Shown piece after piece: positions 1 to 64,000 of a DNA stretch of 64,000 nt. Within the stretch, counting starts at the first letter, position 1. The number at the start of each line of letters is the position of its first letter. The notes under the pieces are model-generated. The model saw nothing but the letters and a program-made list of their open reading frames with translations, was not told where the DNA came from and did no database searches. The stretch comes from Rheinheimera lutimaris (GTDB lineage Bacteria > Pseudomonadota > Gammaproteobacteria > Enterobacterales > Alteromonadaceae), in the NCBI RefSeq assembly GCF_013283795.1, contig NZ_JABSOD010000005.1, forward strand, positions 62,001 through 126,000, in the 5' to 3' direction. The translations under genes and the position numbers were made by a program.

Positions 1-286
1 GCGGCACTTTTAAGGTGTTATCGACTTTTTCAGCGCCGCCACACATTTCATCATAAGCCGACTGGTGCACTAAATACGCTTTGTAGATGGTGCAGCGGTC
101 CAGAGCCAGCTTTACTTCATCAATGCTGTGAAACTGCTGTGGTTTGTTGTCTTCATCAACTAAAAACGCTTTGCGGCCGTCGTAGTCGGCTTCTGCCAGA
201 TAAACGCCCATTTCAAACGAGTGAATGGTGAGCTCGTTAATGCGTACATCCTGATGATTTAAATGGTTGGCTCGATGGTAAGGCAT
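1..286 (-). CDS. DUF6482-like hypothetical protein, 3' end cut by window edge
   Basis: An open frame reads leftwards from an ATG at 286 to the window edge without a stop (about 95 codons visible). A GAGGA ribosome binding site lies about seven bases upstream of the ATG. The visible protein starts MPYHRANHLNHQD and contains a block reading VYLAEADYDGRKAFLVDEDN, then QFHSIDEVKLALDRC. That arrangement resembles small DUF6482-type proteins of marine gammaproteobacteria, which have no assigned function. The family name is from memory and not certain. No signal peptide or membrane segment is visible. Confidence 0.6.
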   Translation of the reverse strand, partial: MPYHRANHLNHQDVRINELTIHSFEMGVYLAEADYDGRKAFLVDEDNKPQQFHSIDEVKLALDRCTIYKAYLVHQSAYDEMCGGAEKVDNTLKVP

Positions 287-434
287 GTTTAATCCTCATT
301 GTTGTTCAAATCCTGTACGTTGAGTCGTCTTTACCGGATCTTTATGCTGCAACAAAGTATAAGACAACCTTTACCCAGTCGTCGGCTTCATCTAGTATCG
401 GTATATATTCAGATAAACAATTGTTGAAGCTCCG

Positions 435-2078
435 ATGGACGCCAGTTTTTTTCGCTGTAAACAATTGTTGATAATTGACGACTGCTCTCCTGTTCGAGCC
501 TCTATTAAAAGCATGACACAACAACTGGGTTTTGATGCTATCCACCTGGCACGCGATGCCAACGAGGCGATCACCAAATGTTATGAAATCCCGTTCGACT
601 TTATCCTGTGTGATATTAACCTCGGTGATGGTAAAGACGGTTATCAACTGTTTGAAGTACTTAAGCATGAACGCCTGTTAAGCCCACTCTGCTGTTTTAT
701 CGTTATCAGCGCAGAAAACCAGCGCCAGATAGTACATGGCCTGATAGAGCTGCAACCGGATGATTACCTGTTAAAACCTTTTTCTGCCCCCGCATTGGAA
801 GAGCGTATAGTAAGAGCTATCAAAGGCCGCATTGGTTTGCGTAAAGTGTATTACGCCCTGTATGAGCGTGATTATGCGTTGGCACTTGAAGAGTGCGACA
901 GTGTGATTAGTCGGGATAATGAGCATAGTATTGCCGCAGCTCGCATTAAAGGTGAGTTGTTGTTAAAGCTAAAACGTTATGCAGAAGCTGAGGAATTTTA
1001 TCAGCAGCTTGCCGGACAAAAAACACTTAACTGGGCCAGATTAGGCTTATCTGTTGCTTGTTTTTACCAGGATCGCTGGGAAGATACCGAACTACAACTT
1101 GCCGATTTAACTCAGTTTGACGATACCAAAGTGGAAGCACTTGACTGGCTGGCCAGACTGTATATTAAGTATCAGCGTTATGAAAAAGCGTTTGAGACCT
1201 TGCAGCGTGCTGTGTTGTTGTCACCCAAAAACATTACCCGACAAAGAGCACTGGCTAACCTGGCATCCATCATAAGTGATAAGGCCGCATGCGTGCGCAT
1301 TTGTACCCGACTGGTAACCGAGGCACGTCATTCCAGCCACGATAATGTAGACAATTATCTAAACCAGGCTCGTGCCATTCTGGACCAGGCCTACTGCGTT
1401 AACACTCTGGACCGCGCTGTGATGCTGGGTCATGCCGAGCGATTGGTAAGCGCCTTGCCTAAACGTTTTGATATAAAAAAACATCAGCGCGAAACTGCCT
1501 TGCTAAAAACCCGTATTGTCGCAGCCCGTGGCGAACTTGCCAAAGCCCGTAAAATGATTCAGGAAGTACCGTTAAATAAAGATGAACACACAACCACTGA
1601 TTCAGCTTTGGATGCTGCCAAAGCGTATTTTGAATTGGGCGACTTATACGCCAGTCAGCATTATATAGAGCAGATGGCCGCCTTGCTTAAAGATGACGAC
1701 ATGTTGACCGAAACCCAGCGCATCATGAAAAATATCGAGCAAGAACGCCATGACGAGCTTAAAGTTAAAATCAAGCAAATTAACAATGAAGCCAGCTACG
1801 CCTACCAACAAGGGCAGTACAACCGGGCAATCGAGTTATTTGCTGAAACCTTTGATTTTATGCGTACTAACCCTACCCTGGCATTGAATATTTTACAGAC
1901 CATGAGTAAAGGCGTCACCTTAAATGAGTTCACACTGCGATACAGCCGTGCCGCCATTAAACTGTTAAGCCAAAGCGAGCTGAGTGATGACAACCGTTCT
2001 CGCTTTGGCAAATACCTAACGACCGTTTTAAACCAACACCCGCAGCTGAGACAACGCGCTAAAGACTCAGATGGTTAA
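435..2078 (+). CDS. Response regulator with CheY-like receiver and TPR-like helical C-terminus
   Basis: 547 residues. The N-terminal receiver domain (about 9-130) has the acidic pair D15/D16, the phospho-acceptor D60 in LCDIN, the switch residue S92 and the invariant lysine K114 in LLKPF. The rest (about 140-530) is all-helical with TPR-like repeats such as AEAEEFYQQL, YEKAFETLQRAVLLSP and YNRAIELFAETF. There is no DNA-binding or enzymatic output domain. Phosphorylation is therefore expected to change protein-protein contacts rather than transcription, as in other REC-TPR proteins of Alteromonadales and Vibrio. No histidine kinase gene is adjacent, so its partner is unknown. The ATG at 435 has only a weak ribosome binding site, but an earlier start would add residues before the receiver fold. 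Confidence 0.85.
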   Translation: MDASFFRCKQLLIIDDCSPVRASIKSMTQQLGFDAIHLARDANEAITKCYEIPFDFILCDINLGDGKDGYQLFEVLKHERLLSPLCCFIVISAENQRQIVHGLIELQPDDYLLKPFSAPALEERIVRAIKGRIGLRKVYYALYERDYALALEECDSVISRDNEHSIAAARIKGELLLKLKRYAEAEEFYQQLAGQKTLNWARLGLSVACFYQDRWEDTELQLADLTQFDDTKVEALDWLARLYIKYQRYEKAFETLQRAVLLSPKNITRQRALANLASIISDKAACVRICTRLVTEARHSSHDNVDNYLNQARAILDQAYCVNTLDRAVMLGHAERLVSALPKRFDIKKHQRETALLKTRIVAARGELAKARKMIQEVPLNKDEHTTTDSALDAAKAYFELGDLYASQHYIEQMAALLKDDDMLTETQRIMKNIEQERHDELKVKIKQINNEASYAYQQGQYNRAIELFAETFDFMRTNPTLALNILQTMSKGVTLNEFTLRYSRAAIKLLSQSELSDDNRSRFGKYLTTVLNQHPQLRQRAKDSDG

Positions 2079-2247
2079 GGCTGGTAAAACCCACTTAATA
2101 CAGGTAAAGCACCGAGCCAGCCGCCAAGCGGTAACTCCCCGCGCCCGGCGCGACATGCCAAGCCACTGCCAGATGGTCAGAACGAAATTCAGCACGGCGC
2201 TGCAAATAATCTGCCGCGGTGTCGTATATCAATAAAAAGTGTTTCAC
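2079..2247 (-). pseudogene. Remnant of a YciI-family protein
   Basis: On the minus strand a GTG at 2247 opens a frame reading VKHFLLIYDTAADYLQRRAE then FRSDHLAVAW, which matches the N-terminus of YciI-like proteins (about 95 residues normally). The frame ends at 2095 after 50 residues. Near 2140-2160 the family-like continuation RGELPLGG appears in another frame, so a frameshift is likely. The C-terminal half is missing, and the remnant runs into the 3' end of the response regulator gene. YciI proteins are small ferredoxin-like-fold proteins of mostly unknown activity. The assignment rests on pattern recognition only. Confidence 0.55.
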
Positions 2248-2283
2248 AACATCTTCGTTAACCGGCTGTCCCGTGCGTTTGGG

Positions 2284-2712
2284 TTATTCCGCTTTAATGG
2301 TAGCTTGCCAGTTTACTGCCTGCCATTGGCCATTTTTGCGCACAAAGGTACCGCTGTTTAAATAGCGTTTGGTATCGACGCCCGACCTGCCTACCAGCAC
2401 AAAAGCCACCACAGCAGTATCGCCGTACTGCATAATGCGCAAATCTTCACTGTTGTATACGGTGTCGATCTCTTCGGGCTTTAATATGCCGCGGCTGGTA
2501 ACACTTTGCATCAGTTCGGCTTTGCCAAAGCGGGTGCCGCCGGAGCTGGTGTAAATCAGCTCGTCGGCCCAGTATTTATTGTGGATAGCGGCATCGTTGC
2601 GGGTGGCGCCGTCTAAAAACTCACCCAGTATTGCAGTAAGTTCGGCTTTGTCGTCGGCCAGGGCCAGAGTTGGTGTTAATAACAGCGTGGCGAGCAGTAG
2701 GCTGATTTTCAT
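2284..2712 (-). CDS. Secreted SnoaL-like / DUF4440 (NTF2-fold) protein
   Basis: 142 residues. Residues 1-19 (MKISLLLATLLLTPTLALA) form a clear Sec signal peptide with probable cleavage before DDKAE, so the protein is periplasmic. The mature part looks like a DUF4440/SnoaL NTF2-fold domain: an N-terminal helix (AELTAILGEFLDGATRND), then W-containing strands and the ending RKNGQWQAVNWQATI, typical of the family. The exact ligand or reaction is unknown. The start is supported by AGGGAA seven bases upstream. The decayed YciI remnant lies immediately downstream on the same strand, suggesting a former two-gene unit. Confidence 0.75.
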   Translation of the reverse strand: MKISLLLATLLLTPTLALADDKAELTAILGEFLDGATRNDAAIHNKYWADELIYTSSGGTRFGKAELMQSVTSRGILKPEEIDTVYNSEDLRIMQYGDTAVVAFVLVGRSGVDTKRYLNSGTFVRKNGQWQAVNWQATIKAE

Positions 2713-2770
2713 AGTGGGTTCCCTGTTATGTACTCAGTTTTTATCAGTTAAACTACCACACAATAAAGCG

Positions 2771-3061
2771 TTAAGGTAACCAGGGCTGCAAATCCTGCGA
2801 GCCAAGTATTGCCATAATATCTACCGTATTACCGTCGATGCGATAATAAATACTGTCAACACCACAGAGGCAACGCCGATAACCGGGCCGGATATGATCT
2901 ACTTATTGGTATAAAAGCGGATTTTTAGCAATTTGCTCAAACATGCTGAAAAAAGTATAAAAGTAACTATCGGCCTGCTGCTGGCCAAAGTGCTGTACGC
3001 CATAATAGTAAATGCGCCGCAAATCTTCTTTCGCCAGATTAGACAGCCGCACTTTATACAT
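2771..3061 (-). pseudogene. ParE/RelE-superfamily toxin with in-frame stop codon
   Basis: The frame starts with an ATG at 3061, inside the last eight bases of the antitoxin gene, and reads MYKVRLSNLAKEDLRRIYYY to codon 52. Codon 53 is TAA (2903-2905). The same frame then continues as VDHIRPGYRRCLCGVD, SIYYRIDGNTVDIMAILGSQD to a stop at 2771-2773. Together these two halves form a complete ParE-like fold of about 96 residues, normally a gyrase-poisoning or ribosome-dependent toxin. A single substitution therefore appears to have truncated it just before the conserved GYRR block. Sequencing error cannot be excluded. Alternatively the truncated protein could still bind the antitoxin. Confidence 0.75.
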
Positions 3062-3290
3062 GCTTAGCTAAACCTTGCTTAAACTCCTGTAACATATCTT
3101 CTGCACTTTGGCTGATAAAACCGCTTTGCTCAGCTAAAGCCAACCTCTGGTTAATTGCCTCTGCGCGACGGGCATTACGGATAAGCTCGTTAATCAGCTC
3201 GCTTTTGCTGCTGTACTCAGCGCCTTCACTCACTTGTTTCTGCAGCCATTCATCATTTGGCTGACTCAGGGTAATGCTCTGACGGGTCAT
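3054..3290 (-). CDS. parD: ParD-like ribbon-helix-helix antitoxin
   Basis: 78 residues from the ATG at 3290. A GTG nine bases earlier is possible, but AAAGGTG lies five to six bases before this ATG and overlaps the GTG, so the ATG is preferred. MTRQSITLSQPNDEWLQKQV is a typical ParD/CopG-type ribbon-helix-helix N-terminus, followed by YSSKSELINELIRNARRAEA. The C-terminal half (about 45-78) would wrap the toxin. The gene overlaps the toxin start by eight bases, the usual coupling in parDE-type modules. The antitoxin is intact although its toxin partner is broken. Such pairs are normally autorepressed through the antitoxin. Confidence 0.8.
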   Translation of the reverse strand: MTRQSITLSQPNDEWLQKQVSEGAEYSSKSELINELIRNARRAEAINQRLALAEQSGFISQSAEDMLQEFKQGLAKHV

Positions 3291-3382
3291 AACGTTCACC
3301 TTTGCATTTGGTGCATAACTGCATCAAAAATACACCACGACTAACCGGTGTGCAATTTTTTAAGTGCGGTCATATAAAACGG

Positions 3383-3411
3383 TTGACCTTAAGCTAGGTT
3401 GAGCTTTTACA
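3383..3411 (+). promoter_or_regulatory. Possible sigma-70 promoter for the EamA exporter
   Basis: A TTGACC hexamer at 3383-3388 is followed after 17 bases by TTTACA at 3406-3411. The -35 box is good (5 of 6) but the -10 box is poor (3 of 6). It lies about 70 bases upstream of the exporter start in the only intergenic space available. Confidence 0.3.
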
Positions 3412-3477
3412 GTGCCTGTGGTTTGCAACAAGCGCTTAGCTTAGTGCTTTTTAATCCGCTTATTTCAGGAGTTTTCA

Positions 3478-4383
3478 ATGAGTTCAGCCGCACCGCCAGC
3501 CCGCTGGTTTGATATTTTTTTAACCGCAGCAGCACCTTTAATTTGGGGCAGCACTTATCTGGTTACCACGGAGTTTCTGCCGCCCAATGTACCGTTACTG
3601 TCGGCAGTGCTTCGCACCTTACCGGTGGGGCTGTTAATGCTACTGTGCCTGCGCCAGCTACCGGCTAAAGGCTGGTGGGGCAAAATCTCTCTGCTGGGTA
3701 TGCTGAACATTGGTATTTTTCAGGCACTGCTGTTTGTGGCAGCTTATCGTTTACCCGGTGGCGTGGCGGCTACTGTAGGTGCTATTCAGCCATTGGTAGT
3801 GGTATTACTGGGTTGGGCGGTACTAAAGGCCAGAACCGGCATGCTAAGCTGGATTGCCGCGCTGTGTGGTTTAACCGGTGTGGCCATGTTGGTATTAGGG
3901 CCAGCCGCGAAACTGGACTTTATCGGTGTAGCGGCCGCTGCTACAGGCGCCTTTGCCATGGCTTGTGGCACCTTGCTGACCAAAAAATGGCTACCACCGG
4001 CCAGCGCCATGGTATTAACCAGTTGGCAGCTCACAGCCGGCGGCCTGTTTTTACTGCCACTGGCCTTGCTGTTTGAACCCTTACCGGCACATCTTAGCCT
4101 GACAAACATTTTCGGTTATATCTGGCTGGGCTTAATTGGCACCGGCTTAACCTATGTGTTTTGGCTGCGCGGTGTAATGAAGATGCCGGCAACAGCCGTA
4201 ACCACCCTTAGCCTGCTTAGCCCGCTAAGTGCTACCGTACTGGGCGCACTGGTGCTGCAACAAAAGCTGACATTACTGCAAAGTGCCGGTATGGTGCTGG
4301 TACTGCTTGGAGTGTGGCTGGGGCAGCGCACCAGCGTTGTAGTACCACCCTCTGCTCAAGCAAAGCTTAAAGTTAGCAACTGA
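3478..4383 (+). CDS. EamA-family DMT exporter (ten transmembrane helices)
   Basis: 301 residues, very hydrophobic, with about ten membrane helices arranged as two EamA halves (about 12-140 and 150-285). The first half has the usual PLIWGSTYLVTTEFLP start and the second has TLLTKKW and WLGLIGTGLTYVFWLRG. Family members (YddG, RhtA, PecM type) export amino acids, metabolites or dyes through the inner membrane; the substrate here cannot be told. A good ribosome binding site (AGGAG) lies seven bases upstream. The gene stands alone and ends at a hairpin shared with the convergent ivd operon. Confidence 0.85.
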   Translation: MSSAAPPARWFDIFLTAAAPLIWGSTYLVTTEFLPPNVPLLSAVLRTLPVGLLMLLCLRQLPAKGWWGKISLLGMLNIGIFQALLFVAAYRLPGGVAATVGAIQPLVVVLLGWAVLKARTGMLSWIAALCGLTGVAMLVLGPAAKLDFIGVAAAATGAFAMACGTLLTKKWLPPASAMVLTSWQLTAGGLFLLPLALLFEPLPAHLSLTNIFGYIWLGLIGTGLTYVFWLRGVMKMPATAVTTLSLLSPLSATVLGALVLQQKLTLLQSAGMVLVLLGVWLGQRTSVVVPPSAQAKLKVSN

Positions 4384-4391
4384 GTATTAAA

Positions 4392-4411
4392 AAAGGCGCC
4401 GTGGCGCCTTT
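4392..4411. terminator. Bidirectional terminator between EamA gene and ivd operon
   Basis: The inverted repeat AAAGGCGC-CGTG-GCGCCTTT lies between two convergent genes, with an A-run on the left and T-residues on the right. It can therefore act on both strands. It begins nine bases after the exporter stop codon. Confidence 0.75.
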
Positions 4412-4432
4412 CCATTACGATACGAACGCAGC

Positions 4433-5191
4433 TTACATGCTAATGCCGCCGTCGATTTCTACTACCCGGCCGGTGAAAAAGTCGTTTTCAAAAATGTATT
4501 TGGCGGTATGGGCAATTTCGCTGGCTTCGCCTAAGCGCCCTACCGGTTTCATTTTCACTAAACGGTCACGGGCTTCCGGTTTCATCGCATCGGTCATGGC
4601 GGTGCGAATCACACCCGGTGCTATAGCGCCGACACGAATACCAAAACGGCCCAGCTCACGCGCCCAGGTTACGGTCATCGCCACCACGCCGGCTTTAGAG
4701 CCGGCGTAGTTGGTTTGGCCCATATTGCCGCCGCGGGCGACGCTGGACATATTAATGATCACGCCTTTGGTACCGCGTTTTACCATCACTGCCGCAGCTT
4801 CGCGGCCGCAGAGAAACACGCCGGTCAGGTTTACGTCGATAACCGACTGGAACTGCGCCAATGACATCTTGCTTTGCAGCTCGCCGTCTTTGTATTTCAA
4901 CAGCAAACCATCACGTAAAATGCCAGCGTTGTTAATCAGGCCGTCAATGCCGTTAAAATCACTGTCGATTTGCATGAAGGTAGCCTCTACCTGTGCTTCA
5001 TCGGCTACGTTAGCAATGTAAGTTTGCACTGTGGTTGTAGCGCCCAGCTCTGCTTTGGCTGCAGCTAACTGATCGGTATTCATATCAATTAATGCCAGTT
5101 TGGCGCCTTCATTCGCACACATGCGGGCCATCTCCAGGCCTAAGCCTTGTGCGCCGCCAGTGATAACGATGGTTTTGTTTTGCAGGTTCAT
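4433..5191 (-). CDS. ivdG: Short-chain dehydrogenase, likely 2-methyl-3-hydroxybutyryl-CoA dehydrogenase
   Basis: 252 residues. The SDR cofactor motif TGGAQGLG is at 11-18, an acidic D36 after the second strand suggests NAD(H), NNAG is at 87-90, and the catalytic residues are S149/S150, Y162 and K166 in YAGSK. As the last gene of the ivd operon it is placed as the dehydrogenase acting on 2-methyl-3-hydroxybutyryl-CoA in isoleucine breakdown, as for IvdG of Shewanella; a FabG-like 3-oxoacyl reductase is the alternative. The start at 5191 is preferred because GGAGA lies seven bases upstream. A longer reading from 5275 would translate the 59-base repeat and lacks a ribosome binding site. Confidence 0.85.
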   Translation of the reverse strand: MNLQNKTIVITGGAQGLGLEMARMCANEGAKLALIDMNTDQLAAAKAELGATTTVQTYIANVADEAQVEATFMQIDSDFNGIDGLINNAGILRDGLLLKYKDGELQSKMSLAQFQSVIDVNLTGVFLCGREAAAVMVKRGTKGVIINMSSVARGGNMGQTNYAGSKAGVVAMTVTWARELGRFGIRVGAIAPGVIRTAMTDAMKPEARDRLVKMKPVGRLGEASEIAHTAKYIFENDFFTGRVVEIDGGISM

Positions 5192-5234
5192 CTGACTTTC
5201 TCCGTAATCGCCTGCGCTACGAACATTTTTGCTG

Positions 5235-5293
5235 CGACACGCCACAAGCCTTCCCTGGGGCTCGACTCCGGCCATCCATGGCCTCCAACGGTC
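5235..5293 (-). repeat. 59-base intergenic element, copy A
   Basis: First of five copies of a 59-base element running from GACCGTTGG to GGCGTGTCG (read on the minus strand here). Its core is the inverted repeat GGCCAT-GG-ATGGCC, followed by CGAGCCCC. This copy has several substitutions in its distal third compared with copies C to E. It lies in the 344-base mmsB-ivdG gap, co-oriented with transcription, and is preceded by an 88-base-type hairpin element (5406-5492). Confidence 0.9.
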
Positions 5294-5405
5294 TTGAGCA
5301 AAAAGTATCTTCGCGCAGGCTTATCATCTTGTTTGGAACGGAGCTCATCACTCCGCTCTATTAAATACTTTTAAGGTTCCGGTTAGCACTAAGGCTGACA
5401 CGGAT

Positions 5406-5492
5406 GTACTTTTTTGGCAGACCGTGTTTTTCATGGATGAAAAACAGGAGCCTACAGGGACGTATCTACGGCGTGTCTGACAAAAAATGTAC
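5406..5492 (-). repeat. 87-base covarying hairpin element, copy A
   Basis: Read on the minus strand, the element runs GTAC...CAGAC, ACACGCCGT, a conserved CGTCCCTGTAGGCTC block, then an apical hairpin GTTTTTCAT-CC-ATGAAAAAC, and ends GTCTG...GTAC. The outer arms (poly-T plus CAGAC against GTCTG plus poly-A) differ in sequence from the copies at 16648 and 20660, yet each copy remains self-complementary. The rest of the 5192-5535 gap holds no gene that I can support. Confidence 0.85.
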
Positions 5493-5535
5493 GCAGTGGC
5501 AGTCGCTCTATCCAACTGCCACCATAAAGCTCAAG

Positions 5536-6429
5536 CTAACCTGCTTTCTTTTCAAACAGTTTAAAAATACTGGAAAAATCCAGTTTGCCATTACCGGCCC
5601 GCTGGTGCGCCACGTACAAGCTACGTGCCAGTGCGCCCATCGGGGTGCTGCTGTTACTTTGCATTGCCGCCTCCAGCGCCAGACCTAAATCTTTCGCCAT
5701 TAAATCGACCATAAAACCGCCCTGATAACCGTTGCTGGATGGCACAGTGGGCATCACATCCGGGCAGGGGTTATACAGCTCTAAGGTCCAGTTGCGACCG
5801 GAGCTTTTCAGCATAATGTCTGACAGCACTTTCGGATCCAGGCCGTTATCCACACCCATTTGCAGCGCTTCTGAGGTGCCGACCATTAAAATACTCAGCA
5901 GCATATTGTTGCAAATTTTTGCAACTTGGCCGGCGCCAACATCACCTGCGTGAAACAGGTTTTTACCCATATTGCCAAGCACGGTGTTCGCACGCTCAAA
6001 GTGCGCCGCATCGCCGCCGACAATAAAGGTTAAGGTACCGGCTTTGGCACCACCAACGCCACCGGACACCGGTGCGTCGATAAAGGCGATACCTTGTGCC
6101 GCCAAGCCAGCGCCAACTTTCCGCGCGCTGTCGGCATCAATGGTTGAACAGTCAATCACCAGCGCATCTTTGCTGATATTAGCTGCCACACCCTGCTCGC
6201 CCAGATACAAACCCAGTACATGCTTACCCGCCGGCAGCATAGAAATAACAAACTCAGCGCCTGTTACCGCCTCTAAAGCTGTGGCGGCAACCACAGCGCC
6301 TTCGGCTTTTACCTGTGTCAGTGCCGCTGCCGATAAATCAAACGCCGTAACGGCGTGGCCGGCTTTCACCAGATTGATGGCCATAGGGCCACCCATATTG
6401 CCTAAGCCTATAAATGCAACCTTCGCCAT
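5536..6429 (-). CDS. mmsB: 3-hydroxyisobutyrate dehydrogenase
   Basis: 297 residues. It oxidises 3-hydroxyisobutyrate to methylmalonate semialdehyde with NAD+ in valine breakdown. Seen: the nucleotide motif GLGNMG at 8-13, D31 at the end of the second strand (NAD preference), the substrate motif DAPVSGG at 118-124, and the catalytic lysine K171 with N174/N175 in GQVAKICNN. Length and motifs are standard for the beta-hydroxyacid dehydrogenase family. It starts 12 bases after the hydrolase stop in the ivd operon, next to the enzyme that makes its substrate, which supports the assignment over a paralogous GarR/GlxR function. Confidence 0.92.
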   Translation of the reverse strand: MAKVAFIGLGNMGGPMAINLVKAGHAVTAFDLSAAALTQVKAEGAVVAATALEAVTGAEFVISMLPAGKHVLGLYLGEQGVAANISKDALVIDCSTIDADSARKVGAGLAAQGIAFIDAPVSGGVGGAKAGTLTFIVGGDAAHFERANTVLGNMGKNLFHAGDVGAGQVAKICNNMLLSILMVGTSEALQMGVDNGLDPKVLSDIMLKSSGRNWTLELYNPCPDVMPTVPSSNGYQGGFMVDLMAKDLGLALEAAMQSNSSTPMGALARSLYVAHQRAGNGKLDFSSIFKLFEKKAG

Positions 6430-6441
6430 ATTTGCTCCTAA

Positions 6442-7584
6442 TCAGTTATCCGGTTGACCCAGTTCGCGCAGCGGATGCTCGTTGGCACTCCACGGTGAGC
6501 GGAACAGCTCGTCAATCACGCTTTGCGGCACATCGCTTACGGTTTTATATTGCCACTTCGGCTGTAAATCTTTGTCCATTAACAAAGCGCGTACGCCTTC
6601 GGTAAATTCACCCAGCTTACCGCACTGCACACTTAAACCCAGCTCTAAGCGAAAGCTGTCAGCCAGAATTTTGCTCTGGCCCAGCTTTAGCAGCTCAAAC
6701 ACGATATGCGCCGTGATCGGGCTACCATAGGCCAGCGATTCTTTGGCTTTTTGCAGCCATTTGTCTTCACCGGCCATAGTATTAATTGCAGCGATCACGT
6801 TTTGCAGATTGTCGTGTTTGGCGAGCTTTTCAATTTCGCCCTGATGCGGCCGGATATTACTCAGCGGCATTTGGGTACGGCACTGATCTTCCTCGCTACG
6901 CAGCAGATCGCTGAGTTTTTGGTGATTCAGCGCTACTGTATCGCCCCACTTCACTGTCAGCAGCTTTTCCACCAGCGCGGCTTTGCGTTCATGCAATAAG
7001 AAATTATCGGCCAGGCCAATAAACTTAGCATCGGCAGCGTTAATAGAGGCGCCGGTTAAGCCTAAAAACAGGCCACAACCCGCTGGCATACGGTTTAAAA
7101 ACCAGCTGGCACCGACATCCGGATACAAGCCAATCGCCATTTCCGGCATCGCTATACGGCTGGTGGTGGTAACCACCCGATGCGACGCACCGGCCATTAA
7201 GCCGAGGCCGCCACCCATTACTATGCCATTGCCCCACACCAGCACCGGCTTGCCAAAGGTGTGGATTAAATAATCCAGTGTGTATTCTTTAGTGAAAAAG
7301 TCTTCAACATAAGGCGCATAGGCACCGGGTTTATCCAGCATGGCTTTATATAAGTCGCGGATATCGCCACCGGCACAAAAGGCTTTATCGCCCGCGCCCT
7401 GCAGCAATACCATACTGATGCTGCTATCAGCCTGCCAGGCTAGTAGTTGTGGTAATAACGACTCTACCATCGGCAAGCTAAGCGCATTTAACGACTTTTC
7501 TGAGTTAAGTGTGGCCACGCCAATCTTTTTGCCGTTTTGTGCTGCCAGTTCCTGATACAGCACCACCTCATTAACGCCGCTCAT
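6442..7584 (-). CDS. ivdE: 3-hydroxyisobutyryl-CoA hydrolase
   Basis: 380 residues, longer than a plain enoyl-CoA hydratase and typical of the HIBYL-CoA hydrolase branch of the crotonase superfamily. Oxyanion-hole segments are FCAGGDIRDLY (69-79) and NGIVMGGGLGLM (119-130). The probable catalytic acids are E148 and D156 in MPEMAIGLYPDVG. The enzyme releases free 3-hydroxyisobutyrate from its CoA ester in the valine pathway. Its start codon overlaps the stop of the upstream hydratase by one base (TGATG), indicating translational coupling, and mmsB follows 12 bases later. Confidence 0.92.
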   Translation of the reverse strand: MSGVNEVVLYQELAAQNGKKIGVATLNSEKSLNALSLPMVESLLPQLLAWQADSSISMVLLQGAGDKAFCAGGDIRDLYKAMLDKPGAYAPYVEDFFTKEYTLDYLIHTFGKPVLVWGNGIVMGGGLGLMAGASHRVVTTTSRIAMPEMAIGLYPDVGASWFLNRMPAGCGLFLGLTGASINAADAKFIGLADNFLLHERKAALVEKLLTVKWGDTVALNHQKLSDLLRSEEDQCRTQMPLSNIRPHQGEIEKLAKHDNLQNVIAAINTMAGEDKWLQKAKESLAYGSPITAHIVFELLKLGQSKILADSFRLELGLSVQCGKLGEFTEGVRALLMDKDLQPKWQYKTVSDVPQSVIDELFRSPWSANEHPLRELGQPDN

Positions 7585-8357
7585 CAGCCGTTCACCCAGT
7601 TGGCTTTACGTTTTTCTAAAAATGCCTGCACGCCTTCTACCTGATCTTTGGTGTCGAACAAGCCGACAAACAGCTCGCGCTCCAGTGGTAAGGCACTTTG
7701 AATGCTGCCGCTGCGACCTTGTTGAATTAGCTTTTTACAGGCCGTAACCGACGAAGGGCTTTGCTCAGCCGCTTTATCGGCCAGCACCAGTGCCGTTTCC
7801 AGCGCCATACCGGTGGCTACCACTTCTTCTACCAGGCCAATTTGCAGCGCCTTTTCAGCGCCGATACGCTCGCCGCATAAAATCATCCGTTTCGCCCAAC
7901 CTTCACCCACTAACCAGGCCAGGTTTTGCGTGCCACCAGCACAAGGCAACAAGCCAACCTTAGCTTCCGGCAGGGCCATTTGTGCTTGTTGCTCGGCAAT
8001 GCGGATATCACAGGCCAGCGCCACTTCTAAGCCGCCGCCCATTGCATAGCCGTTAATGGCGGCAATAGATACGCCACTAAAGTTGCTCAGCGTTTCAAAG
8101 GCTTCGCCGAAAATGCGCGCCATGTCGCTGGCCACGGCTTTATCGCCATCGGCAAACAGCTTTAAATCGGCGCCGGCAGAGAAAAATTTATCGCCCTCAC
8201 CGGTGATCACCAGCGCATAGATATTTTTGTCTTCATCGAGGCTTTTTACTGCGTTACGCAATTGCGTCAAGGTTTCACGCGTCCAGGTATTGGCCGGCGG
8301 GTTAGACATGGTAATAAGCGCCGTGTGGCCGCGTTTTTCGAGTTTTAGTTGAGCCAT
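7584..8357 (-). CDS. ivdD: Enoyl-CoA hydratase of valine/isoleucine breakdown
   Basis: 257 residues from the ATG at 8357, which has AGGAGAG five to six bases upstream. A reading from 8417 would add 20 residues partly encoded by upstream intergenic sequence and is rejected. Both catalytic glutamates of crotonases are present: E111 in GGGLEVALACD and E131 in LPEAKVGLLPCAGG. The first oxyanion segment FSAGADLKLF is at 59-68. It should hydrate methacrylyl-CoA and tiglyl-CoA between the acyl-CoA dehydrogenase and the hydrolase of this operon. Confidence 0.9.
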   Translation of the reverse strand: MAQLKLEKRGHTALITMSNPPANTWTRETLTQLRNAVKSLDEDKNIYALVITGEGDKFFSAGADLKLFADGDKAVASDMARIFGEAFETLSNFSGVSIAAINGYAMGGGLEVALACDIRIAEQQAQMALPEAKVGLLPCAGGTQNLAWLVGEGWAKRMILCGERIGAEKALQIGLVEEVVATGMALETALVLADKAAEQSPSSVTACKKLIQQGRSGSIQSALPLERELFVGLFDTKDQVEGVQAFLEKRKANWVNG

Positions 8358-8419
8358 TATTCTCTCCTGATATGGGCGTAGTTTATGCAGCGTGCCCGGT
8401 GAAACAGCATTGCCCACAC

Positions 8420-8478
8420 CGACACGCCATAAACCGTCCCTGGGGCTCGACTCCGGCCATCCATGGCCTCCAACGGTC
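8420..8478 (-). repeat. 59-base intergenic element, copy B
   Basis: Exact-length second copy of the 59-base element between ivdC and ivdD, co-oriented with transcription. It has the same GGCCAT-GG-ATGGCC core and ends in the same GGCGTGTCG. No hairpin module accompanies it. Confidence 0.9.
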
Positions 8479-8522
8479 GGCTTAGAACAATCCTGTTCCC
8501 CCAGCTTGAATTCATCTGCTAC

Positions 8523-9680
8523 TTAAAGAATGTCGCCTGCGGCTTCATCCAGTAAACGCCGGCCAATAATCAGCCGCATAATTTCGTTGGTACCTTCCAA
8601 AATCTGGTGCACGCGCACATCACGGAAATGCCGCTCTAATGGGTATTCTTTAATGTAACCATAACCGCCATGCAACTGCAGCGCCTGGTCACACACCTGA
8701 AAACCAACATCAGTAGCAAAGCGTTTCGCCATCGCACAATAAGCGGTAGCTTCACCGTCTTTCTGGTCCAGCTTAAACGCCGCTAAGCGCACCAACTGCC
8801 GCGCTGCCACCAACTCGGTGGCCATATCGGCCAGCTTAAACTGCAGCGCCTGAAATGCTGCCAGTGGCTTACCAAATTGCTGCCGCTCTAACATATAGTT
8901 GCGCGCCGTGTTAAGCGCCTGCTGTGCGGTACCAATAGAGCAGGTAGCAATATTAATCCGGCCGCCGTCTAAGCCTTTCATGGCAAAGCCAAAACCTTCA
9001 CCTTCATTCCCCAGCAGGTAATGCGCCGGAATGCGCACATCTTCAAAAGTGATTAAACGGGTTGGCTGAGCGTTCCAGCCCATTTTCTCTTCGGCTTTAC
9101 CGTAAATAACGCCTTTGGCATCGGCCGGCACTATAAAGGCTGAAATGCCTTTTGGCCCGGCTTCACCGGTGCGCGCCATTACTACCAAAACTTCAGTCTC
9201 ACCGGCACCGGAGATAAACATCTTCGAGCCGTTTAATACGTATTCGTTGCCATCTTTTTTCGCACTGGTGCGCAGGCTGGCCGCATCTGAGCCCGAGCCT
9301 GGCTCGGTTAAACAGTACGAGGCTAATTTCTGGCCGGTAACCAGATGCTCCATCCATTCTGCTTTCGCATCTGCAGTGCCCCAGTTGGCAATCATCCAGG
9401 TGGCCATATTGTGAATGGTCAGCATGGCGGTCGTTGCCGTACAGCCCATCGACAATTGTTCGAAAATAATCGAGGAGTCTAACCGCGACAAGCACATGCC
9501 GCCATCTTCTTCGGGCGTATACAATGAGCAAAAGCCCAGTTCGCCGGCTTTCTGAATGACGTCTTTAGGAAAGTGATGCTCACGATCCCACTGCGCTGCG
9601 TGTGGCGCCAGTTCTTGTTCGGCAAACTGTTTGGCCACATCGACAAAGGCTTGTTGGTCTTCTGTTAAATTGAAATTCAT
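8523..9680 (-). CDS. ivdC: Acyl-CoA dehydrogenase (isobutyryl-/2-methylbutyryl-CoA type)
   Basis: 385 residues, a complete FAD-dependent acyl-CoA dehydrogenase. The FAD signature CLTEPGSGSDAAS is near 138-150. The catalytic glutamate is E362 in QILEGTNEIMR, the usual C-terminal position of short-chain and isobutyryl-CoA dehydrogenases, unlike LiuA in this window. It introduces the double bond into isobutyryl-CoA or 2-methylbutyryl-CoA and passes electrons to ETF. AGGA lies about seven bases before the ATG. Position between mmsA and the hydratase matches ivdC of Shewanella. Confidence 0.9.
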   Translation of the reverse strand: MNFNLTEDQQAFVDVAKQFAEQELAPHAAQWDREHHFPKDVIQKAGELGFCSLYTPEEDGGMCLSRLDSSIIFEQLSMGCTATTAMLTIHNMATWMIANWGTADAKAEWMEHLVTGQKLASYCLTEPGSGSDAASLRTSAKKDGNEYVLNGSKMFISGAGETEVLVVMARTGEAGPKGISAFIVPADAKGVIYGKAEEKMGWNAQPTRLITFEDVRIPAHYLLGNEGEGFGFAMKGLDGGRINIATCSIGTAQQALNTARNYMLERQQFGKPLAAFQALQFKLADMATELVAARQLVRLAAFKLDQKDGEATAYCAMAKRFATDVGFQVCDQALQLHGGYGYIKEYPLERHFRDVRVHQILEGTNEIMRLIIGRRLLDEAAGDIL

Positions 9681-9701
9681 AGTTGGTCCTGTCTATCCAA
9701 T

Positions 9702-9823
9702 CGGCTTCGTTGCTTCCGTACATTTAACACACTCGCCCGTTCGGCTCTCCGAAATGTCGGACCACCAGCCTCACTTTTGATCGCTCGCTTAGTTAAATCT
9801 ACTCCGCACTTCGCCTTGTTAAC
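9702..9823 (-). repeat. Intergenic element of the 108-122-base class, copy 1
   Basis: Read on the minus strand it runs GTTAACAAGGCGAAG to GCAACGAAGCCG and contains GCGATCAAAAGTGAGGCTGG and GCCGAACGGGCGAGTGTG. The same element occurs on the plus strand at 14758-14865. This copy carries about 15 extra bases in its middle. It lies in the 299-base mmsA-ivdC gap, next to copy C of the 59-base element. Confidence 0.85.
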
Positions 9824-9868
9824 CGTGTTGAACCTGCATATGAGAAGGACTGCAGACTTTACTAAGCC

Positions 9869-9927
9869 GACCGTTGGAGGCCATGGATGGCCGGAATCGA
9901 GCCCCATGGATGGTTTATGGCGTGTCG
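9869..9927 (+). repeat. 59-base intergenic element, copy C (inverted relative to genes)
   Basis: Identical in sequence to copy D at 16788, although the two are about 7 kb apart and in different operons. Unlike copies A, B, D and E it points against the direction of transcription of the genes around it (mmsA and ivdC, both minus). Confidence 0.9.
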
Positions 9928-9979
9928 GCGTGTAAAGTGTGCAGGCCTGAGCCTGACTAAAATCAGGCCCCATGCTGCT

Positions 9980-11476
9980 TTACCGTAAGTTAATCGACAT
10001 ATTCGGGCCGGAAACCGGAATATCGTCGTCAAACCAACGCGCTGTAATGGTTTTCGTCTCAGTATAAAAACGCACTGCCTGCTTACCGTAAGCATGCTGA
10101 TCGCCGTAGAACGAGCCTTTCCAGCCGGTAAATGAGAAAAACGGCAGTGGCACCGGAATAGGAATGTTAATACCTACCTGGCCTACTTCCACCTCATGCT
10201 GATACTTACGTGCTGCCGCGCCGCTGGCGGTAAAGATAGAAGTACCGTTACCGTACGGGCTATCGTTTACCACTTTTAATGCCTCAGCCAACGAGCCAAC
10301 CTGCATAGTGGTTAATACCGGACCGAAAATTTCCTGCTTATAAATTTCCATATCGGTAGTGACGTTGCTAAACACCGTTGGGCCTACCCAGTTACCGTTC
10401 GGGTAACCGTCGACTTTGCAGTCAGAGCCATCCAGCACACAAGTAGCGCCTTCTTTCTTGCCCTGCTCAATTAACGATAACACCCGGGCACGCGCCTGCG
10501 GGCTGATCTGCGGGCCATAAGCAGCGTTAGGGTCGGTGTACACACCCGGCCGTACTTTACCAATGGCCGCGGCCACTTCAGGGATCCAATCTGCTGCAGC
10601 ACCAACAAATACGGCTACAGAGATTGCCATACAGCGCTGACCAGCGGCGCCAACAGAAGCACCAACCAGAGCATTAACCACCTGCTGCTTGTTGGCATCC
10701 GGCATAATAACCATATGGTTTTTCGCACCGGCAAAGGCCTGTACGCGTTTTAAATTGTCTGTACCGGTTTTGTAGATGTACTGGCCAACATTTACCGAGC
10801 CAACGAACGAAATGGCTTTAATATCCGGGTGATGCAAAATCGCATCAACCTGCTCTTTGGCACCGTGTACAACTTGTAATACGCCTTTTGGCGCACCGGC
10901 TTGTACAAACAGCTCGGCAATTTTGTTTACCGTCATCGGGTCTTGCTCAGACGGTTTTAAAATAAAAGTATTACCACAGGCAATGGCCATCGGGAACATC
11001 CACAGCGGGATCATCGCCGGGAAGTTAAATGGCGTAATACCGGCACACACACCCAGTGGCTGAATATAGCTGTAGGTGTCGATACTGCGAGCCACGTTTT
11101 CTACCGTTTCACCCATCATTAATGACGGAATGTTAGCCGCTTGTTCAACTACTTCGATACCGCGCCAGACATCGCCTTTGGCGTCTTCTACTGTTTTACC
11201 CAGTTCGCGGCAGATAATGTCAGCAATTTCACCCTGATGTTCTTTTAACAGGTGAGCAAAGCGCATCATTAAACGGGCGCGCTCCGATACCGGCACTTCT
11301 TTCCACGTTAAAAAGGCGGCTTTGGCCGACTCGATAGCGCGTTCCATTTCTGCCGCTGTGGCACATGCCACCTGAGCAATCACATCTTGTGTTGCCGGGT
11401 TGGTAACAGCGATCAGTTTGTCACCTGTTGGTGCGACAAACTCGCCGTCGATAAAATGCTTAACCTGTTGTGTCAT
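9980..11476 (-). CDS. mmsA: Methylmalonate-semialdehyde dehydrogenase (CoA-acylating)
   Basis: 498 residues, an aldehyde dehydrogenase superfamily member. The catalytic cysteine is C282 in GQRCMAIS and the conserved N151 is in TPFNFPAM. Both motifs are typical of MmsA, which converts methylmalonate semialdehyde to propionyl-CoA with NAD+ and CoA at the end of valine breakdown. GGGAGAAG lies upstream of the ATG at 11476. It follows ivdA by 82 bases in the same operon and is separated from ivdC by two intergenic repeats. Confidence 0.95.
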
Positions 11477-11558
11477 GTTGCTTCTCCCGATTGTTTGGGT
11501 ATGCCGCCAGCTGGTTATATGTTTAGTAATTAAATGCTGCTGACGGTTAATATGTGTT

Positions 11559-12740
11559 TTATAAAACTTCCACAGCCAATGCTACGGCTTCACCACCACC
11601 GATACACAGTGACGCCACGCCTTTAGTTAAACCGCGGTTACGCAGCGCATGGATCAGGGTAACCAGAATACGCGCGCCTGAGGCACCGATAGGATGGCCC
11701 AGCGCACAAGCGCCGCCGTTAACGTTTACTTTGCTCTCATCTAAGCCCAGCTCGTTAATGGCCAGCATGGTTACCATGGCAAAAGCTTCGTTAATTTCCC
11801 ACAGATCTATCTGCTGTTTATCCCAGCCGGCTTTTTGCAGCACTTTTTGCATCGCGCCAACCGGCGCTACGGTAAACAGTGCCGGCTCCATTGAGTTGGT
11901 GGCATGTGCTACTACGCGCGCTAACGGCTTAGCACCTTGTGCTTTAGCATCAGACTCGCGCATTAAAACCAGCGCAGCTGCGCCGTCAGAGATAGAGCTG
12001 GAGTTAGCCGCAGTAATAGTGCCGTCTTTGGCAAAGGCCGGACGCAGCGATGGAATTTTGTCGATTTTGGCATTACCCGGTTGCTCGTCTATCGCAAAAG
12101 TCATTTCACCTTTACGGGTTTGAAAGGTTACCGGGGTAATCTCGTTGTTAAAGGCACCGCTGGCAATTGCTTGCTGGGCGCGGGTGGTAGATTGCACGGC
12201 AAAGGCGTCCATCTGCTCACGGGTGATGCCTTTTTCATCTGCTGTGCCTTGGGCAAAACAGCCCATGGCTTTGCCGTCGTAGGCATTTTCCAGGCCGTCC
12301 AGCATCATATGATCTTTAATTTCGCCATGGCCCATACGGTAACCACCGCGGGCTTTAGGCAGCAGGTACGGCGCATTGCTCATCGACTCCATACCACCGG
12401 CTACAACCACATCGGCGCTACCGGCTTTAAGTAAATCGTTAGCCAGCATCACGGCTTTTAAACCTGAACCACATACTTTATTAATGGTAGTGGCGCCAGC
12501 GGATAACGGTAAGCCGGCTTTTAATGTCGCCTGGCGTGCCGGTGCCTGGCCTAAACCGGCTGGCAGCACGTTGCCCATAATCACTTCACTAACCTTGTCG
12601 CCGCTTAAACCGGCCTGCTCTAACGCTGCTTTAATAGCAGTAGCACCCAATACAGTAGCATCCACATCAGTTAAGCCGCCCATAAAACCGCCCATAGCAG
12701 TACGTGTAGCAGCAACGATTACAATGTTGTCGGTAGCCAT
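11559..12740 (-). CDS. ivdA: Acetyl-CoA acyltransferase (thiolase) of isoleucine breakdown
   Basis: 393 residues. Thiolase active-site residues are all present: C90 in [10 protein letters not shown]349 in [14 protein letters not shown] and C379 in LCIGGGEA. It cleaves 2-methylacetoacetyl-CoA to acetyl-CoA and propionyl-CoA, and can also act as acetoacetyl-CoA thiolase (AtoB-like). It is the first gene of the ivd operon, with AGGAG seven to eight bases before the ATG, and faces a LiuR-like operator about 55-75 bases upstream. Confidence 0.92.
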
Positions 12741-12795
12741 GAAGTTCTCCTGAAAAAGCTGTCGGCTAAAAAGTTGCTCCAGAGCCTACACCAAA

Positions 12796-12817
12796 TTTAC
12801 GTTTACGCCAACGTCAA
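12796..12817. promoter_or_regulatory. LiuR-type operator upstream of the ivd operon
   Basis: An imperfect inverted repeat with half-sites TTTACGTTTACG and CAACGTCAA lies 56-77 bases upstream of the ivdA start codon. It shares the TTTACnTTTACG core with the site at 12952. A -35-like TTGACG is read on the minus strand at its edge (12812-12817). A matching -10 box is not clear. Position and sequence fit the operators described for LiuR-family MerR regulators; I cannot compare it with the published matrix here. Confidence 0.6.
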
Positions 12818-12951
12818 CCACCTAACACTATGGTAGTGTGCCGCCGCTTTGGTTCAGCAAAGTGTACAGTCTGACCAGTGCAAACTGGCATTTTTGCTTT
12901 ACAAAGCCGCTTGAAATGGCCATTTTGTCAACGCAGCAGCGTTGCCTCAGC

Positions 12952-12972
12952 TTTACCTTTACGTAAACTTCA
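12952..12972. promoter_or_regulatory. LiuR-type operator within the liu promoter
   Basis: The element TTTACCTTTACGTAAACTTC contains the perfect centre TTTACGTAAA. It lies in the spacer of a candidate promoter: -35 TTTACC (12952-12957), 17-base spacer, -10 TATATT (12975-12980). Binding here would cover the promoter of liuR itself, so autoregulation is expected. A 17-base spacer is normal for sigma-70 and not the 19-20 bases used by MerR-type activators, so a repressor role is more likely. Confidence 0.65.
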
Positions 12973-13005
12973 CTTATATTGACTGCGTTTTCGGGGAAGG
13001 CGGAT

Positions 13006-13410
13006 ATGACAGAAAAAGAAGAAAAAACATATAGCATCAGCGAACTGGCCAAAGAGTTTGATATTACTACCCGTAGTATTCGCTTTTATGAAGATCAGGG
13101 GCTGATCACGCCTTTACGTAACGGCCAAACCCGTATTTACAGCAAGCGCGACCGCGTGCGGTTAAAACTGATATTACGCGGCAAACGCCTGGGTTTTAGC
13201 CTGGCCGAAACCGGCCAGTTATTTGAATTATATGACGCGGATAAAAGCAGCGTCACCCAATTAAGTACCATGTTGCAGCTGATAGAGCTGAAAAAAGCCG
13301 AGCTGCATCAGCAATTGGACGATATCAAAGTTGTGCTGATGGAACTGGTCACCGTTGAAAAACGTTGCCGCGATACCTTAGCCGACGCCAAACAACACAA
13401 GACCGCTTAA
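13006..13410 (+). CDS. liuR: MerR-family regulator of branched-chain amino acid catabolism
   Basis: 134 residues from the ATG at 13006, preceded by GGAAGG. A TTG at 12979 in the same frame is rejected because it overlaps the -10 box. The N-terminus has the MerR winged helix-turn-helix (YSISELAKEFDITTRSIRFY, then EDQGLITPLRNGQTRIY), followed by a coiled-coil dimer helix (about 80-125). The cysteine pattern of metal-sensing MerR proteins is absent. The position before liuABCDE and opposite the ivd operon matches LiuR, known to control both sets of genes in gammaproteobacteria. Confidence 0.92.
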   Translation: MTEKEEKTYSISELAKEFDITTRSIRFYEDQGLITPLRNGQTRIYSKRDRVRLKLILRGKRLGFSLAETGQLFELYDADKSSVTQLSTMLQLIELKKAELHQQLDDIKVVLMELVTVEKRCRDTLADAKQHKTA

Positions 13411-13443
13411 GCGGTTGAAAAACATAGCAAACGGGGATCCACA

Positions 13444-14613
13444 ATGATTAGCAGTTATAAAGGGCTTAATTTCGATTTAGGTGAAACGGTCGATATGATC
13501 CGCGAGCAGGTTAACGCCTTTGCCCGCGAAGAAATCGCGCCGCGCGCCGCCCATATTGACGAAAAAAATGAGTTCCCGAATGAGCTGTGGCGCAAATTCG
13601 GTGACTTAGGCCTGCTGGGCATTACCGTCGATGAAAAATACGGTGGCTCAGGCTTAGGCTATCTGGAGCACGTAGTAGCACTGGAAGAAATCAGCCGCGC
13701 GTCTGCCTCGGTTGGCTTATCGTACGGTGCGCATTCCAACCTGTGTGTAAACCAGATTTTCCGCAACGGCACTGAAGCGCAGAAAATGAAGTATCTGCCT
13801 AAGCTGTGCTCGGGCGAGCATATCGGTGCCTTAGCTATGAGCGAGCCCAACGCCGGTTCAGACGTGGTTAGCATGAAGCTGCGCGCTGAAAAGCAAGGCG
13901 ATAACTACATTTTAAACGGCAATAAAATGTGGATCACCAACGGCCCGGATGCACACACCTATGTAATTTATGCCAAAACCGACATTAACGCCGGCTCTAA
14001 AGGCATTACTGCTTTTATTGTTGAGCGTGGCACTAAAGGTTTTAGTACAGCGCAGAAGCTGGACAAGCTGGGTATGCGTGGCTCTAACACCTGCGAGCTG
14101 GTGTTTGAAGATTGCGAAGTACCGGCAGAAAACGTACTGGGCCAGGTTGGCGGTGGCGTTAAAGTATTAATGAGCGGCCTGGATTACGAGCGCGTAGTAT
14201 TAGCCGCCGGTCCGCTGGGCATTATGCAAGCCTGTATGGACGTGGTAGTGCCGTATATCCATGACCGTAAGCAGTTTGGCCAAGCCATTGGTGAGTTCCA
14301 ACTGGTACAAGGCAAACTGGCTGATATGTACACCCAGATGAACGCAGCAAAATCTTACGTTTATACGGTAGCTAAAGCCTGCGACCGTGGTGAAACCACG
14401 CGTAAAGATGCTGCGGCAGTTATTCTGTATTCAGCAGAGTTGGCCACCAAGATGGCGCTGGATGCAATTCAGTTGCTGGGCGGTAATGGCTACATTAACG
14501 AGTACCCTACCGGGCGTTTACTGCGCGATGCCAAGCTGTACGAAATTGGTGCCGGTACCTCGGAAATCCGCCGTATGCTGATTGGCCGGGAACTGTTTAC
14601 CGAATCAAACTAA
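13444..14613 (+). CDS. liuA: Isovaleryl-CoA dehydrogenase
   Basis: 389 residues, acyl-CoA dehydrogenase family. The catalytic glutamate is at E249 in [15 protein letters not shown], the special position used by isovaleryl-CoA dehydrogenases. The usual C-terminal glutamate site is occupied by glycine in [12 protein letters not shown]. It converts isovaleryl-CoA to 3-methylcrotonyl-CoA and donates electrons to ETF. It begins 33 bases after liuR with a GGGGA ribosome binding site, so the two are co-transcribed. Confidence 0.96.
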
Positions 14614-14652
14614 GGTTTTAAGGCGAAACGCTGGTGGAAGCGGCTGCTTCCA

Positions 14653-14720
14653 CCGTAACAACACGCAGCCCCGTGAATTTCTCCCAAATTCGCTCTCGAT
14701 CGTCTGCTAAGTTGTTACGG
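14653..14720 (+). repeat. 68-base inverted-repeat element, copy 1
   Basis: Bounded by a perfect 10-base inverted repeat, CCGTAACAAC and GTTGTTACGG. A second internal hairpin is GAATTT-CTCCC-AAATTC. A near-identical copy lies at 14899-14966. Together the two flank the 14758-14865 element as direct repeats. The 393-base liuA-liuB gap contains only these elements; no gene is supported there. Confidence 0.85.
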
Positions 14721-14757
14721 TTCCGCACCGCCAAAAATAGCAGTAACTGAATAGAAC

Positions 14758-14865
14758 GTTGAACGAGGCGAAGCGCGTAGCAGATTTAACTAAACGAGCG
14801 ATCAAAAGTGAGGCTGGGAGAGCCGAACGGGCGAGTGTGTTAAATGTGTGAGAGCAGCGAAGCCG
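14758..14865 (+). repeat. Intergenic element of the 108-122-base class, copy 2
   Basis: Plus-strand copy of the element at 9702-9823, without the central extra bases of that copy. Shared blocks include AGATTTAACTAA, GCGATCAAAAGTGAGGCTGG and GCCGAACGGGCGAGTGTG. It is flanked by two 68-base direct repeats, giving a composite structure of 314 bases. Confidence 0.85.
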
Positions 14866-14898
14866 TGAATCTAAGTCCGGTGCAGGCCAAAGCTTACA

Positions 14899-14966
14899 CC
14901 GTAACAACACGCAGACCCGCGAATTTCTCCCAAATTCGCTCTTGATCGTCTGCTTAGTTGTTCCGG
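14899..14966 (+). repeat. 68-base inverted-repeat element, copy 2
   Basis: Second copy of the 14653 element with a handful of substitutions; one base of the right arm has changed (GTTGTTCCGG), so the terminal stem now has one mismatch. The internal GAATTT-CTCCC-AAATTC hairpin is intact. Confidence 0.85.
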
Positions 14967-15006
14967 TTCCGCTTTGTCTAACCAGCTCTGGTATAAGGTG
15001 ACTTAA

Positions 15007-16614
15007 GTGACCAGAATTACCTCCAAAATCAATCCTCGCTCTGAGGACTTCCAGAAAAACGCCGCCGCCATGCAGGCCGTGGTCGATGATCTGCAAAGCA
15101 AAGTACAGCAAATTAAACTCGGTGGCGGCGAAGCGCTGATTGCACGGCATACTGCACGCGGTAAGCTGTTTGTGCGCGACCGCATTCAAAAGCTGCTTGA
15201 CCCGGGCTCACCGTTTTTAGAAGTCGGCCAGTTTGCTGGTTGGGAATGCTACGACGATTACGTACCCAGCGCCGGTGTGGTCGCCGGTATCGGCCGCGTT
15301 AACGGCGTCGAGTGCATGATTGTCGCCAACGATGCCACGGTAAAAGGCGGTACCTACTACCCGCTTACCGTGAAAAAGCATTTACGCGCACAAGAGATTG
15401 CCGAGCGCTGCCACCTGCCATGTATTTATCTGGTCGATTCAGGCGGTGCCAACCTGCCGCGTCAGGATGACGTATTCCCCGACAAGCTGCACTTCGGCCG
15501 TATCTTCTTTAACCAGGCGAATATGTCGGCTAAAGGCATACCGCAAATTGCTGTGGTAATGGGCTTGTGTACTGCTGGCGGTGCTTATGTACCGGCGATG
15601 GCCGATGAAAGCATTATCGTAAAAGAGCAAGGCACTATCTTTTTAGCCGGCCCGCCGCTGGTAAAAGCCGCCACCGGTGAAGAAGTCTCCGCTGAAGAGC
15701 TGGGCGGTGCTGATGTGCACTGTAAAATCTCCGGTGTGGCCGACCACTATGCGTTGAACGATGAGCACGCACTGCAACTAGCACGTAACGCAGTAAGCCG
15801 GTTAAACCGCCCTGCCCCGCAGCCTATGGATGTTAAGCCGGCCCAAGAGCCGCTGTATGACGCCAAAGAGTTATACGGCATAGTCGGCACTGACTTACGC
15901 AAACCGTTTGATGTCAAAGAAGTGATCGCCCGCATTGTCGATGGCTCAGACTTTGATGAATTTAAGCAATACTACGGCGCTACCTTAGTGTGCGGTTTTG
16001 CGCGCGTCTTCGGCTATCCGGTAGGCATTGTCGCCAATAACGGCATTCTGTTTTCAGAGTCGGCACAAAAAGGCGCGCACTTTATTGAGCTGTGCGCCCA
16101 GCGCAAAATTCCGCTGTTGTTCCTGCAAAACATTACCGGCTTTATGGTGGGTAAGAAATACGAAGCCGAAGGCATAGCCAAGCACGGCGCTAAAATGGTG
16201 ATGGCAGTAAGCTGTGCCAAGGTGCCAAAGTTTACTGTGTTGATTGGCGGCAGTTATGGCGCCGGTAACTACGGTATGTGCGGCCGCGCCTATGACCCCA
16301 CCATGATGTGGATGTGGCCCAATTCCCGTATTTCGGTAATGGGCGGCGAACAAGCAGCCGGCGTTATGGCGCAGGTGACCAAAGACGGTTTAGCCCGTAA
16401 AGGAGAAACGCTGTCGGCGGAAGCGGAGAAAGCGCTGAAACAGCCGATTATTGAGCAGTATGAAAAACAGGGCCACCCGTATTATGCCAGTGGTCGCTTG
16501 TGGGATGACGGTATTATCGACCCGGCACAAACGCGGATGACAGTGGGGCTGGCATTAGCCGCTGCGCTGAATGCACCGATTGAAGAGAGCCGTTTTGGCG
16601 TGTTTCGGATGTGA
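15007..16614 (+). CDS. liuB: Methylcrotonyl-CoA carboxylase, carboxyltransferase (beta) subunit
   Basis: 535 residues, the usual length for MCC beta. It moves the carboxyl group from biotin on LiuD to 3-methylcrotonyl-CoA. Two crotonase-like carboxyltransferase halves are visible: an N-terminal part with [16 protein letters not shown] and [13 protein letters not shown], and a C-terminal part with [13 protein letters not shown] and [18 protein letters not shown]. Translation begins at a GTG with AAGGTG six bases upstream, and a TAA immediately precedes it, so no earlier start is possible. It is separated from liuA by 393 bases of repeats. Confidence 0.96.
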
Positions 16615-16647
16615 TGCCACTATGATGCAGACAATCGCAATCACTCC

Positions 16648-16735
16648 GTACAACTTTGTCAGAACACGCCGTGAATACATCCCTGTAGGCTCGTGTTTTT
16701 CGTCCCTGAAAAACACGGTTCTGAGCAAAGTGCAC
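16648..16735 (+). repeat. 88-base covarying hairpin element, copy D
   Basis: Arms ACTTTG-TCAGAAC and GTTCTGA-GCAAAGT pair with each other. The apex is GTGTTTTTC-GTCCCT-GAAAAACAC. Compared with the 20660 copy, both arms differ but pairing is kept. Confidence 0.85.
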
Positions 16736-16787
16736 TGCGCGCTTGCTGCATCGGATATCAAGCGGGTGCGGATGTGATTTTTTCGGC

Positions 16788-16846
16788 GACCGTTGGAGGC
16801 CATGGATGGCCGGAATCGAGCCCCATGGATGGTTTATGGCGTGTCG
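16788..16846 (+). repeat. 59-base intergenic element, copy D
   Basis: Identical to copy C at 9869. It is co-oriented with the liu operon and lies 77-135 bases upstream of the liuC start codon. Confidence 0.9.
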
Positions 16847-16922
16847 CAGAAAAAACTTCACGCAGCAACCGCGATTTCGAAGAAATGCAGTCTCAAGTTG
16901 CATTAACACTTTCGGAGAAAAA

Positions 16923-17723
16923 ATGAACCAGGTTTACACAGAAGTCAGTATCGACCCGCGCGGCGTAGCCACCTTAACGCTAAACCGGCCACAAGTGCAT
17001 AACGCCTTTGACGATGCCATGATAGCCGAGCTTATCGCCGTGCTGAAAGACTTAGCCAATAACGACGAAGTACGGGTATTGGTGCTGGCCGCCAACGGCA
17101 AAAACTTCTCTGCCGGTGCCGACTTAAACTGGATGCGCTCAATGGCGCAAAAAGATTATCAGCAAAACTTAAACGACGCCGCAGAGCTTGCCACCTTAAT
17201 GCACCGGCTGGATAAATTCCCTAAACCTACCATCGCATTAATCAAAGGCGCGGCTTTTGGCGGTGCCCTGGGTTTAGTCGCCTGCTGCGATATCGCCATC
17301 GCCGAAGAGAATGCCAGTTTTTGCTTAAGTGAAGTACGCATTGGCCTTATTCCGGCGGTAATCAGCCCCTACGTAATGCGCGCCATTGGCGAGCGCGAAA
17401 GCCGGCGTTATTTCTTAACAGCCGAGCGCTTTATGGCCGCCAAAGCGCAACAACTGGGCTTACTGCATGAAGTAGTTAGTGAGGGCAAGCTTAGCGATAG
17501 CGCAAAAAGCATGATTAATACCCTGCTGCAAAACAGCCCGGCAGCACTGAGTGCTGCTAAATCGCTTATTCATAATATTTATAACCGTAAGATCAGCAAC
17601 AATGTTATTGCTCATACTGAGCAAGCGATTGCTGAAATCCGGGTATCACCGGAAGGTCAGGAAGGCTTAAGCGCATTCTTAGAAAAACGTAAACCGGCCT
17701 GGCTCGGCAAGGAAGACGCATAA
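16923..17723 (+). CDS. liuC: 3-methylglutaconyl-CoA hydratase
   Basis: 266 residues from the ATG at 16923 with GGAG five to six bases upstream. An open frame extends back to 16743 but that part translates the repeat and has no ribosome binding site. Crotonase fold: FSAGADLNWM near 62-71 and AFGGALGLVACCDIAIAEEN. The second catalytic glutamate is kept in LSEVRIGLIPAVISP, the block typical of LiuC, while leucine replaces the first. It hydrates 3-methylglutaconyl-CoA to HMG-CoA. Its stop overlaps the liuD start by one base (TAATG). Confidence 0.93.
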   Translation: MNQVYTEVSIDPRGVATLTLNRPQVHNAFDDAMIAELIAVLKDLANNDEVRVLVLAANGKNFSAGADLNWMRSMAQKDYQQNLNDAAELATLMHRLDKFPKPTIALIKGAAFGGALGLVACCDIAIAEENASFCLSEVRIGLIPAVISPYVMRAIGERESRRYFLTAERFMAAKAQQLGLLHEVVSEGKLSDSAKSMINTLLQNSPAALSAAKSLIHNIYNRKISNNVIAHTEQAIAEIRVSPEGQEGLSAFLEKRKPAWLGKEDA

Positions 17724-19705
17724 TGTTTCGTAAAATATTAATCGCCAACCGCGGCGAAATTGCCTGCCGCGTTATCGACACCGCACATAAACTCGGCATC
17801 CGCTGCGTAGCGGTGTATTCAGAAGCCGACGCCAATGCCCGCCATGTGCGCATGGCCGATGAAGCGTATTTGTTAGGCCCGGCCCCAAGCAAAGACTCTT
17901 ACCTGCGTGCAGATAAAATTATCGCCATCGCCAAACAAAGCGGTGCAGAGGCGATTCACCCGGGCTATGGCTTTTTATCGGAAAACGAAGACTTTGCCAA
18001 AGCTTGTGAGGAAGCCGGCGTGGTGTTTATCGGCCCACCGGTGGGTGCCATTACCGCCATGGGTTCAAAAAGCGCAGCCAAAGACATTATGGCCAAAGCC
18101 GGCGTGCCATTGGTGCCGGGCTATCATGGTGACGATCAAGACGATGCGCTGTTAAGCAAAGAATCAGAGCGTATCGGCTACCCGCAACTGCTGAAAGCGG
18201 CCTACGGCGGCGGCGGTAAAGGCATGCGTGTGGTATGGAAAAAAGAAGAGTTTAATGATGCCTTAGCCAGTGCGCGGCGTGAAGCCAAAGCTGGTTTCGG
18301 CAATGATAAAATGCTGATCGAGCGCTACTTAACTAAGCCGCGCCATATTGAAATTCAGGTATTTGCCGACAACCACGGTAATGCGGTTTACTTAGCCGAG
18401 CGCGACTGTTCTATACAGCGCCGCCACCAGAAAGTGATTGAAGAAGCGCCAGCGCCGAACTTTAGCAGTGAACAGCGTAAAGCCATGGGCGAAGCGGCAG
18501 TTAAGGCAGCCAAAGCCATTGATTATCGTGGCGCGGGTACGGTGGAATTTTTATTCGACGAAGACGGTTCTTTCTACTTTATGGAAATGAACACCCGGCT
18601 GCAGGTAGAACACCCGGTTACCGAGATGATCACCGGCCAGGACTTAGTCAAATGGCAACTGTTGGTCGCCGCAGGCGAAACACTGCCACTGGCGCAGGAT
18701 GATATTCAACTCGATGGCCACGCGATTGAAGTGCGGGTATATGCTGAAGATCCGGATAACGATTTCCTGCCGCAAACCGGTAAACTGACCTATTTACGTC
18801 AGCCTGAAGCCAACCGTCATGTGCGGGTGGATACCGGCGTGGTGGAAAACGATGAAGTGTCGCCGTTTTACGATCCAATGATCGCCAAGCTGATTGTTTG
18901 GGATGAAAGCCGCGACCGCGCCATCGCCCGCATGTTACGTGCGCTGGACGATTATCGTATTGCCGGTGTTACCACTAACTTAAGCTTTTTAACCAGCTTA
19001 ACCGAGCACCCGGCGTTTAAAGCCGCCGAGCTTGATACCAACTTTATCAACAAACATCAGCAAAGCTTATTTGCGCCGGCCAATAAAGAAAATAATCAGG
19101 CGCTGGTATTGGCTGCGCTGTTTATTTTACAGCAGCAAAAAGCACCGCAAAGCAGCAACGGTTCAAGCCCCTGGCAATTCAGCCATGGCTGGCGGTTAAA
19201 TGAAATGCCAACGGTAAACATCGCCTTGCAACATGGTGAGCACAGCACACAACTAACAGTGCAGCAACTGCAGCAACATTATGTGATTGACGTGGCAGGC
19301 CAACAGCTTTGCTGCACCGCCGAGCTTAATGGCGATGAACTAAGTGCCGTGTTGGGCGATCACCGTACCAAGGTGCGGGTAAGCCGCTATGCCGATACCT
19401 TCAGTGTGTTTATCAAACATCAACGTTATGACTTTATCTACCAGACGGAAGTCACTACTGAGATGGAAGGCGCAGATCACGCCGGTAGCTTAACCGCACC
19501 GATGAACGGCACTATCGTTGCGGTAATGGCCAAAGCCGGCTCAACCGTAAAAGCCGGCGATACGCTGGTGATTATGGAAGCGATGAAAATGGAATACAGC
19601 ATTAAAGCGCCGAAAAACGGTGTGGTGAATGAAGTATTTTACGCCGCCGGCGATCTGGTAAAAGACGGCGCCGAACTGGTTGATTTTAGCCCGGAGGAAG
19701 CATGA
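17723..19705 (+). CDS. liuD: Methylcrotonyl-CoA carboxylase, biotin-carrying (alpha) subunit
   Basis: 660 residues. Residues 1-450 are biotin carboxylase: the N-terminal [17 protein letters not shown], the ATP-grasp loop [11 protein letters not shown], and [16 protein letters not shown] middle linker domain follows, then a C-terminal biotinyl domain with AMKM, whose K622 is the biotin attachment site. It carboxylates biotin with ATP and bicarbonate and works with LiuB. It overlaps liuC by one base and liuE by four, so the three are tightly coupled. Confidence 0.96.
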
Positions 19706-20616
19706 GTTTACCAACAAGTGTACGCCTGGTTGAAGTAGGCCCGCGTGATGGCCTGCAAAACGAGGCTGCGGTAGCCACAGAAGATAAAATCGCCCTAATT
19801 GACATGCTAACCGCGGCCGGCCATAGCTACATTGAAAGCGGCGCCTTTGTCTCGCCGAAATGGGTGCCGCAAATGGCGGACTCCGCAGGCGTGTTTGCCG
19901 GCATTACACGTAAAGCCGGTGTTACCTATGCTGCGCTGACGCCAAATTTAAAAGGCTATGAAGCGGCCAAAGCTGCCGGTGCCACTGAAGTAGCCATTTT
20001 TGGCGCGGCGTCTGAAGCCTTCAGCCAGAAAAACATTAACTGCAGCATAGCGGAAAGCCTGGAACGTTTTGCGCCGGTAGTAGAAGCAGCCAAAGCCGAC
20101 GGCATTAAAGTGCGTGGCTATGTGTCTTGCGTCGTCGGTTGCCCTTATCAGGGTGACGTTGCCCCTACCGAAGTGGCATTGGTCGCCAAAGCCCTGTTAG
20201 AGATGGGCTGCTATGAAATCTCGTTGGGCGATACTATCGGCGTTGGCACGCCGGATAAAGTCAATGCGATGCTGGACGCGGTGCTAAGCATGATGCCGGT
20301 GGATAAACTGGCGGTGCATTTTCACGACACCTACGGCCAGGCGTTAACCAATATTTACGTGGCGCTAAACCGCGGCATTGCTGTGATTGATAGCGCCGTT
20401 GCCGGTTTAGGCGGCTGCCCTTACGCTGCCGGTGCGTCAGGCAATGTTGCCACCGAAGATGTGGTGTATTTGCTAAACGGCCTTGGCATTTCACACGGTA
20501 TCGATTTAACTGCGCTGGCCAAAGCCGGCTGGTTTATTACCGACAAGCTGGGGAAACAGCCTAGTTCTAAAGTAGGATTGGCGCTAAGGGCCAAGTGCAC
20601 GCAAACTGGTAGTTAG
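19702..20616 (+). CDS. liuE: Hydroxymethylglutaryl-CoA lyase
   Basis: 304 residues, a TIM-barrel lyase that splits HMG-CoA into acetyl-CoA and acetoacetate, the last CoA step of leucine breakdown. Catalytic residues are visible: R15/D16 in [10 protein letters not shown]206/H208/D209 in HFHDTYG, and C239 in [14 protein letters not shown]. It overlaps liuD by four bases (ATGA). The acetoacetate made here is the substrate of the CoA-transferase encoded next. Confidence 0.96.
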
Positions 20617-20659
20617 TTAACAGCAACAACTAAGGTTCTTCGAACACGGTAATCACTCC

Positions 20660-20747
20660 GTACTACTTTGCCGGAACACGCCGTAAATACGTCCCTGTAG
20701 GCTCCTGTTTTTCATCCATGAAAAACACGGTTCCGGTCAAAGTGTAC
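20660..20747 (+). repeat. 88-base covarying hairpin element, copy E
   Basis: Arms ACTTTG-CCGGAAC and GTTCCGG-CAAAGT pair. The apex is GTTTTTCAT-CC-ATGAAAAAC, as in copy A. CGTCCCTGTAGGCTC is conserved on the 5' side of the apex in all three copies apart from single changes. Confidence 0.85.
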
Positions 20748-20800
20748 TGCGCACTTACCTTGGCACAGATGTAAGCGGATGCGGATGTGATTTTTTCAGC

Positions 20801-20859
20801 GACCGTTGGAGGCCATGGATGGCCGGAGTCGAGCCCCATGGATGGTTTATGGCGTGTCG
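20801..20859 (+). repeat. 59-base intergenic element, copy E
   Basis: Fifth copy of the 59-base element, differing from copies C and D by one visible substitution (GGAGTCGAG for GGAATCGAG). It is co-oriented with the liu genes. Confidence 0.9.
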
Positions 20860-20946
20860 CAGAAAAAACTTCACGCAGCAGCCGCGCAGTCGAAGAGCAG
20901 TTCGCAACAGATAGTTCAGCAGAGAACAGAGGACAGAGGACAACAA

Positions 20947-21648
20947 ATGGCAGGGTTTAATAAAGTCGTACATAGCTACGAAGACGCCATGGCAGGCCTG
21001 CAGGACGGCATGACCGTTATTGCCGGTGGCTTTGGCTTATGCGGTATTCCAGAGGGCTTAATTGCTCAGATCAAAAAAATGAAAACCAAAGATCTCACCG
21101 TGGTCTCTAACAACTGCGGTGTAGACGGCTTTGGTCTGGGCATTTTGCTGGAAGACCGGCAAATTAAAAAAATGGTTGCCTCTTACGTTGGCGAAAACGC
21201 CCTGTTTGAAAAACAACTTCTCAGCGGCGAACTGGAAGTAGAGCTTACACCACAAGGCACCCTGGCCGAGAAAATGCGCGCCGGCGGTGCTGGTATACCG
21301 GCATTTTTCACAGCAACAGGTTATGGCACCCCGGTTGCCGAGGGTAAAGAAACCCGTGAAATTGACGGCCGTCACTACGTGTTAGAACCGGCCATTACCG
21401 GCGACTTTGCCATAGTACGTGCATGGAAAGCCGACCGTTACGGCAACCTGGTGTTTCGTCACACTTCAATGAACTTCAACCCGATGGCGGCCACCGCCGG
21501 TAAAATTACCGTGGCTGAAGTAGAAGAGATAGTCGAGCCGGGTGAGCTGGAACCATCACAAATTCACACCCCGGGTATTTACGTACAGCGCGTTATTAAA
21601 GGCAACTTTGAAAAACGCATTGAACGTCGTATGGTCCGTCAAGGTTAA
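20947..21648 (+). CDS. scoA: 3-oxoacid (acetoacetate) CoA-transferase, subunit A
   Basis: 233 residues from the ATG at 20947, with AGAGGA nearby. The longer frame from 20806 is rejected because it translates the 59-base repeat. The N-terminus has [19 protein letters not shown], the CoA-binding start of SCOT/AtoD-type alpha subunits. With ScoB it moves CoA from succinyl-CoA or acetyl-CoA to acetoacetate, the product of LiuE. It follows liuE on the same strand and is co-transcribed with scoB, ten bases downstream. Confidence 0.93.
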
Positions 21649-21658
21649 GGAGGCAACA

Positions 21659-22318
21659 ATGGCTTTATCTCGTGAACAGGTTGCCATGCGCGTGGCGCAA
21701 GAGCTGCAAGACGGTTACTACGTCAACTTAGGTATTGGTATTCCAACCCTGGTGGCCAACTATGTGCCGGCCGGCATTGAAGTGATGCTGCAATCAGAAA
21801 ACGGCTTGCTCGGTATGGGCCCCTACCCGACTGAAGACGAAATTGACGCCGATATGATTAACGCCGGCAAAGAAACCGTCACGGCCATTAAAGGCGCGGC
21901 GATTTTCAGCTCAGCGGAAAGCTTTGCCATGATCCGCGGCGGCCATGTCGATTTAACCGTGCTGGGCGCCTTTGAAGTGGATCAAAACGGCAATATCGCC
22001 AGCTGGATGATCCCGGGTAAACTGGTAAAAGGCATGGGCGGCGCGATGGACTTAGTCGCCGGTGCACAAAACATTGTTGTAACCATGACTCACGCCGACA
22101 AATACGGCAACAGCAAGCTGCTAACCGACTGCACTCTGCCGCTGACTGGCGTTGGCTGCGTGAAGAAAATCGTCACCGACTTAGCCGTACTCGAAGTACG
22201 TAACGGCGCGTTCCACTTACTGGAACGCGCGCCGGGTATTTCGGTAGAAGAAATTAAGCAAAAAACCGCCGGCAAGCTGGTTATCGAAGGCGATATACCA
22301 GAGATGGTGTTTAACTAA
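21659..22318 (+). CDS. scoB: 3-oxoacid (acetoacetate) CoA-transferase, subunit B
   Basis: 219 residues from the ATG at 21659, preceded by a strong AAGGAGG. A longer frame from 21542 would overlap scoA and is rejected. The catalytic glutamate is E47 in QSENGLLGMGP, which forms the glutamyl-CoA intermediate. The motif GIGIPTLVANY is near 25-35. It is the last gene of the liu operon and is followed by a strong terminator. Confidence 0.94.
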   Translation: MALSREQVAMRVAQELQDGYYVNLGIGIPTLVANYVPAGIEVMLQSENGLLGMGPYPTEDEIDADMINAGKETVTAIKGAAIFSSAESFAMIRGGHVDLTVLGAFEVDQNGNIASWMIPGKLVKGMGGAMDLVAGAQNIVVTMTHADKYGNSKLLTDCTLPLTGVGCVKKIVTDLAVLEVRNGAFHLLERAPGISVEEIKQKTAGKLVIEGDIPEMVFN

Positions 22319-22337
22319 GTTACCGCTTTAATCTCTT

Positions 22338-22377
22338 AAGAGCGCTAAGATTGTGATGGTCTTAGCGCTCTTTTTTT
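22338..22377 (+). terminator. Rho-independent terminator of the liu operon
   Basis: A 13-base stem, AAGAGCGCTAAGA paired with TCTTAGCGCTCTT across a nine-base loop, followed by a run of seven T residues. It begins 20 bases after the scoB stop codon. Confidence 0.95.
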
Positions 22378-22434
22378 GACCAAAATAAGATCTGGTTATA
22401 GGCTTAAAGCTGATAAAACATCGATGCAAACACT

Positions 22435-22668
22435 ATGACTAAACAAGTAAAAAACAAAACTAGCGAAGCAGAGTTGCGCAACTACAAGGCTGTGCAATTC
22501 GCTGCGAGCAACTTATTTGACGGCGACATGGCTGCCACTCATAAATGGCTGAACGAACCTGTATACGGCCTTGGCGATAAAGCTCCTGTGAATATGCTTA
22601 GTAGCGAAACTGAAACGCAACAAGTGTTAGACTTAATAGGCCGCTTGGAGCATGGCGTATTCAGTTAG
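22435..22668 (+). CDS. Orphan MbcA/ParS/Xre-type (DUF2384) antitoxin-like protein
   Basis: 77 residues. The segment AASNLFDGDMAATHKWLNEP, then LGDKAPVNMLSSETETQQVLDLIGRLEHGVFS, closely fits the C-terminal toxin-binding domain of RES-Xre/MbcT-MbcA antitoxins. These antitoxins usually have about 120-150 residues with an N-terminal helix-turn-helix; that part is absent, and a stop codon lies a few codons upstream in the same frame. No RES-domain toxin gene follows. It may be a shortened relic or an anti-toxin able to neutralise a toxin encoded elsewhere. The ribosome binding site is weak. Confidence 0.7.
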   Translation: MTKQVKNKTSEAELRNYKAVQFAASNLFDGDMAATHKWLNEPVYGLGDKAPVNMLSSETETQQVLDLIGRLEHGVFS

Positions 22669-22712
22669 ATCGTAAATTTATCCAACCTTTAGCGACATGC
22701 CCCTTTTTGCGG

Positions 22713-23594
22713 TTAACGCTTTAACCGCGCCAGCAGGCTGGAAGTATCCCAGCGGTTACCGCCCATTTGCTGCACTTCGCTATAGAACTGATCCACTAAC
22801 GCCGTTAGCGGCAAGTGGCTGCCGTTTTCGCGCGCTTCGCTAAGTGCTATGCCCAAATCTTTACGCATCCAGTCCACCGCAAAGCCGAAATCGTATTTGC
22901 CTTGCAGCATGGTTAGCGAGCGGTTTTGCATCTGCCAGGATGAGGCGGCACCTTGTGAAATTACCTCTACTACGGCAGCCGCATCTAAACCGGCATTTTG
23001 GGCAAAATTCAGTGCCTCAGCCAGGCCCTGCACTACGCCTGCGATACAAATCTGATTCACCATTTTCGCTAATTGGCCACTGCCTGCCGGGCCCAATAAT
23101 TTAGCACAGCGTGAGTAGCTCATTATTGCTGCTTCGGCTTTAGCAAAGTCGCTGGCCTCGCCACCGGTCATCACCGTGAGTACACCGTTTTCAGCCCCCG
23201 CCTGGCCACCTGATACCGGCGCATCTAAAAAGCCGATGCCCTGCTGCTTAGCCGCCTGTGCCAGCTCACGTGCTAAATTAGCTGAGGCGGTAGTGTGGTC
23301 TATCAATACCGAGCCTGAGGCCATGCCGGCCAAAACGCCATGCTCACCATACACCACCGAACGTACATCGTTGTCGTTACCCACGCAAAGAAACACCAGT
23401 GTAGCGCCTTGTGCCGCAGCAGCGGGCGTTTGGGCAAAGTTGCCGCCATACTGCGCGGCCCACTTTTCTGCTTTCGCTGCAGTGCGGTTATACACCGTTA
23501 CCTGATAGCCTTTTTGCTGCAGATAGCCAGCCATCGGGTAGCCCATAACGCCCAAGCCGATAAATGCGACCTTGTTCTCACTATTAATTGACAT
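22713..23594 (-). CDS. NAD(P)-dependent beta-hydroxyacid dehydrogenase, GarR/GlxR-like
   Basis: 293 residues, same family as MmsB. Nucleotide motif GLGVMG at 13-18, substrate motif DAPVSGG at 124-130, catalytic lysine K177 in GQLAKMVNQ. The end of the second strand reads YNRT (35-38) rather than ending in an acidic residue, which points to NADPH and therefore to a reductase such as tartronate- or succinic-semialdehyde reductase. The physiological substrate is not clear. It is convergent with the orphan antitoxin gene and divergent from the glutathione peroxidase gene. Confidence 0.8.
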   Translation of the reverse strand: MSINSENKVAFIGLGVMGYPMAGYLQQKGYQVTVYNRTAAKAEKWAAQYGGNFAQTPAAAAQGATLVFLCVGNDNDVRSVVYGEHGVLAGMASGSVLIDHTTASANLARELAQAAKQQGIGFLDAPVSGGQAGAENGVLTVMTGGEASDFAKAEAAIMSYSRCAKLLGPAGSGQLAKMVNQICIAGVVQGLAEALNFAQNAGLDAAAVVEVISQGAASSWQMQNRSLTMLQGKYDFGFAVDWMRKDLGIALSEARENGSHLPLTALVDQFYSEVQQMGGNRWDTSSLLARLKR

Positions 23595-23681
23595 ATTAAT
23601 GACTTAAATCTGTGACATACTGTGGCGCAAAGCTTACAAAGTTCCGTACACAATGAAAAGCATTTTAACTAAGGGATCCGC

Positions 23682-24161
23682 ATGGCCAATGTGCATCAAT
23701 ACAAAGTAAAAGACGCAGCCGGTAACGAAGTCGATTTAAGCCGCTATCGTGGCAAGGTGCTGCTTATTGTAAACACCGCCAGCCAGTGTGGCTTTACACC
23801 ACAATATAAAGAGCTGGAACAGTTGTACCAGCAGTATCACGATAAAGGCCTGGTGATCCTGGCTTTTCCGTGTAACCAGTTTGGCGGCCAGGAACCGGGC
23901 TCCGACAGCGATATTCAGCAGTTTTGTGAAATTAACTACGGCCTGAGCTTTCCGGTTATGTCCAAACTGATGGTCAACGGCCCAGACGCATCTCCGTTGT
24001 TTGAGCACTTAAAAGACAGTGCCCGCGGCCTGCTGAAAACCCGCGCCATTAAGTGGAACTTCACCAAATTTTTGGTCAACAAAGACGGTGAAGTAGTAAA
24101 GCGCTATGCGCCACGCACCAAGCCTGCCAGCATTGCGCAATCAATAGCTGACTTGCTGTAA
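23682..24161 (+). CDS. Glutathione peroxidase-family peroxidase (cysteine type)
   Basis: 159 residues, the normal length for the BtuE/GPx-like family. The catalytic site is visible: C36 in NTASQCGFT, Q70 in FPCNQFGGQE, W125/N126 in KWNFTKF. A cysteine replaces the selenocysteine of animal enzymes. It reduces hydrogen peroxide or lipid hydroperoxides, probably using thioredoxin; it has no signal peptide, so it is cytoplasmic. The start is an ATG at 23682 preceded by AAGGGAT. Confidence 0.93.
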   Translation: MANVHQYKVKDAAGNEVDLSRYRGKVLLIVNTASQCGFTPQYKELEQLYQQYHDKGLVILAFPCNQFGGQEPGSDSDIQQFCEINYGLSFPVMSKLMVNGPDASPLFEHLKDSARGLLKTRAIKWNFTKFLVNKDGEVVKRYAPRTKPASIAQSIADLL

Positions 24162-24231
24162 ATTTGATCCAGCGCTAAATACCGCCAGGTGTTATGCGCT
24201 AAGCTGTACGGCAACAAATGGGAGAAAAGCC

Positions 24232-25221
24232 ATGAAAGTTGCCGTATTCAGCGCGAAAAAATATGACCGGGAAGGGTTTAGCCAGTGGGCAGACAGCAGC
24301 CTGCAGTTTACTTATATTGACAGCCGCTTAAGCAGCGACAGCGCAAAACTGGCAGCCGGCAGCCATGCCGTCTGTGTGTTTGTTAACGACGATTTAAATG
24401 CAGCAGTACTGCAGCAATTGTCTGAAATGGGCATTGAAATGGTGGCGCTACGCTGTGCCGGCTTTAATAATGTTGATCTGGACGCCGCCAAAGCGCTGGG
24501 TATTCGTGTAGCACGGGTACCGGCTTATTCGCCTGAAGCCGTCGCCGAGCACACCATAGGGCTGATGTTGTGCCTTAACCGCAAACTTCACAAAGCCTAT
24601 AACCGCGTACGCGATGACAACTTTGCGCTGGACGGCCTGCTGGGTTTTAACCTGTTTGGTAAAACCGTCGGCTTAATCGGCACCGGCCGTATTGGCCTGG
24701 CCACAGCCCGGATACTGCATGGCTTTGGTTGCCGCTTGCTGTGTCATGACATTGTGCAAAACCCGCTGATACAGGAGCTGGGTGGCCGTTATGTGCCGCT
24801 GGCAGAGCTGTACGCCCAAAGTAATATTATCAGCCTGCACTGCCCGCTGACGCCCGACACCAAGCACCTTATTAACCACTACAGCATCGGTAGCATGCAA
24901 GATGGCGTAATGCTGATTAACACCAGCCGCGGTGCGCTAATCGACAGCAAAGCGGTTATTGCCGGCTTAAAACAGCGCAAAATTGGTTACCTGGGGCTGG
25001 ATGTGTACGAGCAGGAAGCCGATCTGTTCTTTGAAAACCTGTCTGAACAGGTCATTGACGATGAAGTGTTTAAGCGCTTACTTACCTTCCCTAACGTATT
25101 GATCACCGGCCACCAGGCGTTTTTCACCCGCGAAGCGTTACAGGAGATTTGCCAGATAACCAGCGATAACTTATTAGCCTTTGCCAGCAACACCGCAACC
25201 GGCAACGAGTTGGCCAATTAA
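24232..25221 (+). CDS. ldhA: D-lactate dehydrogenase (2-hydroxyacid dehydrogenase)
   Basis: 329 residues. NAD-binding motif GTGRIG at 150-155 with D173 at the end of the next strand, which favours NADH. Catalytic residues are R233 in NTSRGALID, E262 in VYEQE and H294 in TGHQAFF. The pattern VYEQEADLFFE is characteristic of fermentative LdhA, which reduces pyruvate to D-lactate. GGGAGAA lies upstream of the ATG. A hairpin terminator follows the stop directly. Confidence 0.93.
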   Translation: MKVAVFSAKKYDREGFSQWADSSLQFTYIDSRLSSDSAKLAAGSHAVCVFVNDDLNAAVLQQLSEMGIEMVALRCAGFNNVDLDAAKALGIRVARVPAYSPEAVAEHTIGLMLCLNRKLHKAYNRVRDDNFALDGLLGFNLFGKTVGLIGTGRIGLATARILHGFGCRLLCHDIVQNPLIQELGGRYVPLAELYAQSNIISLHCPLTPDTKHLINHYSIGSMQDGVMLINTSRGALIDSKAVIAGLKQRKIGYLGLDVYEQEADLFFENLSEQVIDDEVFKRLLTFPNVLITGHQAFFTREALQEICQITSDNLLAFASNTATGNELAN

Positions 25222-25225
25222 AAAA

Positions 25226-25247
25226 GCAGCCTTACGGCTGCATTTTT
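25226..25247. terminator. Terminator between ldhA and the DUF2750 gene
   Basis: GCAGCC-TTAC-GGCTGC stem-loop followed by a T-run and preceded by an A-run. It can serve both converging transcripts. It begins four bases after the ldhA stop. Confidence 0.85.
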
Positions 25248-25271
25248 GCATAAAACATAGCGCTTAACGGC

Positions 25272-25661
25272 TTAGTCTTCCTGCATTTCATTAATCAGGG
25301 TTTCTGCCAGCTCTTCCGGCATTACCACTACGCCAGGGCCGTCGGCATCCGGCAGCACTGCAATAGCTAATTCATCACCGTTTAAGCCCGATGTCCACTT
25401 ATCCAACCAGGTATCAACATCTACCGCCTGGGCGGTACAATGTTCCCATTCGCCTTCAATCCACTGCTCTGCCAGCTCAGCATGTGGCCATACCGGAATA
25501 CAACGCTCATCTTCGGCGCTTACCAGTACAAAGCCTTCTTCGTCGGTTAAAATCCAGATTTTTTCCAGATCCGCCACTGCCTGAATAAAATAGGTATAAC
25601 GCTGCTCTGCATCTAAAGCGGTAATGCGTTTAATCTCGTCAGCGGTTAATTGGTATTCCAT
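25272..25661 (-). CDS. DUF2750 domain protein
   Basis: 129 residues, strongly acidic. The whole protein fits DUF2750: TADEIKRITALDAEQRYTYF, then IWILTDEEGFVLV and FVLVSAEDERCIPVWPHAEL, and C-terminal VVVMPEELAETL. Similar proteins are often encoded beside immunity or suppressor genes but have no proven biochemical role. No signal peptide or membrane helix is present. It reads convergent to ldhA and is followed by the shared terminator. Confidence 0.85.
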   Translation of the reverse strand: MEYQLTADEIKRITALDAEQRYTYFIQAVADLEKIWILTDEEGFVLVSAEDERCIPVWPHAELAEQWIEGEWEHCTAQAVDVDTWLDKWTSGLNGDELAIAVLPDADGPGVVVMPEELAETLINEMQED

Positions 25662-25733
25662 GATAGGTTCCTGTTAAGCAAATCAGTAATGCTGCTAATG
25701 ATGACGGATCCGGCAGCCTTTTACCAATAATAA

Positions 25734-26162
25734 TTACGCCAGCAGCGCATTAGCAAAGCCAATTAACACTGCATAACGGCCGGCTTTACCTAACAACACC
25801 AACAGCAAAAACAGGCTAAAGCGTACCTTTAACATGCCGGCTATTAAGGTTAGCGGATCGCCCACCACCGGTAACCAGGCAAACAATAAACTCCAACTGC
25901 CAAAACGCTGAAACTGCAGCTGTGCCCTGCCCATAGCCGCAGCGGAAAAGGGAAACCAGCGCTTATGCTGAAACAGCAGCAGTTTACGCCCCAGGTACCA
26001 GTTAATACAAGAGCCCAGCGTATTACCGGCAGTAGCGGCAACAAACAGCCACAATGGGCTGTAGCCCTGTTGCAGCAATGCCAGCAGCAACACTTCACTG
26101 GACGCCGGAAACAACGTAGCGGCCAACAGGCCGCTACAAAACAACGAAAAATATACCAGCAT
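25734..26162 (-). CDS. YqaA-like DedA/SNARE-associated membrane protein
   Basis: 142 residues with about four membrane segments. FPASSEVLLLALLQQG, GNTLGSCINWYLGRK and WLPVVGDPLTLIAGMLKVR are typical of the YqaA branch of the DedA (SNARE-associated) family. DedA proteins of other branches flip polyprenyl phosphates or phospholipids; the role of YqaA is not established. It starts just three bases after the upstream MAPEG gene and is probably co-transcribed with it. Confidence 0.88.
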   Translation of the reverse strand: MLVYFSLFCSGLLAATLFPASSEVLLLALLQQGYSPLWLFVAATAGNTLGSCINWYLGRKLLLFQHKRWFPFSAAAMGRAQLQFQRFGSWSLLFAWLPVVGDPLTLIAGMLKVRFSLFLLLVLLGKAGRYAVLIGFANALLA

Positions 26163-26165
26163 TAA

Positions 26166-26585
26166 TCAGCCAACCAACACCTGCCATAACAACCGCAGCC
26201 ATATAACCCACAGCACAGCGCAGCTGAGTAAAAACACATTAAAGCGCAAACGCACTGTGTTACTACCGATATGTACCGCCGTATGCAGCACCCGCAACAG
26301 CACATAAGCCGCGCCCAGCGCTACATAAGCAACGTCTGCCAGCCCCAGTTGCAGGGTAAACAGCACACTGAATAAATACAACATGGGCATTTGAAACTGA
26401 TTATCAAAGTTACGGCTGGTAGCAATTACCTGCTCGTTGGCACCGGTCAGGTTCATGGTTTTAAATGCCGCTACGCTTATTTCTTTATTTTTTGCTGCGC
26501 AAATACGGCGCCGGCCCATCAACACCATTACCACGCTGGTGAGCAATACCTGCACAAATACCGGCAGCAATATCAGTTTTTCCAT
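26166..26585 (-). CDS. MAPEG family membrane protein
   Basis: 139 residues from the ATG at 26585, with GGAG six bases upstream. A GTG at 26597 is less likely since the ribosome binding site lies inside that extension. Four hydrophobic segments plus NRF-like block SRNFDNQFQMPMLYLF, and VLLRVLHTAVHIGSNTVRLRFNVF, match the MAPEG superfamily (eicosanoid and glutathione metabolism in animals). In bacteria the role is mostly unknown. It is located in the inner membrane. Confidence 0.88.
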   Translation of the reverse strand: MEKLILLPVFVQVLLTSVVMVLMGRRRICAAKNKEISVAAFKTMNLTGANEQVIATSRNFDNQFQMPMLYLFSVLFTLQLGLADVAYVALGAAYVLLRVLHTAVHIGSNTVRLRFNVFLLSCAVLWVIWLRLLWQVLVG

Positions 26586-26729
26586 CTTATTCTCCACATT
26601 TAGTCCGCACAGAGCTTAATGCAGCAAAGCGAAAGATGCCAGCGTCTTAAATCTGTCATCTCAGGCGTTTATATTTTATCTGTGGTTGCGGTTATACTGC
26701 GTTGTGTTTTTTTTTAACGTGATGACGTC

Positions 26730-27323
26730 ATGGCGCAATTATATTTTTATTACTCGGCAATGAACGCCGGTAAATCGACCTCTTTACTGCAAAGTGCTTA
26801 CAACTATCAGGAAAGAGGTATGACAGTGGCTATTTACACCGCTGCATTGGATAACCGTTTTGGTTTGGGCAAGGTTAGCTCGCGAATTGGTTTGGCAATG
26901 GATGCACATATTTTTGATAGCAGCTTTAACTTTATCAACCATGTGCAGCAGCTGAAAACGCAGGGGCGGCTGGATTGCGTATTAATAGACGAAGCGCAGT
27001 TTTTATCCAAAGCCCAGGTGCGCCAGCTAACCGATGTGGTAGATGAATTAAATATACCGGTGTTGGCCTTTGGCCTGCGCACCGATTTTTTAGGCGAAAC
27101 CTTTGCCGGCAGCGAAGCACTGTTAGCCTGGGCTGATAAATTAGTTGAGCTGAAAACCATTTGCCACTGTGGCCGCAAAGCTAACTTTGTTGTGCGGCTG
27201 GATGAACACGGCAACGCCGCCACTACCGGCTCGCAAGTGCAAATAGGTGGCAATGAAAGCTATGTCTCTATGTGCCGCGAGCATTTTAAAGCCCTGGTTT
27301 GGCAGGATAAACAAACGGAGTAA
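26730..27323 (+). CDS. tdk: Thymidine kinase
   Basis: 197 residues, the prokaryotic/viral type II thymidine kinase. The Walker A loop is [10 protein letters not shown] (about 10-19), Walker B DEAQFL (about 90), and a lid with CHCGRKANF plus a later cysteine in SMCREH forms the zinc site (at least three of the four usual cysteines are visible). It phosphorylates thymidine to dTMP in nucleoside salvage. The next gene begins only three bases after its stop. Confidence 0.96.
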
Positions 27324-27326
27324 CAG

Positions 27327-28343
27327 ATGAAAATTCTCTATGGTGTGCAAGCTACCGGTAACGGACATATCAGTCGCGCCCGCGCCATGGGGAAGTATCT
27401 GACCAAAGCCGGGGTACAGGTAGACTACCTGTTCTCCGGCCGCCCCGCAGACCAACTGTTCGACATGCAGCAGTTTGGCAATTATCAGCTAAAACGTGGC
27501 CTAACCTTTGTTACGCAAAACGGCAAGGTTAACTACTGGCAAAGCTTTTGGCAGGCGCAAATCCGCACCCTGCAACAGGATATCAAAGCGCTGGATTTAA
27601 GCAGCTACGACCTGGTACTCACCGACTTTGAACCAGTAACCGCCCAAGCAGCAAAGCAGCAAAATAAAGCCAGCTTTGCCATTGGCCATCAGTACGCCTT
27701 TTTGCATGACATCCCGATGGAGCACGCCAATCTGATGAGCAAACTGGTGTTTAAGCATTTTGCCCCGGCACAATATCAGCTCGGCCTGCACTGGCACCAT
27801 TTTAACCAGCCCATTCTGCCGCCTATTATCGACGAAGCTGAGCACAATGCAGCTGTTGAAGCCAATAAAGTGCTGGTGTATTTACCCTTTGAAGATCAGC
27901 AACAGGTTATTGCCATGCTGACACCGCTTAGCCAATACCGTTTTTATCTGTATGGCCCGGGATTAAGCAAAGCCAAACTGGGGCATATCCATACTCATCC
28001 GCCGGCGCTGCAGGCGTTTAAAGCCGATTTAGCCAGTTGCAGCCATGTACTGAGTAACGCCGGCTTCGAGCTAATCAGCGAAGCCTTGCAACTGCAAAAG
28101 CAGATCATGGTAAAACCGCTGCACGGCCAAATGGAGCAGGAATCTAACGCCCTGGCGTTACAGCAACTGCAGCTGGCCAGCCGAAGCAATAGCCTCAGCA
28201 CTAAAATTGTTGCCAATTGGCTTAATACGCCGGCCAACCTTAATACCGTGCAATACCCTAATGTCGCCAGCGCCATCTGTGACTGGCTGCTGCAAGACAC
28301 CCCGGATAGCATAGCGGCACTGAGCAAATCGCTCTGGACTTAA
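27327..28343 (+). CDS. MJ1255/VC2487-type GT-B glycosyltransferase-like protein
   Basis: 338 residues. The N-terminus MKILYGVQATGNGHISRARA and the C-terminal SNAGFELISEALQLQKQIMVKPLHGQMEQESNA (glycine-rich and acceptor loops; second part given in part) are diagnostic of the TIGR00661 family, a GT-B fold resembling MurG. Substrate is unknown. It lies three bases after tdk and is probably co-transcribed with it. A bidirectional terminator separates it from the convergent yjbH. Confidence 0.85.
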   Translation: MKILYGVQATGNGHISRARAMGKYLTKAGVQVDYLFSGRPADQLFDMQQFGNYQLKRGLTFVTQNGKVNYWQSFWQAQIRTLQQDIKALDLSSYDLVLTDFEPVTAQAAKQQNKASFAIGHQYAFLHDIPMEHANLMSKLVFKHFAPAQYQLGLHWHHFNQPILPPIIDEAEHNAAVEANKVLVYLPFEDQQQVIAMLTPLSQYRFYLYGPGLSKAKLGHIHTHPPALQAFKADLASCSHVLSNAGFELISEALQLQKQIMVKPLHGQMEQESNALALQQLQLASRSNSLSTKIVANWLNTPANLNTVQYPNVASAICDWLLQDTPDSIAALSKSLWT

Positions 28344-28403
28344 GCCGCTGACAACATGCGGTATAAAGCCAAAGACCCCGACCGCAGCCGTATTATGGCC
28401 TTT

Positions 28404-28440
28404 GATAAAAAAGGGCAGCTAAATAGCTACCCTTTTTATC
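28404..28440. terminator. Bidirectional terminator between GT-B gene and yjbH
   Basis: Inverted repeat with arms GATAAAAAAGGGCAGCT and AGCTACCCTTTTTATC around AAAT, with one mismatch and short T and A runs in the arms. It sits between two convergent genes. Confidence 0.85.
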
Positions 28441-28454
28441 AACTGCAATCTCTG

Positions 28455-30572
28455 TTAGTCGTAAAACGGCGAACGTTGCTCAGTCGAATCAATTAACCGG
28501 ATTGGCCGGTTCAGCGATTGACCACCATCACGGGCAATTGGTACCCAAGGCAAGGTACCGCGGCCGGTTGACGGACGCAGTGAGAACATATCAAACGGAA
28601 TAGACAAGTAAAAACCTTTAGTAAAACTGCCTTCACCGTAGTCGGCTGCCGATACATTAGTAATAGCAGCATAAGCACCCACAATAATGCCGCTGTCAAA
28701 GCGTTTGGCGAAATCTATATTTACGCCTTTATCTTTAGCAAGGAAACGGCCGATATTAAAAGTTAAGCGTGTATCAGGCAAAAACTCCGGCTGCCAGTAA
28801 ACGTTAAGGTGCCCTGTAAGGGTTTTATAATCAAAAAAATCAACATCATTTTCAAACGAACGTTGCCGCACGTAATTAACATCAACACCCACTGCAAAAT
28901 CAGAGTCTACCGGACGATAAAGCACTTCACCACCAACGCCGCCGTACATGGTTTCCAGGTAACCGCCATAAGCCTGCGCATACCAATCAGATACCAGCTC
29001 ATCTTGCCAGCTGACGAACAAGTTCTCCATACTCACGGTACGACCGGTTACATATTCGCGGATAAAAGAGCGCACCCGTGGCAACGGCGTGTTTTGGTTA
29101 TCTACCTTAAAGTTAAACTTATCAAAGTTTTCCAATAAAGTTACTTTGGCAGTCGCATTTACACTTACAGTGCGGGCCAACTGATAGCCACCGGAAACAA
29201 ATACGCCGCCCTGATACATATAAAACGCTTCCGGGCTACCAAAACTTTGGATCCAAAATGTTTCCAGGCCGGTATAAAAGCCGCGGTAATTCGGGATATT
29301 AGCATGCATCATGGTTGTGGCTGCCGGTTGGTGGCGCACATAGGTAGATGTTATATCAGTAGTTAAACTGTCATAACGCGCAGCGCTGATAAAATCTCCA
29401 GCATCAACCACCGTTTCAACCATCGGTAAATGGCCGGAAAAGGTAACGATACGATAACGCTCAATAGTATCAGGCAACTCTGTCGCCAATACCCGGCCGA
29501 TACGCTCTACCGCTTCTTCCAAATCACGGTAGCCAACTTGCGAGCCGTAAATAATAAATTCATTTTCCCCGGAGTGGCTGCCACGCAACACAAAGCCGGC
29601 TTCGGTATACAACGCTTCACGCAACCGATCATGTTGATACTGTTGAGCTGACGTATCGTCCGGAATAACACGCGGTGCAGGCTGCACTTTAATTTGGCTG
29701 GCAGTATGCAAATTCATCTTATAGTGCGCGCCAAAACCCAGGGTATTACCGCGCTGATAATTTAAATCAAAGTTAAAGTTACCCCAACGGTACACTGCAC
29801 CGATATTCCATGCACTGTCTTGCAGCAAATCACCGGCTCTGTCATTTTGGTAATCGTTACCTTCGTACTCCAGCTTTAGGCGCAGTGGCTGCCACGGGGT
29901 TTGGTATTCCACACCACCGAATAATGAGGCAGGGCCTTTAAAGAACTGGTCGTAATCAATTTTGCCGCCCTGGCCACCAAAGCCGCCCGGCCGGCTACAA
30001 AAGCTGTCTTTAATGTCACAAAACGGGTTACTGGTATTGGCTGCATTGCCCAGATAACCCCAGCCCATACCGAGGTGAAAATCAAAGTTGCCCCACTGTT
30101 TACTTAAGGCAATAAACTCGCTTTCAAAAAAACCGGTGCCGCCAAAATCCCGGAAACCAACCGACACCTGCGGTAAATAAGTACTTTCTTGCAATAAGCG
30201 AAACTTAACATCTATACCTTTATCTTTAAGTGTCTGATCGCCGCTAAAGCCGGGATCATCGCTGTATAGCCGTGTGCGCACATCGGTATAACGTACGGTA
30301 GATTCCATCCAGTCAAATAACTGAATACTAACCGACCACAAGCGATATTCTTCATTGTCGGTATAGTTAATCGATAAATCACCGGCCGGCGCCATTCGCG
30401 CAGTGGGGGTTTGTATTAAACCGACACCACCATGTGCCATTTGCGACACACCCGAAGCCGGCAGCTGCCAGCTGTGCTCAGCCTCTGCAGGCGCAGCTAC
30501 AACGGTATTAACACCTGACAACGCCAAACATGCAGCAGAATAAGAAAAAACGACAGTACGGCTAACACTCAT
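28455..30572 (-). CDS. yjbH: YjbH-like outer-membrane exopolysaccharide protein (DUF940)
   Basis: 705 residues. It has an N-terminal signal peptide (about 1-27, ending VVAAPA). The rest is rich in alternating beta strands and aromatic residues, including GGVGLIQTPTARM, SVGFRDFGGTGFFESEF and GAHYKM, typical of the YjbH/GfcD family. The family forms an outer-membrane barrel linked to exopolysaccharide export. It is the last gene of a yjbEFGH-type set and overlaps yjbG by four bases. In E. coli this operon is induced by envelope stress through Rcs, but no regulatory site is identifiable here. Confidence 0.9.
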   Translation of the reverse strand: MSVSRTVVFSYSAACLALSGVNTVVAAPAEAEHSWQLPASGVSQMAHGGVGLIQTPTARMAPAGDLSINYTDNEEYRLWSVSIQLFDWMESTVRYTDVRTRLYSDDPGFSGDQTLKDKGIDVKFRLLQESTYLPQVSVGFRDFGGTGFFESEFIALSKQWGNFDFHLGMGWGYLGNAANTSNPFCDIKDSFCSRPGGFGGQGGKIDYDQFFKGPASLFGGVEYQTPWQPLRLKLEYEGNDYQNDRAGDLLQDSAWNIGAVYRWGNFNFDLNYQRGNTLGFGAHYKMNLHTASQIKVQPAPRVIPDDTSAQQYQHDRLREALYTEAGFVLRGSHSGENEFIIYGSQVGYRDLEEAVERIGRVLATELPDTIERYRIVTFSGHLPMVETVVDAGDFISAARYDSLTTDITSTYVRHQPAATTMMHANIPNYRGFYTGLETFWIQSFGSPEAFYMYQGGVFVSGGYQLARTVSVNATAKVTLLENFDKFNFKVDNQNTPLPRVRSFIREYVTGRTVSMENLFVSWQDELVSDWYAQAYGGYLETMYGGVGGEVLYRPVDSDFAVGVDVNYVRQRSFENDVDFFDYKTLTGHLNVYWQPEFLPDTRLTFNIGRFLAKDKGVNIDFAKRFDSGIIVGAYAAITNVSAADYGEGSFTKGFYLSIPFDMFSLRPSTGRGTLPWVPIARDGGQSLNRPIRLIDSTEQRSPFYD

Positions 30573-31309
30573 GGCAAAATCCTGTGCATCGCAAGCTGTT
30601 CCAATTGTTGATTCAGTAACACCAGATCTGCGCTGAACAACTGAGTTTTGAAGGGAATATATAGCTGTGCGCCTGGCATAGCTTCAATATGTTGCTGGTT
30701 CCAATACGCGACACCTACTGCCAACCTACTGCCATCCGGCTGCAATAATATTACTTCGTCGTCAGAGGCCAGCGGGCTGCGCTCAATATCAGGTAAATAA
30801 TGTGATACGGGCGCACTGCTTTGATGCGTAACCGCTACTTCTCGTTGCACAGCACCAAATACCTGCACAACCTGTGGCCTTAGCGGTAACTTAAGTAAAT
30901 AACTACCATTGTCAAAACGCGGGTTCATCTGCTCCCGCAGCCGTGCAAAATCATAGTCAATCTGCGTTGCAACGCGCTCAGCCAAACGCCAGGCTTTAAC
31001 CTGGCGCTCAATTGATGCCAATACCGTTTGCAGTTCAGTGTTGCCAGAGTAGCGTGTCTTTATATCAACCAGCGTTTGCAGCAGCTGTTCACGCTGTATT
31101 TGTGCTGTATTGCTACTTAACTTATACAGTGTTGCAGCCGGCCAATACCACTTAGCCTGCAACGCCACCGGCGCCAAAACCTCAGCTAAACGCGGGTTGC
31201 CGGCAAAATTATACTCTGCACCGTTAATCTGCACATTAACCTGTGCCATACCTGCAAACGACAACAGCGCCGCACTGCAATACAAGGTTTTAATTACCGG
31301 TTTATTCAT
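30569..31309 (-). CDS. yjbG: YjbG-like periplasmic capsule biosynthesis protein (GfcC family)
   Basis: 246 residues with a probable signal peptide (MNKPVIKTLYCSAALLSFAG, then MAQ). The mature part includes YNFAGNPRLAEVLAPVAL, WPAATLYKLSSNTAQ and a C-terminal LYIPF motif, which fit GfcC/YjbG capsule proteins (two-domain periplasmic proteins with similarity to part of Wza). It overlaps yjbF by eight bases and yjbH by four, so the three are translationally coupled. Confidence 0.88.
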   Translation of the reverse strand: MNKPVIKTLYCSAALLSFAGMAQVNVQINGAEYNFAGNPRLAEVLAPVALQAKWYWPAATLYKLSSNTAQIQREQLLQTLVDIKTRYSGNTELQTVLASIERQVKAWRLAERVATQIDYDFARLREQMNPRFDNGSYLLKLPLRPQVVQVFGAVQREVAVTHQSSAPVSHYLPDIERSPLASDDEVILLQPDGSRLAVGVAYWNQQHIEAMPGAQLYIPFKTQLFSADLVLLNQQLEQLAMHRILP

Positions 31310-32015
31310 TAGTCTTTACCTGCGAAGCGCTATCACGGACAGAGCGGGCAATACGGCTGATATAAGTCATACTAACCGGCTCACGAAAAGGTGCTAATGT
31401 TTGCTCACTCTTAAGCAAGGCGCCGCTGGCGGCATCAAACCAAAAATAGTTTTTCCACTCGTTGTCAAAGCGCACATAGTTCGGCTCTGCCTGGTAAGTA
31501 ACATATTCAATCACCAGGGTAGTGGCCAGTGTGCGGTTAAAAAATTCCAGTTGTTGGCCCGGCACCAGTTCAAAACGGGATTTAAGCGGGTAACCATACT
31601 CGCCATGTTGCCAATCTGCCAGCCTGAGCCAACTGCTTTGCGCATGTATAGTACTATATCGGGCTATTGGGTCTGCGGCAGTATTTGTAAGGTAAAGTAA
31701 ATCCCGGCCAAAACCTAAGGTGCGTACGATACGGCCTTGCTCCATTGCTAACATCGCATTATCTGCCGACACCCATTTTTGCTGGCCGGCTTCAATAAAC
31801 ATTAGCGCCATCGCCGCCCGGGCGCGCTCACCATGGGTAACATAAAGTAAATCAGATTTAGCGCTCAGCACTTCGTCCAAAGACAACTCCACGTCCGGAG
31901 TATCCGCCAAAGCAAGCTTAATGTTGTCAATATAGGAATGATAAGTACCGGCACAGGAAGATAAAAAAAAGCAAGCCATAGCAAAGATAAAGGGTTTTAA
32001 CATAGATTTTTCCAC
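31302..32015 (-). CDS. yjbF: YjbF-like outer-membrane lipoprotein (GfcB family)
   Basis: 237 residues. The lipobox LSSC puts the lipidated cysteine at residue 21 from the GTG start at 32015; GGGAG lies seven bases before that GTG. An ATG at 32003 is an alternative with a weaker site. The mature part matches GfcB/YjbF lipoproteins (DLLYVTHGERARAAMALMFI, YWFDA-type strands, LRLADWQHGEYGYPLKSRFE). Partner of YjbG and YjbH at the outer membrane. Confidence 0.88.
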   Translation of the reverse strand: MEKSMLKPFIFAMACFFLSSCAGTYHSYIDNIKLALADTPDVELSLDEVLSAKSDLLYVTHGERARAAMALMFIEAGQQKWVSADNAMLAMEQGRIVRTLGFGRDLLYLTNTAADPIARYSTIHAQSSWLRLADWQHGEYGYPLKSRFELVPGQQLEFFNRTLATTLVIEYVTYQAEPNYVRFDNEWKNYFWFDAASGALLKSEQTLAPFREPVSMTYISRIARSVRDSASQVKTNE

Positions 32016-32055
32016 ACAGGTTCTCCCAGAAAACTGGTTATCCCCAGCAATAAAA

Positions 32056-32076
32056 AAGCCGCCTTAAGGCGGCTTA
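32056..32076 (-). terminator. Partial terminator (attenuator) between yjbE and yjbF
   Basis: On the minus strand the stem AAGCCGCC-TTAA-GGCGGCTT is followed by a run of T residues, 20-40 bases after the yjbE stop. It has all features of an intrinsic terminator yet lies inside the operon. It would allow much more yjbE transcript than yjbFGH transcript. Confidence 0.85.
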
Positions 32077-32094
32077 TAAGCAAACTCCAGAAAA

Positions 32095-32415
32095 TTACTT
32101 AACTGAAGGAGCGTACGCTTGAGTAGCAGTAAAAGTGTTAGTACCGGTGCCGGTTACGATAACACGAACACATTGGCCACCACCTACATCTTCAGCAGGC
32201 GTATCACAGGTAGCAGCTGGGTTAGAAGTTGAAGAACCACGGTTGTTAGAAATAACAGCTGCAGCAACTGCAACACCAACAACACCGGCAGCTACAGTAG
32301 TAGTAGCAACACCGCCGATAGTACCTTCTTTAGCGTTTGCGCCGCCGGCAACATCTTGAGCGTTAACGCCAGTTGCAAATGCTAAAACCGCTGCAGCAAT
32401 AATTAATTTTTTCAT
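32095..32415 (-). CDS. yjbE: YjbE-like small secreted protein
   Basis: 106 residues. Signal peptide MKKLIIAAAVLAFATGVNAQ, then a low-complexity Gly/Ala/Thr/Val segment (TTTVAAGVVGVAVAAAVISN) and a short cysteine pair (C69, C81) in the C-terminal part. It resembles E. coli YjbE in size, signal peptide, composition and position before yjbFGH rather than in detailed sequence. The strong ribosome binding site (GAGGG) and the terminator behind the gene suggest high expression. Confidence 0.75.
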   Translation of the reverse strand: MKKLIIAAAVLAFATGVNAQDVAGGANAKEGTIGGVATTTVAAGVVGVAVAAAVISNNRGSSTSNPAATCDTPAEDVGGGQCVRVIVTGTGTNTFTATQAYAPSVK

Positions 32416-32571
32416 ACTTTTTCCCTCATTAAGAAACCTGAATTCAGACTTGTACGCAGCATAAACTAAAAAAAAGCCTAGCTCAACCTGAAAAGCGACA
32501 AAAACATAACTTTTTTACAGTTAATAAATAAATAAAATGCCGGAACCGCTATAGCTCACAGTAAGTCCTTG

Positions 32572-34524
32572 TTAAGCAATATATTTCTTTACAGGTGCGG
32601 GTTCAGCATGCACTACCAACAACGGCGAATCAACTGTACTGTCGCAACCGGCCTTTACCACCAAATCGCTACTCGCGCAGCTGTAATTAAAGCCGGTAGG
32701 CGATTGGCGGAATAACTCAATAATTTGCTCTACAGCAAAATTTTCGCAGTAAACATCTAACTGCTGCAATAATGCCTGCATTTTATCCCAGCTTAAGCAT
32801 ATTTCATCGGCAGCCATAATACGCGGGTGTGCTGTTTCACGAACATTCTCGCCTATCAATAATTCTTCATACAGTTTCTCGCCAGGCCTTAGGCCGGAAT
32901 AATGCACTTCTATATCGCCGTTAGGGTGTATATCGTCTTTAACTTCAAGCCCCATCAGGTGGATCATGCGTTTGGCCAAATCAGCAATTTTAACCGGCTC
33001 GCCCATATCCAGCACAAATACATCACCGCCCTGGCCCATAGCCCCGGCCTGAATCACTAACTGCGCGGCTTCCGGTATAGTCATAAAATAACGGATAATA
33101 TCTTTGTGGGTTACGGTTATCGGGCCGCCGCGGCGAATTTGCTCCCGAAACAACGGTACCACAGAGCCACTGGAGCCCAATACATTACCAAAGCGCACCA
33201 TACAAAACCGTGTGCTATTTTGTTTTTGCGCCAATGCTTGCAGCACTAACTCAGCCAAACGCTTTGACGCGCCCATTACATTGGTTGGCCGCACCGCTTT
33301 ATCGGTCGAAATTAATACAAAGGTTTCAACTCCGGTATTAATGGCTGCCTCGGCCGCGTACCAGGTGCCGAACACATTATTGCGCACGCCCTCTACCACA
33401 TTGTATTCCACCAACGGTACATGTTTATAAGCGGCGGCATGGTAAACCGTTTGCACTTTAAAGGCCTGCATCACCGTTTCCAGCCGGTTTTTACGCTGCA
33501 CCGTGCCCATTACCGGAATCAATTTAATGCCGAGCTCACGCTGGCTAATGGTATTGGCTAACTCTTGTTCTATGTTGTACAAACCAAATTCAGACAGTTC
33601 AAACAACACCAGTACCGCAGGTTCATAATTAATAATTTGCCGGCATAATTCTGAGCCGATAGAACCACCGGCACCGGTAACCATCACTACCTTATGCTGA
33701 ATATTGGCCTGCATCAGTTTTACTTTGGGCGCTACCGGATCACGCCCCAGCAAGTCTTCAATTTTTACATCCTGCAGCTCATCAATCCGCATCGAGCCGT
33801 CTACCAGGTCGCTCATACCGGGAATAGACTGCACAGGAATAGGCAGCTCTTCCAGGGCATCCAATACTTCACGCCGTCTGGCACGGCTGGCCGAAGGCAA
33901 CGCCAGTAAAATACGGCTGATATTATAGTTTTTTAACAAGGCAGTAATCTGCGCCGGCGCCCCCACCGGGATACCCAAAATGGTCGAACGCTGCAAGGTG
34001 GTATCGTCATCAACAAAAATCACCGGGTGATATTGCTCGCCGTTCATCAGCGCATGCGCCAGTTGGCGGCCGGAAGAGCCGGCACCGTATATTAACACCC
34101 GTTCTTTATGGCCGTTATTGCGCTGCACTAAAAACATCCGTGCCAGTAAGCGTACACCGCCCGAGCTGATTAACGCCAAAATAGCGTACACAAAAATTAA
34201 ATTGCCTTTGTCATGCACATTAAACACGCCAAACAGCAGCGCCAACACAAAGGCACTACTTACAATACCTGCCAACACCGCCCCCAAAGCATGCTGGCCG
34301 ATATAGCGGATAACGGCACGGTACAAGCCCAGCTTGGTAAAAATAAATAAGGTAACCGGCAAGGTGATAGAAAATGCCAGCGCTATTTGCGGCACATTGG
34401 AATGCACGTTGTATTGCGTGAGAAAATAAGCGGCAAACAACGACATAATTAAGAAAAACATATCTGCACATACAGATACAAGTCGTTTTACGGAACGCGG
34501 TAAGCCCAATAACCAAGCCAGCAT
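32572..34524 (-). CDS. wbpM: Membrane-bound UDP-HexNAc 4,6-dehydratase (WbpM/CapD-like)
   Basis: 650 residues. Four membrane helices (about 10-115), a Rossmann domain with YGAGSSGRQLAHAL (about 145-158), and a C-terminal SDR domain with GAGGSIGSELCRQI near 285. The catalytic site has the family-typical STDKAVRPTNVMGASKR, where tyrosine of YxxxK is replaced. Members convert UDP-GlcNAc to UDP-4-keto-6-deoxy-GlcNAc, the precursor of QuiNAc or FucNAc. It probably works with the reductase at 41549 and the phosphoglycosyl transferase at 39049. Gene symbol is by similarity. Confidence 0.9.
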   Translation of the reverse strand: MLAWLLGLPRSVKRLVSVCADMFFLIMSLFAAYFLTQYNVHSNVPQIALAFSITLPVTLFIFTKLGLYRAVIRYIGQHALGAVLAGIVSSAFVLALLFGVFNVHDKGNLIFVYAILALISSGGVRLLARMFLVQRNNGHKERVLIYGAGSSGRQLAHALMNGEQYHPVIFVDDDTTLQRSTILGIPVGAPAQITALLKNYNISRILLALPSASRARRREVLDALEELPIPVQSIPGMSDLVDGSMRIDELQDVKIEDLLGRDPVAPKVKLMQANIQHKVVMVTGAGGSIGSELCRQIINYEPAVLVLFELSEFGLYNIEQELANTISQRELGIKLIPVMGTVQRKNRLETVMQAFKVQTVYHAAAYKHVPLVEYNVVEGVRNNVFGTWYAAEAAINTGVETFVLISTDKAVRPTNVMGASKRLAELVLQALAQKQNSTRFCMVRFGNVLGSSGSVVPLFREQIRRGGPITVTHKDIIRYFMTIPEAAQLVIQAGAMGQGGDVFVLDMGEPVKIADLAKRMIHLMGLEVKDDIHPNGDIEVHYSGLRPGEKLYEELLIGENVRETAHPRIMAADEICLSWDKMQALLQQLDVYCENFAVEQIIELFRQSPTGFNYSCASSDLVVKAGCDSTVDSPLLVVHAEPAPVKKYIA

Positions 34525-34616
34525 CTAATACCTCATAACACCTGTTTTCTAATAAACACAGTGCTGATATTTAAAATTTAAAAAGTATAGCATTTATTAA
34601 TATAAAGCATGCAAGG

Positions 34617-35513
34617 CTACTGCTTCACCAGCAACTGTTTAAGCCAGGCGTTAAATTGCGGCCCCAAATGTTTATCACGCAAGCCATGCTCTACAAAAGC
34701 CTGCATATAGCCCAATTTATTACCGCAATCATGGCTGCGGCCGGCAATATGGTAGGCATTAACCGCCTCTTGTTGCATTAACATAGCTATAGCATCGGTT
34801 AGCTGTATCTCATCGCCGGCACCAACAGGTGTGCGCTTTAAGCACTGCCAGATATTACGGCTGAACACATAACGGCCTACCACGGCTAAATCTGACGGCG
34901 CCTCATCCAAAGCCGGTTTTTCTATAATAGCAGCCATTTTTACCGACATATCGGCAGACACTTGATGGCCGGCAACATCGGCAATACCGTAGTTACTCAC
35001 CAGATTATGCGGCACCGGCTCTACCATTACCTGGCTGGTACCGCTTTGTTCAAACAGTTGCACCATTTTTGCCAGGTTTTCGCGGCGTAAATCACTGTCG
35101 TAACTGTCTACCAACACATCCGGCAGTACCACAGCAAACGGCGCCTCCCCTACCAAAGGCAAGGCACAAAGTACCGCATGGCCCAGGCCTTTAGCTTCGC
35201 CCTGGCGCACATGCATAATAGTCACGTCTTTGGGGCATATTGCCTGTACTTCATCCAGCAGTTGGCGCTTAACCCGCTTTTCCAGCATCGACTCCAGCTC
35301 AAAGCTTTTATCAAAATGGTTTTCAATCGAGTTTTTCGACGAATGGGTTACCAGCACAATTTGCTTAATACCGGCGGCTATACACTCGTTAACCACATAC
35401 TGAATAAGCGGTTTATCCACTACCGGCAGCATTTCTTTCGGTATCGCCTTAGTAGCCGGTAGCATACGGGTACCAAGCCCGGCAACCGGGATAACCGCTT
35501 TTAGTACTTTCAT
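34617..35513 (-). CDS. galU: UTP-glucose-1-phosphate uridylyltransferase
   Basis: 298 residues. The N-terminal nucleotide loop [19 protein letters not shown] (13-31) and later [14 protein letters not shown] and IIEKP are diagnostic of bacterial GalU. It makes UDP-glucose, the substrate of Ugd encoded next upstream. GGAG lies about seven bases before the ATG; the hairpin array R1 ends just before this ribosome binding site. Confidence 0.96.
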
Positions 35514-35537
35514 TTAAACTCCAATTTTTCAAAAGCA

Positions 35538-35698
35538 ATGACGAGTGACACGCAGCTGCGCTGCCGGTGACTCGCGACTTCGTCGCTAGTGACGAGTTGC
35601 CAACGACAACAGTGACAAGCGACCGCCAGCATAGCTGGCTTGTTACTGCTTGCAAAGCAAGCTCGTTACTGTTCGCAACGCGAACTCGTCACTGCCGT
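35538..35698. repeat. Stem-swapping hairpin array R1 (ugd-galU gap)
   Basis: Six palindromic units separated by GTNAC-containing linkers: GCAGC-TGC-GCTGC, GCGAC-TTC-GTCGC, GTTGCC-AAC-GACAAC (one mismatch), GCCAGC-ATA-GCTGGC, GCTTGC-AAA-GCAAGC and GTTCGC-AAC-GCGAAC. Linkers are of the form TCGTTACT or TAGTGACG. The array fills the space from just after the ugd stop to just before the galU ribosome binding site. Confidence 0.92.
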
Positions 35699-35702
35699 TA
35701 CC

Positions 35703-36875
35703 TTAATCGCTACCAAATAAATCACGGGTGTACACTTTTGCTTCTACATCGGCTAAAGCGTCACTGCGGCGGTTTGCTACTATTACATCAGATATGCGTT
35801 TAAATTCAGCTAAATCTTTAATCACCCGCGAGCGGAAAAACTCATCCTGTTGTAGTTCCGGCTCATACACCACCACTTCAACACCTTTGGCCTTAATGCG
35901 TTTCATAATACCCTGGATGGCCGAAGCACGAAAATTATCTGAGCCGGATTTCATTACCAAACGAAAAACCCCGACCACATGAGGGTTACGGGACAATATA
36001 GACTCCGCCACAAAGTCTTTGCGGGTGCGGTTTGCATCCACTATCGCTTGCATTATGTTGTTTGGTACATTCTGATAGTTGGCCAGCAACTGCTTGGTAT
36101 CTTTGGGCAAACAGTAACCACCGTAACCAAAGCTGGGGTTGTTATAATGGCTGCCAATGCGCGGATCCAGGCCTACACCTTCAATAATTTGCCTTGCATT
36201 TAAGCCATGGCTTTCAGCGTAGCTGTCCAGTTCGTTAAAATACGCTACCCGCATTGCCAGGTAAGTATTAGAAAACAGCTTAATGGCTTCGGCTTCAGTG
36301 CTGTCGGTAAACAATACCGCTATGTCTTGCTTAATGGCGCCCTTTTGCAATAAGGCAGCAAAACGCTGTGCCCGCTCACTTTGTTCGCCGACAATAATTC
36401 TTGACGGGTACAGATTATCGTACAAGGCGCGGCCTTCACGCAAAAACTCCGGCGAGAATATCAGATTATCAGTACCAAATTTCTGCCGCGCAGCAACCGT
36501 AAAACCGACCGGCACAGTAGATTTAATGACCATTACCGCCTTAGGGTTAATAGCAAGCACATCACGGATCACCGCTTCAACACTATTGGTATTAAAGTAA
36601 TTTGTTTGCGGATCGTAATCGGTGGGTGTGGCAATAATAACAAAGTCAGCATTGCTGAATGCCTGCTTATCCAGCGTAGCGGTAAAATTCAGCGCTTTAT
36701 TAGCCAGAAAATCCGAAATTTCTTTGTCTTCAATCGGCGATTTTTTCGCATTCAGCAGTGCTACTTTTTCCGGCACGATATCCAGCGCGACCACTTCATT
36801 GTGTTGCGCAAGTAACATGGCATTGGACAGCCCGACATAACCGGTACCGGCAATAGCAATTTTTAAACCAGACAT
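35703..36875 (-). CDS. ugd: UDP-glucose 6-dehydrogenase
   Basis: 390 residues. NAD motif GTGYVG at 10-15 with D32, the catalytic cysteine C255 in [14 protein letters not shown], the SPEFLREG block at 141-148 and K-containing NPSFGYGG. It oxidises UDP-glucose to UDP-glucuronate in two steps. Short form (about 390 residues) common in enterobacterial capsule loci. It is followed by galU, which supplies its substrate, and its stop lies just before array R1. Confidence 0.95.
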
Positions 36876-36892
36876 AACATCCCTTTTTTGAG

Positions 36893-36981
36893 TTTTAAGT
36901 TGTGCAATATAAGTTGTGAGTGTTAAGAGGTGAGGTGTAAATTGTTAGTTAAACACTCACCACTAAACACTAAACACTCAA
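36893..36981. repeat. Heptamer array with inverted halves (MBL-ugd gap)
   Basis: The right part, AACACTCACCACTAAACACT and AAACACTCA, follows the NCACTNA heptamer. The left part contains the complement (GTGAGTGTT at 36916-36924), so GTGAGTGTT can pair with AACACTCAC. The array begins in the stop codon of the MBL gene (TGA, 36978-36980). Confidence 0.85.
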
Positions 36982-38417
36982 TCCTGGCTGGCAATAATAG
37001 CACTGATCCCCAACTCGGAAAAAGCCCGTTGTAACGCTGTTTTGGCGCCTTTATCACCGTGCACTATGCGTACCTGCAGCGGTTTTCGCCGCATCCGGCT
37101 GATAAAACTTACTAAACCGGTTTTATCAGCATGGGCTGAATAGCCACTTAACGTAATAATTTCAGCGCCAATACTAATGCGCTCACCGTCTATATCGACA
37201 TAGCCGCCCTGCGGGCCAAAACGTTGTATTGCAGCACCCAAAGTACCGCGCGCCTGATAACCGACAAACACCACCTGATGCGCAGCATCCGGCAATAAGG
37301 CTTTTAAATAATTTACGACCCGGCCGCCCTCACACATACCGCTGGCAGCAATCACAATAGCCGGCTGTTTGCTGCGCGCCAAAAATTGCACCAAATCCAA
37401 ATGTTGAGTGTGGCTGTCTACGGTATGCAGCTGGGCAAAACTCAGTGGATGGCGGCCTTGCTTTAAACGCTGTTTGGCTTCACTGTCCCAACACTGTTTC
37501 AGCTCATCGTAAGCACGGGTAAATTTTGCCGCCAATGGCGAGTCGACAATAATCTGCAACTCATCCCAGCGTAACTGCCGGTGAATTTTTTGCCCGCGCA
37601 AGCGGTGAATAATTGCCTCCAGCTCATACAACAGCTCTTGAGTGCGGCCAATACTAAAAGCCGGAAACAACACAGTACCGTTGTCTTGCAGAGCGTGCAG
37701 CAGCACCTGTTCTAAGCGTTTTATCCGGGCACGGCGGTTATCGTGTTCGCGATCACCATAGGTGCTTTCTATTACTACCACATCTGCCGCATAAGGTGGC
37801 TTGGGCGCGGGCAGCAAGGGTGCATAGGGGGCGCCCAAATCGCCGGAAAACACCGTTTTAAACCAACTGCCGGCCGGCGTTTTATGCCGCAGCTCTACAT
37901 AGGCCGAACCCAAAATATGCCCGGCACTCTGAAACCGTAGCTCTGGCCCGGCATTGGCCCGGTTTGAAGCCGTGCCGCTAAATACCGGCAATGGCTGCCA
38001 TTGTTTAAAATCACAAGCCACCAACTGGCGGCGCACCCTGGCTAAAAAGGCATTAATTAATGCCTCATCACGGGTAACACCTACCTTTAACGCATCCTCC
38101 AGCACCAGCGGTAATAACGTCGCCGATGCCGCAGTACAAAATATCGGCCCGGTAAAGCCGGCAGCCAGCAAATACGGTATGCGCCCTACATGGTCAATAT
38201 GCACATGAGTAACAATCAGCGCTTTAATATGCTCAATAGCAAAGTTAATTTGCGGCGCCACAGCAGAACCTGAGTTTGATACCTCAGCGCCCTGAAACAA
38301 GCCGCAATCAATAAGTACGCCGTAGTCATCGGCTAAACGATACTCATGGCAAGAACCGGTAACACCATCTACAGCGCCATGGTGGATAAATTGAGGGGTG
38401 GGGTATAAAGTCGACAT
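36978..38417 (-). CDS. Metallo-beta-lactamase / beta-CASP / RMMBL protein (RNase J/CPSF-like)
   Basis: 479 residues. The metal site HVHIDH is at 71-76; further motifs are FSGDLG, VIESTYGDREHD (beta-CASP start), SGMCEGGRVVNYL and the C-terminal SGYSAHADKTGL and VHGDKGAKTAL of the RMMBL domain. This YSH1/CPSF-73-like architecture occurs in RNA-processing nucleases. Bacterial members near polysaccharide or phosphate genes are poorly characterised. It is the only nucleic-acid-type enzyme of the locus apart from the antiterminator and the HEPN toxins. Its last codons run directly into the heptamer repeat. Confidence 0.9.
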   Translation of the reverse strand: MSTLYPTPQFIHHGAVDGVTGSCHEYRLADDYGVLIDCGLFQGAEVSNSGSAVAPQINFAIEHIKALIVTHVHIDHVGRIPYLLAAGFTGPIFCTAASATLLPLVLEDALKVGVTRDEALINAFLARVRRQLVACDFKQWQPLPVFSGTASNRANAGPELRFQSAGHILGSAYVELRHKTPAGSWFKTVFSGDLGAPYAPLLPAPKPPYAADVVVIESTYGDREHDNRRARIKRLEQVLLHALQDNGTVLFPAFSIGRTQELLYELEAIIHRLRGQKIHRQLRWDELQIIVDSPLAAKFTRAYDELKQCWDSEAKQRLKQGRHPLSFAQLHTVDSHTQHLDLVQFLARSKQPAIVIAASGMCEGGRVVNYLKALLPDAAHQVVFVGYQARGTLGAAIQRFGPQGGYVDIDGERISIGAEIITLSGYSAHADKTGLVSFISRMRRKPLQVRIVHGDKGAKTALQRAFSELGISAIIASQD

Positions 38418-38431
38418 CCGGTGTCCTTATT

Positions 38432-38574
38432 TAGTGACTCGCGACTTTGTCGCTAGTGACGAGTTGCCAGAGGCAACAGTGACAAGTGACAAGTGACCGC
38501 CAGCATAGCTGGCTTGTTGCTGTTCGCACCGCGAACTCGTTACCTGTCACTGCCTGCAAAGCACGCTAGTCACG
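38432..38574. repeat. Stem-swapping hairpin array R2
   Basis: Five palindromes: GCGAC-TTT-GTCGC, GTTGCC-AGA-GGCAAC, GCCAGC-ATA-GCTGGC, GTTCGC-ACC-GCGAAC and GCCTGC-AAA-GCACGC (one mismatch). Linkers contain GTNAC; one linker is tandemly triplicated (GTGACAAGTGACAAGTGAC). It supplies the stop codon of the four-helix-bundle gene at 38570. Confidence 0.92.
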
Positions 38575-38911
38575 CTTTCAGTTTTCGAACTAATCCCTTC
38601 AACAGCATGAAGACTTCTTTAGTTTTATTTAGCTGCTCACTCACATCAGCCACATAATTTAAGCGCTGCGCGATCAACAGCTGGGTTTCCAACTCACTTA
38701 AAGAACCGCGTGAAATTGTTAAGAAACGCAAAAAGTCAGCATTACTTTCACGACCAGCTCCTTCAGCTATGTTGCTGGGTACAGACACCGCTGCACGCTG
38801 CATTTGCGAGCCCAGACCATACTTTTCGCTATCAGGAAACTGCTTAGTAACCGCATAAACCTGAACCACCAAATCCATGGCCAATTGCCACACTCTTAAA
38901 TCATAGTGCAT
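38570..38911 (-). CDS. Four-helix bundle protein (23S rRNA intervening-sequence type)
   Basis: 113 residues, all helical. LRVWQLAMDLVVQVYAVTKQ, then FPDSEKYGLGSQMQRAAVSVPSNIAEG (given in part) and FLRFLTISRGSLSELETQL are diagnostic of the TIGR02436 four-helix-bundle family, first found in 23S rRNA intervening sequences and common in intergenic spaces. Function is unknown. Flanked by hairpin arrays R2 and R3, it sits like a one-gene insert between the MBL and phosphoglycosyl transferase genes. Its TGA stop lies inside a GTCAC linker (minus-strand GTGAC) of R2. Confidence 0.9.
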   Translation of the reverse strand: MHYDLRVWQLAMDLVVQVYAVTKQFPDSEKYGLGSQMQRAAVSVPSNIAEGAGRESNADFLRFLTISRGSLSELETQLLIAQRLNYVADVSEQLNKTKEVFMLLKGLVRKLKA

Positions 38912-38931
38912 GTATAAATCCTTTTTAAAAA

Positions 38932-39054
38932 CGGTGACGAGCTGCTTGCGCAGCAGTGACCGCTCGCATAGCGAGCTAGTGACCGTCGGCTAAGCCGACT
39001 AGTTACCGCTGACGTAGTCAGCTAGTCACCGTTCGCATAGCGAACTAGTCACTG
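38932..39054. repeat. Stem-swapping hairpin array R3 (most regular)
   Basis: Five units, four of them with an exact 23-base period: GCTGC-TTGC-GCAGC, GCTCGC-ATA-GCGAGC, GTCGGC-TAA-GCCGAC, GCTGAC-GTA-GTCAGC, GTTCGC-ATA-GCGAAC. The last four are each followed by an eight-base linker of the type TAGTNAC(C/T). All four regular stems are perfect although their sequences differ. It supplies the TGA stop of the 39049 gene. Confidence 0.95.
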
Positions 39055-39606
39055 CTTTTTAACTCTGTCACCTGAGCCCTTACCGGCCACTGTCATAAAA
39101 ATATACTTAAAGTAGTTTGCTACCGTAAGCTGTGCCAGCATTTTTGCGTCGGTCTCGGCCAGCAGCTGCGGGGTCGACATATCAATGTCATTTACCTGTG
39201 CCAGGCCGGTAATACCGGGCCGGGCATTTAATACACCGCGCTGTTCGCGCTCGTTAATTAATTCTTGCTGGTTAAACAGGCAAGGCCGCGGGCCTACCAG
39301 GCTCATTTCGCCTTTTAATACATTCCACAACTGCGGCAGTTCATCCAGCTTGCTCTTACGCAAAAAGCCACCAAAAGGCGTTATCGCACTGCTGCTGGCC
39401 AAATGGCTGGCAACATGAGCCGTATCCGGTTTCATAGTGCGAAATTTTACCAACGTAAACGGCTTTTTATGCCGCCCTACCCGCTGCTGGCGAAATATCG
39501 GCGAGCCGGTATCAAACAAACCAACAATAGTTAAGATAACCAGCACCGGAAAACCAAACACCAAGCCACAAAAAGCAAAAATAATATCCAACAAACGAAT
39601 CAGCAT
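39049..39606 (-). CDS. Phosphoglycosyl transferase (undecaprenyl-phosphate sugar transferase)
   Basis: 185 residues, a minimal PglC-type monotopic phosphoglycosyl transferase. An N-terminal re-entrant helix (about 1-27) is followed by [29 protein letters not shown] (the Asp-Glu catalytic dyad) and LVGPRP. It should start repeat-unit assembly by placing a sugar phosphate on undecaprenyl phosphate, most likely the 6-deoxy-HexNAc made by the WbpM-like enzyme and the 41549 reductase. The short tail SGDRVKKQ ends at a TGA that lies in array R3. Confidence 0.92.
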
Positions 39607-39625
39607 AGAACCTCAAAATAAAAAA

Positions 39626-39774
39626 TAGTGACGATGCGGCATAGCCGCAGGTGACGAGCTGCTTCGCAGCAGTGACCGGCCTAAAGGGCTTGGTGACCGC
39701 TCACATAGCGAGCTTGTTACCGGGCGCAAATGCGCGCCCCTACACTAAACACTCACAACTCAACACTAACTACT
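39626..39774. repeat. Hairpin array R4 joined to a heptamer array
   Basis: Five palindromic units (TGCGGC-ATA-GCCGCA; GCTGC-TTC-GCAGC; GCC-TAAA-GGGC; GCTCAC-ATA-GCGAGC with a mismatch; GGGCGC-AAAT-GCGCGCC) are separated by GTGAC or GTTAC linkers. From 39742 the sequence changes to heptamers (ACACTAA ACACTCA CAACTCA ACACTAA). The heptamers supply the TAG stop of the HEPN gene at 39766. Confidence 0.9.
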
Positions 39775-40230
39775 GTACTTAGCAGCAAAGCGAATTACAT
39801 GCTCCAGACTCTGCAATAACTGGTCAGCCATATCAAAAGCTTTATTAAGTAATGCTGACTGAATTTCAGGATCATCAGGGTAATCATGGGCAAATTGGTT
39901 ACGCATTTCACGCAGCTTCAGCCACTGCTCAACAGAGTCCAGCGCACCAATCTTTTCAAGCCGGTTCAATTTATCAATAAAGGTATTAAGTTCACCTTCT
40001 TCATGCGTTAACTCTATTATTGCAGGCAGTAGCTTTGCGCCCATAGCATCCTGCAATTTAGAAAACCTGACAATAAACTGGTCAAACACCGCAAGTTCAA
40101 TATCCGTAAGCTTCGACAAACGCGCCGCAGTAAATGGCTTTTTGTCAGCCAAATGCTGCATAGACCAGCGCAAACGCTCTGCATGTGTCAGGCAGATATC
40201 AACTATGCCCTTAAATACCGCCTTATTCAT
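39766..40230 (-). CDS. hepT: HEPN-domain toxin of a HEPN-MNT pair (first module)
   Basis: 154 residues, all helical. The diagnostic HEPN RNase motif R-N-x3-H-x-Y is present as R110 N111 QFA H115 D Y117 in REMRNQFAHDYP. In characterised HepT toxins this motif cuts RNA or tRNA, and the tyrosine is the target of adenylylation by the MNT antitoxin. The gene overlaps the upstream MNT gene by four bases (ATGA). Gene order is antitoxin then toxin. The stop codon lies in a heptamer repeat. Toxicity is inferred from family. Confidence 0.85.
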   Translation of the reverse strand: MNKAVFKGIVDICLTHAERLRWSMQHLADKKPFTAARLSKLTDIELAVFDQFIVRFSKLQDAMGAKLLPAIIELTHEEGELNTFIDKLNRLEKIGALDSVEQWLKLREMRNQFAHDYPDDPEIQSALLNKAFDMADQLLQSLEHVIRFAAKYSS

Positions 40231-40529
40231 AAACGAATACCAGTCTCTTTGGCAATTTTATAGATTGGTAAAACGGTGCCAGCCTTACGATTTATCACCA
40301 GATCAATTTTCTGCTCACCAAGTGCCATATGCAATTCAACCAAAGCATTAAGTCTGGCCTCAACAATATCGTCAGCGGCACGTAACTCAGGCTCAATGTA
40401 AAGATCAATATCCCCACCACGGGCGTTGTCGTCAGCTCTGGAACCGAAAAGCCGCAGCTCGGAACCTTTACCAAAGTGTTTTAACAGCACTTGCTTAATA
40501 ATTTCTTGTTGCTGATCAGTCAGACGCAT
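40227..40529 (-). CDS. mntA: MNT-domain antitoxin nucleotidyltransferase (first module)
   Basis: 100 residues. The minimal nucleotidyltransferase motif is complete: LFGSRADDNARGGDIDLYIE gives G-S-x10-D-x-D. Members neutralise HEPN toxins by adding AMP units to their tyrosine. The HEPN gene directly follows with a four-base overlap. The start ATG at 40529 has AGG upstream. Together the two make a complete, apparently intact module within the polysaccharide locus. Confidence 0.88.
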   Translation of the reverse strand: MRLTDQQQEIIKQVLLKHFGKGSELRLFGSRADDNARGGDIDLYIEPELRAADDIVEARLNALVELHMALGEQKIDLVINRKAGTVLPIYKIAKETGIRL

Positions 40530-40592
40530 AACTTAACCTCCTTAGCCCACCGCACCAAGTTTAACCAGCTAACAAGCTTTTAGCCACAGCCC

Positions 40593-40630
40593 TAACCATT
40601 CACAACTAAACACTAAACACTCAGCACTAC
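40593..40630. repeat. Heptamer array between the two HEPN-MNT modules
   Basis: About five heptamers (CACAACT AAACACT AAACACT CAGCACT) preceded by degenerate ones. It supplies the TAG stop of the MNT gene at 40627. Confidence 0.8.
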
Positions 40631-40935
40631 AATGCGCGCTGATAAAACACCTTACCAAAATCCGCTATATGTCTTTTCAGATCTTCTGATAGCAGCTGAT
40701 GATACACAGAAACATCCATCAAATACGGCGTATTCAACTCATCCAACTCACGCATAACAAGACGCAAAGTATTTTCGTCGCAGGATAGCCCTAGCAACGT
40801 CAGATCAATATCTGAACCAGGCCGGTAGTTTCCCTTAGCTCTGGAGCCATACAGTATCACCTGCTCAATTTCCGGGTGACGGGCAAAAACACCTAGCAGC
40901 TTAGCTACAGTTAACTCCGGCAGCCCGTGGCTCAT
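40627..40935 (-). CDS. MNT-domain antitoxin nucleotidyltransferase (second module, HI0073-like)
   Basis: 102 residues. The nucleotidyltransferase motif is LYGSRAKGNYRPGSDIDLTL (G-S-x10-D-x-D). The C-terminal part MDVSVYHQLLSEDLKRHI is typical of HI0073-like proteins that pair with HI0074-like substrate-binding HEPN proteins. It overlaps its partner by four bases but is downstream of it, opposite to the first module. The stop is provided by a heptamer repeat. Confidence 0.88.
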   Translation of the reverse strand: MSHGLPELTVAKLLGVFARHPEIEQVILYGSRAKGNYRPGSDIDLTLLGLSCDENTLRLVMRELDELNTPYLMDVSVYHQLLSEDLKRHIADFGKVFYQRAL

Positions 40936-41336
40936 AGTAATGGCTGCATACGAATAGCCAGCTCAGATAACGCCGGAGCATAAGCTTGCTGTACTTTGGC
41001 AAACTCCTGTTCTAAAACACGTTCATCATAGGTATGCACTGTACGATTTCTACTCTCAATCATGTCCATCCAAACCTGTCCATCACTAACCAATCCAAGC
41101 GAAAAGGCTAAACGACTGGCAGAGCGGGAACCGGTAATGCCCTGGTGCCCCTCATACTCAAGATAATCTTTCAGTACTTTCCAAGCCAGTTCATGAGTAA
41201 ACTCAAAACGTTGTAAAATACCTTCTTTTATCAGCGCTTCAGCGCGTTCATCGTGCTGTGATAATGCAGAAACCAGCTGCCCAAGGGCTTTCTGATAGTT
41301 TTGAAACCGCTGATGCCAACGAACTTCTTCACCCAT
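40932..41336 (-). CDS. HI0074-like HEPN protein (second module)
   Basis: 134 residues, matching the nucleotidyltransferase substrate-binding family TIGR01987: FQNYQKALGQLVSAL, GILQRFEFTHELAWKVLKDYL, GSRSASRLAFSLGLVSDG. The HEPN RNase motif R-N-x3-H-x-Y is present as R96 N97 RTV H101 T Y103. It is therefore a likely second toxin rather than only a structural partner. It precedes its MNT partner with a four-base overlap. It belongs to a different subfamily from the HEPN protein at 39766. Confidence 0.88.
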   Translation of the reverse strand: MGEEVRWHQRFQNYQKALGQLVSALSQHDERAEALIKEGILQRFEFTHELAWKVLKDYLEYEGHQGITGSRSASRLAFSLGLVSDGQVWMDMIESRNRTVHTYDERVLEQEFAKVQQAYAPALSELAIRMQPLL

Positions 41337-41388
41337 AATATGCTCCCCGGAATGTTAAAACGAACAAACGAACCTTAAATATCCTGAT

Positions 41389-41485
41389 GGCACAACATTA
41401 AGCACTCAACACTAACCACTGAAAACTCAACCCTCAGCACTAACCACTAACAACTCAACACTTAGCACTCGTCCTAACCACTCTC
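41389..41485. repeat. Longest heptamer array
   Basis: More than ten heptamers of the form NCACTNA in a row, for example ACACTAA CCACTGA and GCACTAA CCACTAA, with the CACT core sometimes changed to AACT or CCCT. It fills the gap between the HI0074-like gene and the array R5, in the same strand sense as the other intergenic heptamer arrays. Confidence 0.88.
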
Positions 41486-41498
41486 CACCTTTGAAAAC

Positions 41499-41577
41499 CG
41501 GTCACCGTTGCTAAAAGCAACTAGTCACCAGCCGCATTCTGCGGCGAGTCACTTGTCACCGCTGTTAAAGCAGCGAG
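41499..41577. repeat. Stem-swapping hairpin array R5 overlapping a gene end
   Basis: Three palindromes: GTTGCT-AAA-AGCAAC, GCCGC-ATTCT-GCGGC and GCTG-TTAAAG-CAGC, joined by GTCAC linkers. The last unit lies inside the 3' end of the reductase gene at 41549 and encodes its final residues RCFNSGDK; the TGA stop is part of a linker. Confidence 0.88.
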
Positions 41578-42484
41578 CAATCCCCTCTTCCACCGTTATC
41601 GGCGGCGTCCAACCCAGCGTTTGTTTTGTATGACTGATATCTACCTGTAAATTTCCACACAACCGGTCAATTACCGCAGATTTGCCGGTCAGCTTACCGG
41701 CCAGTTTAAGCCAACTTACCGGCACCGGAAGCAACCTTGGCTTTTTACCGACGGCGCGAGTCATCATTTGCAGTAATTCAGCGGTAGATACATCCTCGTC
41801 GTCGCTAACCAAAAAGGTTTGGTTTGCGGCTTTGGGGTGATCAATACAGGTAACAATTAAATCGACCAGGTTATCCAGTGCCACCAGGCTGCGCTTATTA
41901 TGGATAGCGCCTAACGGTAGCGGCAGGTTTTTCTGTGCAAGTTTAGCAAGCTTACCAAAGTTACCCGGTGCATTGGCGCCATAAACCAGCGGCGGCCTTA
42001 TTATGACTACTTCCATACCGGTATCAGCCGCAATTTGCCTGAGGCCAATTTCAGCTTCAAGCTTCGATAGCGCATAATCTTCTACCGGCACTGGCGTGTC
42101 AGTTACCTTAAAAGGCTCAGTACTGTTGATACCATTTACGCCAATAGAGCTTAAAAAGATAAAACGCCGTACTCCCGCATCAGCCGCCGCCCTTGCTATA
42201 TTTAGCGAAGCCTTCGTATTTAGCTCTCTGAATTCAGTTAAAGATGCATCGACAACATGAGCTTTAGCAGCAATATGGATCACAATATCAGGCTGATATA
42301 AATGAAACAGACTTGCGTCAATATCTGACAGGTCAGCAACCTCTGTCTGTTGTAGTCTCGGCAAAGTGCTATCAGAGAGCGCTTTACGCACAGGCGCCGT
42401 TATAGTGACGTCAGTTTGTATAAGCGCATCCAACACTGCGCGACCAACAAAACCGGACACACCTGTCAGCAAAATATTAGTCAC
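41549..42484 (-). CDS. NAD-dependent epimerase/reductase of UDP-6-deoxy-HexNAc synthesis
   Basis: 311 residues, extended SDR. N-terminal GVSGFVGRAVLDAL (8-21), then catalytic YALSKLEAE (Y-x3-K) and FLSSIGVNG. The pattern fits WbpV/WbpK-like or WreQ-like 4-reductases or epimerases that follow a WbpM-type dehydratase to give UDP-FucNAc or UDP-QuiNAc. The link is inferred from gene company; a UDP-GlcNAc C4-epimerase is possible. The final eight residues are encoded by array R5. It overlaps the GT2 gene by eight bases. Confidence 0.82.
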   Translation of the reverse strand: MTNILLTGVSGFVGRAVLDALIQTDVTITAPVRKALSDSTLPRLQQTEVADLSDIDASLFHLYQPDIVIHIAAKAHVVDASLTEFRELNTKASLNIARAAADAGVRRFIFLSSIGVNGINSTEPFKVTDTPVPVEDYALSKLEAEIGLRQIAADTGMEVVIIRPPLVYGANAPGNFGKLAKLAQKNLPLPLGAIHNKRSLVALDNLVDLIVTCIDHPKAANQTFLVSDDEDVSTAELLQMMTRAVGKKPRLLPVPVSWLKLAGKLTGKSAVIDRLCGNLQVDISHTKQTLGWTPPITVEEGIARCFNSGDK

Positions 42485-43247
42485 GTCCGTGCTCCGATAA
42501 ACCTGGCTTTTTGAAAAAGCTCAATAATTTAAACGGTAATTTTATAACCAACAATGGAAGCACAGTGAAAATGCCATTTTCGTTGCACGCCCGTGATATC
42601 TCCATGTTCTGATGAATACGCCACTTTATTCCGGCAGAGCTTATTCCTCCTTCGCGCATCGATACCACAACAGTATCAACACGGCGGGTTTTGATATTGG
42701 CTTTAAAAAAACGCGCCATTAGCTCAAAATCAGCGGCGACTCGATAATCCAGCTTGTAGTAGCCTAACCTTTCAAACAATGCTTTTCTTACATAGAACGT
42801 AGGGTGCGGGATCATAAAACCAAAACGGATTTTCCAGCGTGCAAAACCTGCAGAACTATACAAACGGGAAAATTTGGCTTTGTCGTGTTGTTTTACATAA
42901 ATCAAATCTGCGTATACTGCGTCTACATCGTTGACAAAACCAGCAGCTAACTTGCTAACACTCTGGCTGGACGTGAAGAAATCATCTGAGTTTAAAATAC
43001 CTACCACATCGCCGGTTGCCAACTGAATACCTTTATTCATGGCATCATAAATCCCTTTATCCGGCTCGCTCACCACTTTAGCTATGCGACCGTGATACTC
43101 ATTTACAATGTCCAGTGTATTATCACGTGACGCGCCGTCGACAATAATGTATTCAATATCAGCATAATCCTGCGCCAAAACCGACTCGATGGTATCGCGA
43201 ATAGTCGCAGCACTGTTAAAACACACTGTAATAATTGAAATTTTCAT
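42477..43247 (-). CDS. Glycosyltransferase family 2
   Basis: 256 residues. GT-A fold: MKISIITVCFNSAATIRDTI, YIIVDGASRDNTLDI, LNSDDFF as the DxD-type metal site (about 86-92), and HPTFYVRKALFERLGYY. It resembles colanic-acid-type GT2 enzymes such as WcaE. It adds one sugar of the repeat unit at the cytoplasmic face; donor and acceptor are unknown. It follows manB by one base and overlaps the next gene by eight. Confidence 0.9.
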   Translation of the reverse strand: MKISIITVCFNSAATIRDTIESVLAQDYADIEYIIVDGASRDNTLDIVNEYHGRIAKVVSEPDKGIYDAMNKGIQLATGDVVGILNSDDFFTSSQSVSKLAAGFVNDVDAVYADLIYVKQHDKAKFSRLYSSAGFARWKIRFGFMIPHPTFYVRKALFERLGYYKLDYRVAADFELMARFFKANIKTRRVDTVVVSMREGGISSAGIKWRIHQNMEISRACNENGIFTVLPLLVIKLPFKLLSFFKKPGLSEHGRD

Positions 43248-43248
43248 C

Positions 43249-44664
43249 TTACTTCAGTAATCCTTTCACTGCGTTAAGAATCACTTGTACCAGATTGCTG
43301 GCATCGACCTGATCTACAGATTCGGTATAACAACGCAGTTCAGGTGCATTCCCTGAAGGCCGCAAATGCACAATATCGCCATCTGCAAACTGCAACCGTA
43401 AACCATCCGTTTGATCTACGCTTTTTACTACCCTTGCGCTTTGACCTAACTGAGCAATTAATTCCTTCGGGTCCAAAGCTGCTGTGGCCAAAAAGTCTTT
43501 ACTCCACTGAGTTGGAACCTGCTGTAAGCGATCACTGGCCGTGTAACGTTGTGGTAACGCTTGAGTTAAATGCGATAGTGGCTGTTCACCAGCTAAAGCC
43601 AGTAATGCCAATCCGGGTAATAGAGCATCGCGGGTTGGTAGCGCTTTAAGCCGCTGGCCGGAAACAATCACTTCAGAGCCAAGTAAAAACCCGCCATTGG
43701 CCTCAAAACCAGCAACAGAGCCCGATAAGTGTTCAAAGGCGGCAATAACGTAGGGCGAACCAATTTTAGTGCGCACTACCTTGGAAAACACTCCGGCTTG
43801 CTCTATGGCTGTATTACAACTAACAGGCACAGCAAGACTCTGAATACCCAGAGCCTTGGCGCAAAGAAGGCCTACTATATCACCGCGTAACCATTGGCCG
43901 TTTTCATCTGCTATAAGAGGGCGATCGCCGTCACCGTCAGTAGAGAAAATAGCGTCAAAACCATATTGATTTGACCAGTTGATACCTTTTACCTGATCCT
44001 CACGGGTAACAGCCTCGGTATCAATAGGTACAAAGGTGTCGGTTCGTTCCAGAGGCGTTACCTTAGCCCCCAGTGCTTCGAATATCGGCTGATAGATATC
44101 GCGGCCAGCGCTGGAATGCTCGTAAATACCAATATGTTTTCCTGCTAAGCAATCTTTGGCAAATACGGCCAAATAACGTTGAATATATGCTTCTACACCT
44201 GCTTTATCTACAATGGACATAACCGGCAAGAAAGGCACTAAAACAGACTCTACAACCTGGATTGCCTGTTCATCTGCTTTACTAATCTCGCCATCAGGCC
44301 GGTAAAACTTAAGACCGTTTCTGTCAAACGGAATATGGCTACCGGTAACCATAATTGCCGGCACCTTATCCTGCATTGCTTTATAAGCCAGCGCTGGTGT
44401 AGGTAACACACCATAATAACTTACCTGCAATCCTAACGCTTGCGCCATACCGGCACAAGCGGCGGCCATGGCTACACTGCTGGGCCGGTTGTCTATACCA
44501 ATCGCAATACTGTTGAAGCTAAAAGTGTTGCGCATAACCTCAATAAAGGCTTGAGCAAACGCAGCACAATGCTGATCAGTAAAATCAACAACCAACCCTC
44601 TGGCGCCACTGGTACCAAACGCTATATTACTTTTCGCTATAATCCGGCTAACCGAGGCGGTCAT
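43249..44664 (-). CDS. manB: Phosphomannomutase
   Basis: 471 residues. The phospho-serine loop is VTGSHIPFDRNG, with S109 as the catalytic phosphoserine; the metal loop is STDGDGDRP and the phosphate-binding loop RPSGNAPELR. The TGSHIP form instead of TASHNP occurs in a branch of CpsG-like mutases. It converts mannose-6-phosphate to mannose-1-phosphate for ManC, whose gene lies two bases upstream. The alternative is a phosphoglucomutase, but the neighbour argues against it. Confidence 0.92.
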   Translation of the reverse strand: MTASVSRIIAKSNIAFGTSGARGLVVDFTDQHCAAFAQAFIEVMRNTFSFNSIAIGIDNRPSSVAMAAACAGMAQALGLQVSYYGVLPTPALAYKAMQDKVPAIMVTGSHIPFDRNGLKFYRPDGEISKADEQAIQVVESVLVPFLPVMSIVDKAGVEAYIQRYLAVFAKDCLAGKHIGIYEHSSAGRDIYQPIFEALGAKVTPLERTDTFVPIDTEAVTREDQVKGINWSNQYGFDAIFSTDGDGDRPLIADENGQWLRGDIVGLLCAKALGIQSLAVPVSCNTAIEQAGVFSKVVRTKIGSPYVIAAFEHLSGSVAGFEANGGFLLGSEVIVSGQRLKALPTRDALLPGLALLALAGEQPLSHLTQALPQRYTASDRLQQVPTQWSKDFLATAALDPKELIAQLGQSARVVKSVDQTDGLRLQFADGDIVHLRPSGNAPELRCYTESVDQVDASNLVQVILNAVKGLLK

Positions 44665-44666
44665 AT

Positions 44667-46070
44667 TCAGGCCCTGCCATAACGGTCTGAAAACCGAACT
44701 ATGTCATCTTCTCCCAGATAGGAGCCGGATTGCACCTCAATCAGTTCCAGCGGGATTTTACCGGGGTTTTCCAATGCATGTATTGCCCCGAGCGGGATAT
44801 ATACAGATTGATTTTCACTTAACAACGTATCTTTACCATCTACAGTGACATTTGCAGTGCCCGATACCACTATCCAATGCTCGGCGCGATGATGATGCAT
44901 TTGAATAGACAACTTCTCACCGGGCTTAACCGTTATGCGTTTTACCTGATAACGTTCGCCATTATCAATAGAATCGTACTTACCCCAGGGGCGATAAACT
45001 TCACGGTGAATTCTATGTTCGCTGCGGCCGGATGCTTTAAGCTGCTGAACCACTTTTTTAATATCCTGCACCTTATCTTTTGCAGCCACCAGCACAGCAT
45101 CTTTCGTTTGCACAACAACGACATCTTGCAAGCCAACGGTAGCAACTAACCCTGTTTCAGCAAACACATAGTTGTTTTTGCTACCTACATTAAGTACATC
45201 GCCATTACACACATTGCCATCGGTATCTTTACTGCTGATATCCCAAAGAGATGACCAACTGCCTACATCACTCCAACCTGCGTCAAGTGGCACCACAACC
45301 GCAGCAGCTGTTTTCTCCATTACGGCATAGTCTACTGAGTCATCAGGGCAAGCGACAAAGGCTTCTTTGTTCACGCGAATAAAATCCAGATCCGGGTCAA
45401 CTTCAGCCATAGCTTGCTCACAAGCCTCATAAATATCCGGCCGGTGCTGTTTAAGCTCTGCCAGATAACGGCTGGCTTTAAACATAAACATACCGCTGTT
45501 CCAATAGTAGTCGCCACCGGCAATATATTGCTCTGCGGTCGCAGCATCGGGCTTTTCCACAAAACGCTTAACAGCAAAAGCGTTGGCTGTGGCCTCACCG
45601 CGGCAAATATAGCCATAGCCGGTCTCAGCATGCGTAGGCACTATACCGAAGGTTACCAGTTTATCGTTTTTAGCTAATTGCTGCGCCTGCGCTACAGCCT
45701 GCTCAAATGCGGGCGTATCAGCAATGACATGGTCGGCGGCTAATACAAGCAATAGCGGATCCTGACTTTTTTTAGCTGCAGCAAGCGCTGCCAGCGCAAT
45801 TGCCGGTGCAGTATTGCGGCCAACAGGTTCTAAAATAATATTGTGGTCCAGCTGGTTAATTTGCCGCAGCTGCTCAGCCGCAATAAAGCGGTGTTCTTCA
45901 TTGCAAATCACCAAAGGTGGTAAAGCATCAAGATTTTTTAACCGTTTTACCGTGGCTTGCAGCATAGTGTCTGCGCCGTTCAGTTTTAAAAACTGTTTAG
46001 GCATCAAATCACGTGATAAAGGCCACAAACGGCTGCCGGTACCACCGGCCATAATAACGGGGAGGATCAT
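44667..46070 (-). CDS. manC: Mannose-1-phosphate guanylyltransferase / mannose-6-phosphate isomerase
   Basis: 467 residues, bifunctional type. Residues 1-350 are the guanylyltransferase with [20 protein letters not shown] and FVEKPD; the C-terminal 110 residues are the cupin isomerase with [29 protein letters not shown] and [14 protein letters not shown]. It makes GDP-mannose, precursor of the Gmd/Fcl branch at 55479-57619. Standard length and no missing motifs. Confidence 0.96.
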
Positions 46071-46080
46071 ATTACTTCCT

Positions 46081-46893
46081 TTAACTAAAAAAGCCTTTTA
46101 GTCTTTGTTTAAGAATTTTGAAAGAATTAGGCTTAAAAAATACTACACGGAAAATCGCATTACCGATAAATAACAAAAACCAAAAAAAATACTTCACTTC
46201 AAAATATTTTTTAAGCAAAACCTGAAACAGTTTACCCTGACCTAAAGCGTAATAAAGGTGCTTAGAAAGATCTTTGGGTCTAGCTGGATGCCAAATTTTT
46301 GGAAATGTTATTTCCAGCACTGGCCTTTTTTCGAACGCTTTAAAAAAAGCAGCCATAAAAAGAAAGTCCTCTCCTGACTTATAAGTTGTGAATTCACCAG
46401 GTCCAAAACTCTCGTCAAACTTATGAGATATAGACTTAACAGAAAACATGTAAAGCCAGACATAATAGTCGGCAATCTTACCAATTTTCCTAACCCTACT
46501 TATGGGATGCTCGCCGTGAGACGTTTCGTCTCCAAAATCAGCACAGGCTTTAACTAAAGCTTCACTGTAATTACTATGAAAAAACTCGCAAACCGCACGT
46601 GGATAAATAAGAGAGGCATCATGAAATATGATCTTTTCGAAGCTTTTAACCTGAGCAAATTCAAGACATAAATTCCGCGCCCGTGAAACTGATAACCAAT
46701 CAACTACTCTTACTACCACATAACGATGATGCGACAACCAGTTGGGTAAAGATATATTGCTCTTCGACTGAACTACGATTAAAAACCTTACCTGCTCTGA
46801 AAACACATCAATAAAGTTTGAAATAGACTGCAACAGAGTTTCTTTGTAATTCTCTAGCTCGCCATATAAAACCGGCACACCAACTAAAACCAT
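46081..46893 (-). CDS. Probable glycosyltransferase (GT-A like)
   Basis: 270 residues, of low similarity to named families. The N-terminus ([20 protein letters not shown]) and [15 protein letters not shown] fit a GT-A fold; [11 protein letters not shown] may hold the metal-binding acidic residue, and [22 protein letters not shown] resembles the acceptor region of GT2-like enzymes. The C-terminus (about 225-255) is hydrophobic and basic, suggesting membrane attachment. AT-rich like its neighbours. Its start overlaps the stop of the preceding... next upstream gene by one base. Confidence 0.7.
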
Positions 46894-47618
46894 TAAAGAC
46901 GCCCCAACAGCTTATTTTTGACCAGCCTCATAACAAAGAGCATGATTTGTAGCGTTTTAAATCGCTCTGTTTCATATTGGACTCTAAACGTCTCTGTAAT
47001 ATGGCCTAAAACGTTTGACGAACTCAAGCCATCCTGTCCAAATTCACCGGCTATAAAGTTTAGCGTTTTTACTTTAGCCCCTCCAAGGACGGCTTTTTTG
47101 ATAAAAAGCTGGTCAGCTGCTATTGGGAAGTAACGAGAGTAGTAACCAAACTGTTCATGAAGAGAACGACGAACAACCAGGCCAACAGAATGGCAAGTTA
47201 CAAATGACCAAGCGCCTGAAATAGCACTGCTAGCGCTCTTCACTGTCAATGTGCGATTACCATATTTTACGTTTCCAGTTACAAAATCTACTTCTTTATG
47301 CTCTTTAATCGCTTTTGAATACTGCTCAATACAATTTGGACTGAGAACATCATCAGAACCTACTACCAAGTAATAATCTGACGATAAAAGTTTGATACCT
47401 TTATTAAGAGCATCGTATATACCAAAGTCGGGTTCAGAAATGAATTTGACATTTAAACCCACCTTAGATTCTTCTAACAAATCTCTAGTTCCGTCGGTAG
47501 ATCCACCATCAACAACTACCCAATCGAAGTCTTTGTGAGTCTGCGCTTTCAAAGAACTAATCAAATTTGGAAGACAAGCAGCAGAGTTATAAGTAGCTGT
47601 AATTATGCTAATTTTCAT
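46893..47618 (-). CDS. Glycosyltransferase family 2
   Basis: 241 residues from the ATG at 47618 with AGGAAA upstream. A longer frame from 47723 lies inside the Wzy gene and is rejected. GT-A motifs: MKISIITATYNSAACLPNLI, WVVVDGGSTDGTRDLL, VVGSDDVL (DxD-type site) and HSVGLVVRRSLHEQFGYYS. It overlaps the end of the polymerase gene by 11 bases. Paralogous to the GT2 at 42477. Donor unknown. Confidence 0.9.
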   Translation of the reverse strand: MKISIITATYNSAACLPNLISSLKAQTHKDFDWVVVDGGSTDGTRDLLEESKVGLNVKFISEPDFGIYDALNKGIKLLSSDYYLVVGSDDVLSPNCIEQYSKAIKEHKEVDFVTGNVKYGNRTLTVKSASSAISGAWSFVTCHSVGLVVRRSLHEQFGYYSRYFPIAADQLFIKKAVLGGAKVKTLNFIAGEFGQDGLSSSNVLGHITETFRVQYETERFKTLQIMLFVMRLVKNKLLGRL

Positions 47619-48783
47619 CTTTTTTCCTGAAAAAAACTCGTCTATCGTAACCACCCATAGATGCGAAAATAGCAAAAAGAGCAATAACCCCATTTCCCGC
47701 AAATACTGGTCCTTTGACACCAAGCATTATCAACATTAAAAATGCCATTAAAATTGCACCTTTCCCTCGGAATGCTCTAACTGACAATAGATAGAAAAAT
47801 GCTATCATCATGCATAAAAATATCCAACCGCCATAATGAAGCGCTATGATCCAACCAATATCTGAGTGAAAAGGTGCCTCTGAATTTGAATAAACCATAA
47901 GCCCAAGTCCAGTGAAGTTTTCAATAGACCTTAAGTGCATTTGAACATGAGAGTCTAAAAGAATATCAAGTGTCCTCGATCTTCCGCCTTGAAATTCAGC
48001 TTTAAAATTATCTAACAAGCTTATATCTAAACTAAAAATCAGCAGCACCAACAAAAAAAGAAAAAACAAACCGAAAACCATCGATTTAAACATACCGTAG
48101 CGAATATAAAACAAGAAAGGCAGGGAAACGATAGCAATTCGTGCATTAATAATAGCAACAAGTATCGCCCCAAAATAATATAGAAACCAATTTAATCTTT
48201 TACGCCCATAGCTTAGCAATGTTGCTATCATGACAATTGCTACTGGACCTGTATAGAAAAGTTCTAGAGACCAACCAAAATTCCTAATACCAAAAAAGTC
48301 TTCACTTAAAAACTTAGATGAGCCAGAAAAACCTGCAACATTAACAGAGAAGAAACGTTTGAAATCAGGCGATAAAAGCATAATGAAAGCAATCAGCAAT
48401 TGAAAAACCACTGCATAAAAAAGAAATTTTGAAAGCTTTTGCCAATCGTTTACCACTATATATCTTGCTATATAATGACCAACCAAAAGATAACATGCGA
48501 CCCTAATCATGTAACCAGTCATCGATGTCATAAGGCTAACGTAACCTTGTTCTAGGAAATCAACGCTAGCTGCGTAAAAAATAATAAAAAAAAGCAAAAC
48601 ACAAAACGTAGCCCTATAGACACTAAAGAAAGAAAATAAGAATTCTCTTGACCTCACCATGCAAAGAACACAAAGAATAAAAACCAAAAAAATCGTAGAA
48701 AATGATTCAGAAAATAAAGACGGCCTAAAAACAACAGAAAAAATAATAAAAAAACATAATATATTATCAATAATTTTTATCAA
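47608..48783 (-). CDS. wzy: O-antigen/capsule repeat-unit polymerase (Wzy-like)
   Basis: 391 residues, very hydrophobic, with about ten to twelve predicted membrane helices and a longer loop (about 265-310, containing DNFKAEFQGGRSRTLDILLD). Wzy proteins have little sequence conservation, so this rests on topology, size and position among glycosyltransferase and Wzx genes. It would polymerise lipid-linked repeat units at the periplasmic face of the inner membrane. Strongly AT-rich. No other polymerase candidate is present in the window. Confidence 0.8.
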   Translation of the reverse strand: MIKIIDNILCFFIIFSVVFRPSLFSESFSTIFLVFILCVLCMVRSREFLFSFFSVYRATFCVLLFFIIFYAASVDFLEQGYVSLMTSMTGYMIRVACYLLVGHYIARYIVVNDWQKLSKFLFYAVVFQLLIAFIMLLSPDFKRFFSVNVAGFSGSSKFLSEDFFGIRNFGWSLELFYTGPVAIVMIATLLSYGRKRLNWFLYYFGAILVAIINARIAIVSLPFLFYIRYGMFKSMVFGLFFLFLLVLLIFSLDISLLDNFKAEFQGGRSRTLDILLDSHVQMHLRSIENFTGLGLMVYSNSEAPFHSDIGWIIALHYGGWIFLCMMIAFFYLLSVRAFRGKGAILMAFLMLIMLGVKGPVFAGNGVIALFAIFASMGGYDRRVFFRKKDEN

Positions 48784-48807
48784 ACTTTAATACCAAATAA
48801 AAAATTA

Positions 48808-50052
48808 TTATTTATCATTCTCAAGAACACACCTATACAAACTCTTGTAACTTTGAATAATAGCACTGGAACCGAATCGTATATTAATATCGCTGCTAAT
48901 TTTCTTTTGCTTAATAAGTGAATCTGTTGAGACAAAATTAAGCTCAATTCCACTAGCCAAGTCATTAATATCAAAAGGCTTGGCGAGATACCCATTCATA
49001 CCATGAGTTATCATGTCACTATTTCCACCTATATCAAAAGCCACTACTGGCGTGCCACACGCCAGCGACTCCATAATAGCGTTGGACAAATTTTCTTGAC
49101 GGCTTGGAACAACCATTACATCAGCTGCTGAGTAAACCAAACGCAGCGAGATATCATCGTGCAACCTACCCAAGTAATGCGTTGCTTGTTTAAAATCTTG
49201 CGGCACTTCAGGTTTTCCACTACCAAAAACCACTAGTTCACAGTCGTCATTTCTAATCTTTTTTAACGCAGCACTCAGTTCATTAAAACCTTTATTTACA
49301 TCACTTAAGGCGCTCATAGCCCCGAACAAGATCAGCTTTTTATCCTGGGGCAGATTAAGAATGCGTCTTGCTAGCTGCTTGTCTATTGGGAAAAAGTCGC
49401 TTGGATCAATCAAGTTAGGTAGGTTAACTACTCTATGATAGGAAAACAGCGCACTGTTTCTGGCACTTTCAGTTATCCACTTACTCAAGCCAATTACAGT
49501 TAAATTCGGTAAACTTTTATAAATCCGCGCTTTTTTTTCAAAAAGCGACTTGCTTAAATCGTTTAGTCGATTCGAACCAAGATGAGGGCAACTGCCGCAC
49601 AATTTCAGATAGCTGTCGCAATCCCATTTAATGTGGCAACCACCGGTAAAAGCCCAATTATCGTGTAGACTCCAGACAATTGGCGCTTTAATTTTTACCA
49701 AGTCTTCAATCTTCAAAAATCCCTCGTTAATCCAGTGCAGATGAACAACGTCTGGCTTTAACGCATTGATTTGGTCAACTATTTTTCGGCTTCCACACAA
49801 CCCTGTACTAAAAAGAATACCAGTGCGGTTAGGGTACCATTTTAAATAAAGACGGTCTAAATGTGGGCGCACCTTTGCCGTTAGCTTTTCAAAAAAACTG
49901 ACAGGGCCATGAACCGTATAATCATCACTACTCTTCGTTTGAACCAGCATTTTACTAGTTACACCTGCACCTAGCAGTGCCCTGTGTAACCTGTATGCAG
50001 CTCTAGCTGCTCCGCCTTGGATATCGTGAGTATTTACTATGACGACTTTCAT
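48808..50052 (-). CDS. Glycosyltransferase family 4 (WcaC-like)
   Basis: 414 residues, GT-B fold. N-terminal NTHDIQGGAARAAYRLHRAL, middle HWINEGFLKIEDLV and LHDNWAFTGGCHI with a cysteine cluster (CDSYLKLCGSCPHLGS), C-terminal VPSRQENLSNAIMESLACGTPVVAFDIGG, the E-x7-E motif of retaining GT4 enzymes. The HDxWxFTGGC block is typical of colanic-acid WcaC-like transferases. Its start overlaps the upstream gene stop by one base. Confidence 0.9.
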   Translation of the reverse strand: MKVVIVNTHDIQGGAARAAYRLHRALLGAGVTSKMLVQTKSSDDYTVHGPVSFFEKLTAKVRPHLDRLYLKWYPNRTGILFSTGLCGSRKIVDQINALKPDVVHLHWINEGFLKIEDLVKIKAPIVWSLHDNWAFTGGCHIKWDCDSYLKLCGSCPHLGSNRLNDLSKSLFEKKARIYKSLPNLTVIGLSKWITESARNSALFSYHRVVNLPNLIDPSDFFPIDKQLARRILNLPQDKKLILFGAMSALSDVNKGFNELSAALKKIRNDDCELVVFGSGKPEVPQDFKQATHYLGRLHDDISLRLVYSAADVMVVPSRQENLSNAIMESLACGTPVVAFDIGGNSDMITHGMNGYLAKPFDINDLASGIELNFVSTDSLIKQKKISSDINIRFGSSAIIQSYKSLYRCVLENDK

Positions 50053-50972
50053 TAAATGATATTCTTACCTAAAACAGATCTACTTATCTTATTAATAACG
50101 CGAACTAGCAGCGGTCTTTGAAGCCCTTTATAGAAGGCTTTAATTCTACTCAATGCAATCGTGGATTCTTCATAAACTGTTGGTAGCTCGGGAGTCTTAT
50201 CCTGGCTTTGCAAGCTACCCGCATAAACATCAACAGTGCCGCAGTTTTCACCGCTACCATCATGGCCCACGTTGTGTACATATGTAACTGAAGGATTTAA
50301 ACACAAACCATTGTGTTCAAAAATAGTCGCATACCAAAAAATTGCCCAAGTGTTGCGTTTGCCTGAGTAGTTGTCTTCAACTTGCGACCAGAAAACACCG
50401 CTATTTTCTAAATCAAAACGCTGTTTTTGAGTCGTTGTCCATTCAGAAAGCAGCCTGGCAGGATTTTTAGCAAAGTGCTGCCAGCGGTCTTGCCAAGTCG
50501 CCCACCCCCAACAATTCATACCACGCCATAAAAAAGCATCGCCCAACGAAGTAGGATCAATTGGATAGTTCCAACCGCTAATATGCCAGACCGATTTTTT
50601 ATCCTGGTAAAAATCCAGGGCGTAGTTCATAAATTTGAGAAATTGAGGGCTTGTTACTATGTCATCTTCAAGAACAATAGCTTTGCCATACTTTGCCGTC
50701 ACTGTAGACACACCATCGATGATATTTGCCGCCAAACCAAGATTTTCTGAACGCTCGATTACAGTAACAGACTTGAAGCCGGTTACAGAATGAAAATACT
50801 CTCGAACTAGTTGTACATTAGCCCGGTCGCTATCGCTCTTTGCACCATCAGAGTAGACAAGTAAATCGCTATATTCAGCTAGATCGTTATTTAAAAGAGC
50901 CTCTATAGTGCTTTTTACGTGCTCTAGCCGTGAATAGACAAACAGTACTATGGGCGCAAGATTATTGTTCAT
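50052..50972 (-). CDS. Glycosyltransferase family 2-like sugar transferase
   Basis: 306 residues. N-terminal PIVLFVYSRLEHVKSTIEAL, LVYSDGAKSDSD and VLEDDIVTSPQFLKFMNYAL (acidic metal-binding site near 98-101), then WGWATWQDRW. Matches GT2 proteins of O-antigen and capsule loci that lack an assigned sugar. It overlaps the CapA-like gene by 11 bases, so it is translationally coupled. Confidence 0.85.
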   Translation of the reverse strand: MNNNLAPIVLFVYSRLEHVKSTIEALLNNDLAEYSDLLVYSDGAKSDSDRANVQLVREYFHSVTGFKSVTVIERSENLGLAANIIDGVSTVTAKYGKAIVLEDDIVTSPQFLKFMNYALDFYQDKKSVWHISGWNYPIDPTSLGDAFLWRGMNCWGWATWQDRWQHFAKNPARLLSEWTTTQKQRFDLENSGVFWSQVEDNYSGKRNTWAIFWYATIFEHNGLCLNPSVTYVHNVGHDGSGENCGTVDVYAGSLQSQDKTPELPTVYEESTIALSRIKAFYKGLQRPLLVRVINKISRSVLGKNII

Positions 50973-52089
50973 ACTTTAGGCTCAACGCTCTTTGCACAAC
51001 ATATCTATGTGTGTCTATTCTTATATTATGTAACAAAAGCAACCCACGACCTGCAGTATTGTTGTCCTGCTTACCCAACAAAGACTTAATAAAATATTTA
51101 AATGCCCCTTTTAAGCCTGGTTGCAAACCGACAGCGTTGTAATAGTAGTTGAGATAGCTTGAGTGAAATAGATCTAAAGAAACTTTATCATTAAAACCGT
51201 CATAGCCATCAAATAACATTCTATTTAGTGAAGAAAGATCAAAACTGACGGATGACTCTGAGACACGAGAAACAGTCATTTTGTCCTTTTTATGAAAGAT
51301 GTAATCAACCGAAAAAGAACCATTGTCAAAAAACTCTAACAACACACTGTAACTGTCGTCGCTTTTACACTCGAAACCTACACAATCAAAATAAAAGTTG
51401 CCTAACGAGTAGAATATATAGCTGCCATTGTGAACCTCTATGCCCTGTGGAACATGAGGATGATGTCCGATAAGGACATTAACGCCTAAATCGCACAACA
51501 CTTTATAGCGCTGACGCCATTCTTTAATCGGAATTGGGATGTTCTCAGCGCCCGCGTGCGCAATCAATATCACAAAATCTACTGACGCTTTAACAGCTTT
51601 TATCTCAGCATCAAGACGTGGATGTAATAACCAAGCATAGCCAGAGCGCTGCAATCCCTCATCATAATGACAGCCAAATTCGTTCTCACACGCTGCAAAT
51701 ATCGCTACCTTCAGATCGTCCTTTTCAACTATCCTGGGTTTATAGCTGTCATCAAAATTAAATGATGCACCTATATAACTGATACCATTGTCCGTCAGGG
51801 CGGATACAGTGTTTCGAAAAGCAAGCTCGCCGAAGTCATAGATATGGTTGTTAGCAAGACTTACATGCGTAAATCCAGCATTTTTAAGACACTCAATAGA
51901 TTTAGCCGACTGATACAAATGCGGTCCAGCTTTGGGTATGGCTGTCATATTATCAGTCTGAATAGGCGCCTCAAAGTTTGCTACAGCGAAGTCTGCGTTT
52001 TTGATAGCATCAATTAATCCCGGCGACAACCAATCAACGTTTCCTAGTGAATTAACTACATCACCGCAGGCGAAAATCTTAACGCTCAT
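50962..52089 (-). CDS. CapA-family (PGA_cap) metallophosphatase-like protein
   Basis: 375 residues from the ATG at 52089, preceded by AAAGG. A TTG at 52107 is possible but would overlap more of the upstream gene. Family motifs: FACGDVVNSLG, VSLANNHIYDFGELAF, VILIAHAGAEN and LIGHHPHVPQGIEVHNGS (histidine and aspartate metal ligands). CapA is known from poly-gamma-glutamate capsules, but no polyglutamate ligase gene (capB) is nearby. Its presence beside an AsnB-like gene suggests a role in modifying a sugar or its substituent. No signal peptide. Confidence 0.85.
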   Translation of the reverse strand: MSVKIFACGDVVNSLGNVDWLSPGLIDAIKNADFAVANFEAPIQTDNMTAIPKAGPHLYQSAKSIECLKNAGFTHVSLANNHIYDFGELAFRNTVSALTDNGISYIGASFNFDDSYKPRIVEKDDLKVAIFAACENEFGCHYDEGLQRSGYAWLLHPRLDAEIKAVKASVDFVILIAHAGAENIPIPIKEWRQRYKVLCDLGVNVLIGHHPHVPQGIEVHNGSYIFYSLGNFYFDCVGFECKSDDSYSVLLEFFDNGSFSVDYIFHKKDKMTVSRVSESSVSFDLSSLNRMLFDGYDGFNDKVSLDLFHSSYLNYYYNAVGLQPGLKGAFKYFIKSLLGKQDNNTAGRGLLLLHNIRIDTHRYVVQRALSLKYEQ

Positions 52090-53662
52090 ATTTAAGACCT
52101 TTTTCAAGCGCTTTCAATACATAGTATTCGTTCAAGGCTATAAGAAATTTATTTTTATAACCTAACCGTCTTAAAACACCTGAAACTTTAGGCACGTATA
52201 GAAGTTCACTTATAAATTCCTGCCAAACCGTTTCGCCATGTAACGTCTCATTAATTTCTTTTATTCTTTCTTTTTTTGCATACTCAGACAATAAATTAGC
52301 ATCAAGTGGCTCAAAATCAGTTTTTTTACCGATGATATAATTTAACTTATTGACTTTGCTAGAACGCAAACTCATGTCTTCTAAATTCAATCCTGTTCGT
52401 TTAAATAAATCTACCTGCCAAGCTCTCTTAATACGCCGGCTATCTGGCAAATTAACTATATTTTTCACTATATTAAAGTTTAAAAAAGGTGTCCAAACAG
52501 GTAGTCCGAAGTACTCTGGAATCTGCGTAAGATAAGAAATCAACTGTAACTTGAGCCTCATTGCCATTACAGCTTTAACTTTGTCTGAACCTATATAGTT
52601 CTTTACTTGATTATAAAAGTTAACCTTATCCTCTGTCGTTAATTTAATATTTGAATGACTCTCTGCCAACGACATACCATGGGAGTAACCTAAAGCTGTT
52701 ATATCATCGACAGAATCAACTTTCTTAAATTTTCCAGCTTCGGCCCATGCATCACCAATTATACCGCTGAGAAAACTAGGGCTGCTGAATTGATTTTCAC
52801 CCAGCATTTTTTTATAAAATTCAATATGATACATTCCATGAAGATGAGTAGAGAAGCCGTATAATTTGAACCAGTCTTCGATATAATCATGGAAATTTGT
52901 TAGTGGAATACAGTTCCATTTTGTATTAAAAATTTCTGATATTTTTTTTGCGTGTACAACCTCAAAGGAATTAAATTGGGACTTACTAATTCCGTATGTA
53001 AAGCTTCGTATTCTGGACTTTTCTCGTACAAAGTAGTTAAGTATTCTGCTGTCATAACCACCTGAAGTAGGCAATATTATATCGCCCTTAGTGCTAGATT
53101 CTCGCTCATAAATATAGGCCTGCATCATTTCGATTACAGCACTTTCTTCAGTACATTCTGTTTCGAAATCAGCATCCAATACTGGATCTTCTTTGTAAGA
53201 TACCTCTAGTGAATCTTGGCTAACTTTTATCTCGGATAAATAACGTAGAAATTTTACATCTTTAAAAACAGTTCTTTCGAATGCGTTGTAACCAAATGAG
53301 AAGTAGTTTGCAATCCCCTGAAGATCTGTTTCTTTATTAAAAAGACATAAATTACAAATCGTGGAAACCACTTTTTCTTTAGCATTATAAAAAACAGGGA
53401 TTGAGCCAAGCCAATCATTCTTCACGTTAACTGAGTCTACAGCTAATTCAATTACTACATTTCTGTCCATTAAATCGCTTTTCCCATCAAAAGCCAGAGA
53501 AATATAACCTATTGACGGGTCTAAATTTAATGGGTCCACCCCCCAAACAGTGATGAAGTATCCTGCATGAAATAGTGTTTGCTTTGACAAACCGACAGCA
53601 AAAATATCAGGGTTAAACTTAGTCTCTTCTTTGCCAATATAAAAGCCTATTATTTTACCCAT
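52079..53662 (-). CDS. Asparagine-synthetase-like protein lacking the glutaminase nucleophile
   Basis: 527 residues. The PP-loop ATP-binding motif of asparagine synthetase is LPTSGGYDSR (198-206), followed by FSFGYNAFERT-type and WTPFLNFNIV blocks. The N-terminal domain is shaped like a glutaminase domain, but residue 2 is glycine (MGKIIG), so the catalytic Cys2 is missing and no substitute is evident. It may use ammonia or an amine, or activate a carboxylate by adenylation only. Similar proteins in O-antigen loci amidate uronic acids (WbpS type). UDP-glucuronate from Ugd would be a fitting substrate. Confidence 0.85.
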   Translation of the reverse strand: MGKIIGFYIGKEETKFNPDIFAVGLSKQTLFHAGYFITVWGVDPLNLDPSIGYISLAFDGKSDLMDRNVVIELAVDSVNVKNDWLGSIPVFYNAKEKVVSTICNLCLFNKETDLQGIANYFSFGYNAFERTVFKDVKFLRYLSEIKVSQDSLEVSYKEDPVLDADFETECTEESAVIEMMQAYIYERESSTKGDIILPTSGGYDSRILNYFVREKSRIRSFTYGISKSQFNSFEVVHAKKISEIFNTKWNCIPLTNFHDYIEDWFKLYGFSTHLHGMYHIEFYKKMLGENQFSSPSFLSGIIGDAWAEAGKFKKVDSVDDITALGYSHGMSLAESHSNIKLTTEDKVNFYNQVKNYIGSDKVKAVMAMRLKLQLISYLTQIPEYFGLPVWTPFLNFNIVKNIVNLPDSRRIKRAWQVDLFKRTGLNLEDMSLRSSKVNKLNYIIGKKTDFEPLDANLLSEYAKKERIKEINETLHGETVWQEFISELLYVPKVSGVLRRLGYKNKFLIALNEYYVLKALEKGLKYER

Positions 53663-54995
53663 TTTTAAATTTAAACCCTTTTTTTACTGACTCATATATA
53701 GAAAAAAATGTAATTGCTTTAACCATCATAAAGAATGACTTACGAGTCTTTGTAAAGATTAATGGACAAACAAAAGTACCAGCAGCTTGTGCTATAACGG
53801 AAGCATATGCTGCGCCTTCTATACCATATTTTGGTATCCAATAACTATTTCCAATAACGTTAACGATTAAACCTACGAAAAGGAACCAAAATGCATACTT
53901 TTGCAGGTTTTCTGCAAGTATCCATTTGCCTCGCGTCAAACCTAAGCTAATTACGACACCTCCCCAGATATGAATTGTCAGTACGCTAGCTGCAGCTGAG
54001 TACTCCGAGCCATAAAGTAACAACACAATCCAATTACTGAGTAACGTTACCGGTATCGCAACAGAAAGAGACAAAATGAACATTAAGGTGTACAAGTTTT
54101 GAAGTCTCTTACTGTATAAAACTTCGCCATTTTTTTTGGCGCTTAGTATTGCTGGAAATAATGAGGCAGTGATCATAGTAGGTATGAAATACCAAGCCTC
54201 ACTTAATTTGATTGCGGCAGAATAAATACCCACTTCATAGTCACCAAGCATTTCTTTTATCATTATCTGATCTATTCGCATGTAAATCATGACGACAATC
54301 GCTGAAAAAATCAGTGGCCATGAGTCTTTAAGTAAGCGCTTGGCTATGGTTAAACTGAAACACTTATAAAAGACTGTTTGTTGTTTAAATTTGTACGCAG
54401 CGGCATAACATATCGCAAGGGTTACGGTGTCAAACGCTGTTACCAGTACAAACCAAACCAGATCTGCGCTACTTAGCACCAGGTAAATTTTTACCATTGA
54501 TGACAGCGTTAACTGTATTACCTTACAAAGCGATACTACCTTAGCCATAACCTGTGATTGAAAGTAAAAATCAACCACTTCAAAGCTTTGAAATACCAAG
54601 CCGGCTGTAATAATAAAAATGTATAACTTAGTGGTAGCGTCATTAGACGTAAACGGCAGAATAACGGCTATTAGTGCCATTACAAAGCAAGCGCCAGCCA
54701 TTTTTAACCAAAACGCCGTGCCCATATACACGTCACGCTGCTGTGGCTGGTTGATCAGCTCGCGCACCATTATGCCGTCGAGGCCAAGCTTGGCAATACC
54801 TGCAAAAATAGCCGTAAAAGCCAGCGCGTAACTAAAAATACCGAACTGCTCGGGCCCTAAGTAGCGGGCAACCCAAATACCAACAAACAAGCCTGAAATT
54901 AATCGCAGTCCCTGCTCTGCCATCATCCAACTGGTGTTTTTAAAATAACGTAAAAACCCCCGATGCTTCATCAGGCTGATTATTTTACTTAGCAT
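53655..54995 (-). CDS. wzx: Lipid-linked oligosaccharide flippase (Wzx)
   Basis: 446 residues from the ATG at 54995 (a GTG at 55007 is possible). About twelve to fourteen membrane helices; the N-terminal FKNTSWMMAEQGLRLISGLF, then VGIWVARYLGPEQFGIFSYA is typical of the PST/MATE-like flippase family. It moves undecaprenyl-linked repeat units across the inner membrane for Wzy. It overlaps gmm by 11 bases and the asparagine-synthetase-like gene by eight. Confidence 0.92.
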   Translation of the reverse strand: MLSKIISLMKHRGFLRYFKNTSWMMAEQGLRLISGLFVGIWVARYLGPEQFGIFSYALAFTAIFAGIAKLGLDGIMVRELINQPQQRDVYMGTAFWLKMAGACFVMALIAVILPFTSNDATTKLYIFIITAGLVFQSFEVVDFYFQSQVMAKVVSLCKVIQLTLSSMVKIYLVLSSADLVWFVLVTAFDTVTLAICYAAAYKFKQQTVFYKCFSLTIAKRLLKDSWPLIFSAIVVMIYMRIDQIMIKEMLGDYEVGIYSAAIKLSEAWYFIPTMITASLFPAILSAKKNGEVLYSKRLQNLYTLMFILSLSVAIPVTLLSNWIVLLLYGSEYSAAASVLTIHIWGGVVISLGLTRGKWILAENLQKYAFWFLFVGLIVNVIGNSYWIPKYGIEGAAYASVIAQAAGTFVCPLIFTKTRKSFFMMVKAITFFSIYESVKKGFKFKNG

Positions 54996-55479
54996 TGGCA
55001 GACTCACTCTGGCGGTAACCCGCTTGTATTAACCCCGGCAAGAATACCTTACTAAATTGATGCACGCTGGCATCTTGTGTAAGTGTCGACAACGCAACCC
55101 ACTTGTATTCACTGTGTTGCTCGGTTGGTAATACTAAGTCTTGCTCATTAATCCGCAGCAAATACGGCGTATTAATGTAATGGGTTGAAATATTGCAACC
55201 AAAGATACTGTCGGTATAAAAATGGTCATGCACCCCCAGTAGCAGAGCGTTATCGATATTTAAGGCTACGCCAAGCTCTTGCTTGCTAATACGCGCAAAC
55301 GCCTGCTGCTGAGTTTCATTTTTATACACCCTGCCACCGGGCACAAACCAAAAGCCTTTGGCCGGGGCGTTTTTTCTGAGCCCGACCAACAACTGCTGTG
55401 CAGAGTTAACGACCACTAAGTCGATAGCAAAAAGCGGCGCATTTGACACTACCGCTTTAAAATCGTCAATAGGCAACAT
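54985..55479 (-). CDS. gmm: GDP-mannose mannosyl hydrolase (Nudix family)
   Basis: 164 residues. The Nudix-like box is GGRVYKNETQQQAFARISKQ then ELGV, the altered form seen in Gmm/WcaH, which releases mannose from GDP-mannose rather than cutting the pyrophosphate. It may regulate the GDP-mannose and GDP-fucose pools. It lies between fcl and wzx, overlapping fcl by one base, as in colanic-acid-like operons. Confidence 0.92.
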   Translation of the reverse strand: MLPIDDFKAVVSNAPLFAIDLVVVNSAQQLLVGLRKNAPAKGFWFVPGGRVYKNETQQQAFARISKQELGVALNIDNALLLGVHDHFYTDSIFGCNISTHYINTPYLLRINEQDLVLPTEQHSEYKWVALSTLTQDASVHQFSKVFLPGLIQAGYRQSESANAK

Positions 55480-56438
55480 TAGCTTCTGAAACTGCTTTGG
55501 TTAGCTAAAAACCATTGGTAGGCATGCTCCAGGCCTTGCTCAAGACCAATACTGTACTGCCAACCCAGGGCTTTCAAACGGTCTACCTGCATTAACTTAC
55601 GTGGTGCACCATCTGGTTTAGTGGTATCCCAAACGATATTGCCAGTGTAACCTACCACCTTAGCTACAGTTTCAGTGAGCTGCTTAATGGTACAATCTAC
55701 ACCGGTGCCCACATTAATGTGACTTAGCATAGGCTGGGTATTAGCTTCGTAAGTAACTTTATCCAGCTCCATAACAAAAATACTGGCAGCGGCCATATCG
55801 TCGACGTGTAAAAACTCACGCATCGGTGAACCACTACCCCAAGCTACAACCTCTGACGCATTGGCAAGTTTTGCCTCATGAAAACGGCGCAATAATGCCG
55901 GAATAACATGGCTGTTGTCAGGATGGAAATTATCGTTCGGGCCGTATAAATTGGTTGGCATCACACTGCGGTAATCACGGCCATACTGGCGGTTATAACT
56001 TTCGCATAGTTTAATGCCGGCAATTTTGGCAATAGCATAAGGCTCGTTAGTGGACTCAAGAGTACCACTAAGCAACGCATTTTCTGACATTGGCTGAGCA
56101 GCTAACTTGGGATATATGCAGCTTGAGCCTAAAAACAATAATTGCTGCACATCATTGCTGTGCGCTGCATGAATGATGTTGGCTTCTATCATCAGGTTAT
56201 CGTAAATAAACTCAGCCGGGTAGGTGTTATTGGCAATAATGCCACCTACTTTAGCTGCAGCCAGATATACCTGGTCAATCGCCTGCTCAGCAAAAAAGGC
56301 CTGCACCTCTGCCTGGTTGGTTAAATTAAGCTCTTTTCGGCTGCGGGTAATAATATTTACGTCAGCATAATTTGTCAGCTGCCTGACAATTGCAGAACCT
56401 ACCATGCCATTATGGCCGGCTACAAAAACGTTTTTCAT
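55479..56438 (-). CDS. fcl: GDP-L-fucose synthase
   Basis: 319 residues, extended [13 protein letters not shown] at 8-17 for NADP(H), the serine site LGSSCIYP with S106, and catalytic Y134/K138 in EPYAIAK. It epimerises and reduces GDP-4-keto-6-deoxymannose from Gmd to GDP-L-fucose. Gap of 62 bases to gmd. Normal length. Confidence 0.95.
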
Positions 56439-56500
56439 GCGTACCTCAAAACAGAAACCACACAGCTATACAGTGTGGCTTGTAGCTTGGAAAACCAGAC

Positions 56501-57619
56501 TTATTCCACTGACACCGGTAATTCATAACCATGTTGCTTTAACAGAGCATGACGTTTAGCGGCTTTTAAATCTTCGGCCACCATCTCCGTGCACATTTGC
56601 TGAGTGGTAATCTCCGGCACCCAGCCTAATTTTTCTTTAGCTTTGGTAGGATCACCCAACAAGGTTTCAACCTCTGCCGGGCGGAAATAGCGTGGGTCAA
56701 CCTTTACTATAATATCACCCACTTTTAACGCCGGAGCATTAACGCCTTCAATAGCATCGACAATAGCTACTTCATCTACACCTGAACCTTCAAAGCGCAG
56801 AGTAATCCCTAATTCTTTGGCTGACCAGCTGATAAACTGACGGACAGAGTATTGCACACCGGTAGCAATAACAAAGTCTTCTGCCTGCTCTTGCTGCAAC
56901 ATCATCCATTGCATACGCACGTAGTCTTTAGCGTGGCCCCAATCGCGCAATGCGTCCATATTACCCATAAATAAACAGCTTTCCAGGCCTTGGGCAATAT
57001 TTGACAAACCACGGGTAATCTTACGGGTAACAAATGTTTCTCCGCGGCGTGGGCTCTCGTGATTAAATAAAATGCCGTTACAGGCGTACATGCCATAAGC
57101 TTCACGATAGTTTACGGTGATCCAATAAGCATACATTTTGGCAACAGCATAAGGAGAACGCGGATAAAACGGCGTAGTTTCTTTCTGTGGTGTTTCCTGC
57201 ACTAAACCATATAACTCAGAAGTAGATGCTTGATAAAAACGGGTCTTTTTTTCCAGACCTAAAATACGAATAGCTTCTAATATGCGCAAAGTACCCATTG
57301 CATCTACATCAGCCGTATATTCGGGAGCTTCAAAGCTCACAGCTACATGACTTTGTGCACCCAGGTTATAAATTTCGTCCGGCTGCACCTGCTGAATAAT
57401 GCGTACCAAATTTGATGTATCAGTAAGGTCTCCGTAGTGGAGAATAAAATGTTGATTATCAACATGCGGGTCTTCATAGATATGATCAACACGCTGTGTG
57501 TTAAAGGATGATGCGCGGCGTTTAATGCCATGTACTTCATAGCCTTTTTCCAGCAAAAATTCAGCGAGGTATGAACCATCTTGTCCGGTCACGCCGGTAA
57601 TTAACGCTTTCTTTTTCAT
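56501..57619 (-). CDS. gmd: GDP-mannose 4,6-dehydratase
   Basis: 372 residues from the ATG at 57619; a TTG four codons earlier is rejected since GGAT lies directly inside it. Motifs: [39 protein letters not shown] (Y-x3-K) and [16 protein letters not shown]. It makes GDP-4-keto-6-deoxymannose. It is the first of three fucose-branch genes and starts 27 bases after wzz. Confidence 0.96.
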
Positions 57620-57646
57620 AAAATTATCCAAATATAATGTACTGTT

Positions 57647-58576
57647 CTAGCTTTGCTTACGAAATAAGCTGATTAATAACACACCAAATACAGCCAGCAT
57701 ACCGGCTAAAACTGTAGCAACCGCCACAATAAGTGCTCTTTTGGGTGAGAATTTCATTTCGGGTATTATCGCCGGGTCAATAGTTTGAAAAGCATACTCG
57801 TCCCGCACGCTGGCTAACATCAGGGTTTTAGTTTGCTCTTCAATTAGCGAAAATAAGGTGGTTCTTATCTCTGACAATGATGTTTCATTAATTTGTTTAC
57901 TCAGGTAAGCAATACTTTTCTGTGCTTCTTGCATATCGCGGCGTCGCATTTCGTCGTTAATATCCTGTACCAACGCATTTACCCATTGCTTAGCGATGTA
58001 GGGCGATTGATGCTCAACAGCAACCAGTACTAAACCAGATGTCTTTTCAGTAGTTACGCTGAAAACCTCCATAAAAACTTTATGTGCCTCTTGCATTGAT
58101 GGCTCAGATTTAAGCGGCGGCTTTACATCACGCACCCATGTTTGGCTGGCCACATCAAAAACAGTGTTATCAATGATTAACTCGTTGGTATCTGCTTGCC
58201 ACTCTTTTGCGGCAAATAACGGCACCAAAATATCGTATTTTTGAATAAAGCGACCAACAAACTCACGCGATTGCATAATTTCGATAGCTAAGGTTGTTTT
58301 GTCTACTTCACCGGCACCACCAATAGTTACGCCCGCAAGCGCAGCTAAGCCACCTAACTCCCCGGGTAAACCGCCACCTTTTTGTTCAGCTGCCGGCGCA
58401 AGTAAAGCTTCGCTTTTATAAATATTTGGCAAACTTAATGCGTAAAAAACCGAAGCCACAGCAAATACAAAAGTTGTAGCGATAATAATCCATTTACCAC
58501 GCCAGATTACGGTAAACAATTCACGCAGGTCGATTTCGTCGTCGGCTGGCTGCCGGGGTTGAGCATTTTCAGTCAT
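57647..58576 (-). CDS. wzz: Chain-length determinant protein (Wzz)
   Basis: 309 residues. Two membrane helices (about 32-54 and 281-303) enclose a periplasmic domain with coiled-coil segments. The N-terminal EIDLRELFTVIWRGKWIIIA and the proline-rich IIPEMKFSPKRALIV before the second helix are standard for Wzz/PCP-1 proteins. It controls the length of the Wzy product. No tyrosine kinase domain. It is separated from the exporter gene by array R6, the longest hairpin array. Confidence 0.92.
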   Translation of the reverse strand: MTENAQPRQPADDEIDLRELFTVIWRGKWIIIATTFVFAVASVFYALSLPNIYKSEALLAPAAEQKGGGLPGELGGLAALAGVTIGGAGEVDKTTLAIEIMQSREFVGRFIQKYDILVPLFAAKEWQADTNELIIDNTVFDVASQTWVRDVKPPLKSEPSMQEAHKVFMEVFSVTTEKTSGLVLVAVEHQSPYIAKQWVNALVQDINDEMRRRDMQEAQKSIAYLSKQINETSLSEIRTTLFSLIEEQTKTLMLASVRDEYAFQTIDPAIIPEMKFSPKRALIVAVATVLAGMLAVFGVLLISLFRKQS

Positions 58577-58589
58577 GATATTCCTTCAG

Positions 58590-58873
58590 TAGTTACTAGC
58601 TGACTTTGCCAGCAGTGACTAGTTCGCTTTGCGAACGGTAACCAGTTGCCTGCGGCAACAGTAACTGTTTTTATTTAGTCATCAGCTCCGTTTCGGAGCG
58701 GTAACTGTTTGTTGTATTTAGTAACCAGCTGGCTGTGCCAGCGGTGACCAGCTTGCAAGGCAAGCAGTAACTTTATTAAGAGCAGTGACGCGTAACTCGT
58801 CACTGTTGCCGCAGTCAACTAGTCACTGCAGCTTTAGCAGCTGATTACCAGCTGCGGGCTGCGAGTCACCGCT
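58590..58873. repeat. Stem-swapping hairpin array R6 (longest)
   Basis: About eight palindromes over 284 bases, filling the 302-base gap between the exporter and wzz. Units include GTTCGC-TTT-GCGAAC, GTTGCC-TGC-GGCAAC, GCTCCG-TTT-CGGAGC, GCTGGC-TGT-GCCAGC, GCTTGC-AAG-GCAAGC and GCTGAC-TTT-GCCAGC (one mismatch). Linkers are GTRAC with flanks reversed relative to R3, so the array is in the opposite sense. No gene is supported here. Confidence 0.93.
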
Positions 58874-58878
58874 TCTGA

Positions 58879-61647
58879 TTAAAACGAATTAAGCGCAGCG
58901 ATGGTAATAGCACTCTGATAAAAAATCTGTGTCACTTGTGACCACAAACTTAAGCTGTCTTTATACTCGGTATCCAGCGGTACAATAACGGTGTCGCCCG
59001 GTTTTAACTGATCACTGGATACAGCAAACCAACCGGTGTTAGGCACCATAACCGAACCGTCTGCGCGGATAACATAGGTACGATCGCCATCGGCGCGTTT
59101 ACGCAGGCCACCCGCCAGGTTTAAGTACTCATCCAACGATAACCTTGCATCAAACCTGTGGGTACCGGCATGTTGCACTTCGCCCAGTACAGTAACAGCA
59201 CGGTTTAGCCGGGGCACAAATAAACGATCACCATTTTCTACCGTCATATCGTAAGCCGGGTTAGCCGCCATAACTTGTTCGAGGTTGATAACCAAACGCC
59301 CCATTGGCTGCAGTTTTTCAAGCTCTTCAATCATTTTCATTGCGTCGGCAGGCGTAATGTTAGCCCGCTCTGCGGATAAGGCACGGGTTGCTACATCAGA
59401 CTTTAATTGCTCAACCAACTTGGCATATTGCATTATCTCTTTTTCTTTTACCTGCTCGCGGGTAAACACCGAGCCAAATACAAAAGCACTGTTAGTTACC
59501 CCTCCGGCGCGGGCGATAACCTGTGATAGAGTTTCACCTTGCTGAATAATATAGGTGCCGGGGAAGCGCACTTCGCCCTCAATGAGTACTTCACGTTTGT
59601 CTTGCCAACCCGGGGTACTGAATACATTTAAGCGGTCACGGTTGTGTAAGGCAATATTATCGTTACCGCCAAGTAAGGCCTGCTGCAGGTTAATATTGAT
59701 ATGCTGCACGCTGATACCATTTTGCTGCGTATTCTGACGTACTGTGCGGCTAAGCTCGGCACGGCTGATATAGGTGGCATCGTTTAAGCCGCCGGCGGCG
59801 TTGATAAGGTCTGCTACCTTAGCATTGCGGGTAAGCGGGTATTCACCAGGTACCCGCACCGCACCGGTAACGGAGATCAGCGCCAGGTTGTTATCTACCC
59901 GCGCCTGCATTTTTAACTGTTTAAGCACCGGATATAATAATTCTGTACGACTAAGGTGCTGGCTTAACTGCAGCTTGTCGTTGTCACTAAAGATGTCATT
60001 AAACAGGTTTTTCAGCTCAGCAAGCAGTAAGTCATCTTGCTGTGTTTTGCTTAATACTGCCCCTTCCGTAGTTGCTGCTCCGTTGGCGGGTGCATCTGCA
60101 ACTATTAATTGCGGCGGCAAATCAGCGGCCTGCACTTTTTCCAGCGCTGCGTTTGATAAATCCTGCATTAACCAGCGTTGGTCTTGGTTATCGTCTATTT
60201 TTGCCAAAATAGTATCGCGCAAATATTGGTTAAGCTTATTGCGGCTATACATTTGGTCGGCGTAGTGAAACAGCAGCACTTTATCGCGTGGCGCCAGTTG
60301 CAGATCATGTGCACTACCGGGCGCAGCCAGCGCTTTGGCCGGGCTAAAATGCAGCAACTCACTGATAGTACCGGGCGTAGCTTCACGCACGATTAAGGCA
60401 TAATTAAGCTCTGCTGTTGGCAGTAAATCTGACCAATGGTGGCGGATTAAATCGGTAATTCTGATGCCGTCATGCCAGGCATAAAACCCTGGTCGCGTTG
60501 CAGCACCAGCGACAATAATTTGATTTTGAATTTGTGTTGATGCCGCCGCGATGCGCAGTACATCACCGTTTTGCACCGCTTGTTGTTGTACCGTGCTGTT
60601 GGTCAGGTCAAGGTTTTGCAAACTGCGGGCATTATTGCTGAAACGCTCTAATACTGCGGTACGCGAAGAAGCTCCGGCGGCGGCTCCGCCGGCCATACCG
60701 AGCAGGCTACTAAGGGTATCAGTGGGCTTTAATTCATAAAGGGCCGGCCGTTTTACTTCGCCTTTTACTTCGGCCATGGCTTTTACCGGCGCAACAAAGA
60801 CGACATCGCCGTTTTGCAAATGGATATCGCTGCGGCTATCGCCACGTAACAGTAAATCGTACAGGTCGAATTCGCTTGCCGTTTTACCGGCGCGCTTTAC
60901 GGTAATTTCACGCAGGCTGCCAATATCGGATACACCACCGGCAACAAACAACGCCTGGGTAACAGTAGTAAGCGCTGACACAGCATAAGCGCCCGGGTAT
61001 TTAGCCTCGCCTACGACAAAAATATTAATGGTGCGCAGCGGCCCCATACTTACGGCGGCTTCAACGCCGATAATGCTTTGGCGTACACGCTCAGTAATTA
61101 ACTCCCGAGCCTGATTAAAGCTTAAACCACCAACGGTAACCGGGCCAACATCCGGAATTACAATACGGCCGTCGCGGTTAATACTGAGCATTAATTCTGA
61201 GCTTTGTTTGCCGTACAGCTGTATTTGTAACTCGTCATCAACGCTGAGGATATAATTGTCCGGCACCGGCATTACCGACACCGGGGCAAAGGTGCTGATA
61301 TTGGCATCAAATAAGCTTAAGCCAAAACGTTTCGGCTCAGTTGACTTCTTTTTGCCGTCCATTTCCATTTCAGCCAGCAACTCAGCTTCCCGGCGGGGTT
61401 GATTAAGCTGCTGCGGAGTGCTGTTTTTGTCCACCAGACCGGTTGAGCTGCTGCCGTTTTGTTGCAGCATGGCCGGGTCGATGCCATATTGCCGCGCCAA
61501 ACGCTCTTGCTCTGCGCGCGGTAACATTTTGAATTGCTCCAGCATTGCCGGCGATATGGCCTGAGCAACTGCCGCTAAAGGTGCCAGGGCAGCCATGCTG
61601 ACCGTTAGCGTTAGTAGAAGACTTTTTACAAATTTAAGCACCCGCAA
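58879..61647 (-). CDS. Large outer-membrane polysaccharide exporter (Wza-like, multiple SLBB domains)
   Basis: 922 residues. Signal peptide MRVLKFVKSLLLTLTVSMAA, ending near VAQA at residue 30; no lipobox is visible. The polysaccharide-export domain (about 125-215, with DDELQIQLYGKQSSELMLSI) is followed by about five or six SLBB domains (for example IFVVGEAKYPGAYAVSA, ISVTGAVRVPGEYPL, VLIEGEVRFPGTYII, VTVLGEVQHAGTHRF). It is more than twice as long as E. coli Wza. It forms the periplasm-spanning export channel. It is the first gene after the ops leader. Confidence 0.92.
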   Translation of the reverse strand: MRVLKFVKSLLLTLTVSMAALAPLAAVAQAISPAMLEQFKMLPRAEQERLARQYGIDPAMLQQNGSSSTGLVDKNSTPQQLNQPRREAELLAEMEMDGKKKSTEPKRFGLSLFDANISTFAPVSVMPVPDNYILSVDDELQIQLYGKQSSELMLSINRDGRIVIPDVGPVTVGGLSFNQARELITERVRQSIIGVEAAVSMGPLRTINIFVVGEAKYPGAYAVSALTTVTQALFVAGGVSDIGSLREITVKRAGKTASEFDLYDLLLRGDSRSDIHLQNGDVVFVAPVKAMAEVKGEVKRPALYELKPTDTLSSLLGMAGGAAAGASSRTAVLERFSNNARSLQNLDLTNSTVQQQAVQNGDVLRIAAASTQIQNQIIVAGAATRPGFYAWHDGIRITDLIRHHWSDLLPTAELNYALIVREATPGTISELLHFSPAKALAAPGSAHDLQLAPRDKVLLFHYADQMYSRNKLNQYLRDTILAKIDDNQDQRWLMQDLSNAALEKVQAADLPPQLIVADAPANGAATTEGAVLSKTQQDDLLLAELKNLFNDIFSDNDKLQLSQHLSRTELLYPVLKQLKMQARVDNNLALISVTGAVRVPGEYPLTRNAKVADLINAAGGLNDATYISRAELSRTVRQNTQQNGISVQHININLQQALLGGNDNIALHNRDRLNVFSTPGWQDKREVLIEGEVRFPGTYIIQQGETLSQVIARAGGVTNSAFVFGSVFTREQVKEKEIMQYAKLVEQLKSDVATRALSAERANITPADAMKMIEELEKLQPMGRLVINLEQVMAANPAYDMTVENGDRLFVPRLNRAVTVLGEVQHAGTHRFDARLSLDEYLNLAGGLRKRADGDRTYVIRADGSVMVPNTGWFAVSSDQLKPGDTVIVPLDTEYKDSLSLWSQVTQIFYQSAITIAALNSF

Positions 61648-61706
61648 ACTCCAGTGTTGTTAGTGATTCAAACAGCGTTACTATTCGTTTTACAAGACCG
61701 TTTAAA

Positions 61707-61718
61707 CACGCTACCGCC
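61707..61718 (-). promoter_or_regulatory. ops element
   Basis: Read on the minus strand this is GGCGGTAGCGTG, identical to the E. coli ops sequence that pauses RNA polymerase and recruits RfaH. It lies 60 bases upstream of the exporter start codon, right after an RfaH-like gene. It should permit read-through of the long downstream operon. Confidence 0.93.
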
Positions 61719-61740
61719 ATTAGGTTACAGCACCCTAATG
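61718..61740 (-). promoter_or_regulatory. Hairpin abutting the ops element
   Basis: Read on the minus strand, CATTAGG and CCTAATG form a 7-bp stem with a nine-base loop. The last base of the 3' arm is the first G of the ops element. This places the stem about ten bases upstream of the expected pause position. Confidence 0.7.
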
Positions 61741-61766
61741 CCTGATGGTGTGAAACCTTGTTATTT

Positions 61767-61797
61767 GTCGCGGCTGCTACAGCCACTTTAAGGCGAC
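61767..61797 (-). promoter_or_regulatory. Nested stem-loop in the exporter leader
   Basis: An outer stem GTCGC/GCGAC encloses an inner stem GGCTG-TAG-CAGCC. No T-run follows, so it is not a standard terminator. It belongs to the 228-base leader upstream of the ops element; its role is unknown. Confidence 0.45.
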
Positions 61798-61875
61798 ATT
61801 TATCCGGAAAAACTGCAGAATGTTACCGTTTTTTGGCTGATTAATCGAATATTATTACTTACTTTTGTAACAGTG

Positions 61876-62400
61876 CTAACCGCCGGTATTGTTTTTAACC
61901 GCTATTTGGCTGTTGTCTACAGCCGCCTCTACCCACTGCCCCAGCATGCTGATTAAAATGCTGCTGCGTTTATCGCCATCGGCGCTACTAAACACTGCCT
62001 GTAACCCACTGAACGGGCCGTTAACTATGCTTATTTCGTCACCTTTTTTCAGCGAAGTATCTTGCGGCTGTTGTTTCAGCTGTATTTGTTGCTCGGTAAG
62101 CAGCTGAATAAGCGCTGCCGGCACCCGGGCTAACTGTGCACCAAAGCGGACAAAATCGCTAATGCCGCGGGTAGCACGAATGGCACTGATATTCAGCTCC
62201 TGCCCGACCGGCAGATGTAAAAACAGATAACGCGGAAACATCGGCTCAGTGCTCTGCAGCCATTTATTACCACGCAGCTTTTGCTGCGTTATTTGCGGCA
62301 AAAATGAGCCGTAGCCCTGATTAGCCAGCTGTTGCTGCGCCCGTAACTCTTGCCGCGGTTTGCAATATAATAAATACCATTGTTTGTCGGCTGCATTCAC
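61876..62400 (-). CDS. rfaH: RfaH-like transcription antiterminator (NusG paralogue)
   Basis: 175 residues from a GTG at 62400, which overlaps the rmlB stop by four bases (GTGA). The longer frame from 62430 lies inside rmlB and is rejected. NusG N-terminal domain: [46 protein letters not shown]-terminal KOW domain: [20 protein letters not shown]. It presumably acts at the ops element 160-170 bases downstream of its gene. Specialised NusG paralogues of this kind occur inside capsule loci. Confidence 0.93.
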
Positions 62401-63425
62401 CGGGCAAAACCCGGCTGCTGCAAATACCACTGTACGGTACGACGCAGCCCTGCAATAAAGTTATGCTGCGGCTGCCAGTTTAGTGCAGCCTGAATTTTGC
62501 TGCTGTTTATGGCATAGCGTACATCGTGGCCGGGACGGTCCTGCACATAAGTTATTAGTGATGAGTGTTTAGTGTTTAGTGGGTAACCACGCTGGTGCAT
62601 AGGGGAAAATTCATCCATTAATTCACAGATGGCTTTGACAACCTCTATATTTTTTTGTTCGTTATGACCGCCGATATTGTAGCTTTGACCCACCTCAGCA
62701 CAGTTTAGTACCTGCCATAACGCCTGCACATGATCTTCTACGTACAACCAATCGCGTATTTGTTCGCCGTTACCATATACCGGTATCGGTTGCCCGCTTA
62801 AGGCTTTGCTGATGGTATTGGGGATCAATTTTTCGGCGTGCTGCCAGGGGCCGTAGTTGTTTGAGCAGTTAGTAATAATAACCGGCAAACCATAGGTGCG
62901 GTGCCAGGCGCGTACCAGATGATCACTGGCGGCTTTGCTGGCAGCATAAGGGCTGCTAGGCGCGTAAGGCGTTTGCTCGGTAAATGCCGGTGCAGCGGCT
63001 GTGGCCAGATCGCCGTACACTTCATCAGTAGAAATATGCAAAAAGCGAAATTGTTGTGCTGTCGGCCCGGACAGCGTTTGGAAGTAGTGACGGCTTACTT
63101 CGAGCAACTGAAAAGTACCATTGATATTGGTTTCGATAAACCCGGCGGCACCGGCAATTGAACGGTCGACATGGCTTTCTGCCGCCAGATGCATAATTGC
63201 CGTTGGCTGATACTGTGTAAACACCTGCTGCAGCGCAGCGGCATCGCAGATATCCAGTTGCTTAAAATGATAACGCGGATTACCGGCAATCTCTGCCAGA
63301 GCAGCAGGATTAGCGGCATAGGTTAGTTTGTCCAGATTAACAAGCTGATGTTCAGTATGTTGCAGCAGATAACGAATTAATGCCGAGCCGATAAAGCCGC
63401 AGCCGCCGGTAATCAGAATTGTCAT
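62397..63425 (-). CDS. rmlB: dTDP-glucose 4,6-dehydratase
   Basis: 342 residues from the ATG at 63425, overlapping the rmlD stop by four bases (ATGA); the reading from 63494 lies inside rmlD. Motifs: [49 protein letters not shown] (Y-x3-K), NCSNNYGP, and [19 protein letters not shown]. Residues 282-291 ([10 protein letters not shown]) are encoded by a heptamer repeat in the region between the substrate domain helices. It makes dTDP-4-keto-6-deoxyglucose. Confidence 0.95.
62555..62582. repeat. Four heptamers inside the rmlB coding sequence
   Basis: Exactly four units TTAGTGA TGAGTGT TTAGTGT TTAGTGG on the plus strand. Its sense relative to transcription is the opposite of the intergenic arrays, so the coding strand carries CACTAAACACTAAACACT and no in-frame stop arises. 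It encodes rmlB residues 282-291. Confidence 0.85.
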
Positions 63426-64000
63426 AGTGTTGCCTGTTTTAATTGCTGTAATGCCGCTTGCCATTGCGGCGGCGCTATGCCAAACGTATCGCAAAATTTT
63501 GTGCAGTCAAGCGCCGAGTTGGCCGGCCGCGTTGCTGCGCCGGCGTAATTGGCACTGCTAACCGGCACAATTGTGATAGCCGGTTGCTGGTTAGCAAAAA
63601 TGGCTTTAGCAAACTGATACCAGCTAATGGCAGGCTGCCCCGCCAGATGATAAACCCCATAGGCTAAACTGCCCTGCTGCTGATAACGCTGCAGCAACTG
63701 CAGCACTATGGCTGCCAGATCGCCGGCATAGGTTGGGCAACCAAACTGATCATTAACTACCGATAACGGCTGTGCCGGGCTTTGTTCTGCCGCCGCAAGC
63801 TGTTGTTGTGCCAGCCGCAGCATAGTGCGGTAAAAGTTATGGCCATATTCACTAAACAGCCAACTGCTGCGGAAAATTAAATACTTACTGCAAACCGCCT
63901 GTATTGCCTGCTCTGCTGAGTGTTTGCTGTGGCCATACACATTAAGCGGCGCAGTAGCCTGTTGTTCGGTATAGGGCTGCGCTCTTGTGCCGGCAAATAC
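63422..64000 (-). CDS. rmlD: dTDP-4-dehydrorhamnose reductase, N-terminus cut by window edge
   Basis: The frame is open to the right edge (about 192 residues visible). [14 protein letters not shown] and [16 protein letters not shown] hold the catalytic Y-x3-[20 protein letters not shown] and [13 protein letters not shown] are typical of RmlD, which completes dTDP-L-rhamnose synthesis. The first third with the Rossmann motif lies outside. It overlaps rmlB by four bases. RmlA and RmlC are not in the window. Confidence 0.93.

Follow-up and report, generated by a model that had tools for sequence, protein, structure and literature searches.

The rmlB gene of Rheinheimera lutimaris carries within its reading frame an array of seven-base repeats belonging to a family of heptamer arrays (unit ACTNANN) that is interspersed through the genus. 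The array lies within a permissive, length-variable loop of RmlB, and its core is probably held by the same force that shapes the intergenic arrays. We show its membership of the family, the taxonomic pattern, the presence of two heptamer phases at the loop, and a core that is held at silent positions while variable positions drift.

The heptamer array in rmlB and its intergenic relatives

The features below are numbered on the window, by which we mean the whole 64,000-nucleotide stretch of contig NZ_JABSOD010000005.1 analysed here.

62397–63425, minus strand: rmlB, encoding dTDP-glucose 4,6-dehydratase of 342 residues (TIGR01181, 478.1 bits, cut-off 365.1; solved relatives PDB 1bxk and 1g1a)
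62546–62580, minus strand: heptamer array inside rmlB, ACTAAAC ACTAAAC ACTCATC ACTAATA ACTTATG (profile, 5 units, 36.9 bits)
62550–62600, minus strand: type-A loop of RmlB, 17 residues (276–292), common to 10 of 31 genomes of the genus
36887–36949, minus strand: intergenic heptamer array facing the 36948–36982 array, ACT sense on the message (37.0 bits)
36948–36982, plus strand: intergenic heptamer array at the 3' end of gene 36978–38417, with an exact 20-mer in common with rmlB (41.0 bits)
39720–39743, minus strand: GTAG-tagged palindrome adjoining a heptamer array, with a close copy in the RmlB C-terminal loop of genome G022
39744–39778, plus strand: heptamer array at the 3' end of gene 39766–40230 (34.9 bits)
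40591–40632, plus strand: heptamer array at the 3' end of gene 40627–40935 (44.6 bits)
41397–41473, plus strand: heptamer array downstream of gene 41549–42484 (81.9 bits)

An earlier sequence-only reading had placed four perfect-period heptamers at 62555–62582 in the rmlB frame, encoding residues 282–291, and the sequence, coordinates, frame and residues are all exact (coding-strand codons, on the minus strand, CCA CTA AAC ACT AAA CAC TCA TCA CTA ATA). Tandem Repeats Finder reports 62555–62581 with a period of 7, 3.9 copies, 85% matches and 0% indels, in agreement with a perfect period, though the units differ from each other. The presence of a heptamer array inside rmlB is thereby confirmed. 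It does lie in the sense free of in-frame stops, as had been proposed, and it is flipped relative to the four plus-strand arrays; the sense is not unique to rmlB, however, as the 36887–36949 array is also on the minus strand.

Arrays were scored with a profile trained on those of the genus (the plus-strand arrays of the window plus 40 loci), the training set leaving out the window rmlB array and taking in the rmlB inserts of genomes G019 and G021. With this profile the rmlB array scores 36.9 bits and the other arrays of the window 34.9–81.9 bits. Sixty 64-kb windows simulated with a first-order Markov model peak at 21.9 bits, and 18 other open reading frames of the window do not exceed 12.2 bits on either strand. 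None of 20,000 synonymous recodings of the rmlB loop attains 36.9 bits, the best reaching 30.2. These Markov and synonymous nulls were used in place of a reversed-sequence control, which is uninformative since reversed arrays still match the profile. A 20-mer of the rmlB array is found exactly at 36961–36980 on the opposite strand (0/100 shuffles). A single-sequence AlphaFold2 model of RmlB has a pLDDT of 37, too low to use.

The family unit, ACTNANN, consists of a core, ACTNA, and variable positions 4, 6 and 7; by position the profile has A, C or T, T, A or C (G 0.01), A, any base but mostly A, and C or A. A search with a three-heptamer pattern, allowing two mismatches or fewer, gave 14 overlapping matches in 6 arrays of the R. 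lutimaris genome (13 matches and 5 arrays being inside the window) and 0 control matches. Matches are present in 23 of 30 congeners as opposed to 2 of 29 other relatives. The rmlB array has the head-to-tail 7-base units beyond chance that define interspersed heptanucleotide arrays, and the genus has the dispersed, mainly intergenic copies, few of which (the 6 arrays) are in this genome. Arrays with the same core also occur in other phyla, in at least 120 stretches, 80 of which were examined; facing same-core pairs are seen in distant phyla (L163, L167, L172, L178, L198, L202, L206, L212 and others), and the hairpin layout is thus not restricted to this genus.

The layout of arrays relative to genes was determined in the window plus 40 loci chosen for holding arrays or rmlB, counting only long open reading frames as genes. 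This set has 101 arrays of at least 25 bits, 94 of them outside rmlB, and 73 of the 94 have all adjacent genes on one strand. Those reading AGTG on the message are at a stop codon in 42 of 47 instances, and those reading ACT on the message are directly upstream of a start in 21 of 26. Adjacent arrays no more than 60 nt apart are ordered with the AGTG arm before the ACT arm in all 15 pairs, a count that takes in the rmlB pairs of G019 and G021. The AGTG sense has a stop codon in almost every heptamer, and it is a plain consequence of this that genes end in heptamer phase, with 36 of 41 AGTG-sense arrays that overlap gene ends at 5 or 6 mod 7, and the other five at 1 or 4. Selection for stop codons was rejected as the cause of the core, as both array senses have a nearly identical profile. 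Folding of the intergenic pair at 36870–36990 is not better than that of shuffled sequences (z -0.85).

Several other features lie near these arrays. Tandem 23-base hairpin units with GTGAC/GTCAC heptamer-like linkers, whose stems differ yet stay complementary, occupy 38930–39060, where several hairpins form when the minus strand is folded (z -4.94, 0/200 shuffles equal), and pieces resembling these units are found near 35638–35695, 38440–38560 and 39620–39720. The far end of the polysaccharide cluster (38570–41336), where the arrays lie, also encodes a 23S rRNA-intervening-sequence-type protein (PF05635) together with two pairs of nucleotidyltransferase type, matching PF18765 (weakly in one), PF08780 and, below threshold, HEPN, and between arrays at 36978–38417 is a metallo-hydrolase with beta-CASP and RMMBL domains, by which it is predicted to be of RNA-processing type; genes like it adjoin arrays in several congeners. 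Downstream of rmlB (61707–61743, 61876–62430, 58879–61647) are a NusG-domain gene, possibly RfaH-like, then a sub-threshold JUMPstart and a polysaccharide export gene. The JUMPstart, at 22.9 bits against a gathering threshold of 35, is the only Rfam match in 34000–64000.

RmlB loops across the genus

The sequence-only reading had named presence in this lineage alone as the outcome that would bear it out, and the survey of the genus shows otherwise: ten of the 31 genomes carry the window loop, designated type A, and as these fall into three distinct regions of the RmlB tree, the loop is old. All ten type-A loops start MH[QEK], with small changes, and score 26.7–43.1 bits. In eight more genomes of the genus the corresponding site of RmlB is occupied by other loops that are likewise encoded by heptamers. 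Type B is present in G005 and G017 (41.9 and 58.4 bits), type C in G003, G015, G023, G025, G028 and a second G005 copy (16.7–37.3 bits, G028 and the G005 copy being weak), and type D in G019 and G021 (39.4 and 46.0 bits). Overall, the loop scores at least 24 bits in 18 of 29 genomes analysed. When all 31 genomes were searched in translation with a query derived from the RmlB loop, 12 of the matches listed fell in a stop-free open frame of more than 300 amino acids, and every one of these 12 is at rmlB.

The remaining loops have other contents. No array is present in eight congeners with 11-residue loops (2.1–5.1 bits) or in 19 RmlBs from outside the genus (6.5 bits or less). The G010 loop has 14 unrelated residues (3.3 bits), extra RmlB copies in G019, G020, G023 and G028 score 6.2 bits or less, and the G022 loop, which scores 15.2 bits, carries at this site the GTAG-tagged palindrome listed above. 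In another family of the order, the RmlB loop of L026 (genome G054) reads SCRYSREGGNPDG, which is typical of translated REP-like palindromes and may be one; if so, this would be a third kind of repeat at the RmlB loop. The segment had been expected to vary in length, and it does, spanning 7–26 residues in the RmlBs measured (45 of 53 caught by the pattern). It had also been noted that 28 bases could not have been accommodated without accompanying changes, consistent with a net gain of 3 residues relative to the 11-residue loop of the eight congeners.

The L of the residues LIT lies at heptamer position 2 in types A and B (12 rows) and at position 5 in types C and D (8 rows), and the two phases indicate at least two origins of the array at this loop. 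At another site of RmlB, after DLPHPAD, a further in-frame heptamer insert is found in G019 and G021, containing both arms of an inverted pair; all seven of its codons are identical between the two genomes, yet this is so in 11 of 285 windows of that gene pair. In G021 rmlB (L117, 2679–2761) both arms are translated within one protein, and the insert RNA is predicted to fold like a ladder, its short steps separated by internal loops of 2 bases (z -2.80, 2/200 shuffles equal).

Probably an intergenic array was copied or expanded into rmlB in the stop-free sense; heptamers came to fill the loop on at least two occasions, differing in phase, and in two species they also fill a second loop of RmlB. 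At the protein level the array would be expected to act as a neutral loop filler. Alternatively, the array may have grown by slippage in place from resident codons around LIT-H-V, its likeness to intergenic arrays coming from the same local mutational habit. In its favour, the LIT codons of types A and B are in heptamer phase, and G018, G020 and G009 have the same unit, ACTCATC, as both heptamer 3 and heptamer 4. Against it, the LIT codons misfit the heptamer in the 8 array-free congeners listed (-4.9 bits or less in seven, 2.2 in one), the family consensus is present in heptamers 1 and 2, and slippage leaves the silent-site constraint described below unexplained. We regard it as rather unlikely.

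In an RmlB tree built quickly from 53 rows without the loop columns, type A appears in three places, and holding it as one clade is rejected (p-AU 0.008). One interpretation, which we consider doubtful, is that type A was spread by an old exchange of rmlB segments between lineages, the array itself being under no special constraint. Consistent with this, carriers in the other two clades are 73–86% identical in DNA to the window rmlB in three 20-codon windows over the loop and 40–81% elsewhere, with non-carriers at 25–73% in the same loop windows. However, loss in several lineages gives the same tree, and a recent exchange cannot explain the core, since silent sites beside the array are not conserved and variable sites within it drift. 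The type-A loop is either ancestral and often lost, or was transferred between rmlB genes long ago. As to the proposal that the arrays are mobile or spreading, mobility finds no backing in a clean pair of empty and filled sites, none being found among the rmlB loops of the genus, where loops with and without the array differ by replacement and not by simple addition; spreading is likely, given the two phases and the second insert site in two species. Slippage in place or exchange between rmlB genes may instead be the source of the array.

Silent positions and the force on the core

In the three type-A lineages, codon identity within the array is 0.795 of same-residue comparisons compared with 0.448 at amino-acid-matched columns (0/20,000 resamplings), whereas the five codons before the array are ordinary (0.575 versus 0.553). 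The same residues encoded by unrelated codons, which would have made the match a coincidence, were looked for and none were seen; on the contrary, the codons are conserved. Comparing sequences that recur in several comparisons, so that the counts are not independent, silent core (ACTNA) sites differ in 6 of 192 comparisons across divergent type-A lineages, silent variable sites of the array in 69 of 160, and other rmlB third positions in 5293 of 9594; for four near pairs, the silent differences are 1 of 24 (core) and 10 of 20 (variable). Conservation at 11 silent sites tracks the information in the profile (rho 0.64, p 0.03). Silent sites also conform to the core in 59 of 60 instances in type A (21.1 expected) and 28 of 30 in type C (13.8 expected), and in 15 of 15 in type B (6.7 expected) and 15 of 17 in type D (8.3 expected), the frame in B and D having been picked as the highest-scoring one, a choice biased towards conformity. 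In the type-C loop codons are on average no more conserved than elsewhere (0.56 versus 0.50), although its silent differences are fewer in the core (19 of 75) than at variable positions (32 of 60).

The rmlB array thus seems to be held as nucleic acid, and not as peptide alone. That the residues were selected for the protein and fell by accident into heptamer-like codons is exceedingly improbable, being contradicted by the recoding, codon-identity, silent-site and core-conformity tests and by the loop survey, with no test in its favour. We suggest that the force shaping the intergenic arrays also holds the rmlB core. It would not be stop selection, because the two array senses have nearly one profile, nor local RNA structure, because none is present at the rmlB array (z 0.39). 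The most likely force would be recognition of the heptamer by a putative nucleic-acid-binding partner, or else homogenisation with other arrays. We tentatively propose a sequence-specific partner, protein or RNA, that would read ACTNA at 7-base spacing, with the rmlB copy being one site, maintained through silent positions of an enzyme gene in the polysaccharide locus, that would fade in genomes from which the partner and the remaining arrays have gone.

Homogenisation, in which gene conversion or slippage exchange with the arrays of the same genome would restore the rmlB core in the absence of any function, the variable letters coming from varied donors, is a tentative alternative. Donor arrays have the same core and vary at positions 4, 6 and 7 as rmlB does, an exact 20-mer is common to rmlB and a distal array, and RmlB loops are sharper in array-rich genomes. 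But in seven of the ten type-A loops T occupies position 6 of heptamer 3, a letter with a frequency there of 0.07–0.08 in intergenic arrays, making wholesale copying unlikely, and changes in length of 7 bases would break the rmlB frame. Neither does the make-up of the rmlB heptamers track that of donor arrays, as comparison of four letters with the other arrays of the same genome in 13 genomes gave no significant result (lowest p 0.09). The rarity of this T in possible donors gives a slight lean toward recognition over homogenisation.

Genomes with more array matches elsewhere have higher loop scores (rho 0.81, 29 of 31 genomes), a relationship resting on only 4–5 independent pairs and not significant across those. 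The array-free G028 has the weakest type-C loop and the array-poor G026 the weakest type-A loop, whereas G027, with 7 matches and a short loop, counters the trend. We treat this link as a lead and not as a result.

Known repeat families and significance

Arrays of heptamers, arrays that overlap the ends of genes, and repeats within open reading frames are all of known kinds (PMC4679880, PMC4692102, PMC3733652). The TAACTGA direct repeats of Beggiatoaceae, some Cyanobacteria and Bacteroidetes form short, mostly intergenic heptamer arrays (MacGregor 2015, PMC4679880). As with ACTNANN, one sense, with a stop in each of the three frames, occurs at gene ends, and the other is inside a few open reading frames; unlike ACTNANN, related heptamers are rare and the repeats are mostly just 5' of start codons in BOGUAY, and the sections of that account considered here present no recurrent host gene or silent-site test (PMC4679880). 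The rmlB array is not a member of that family, its unit being ACTNANN.

Arrays of GGGAATC or GGGGA(T/C)T are described between aligned genes in Xanthomonas and Nostoc, some as inverted-repeat pairs in Xanthomonas, and like ACTNANN are near a stop codon on one strand and near the upstream side of a gene on the other, but are G-rich and quadruplex-forming (PMC4692102). The ACTNANN arrays follow this strand rule, one sense at stops (42/47) and the other before starts (21/26), a likeness of layout and not of membership. The ACTNANN profile has no G-tract on either strand, and is therefore not of the quadruplex-forming class; with a core lacking a run of G, the strand layout does not need quadruplexes.

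GTAG/CGTC-tagged REPs and Rickettsia RPEs are translated in frame within functional proteins, REP ends often provide the stop codon of the neighbouring gene, and recB of two Xanthomonas species has REPs at about one site; unlike heptamer arrays, REPs are palindromes linked to RAYT transposases (PMC3733652). The palindrome in the RmlB loop of G022 is of this tagged kind. The window rmlB array is of neither class, having one arm only and no fold. In the open-access literature we found no account describing the ACTNANN family, naming RmlB as a host that recurs, or showing constraint on silent sites in arrays of this sort, and a search with five literal 14-base family strings returned one unrelated paper and none relevant.

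Heptamer arrays are scattered in many bacterial genomes without an agreed role. An in-frame array constitutes a natural experiment, in which the genetic code gives an internal neutral standard for the heptamer, and one enzyme loop, that of RmlB, has taken up different repeats in different lineages. That the core is held while the variable letters drift points to a force that acts on the heptamer at the level of nucleic acid.
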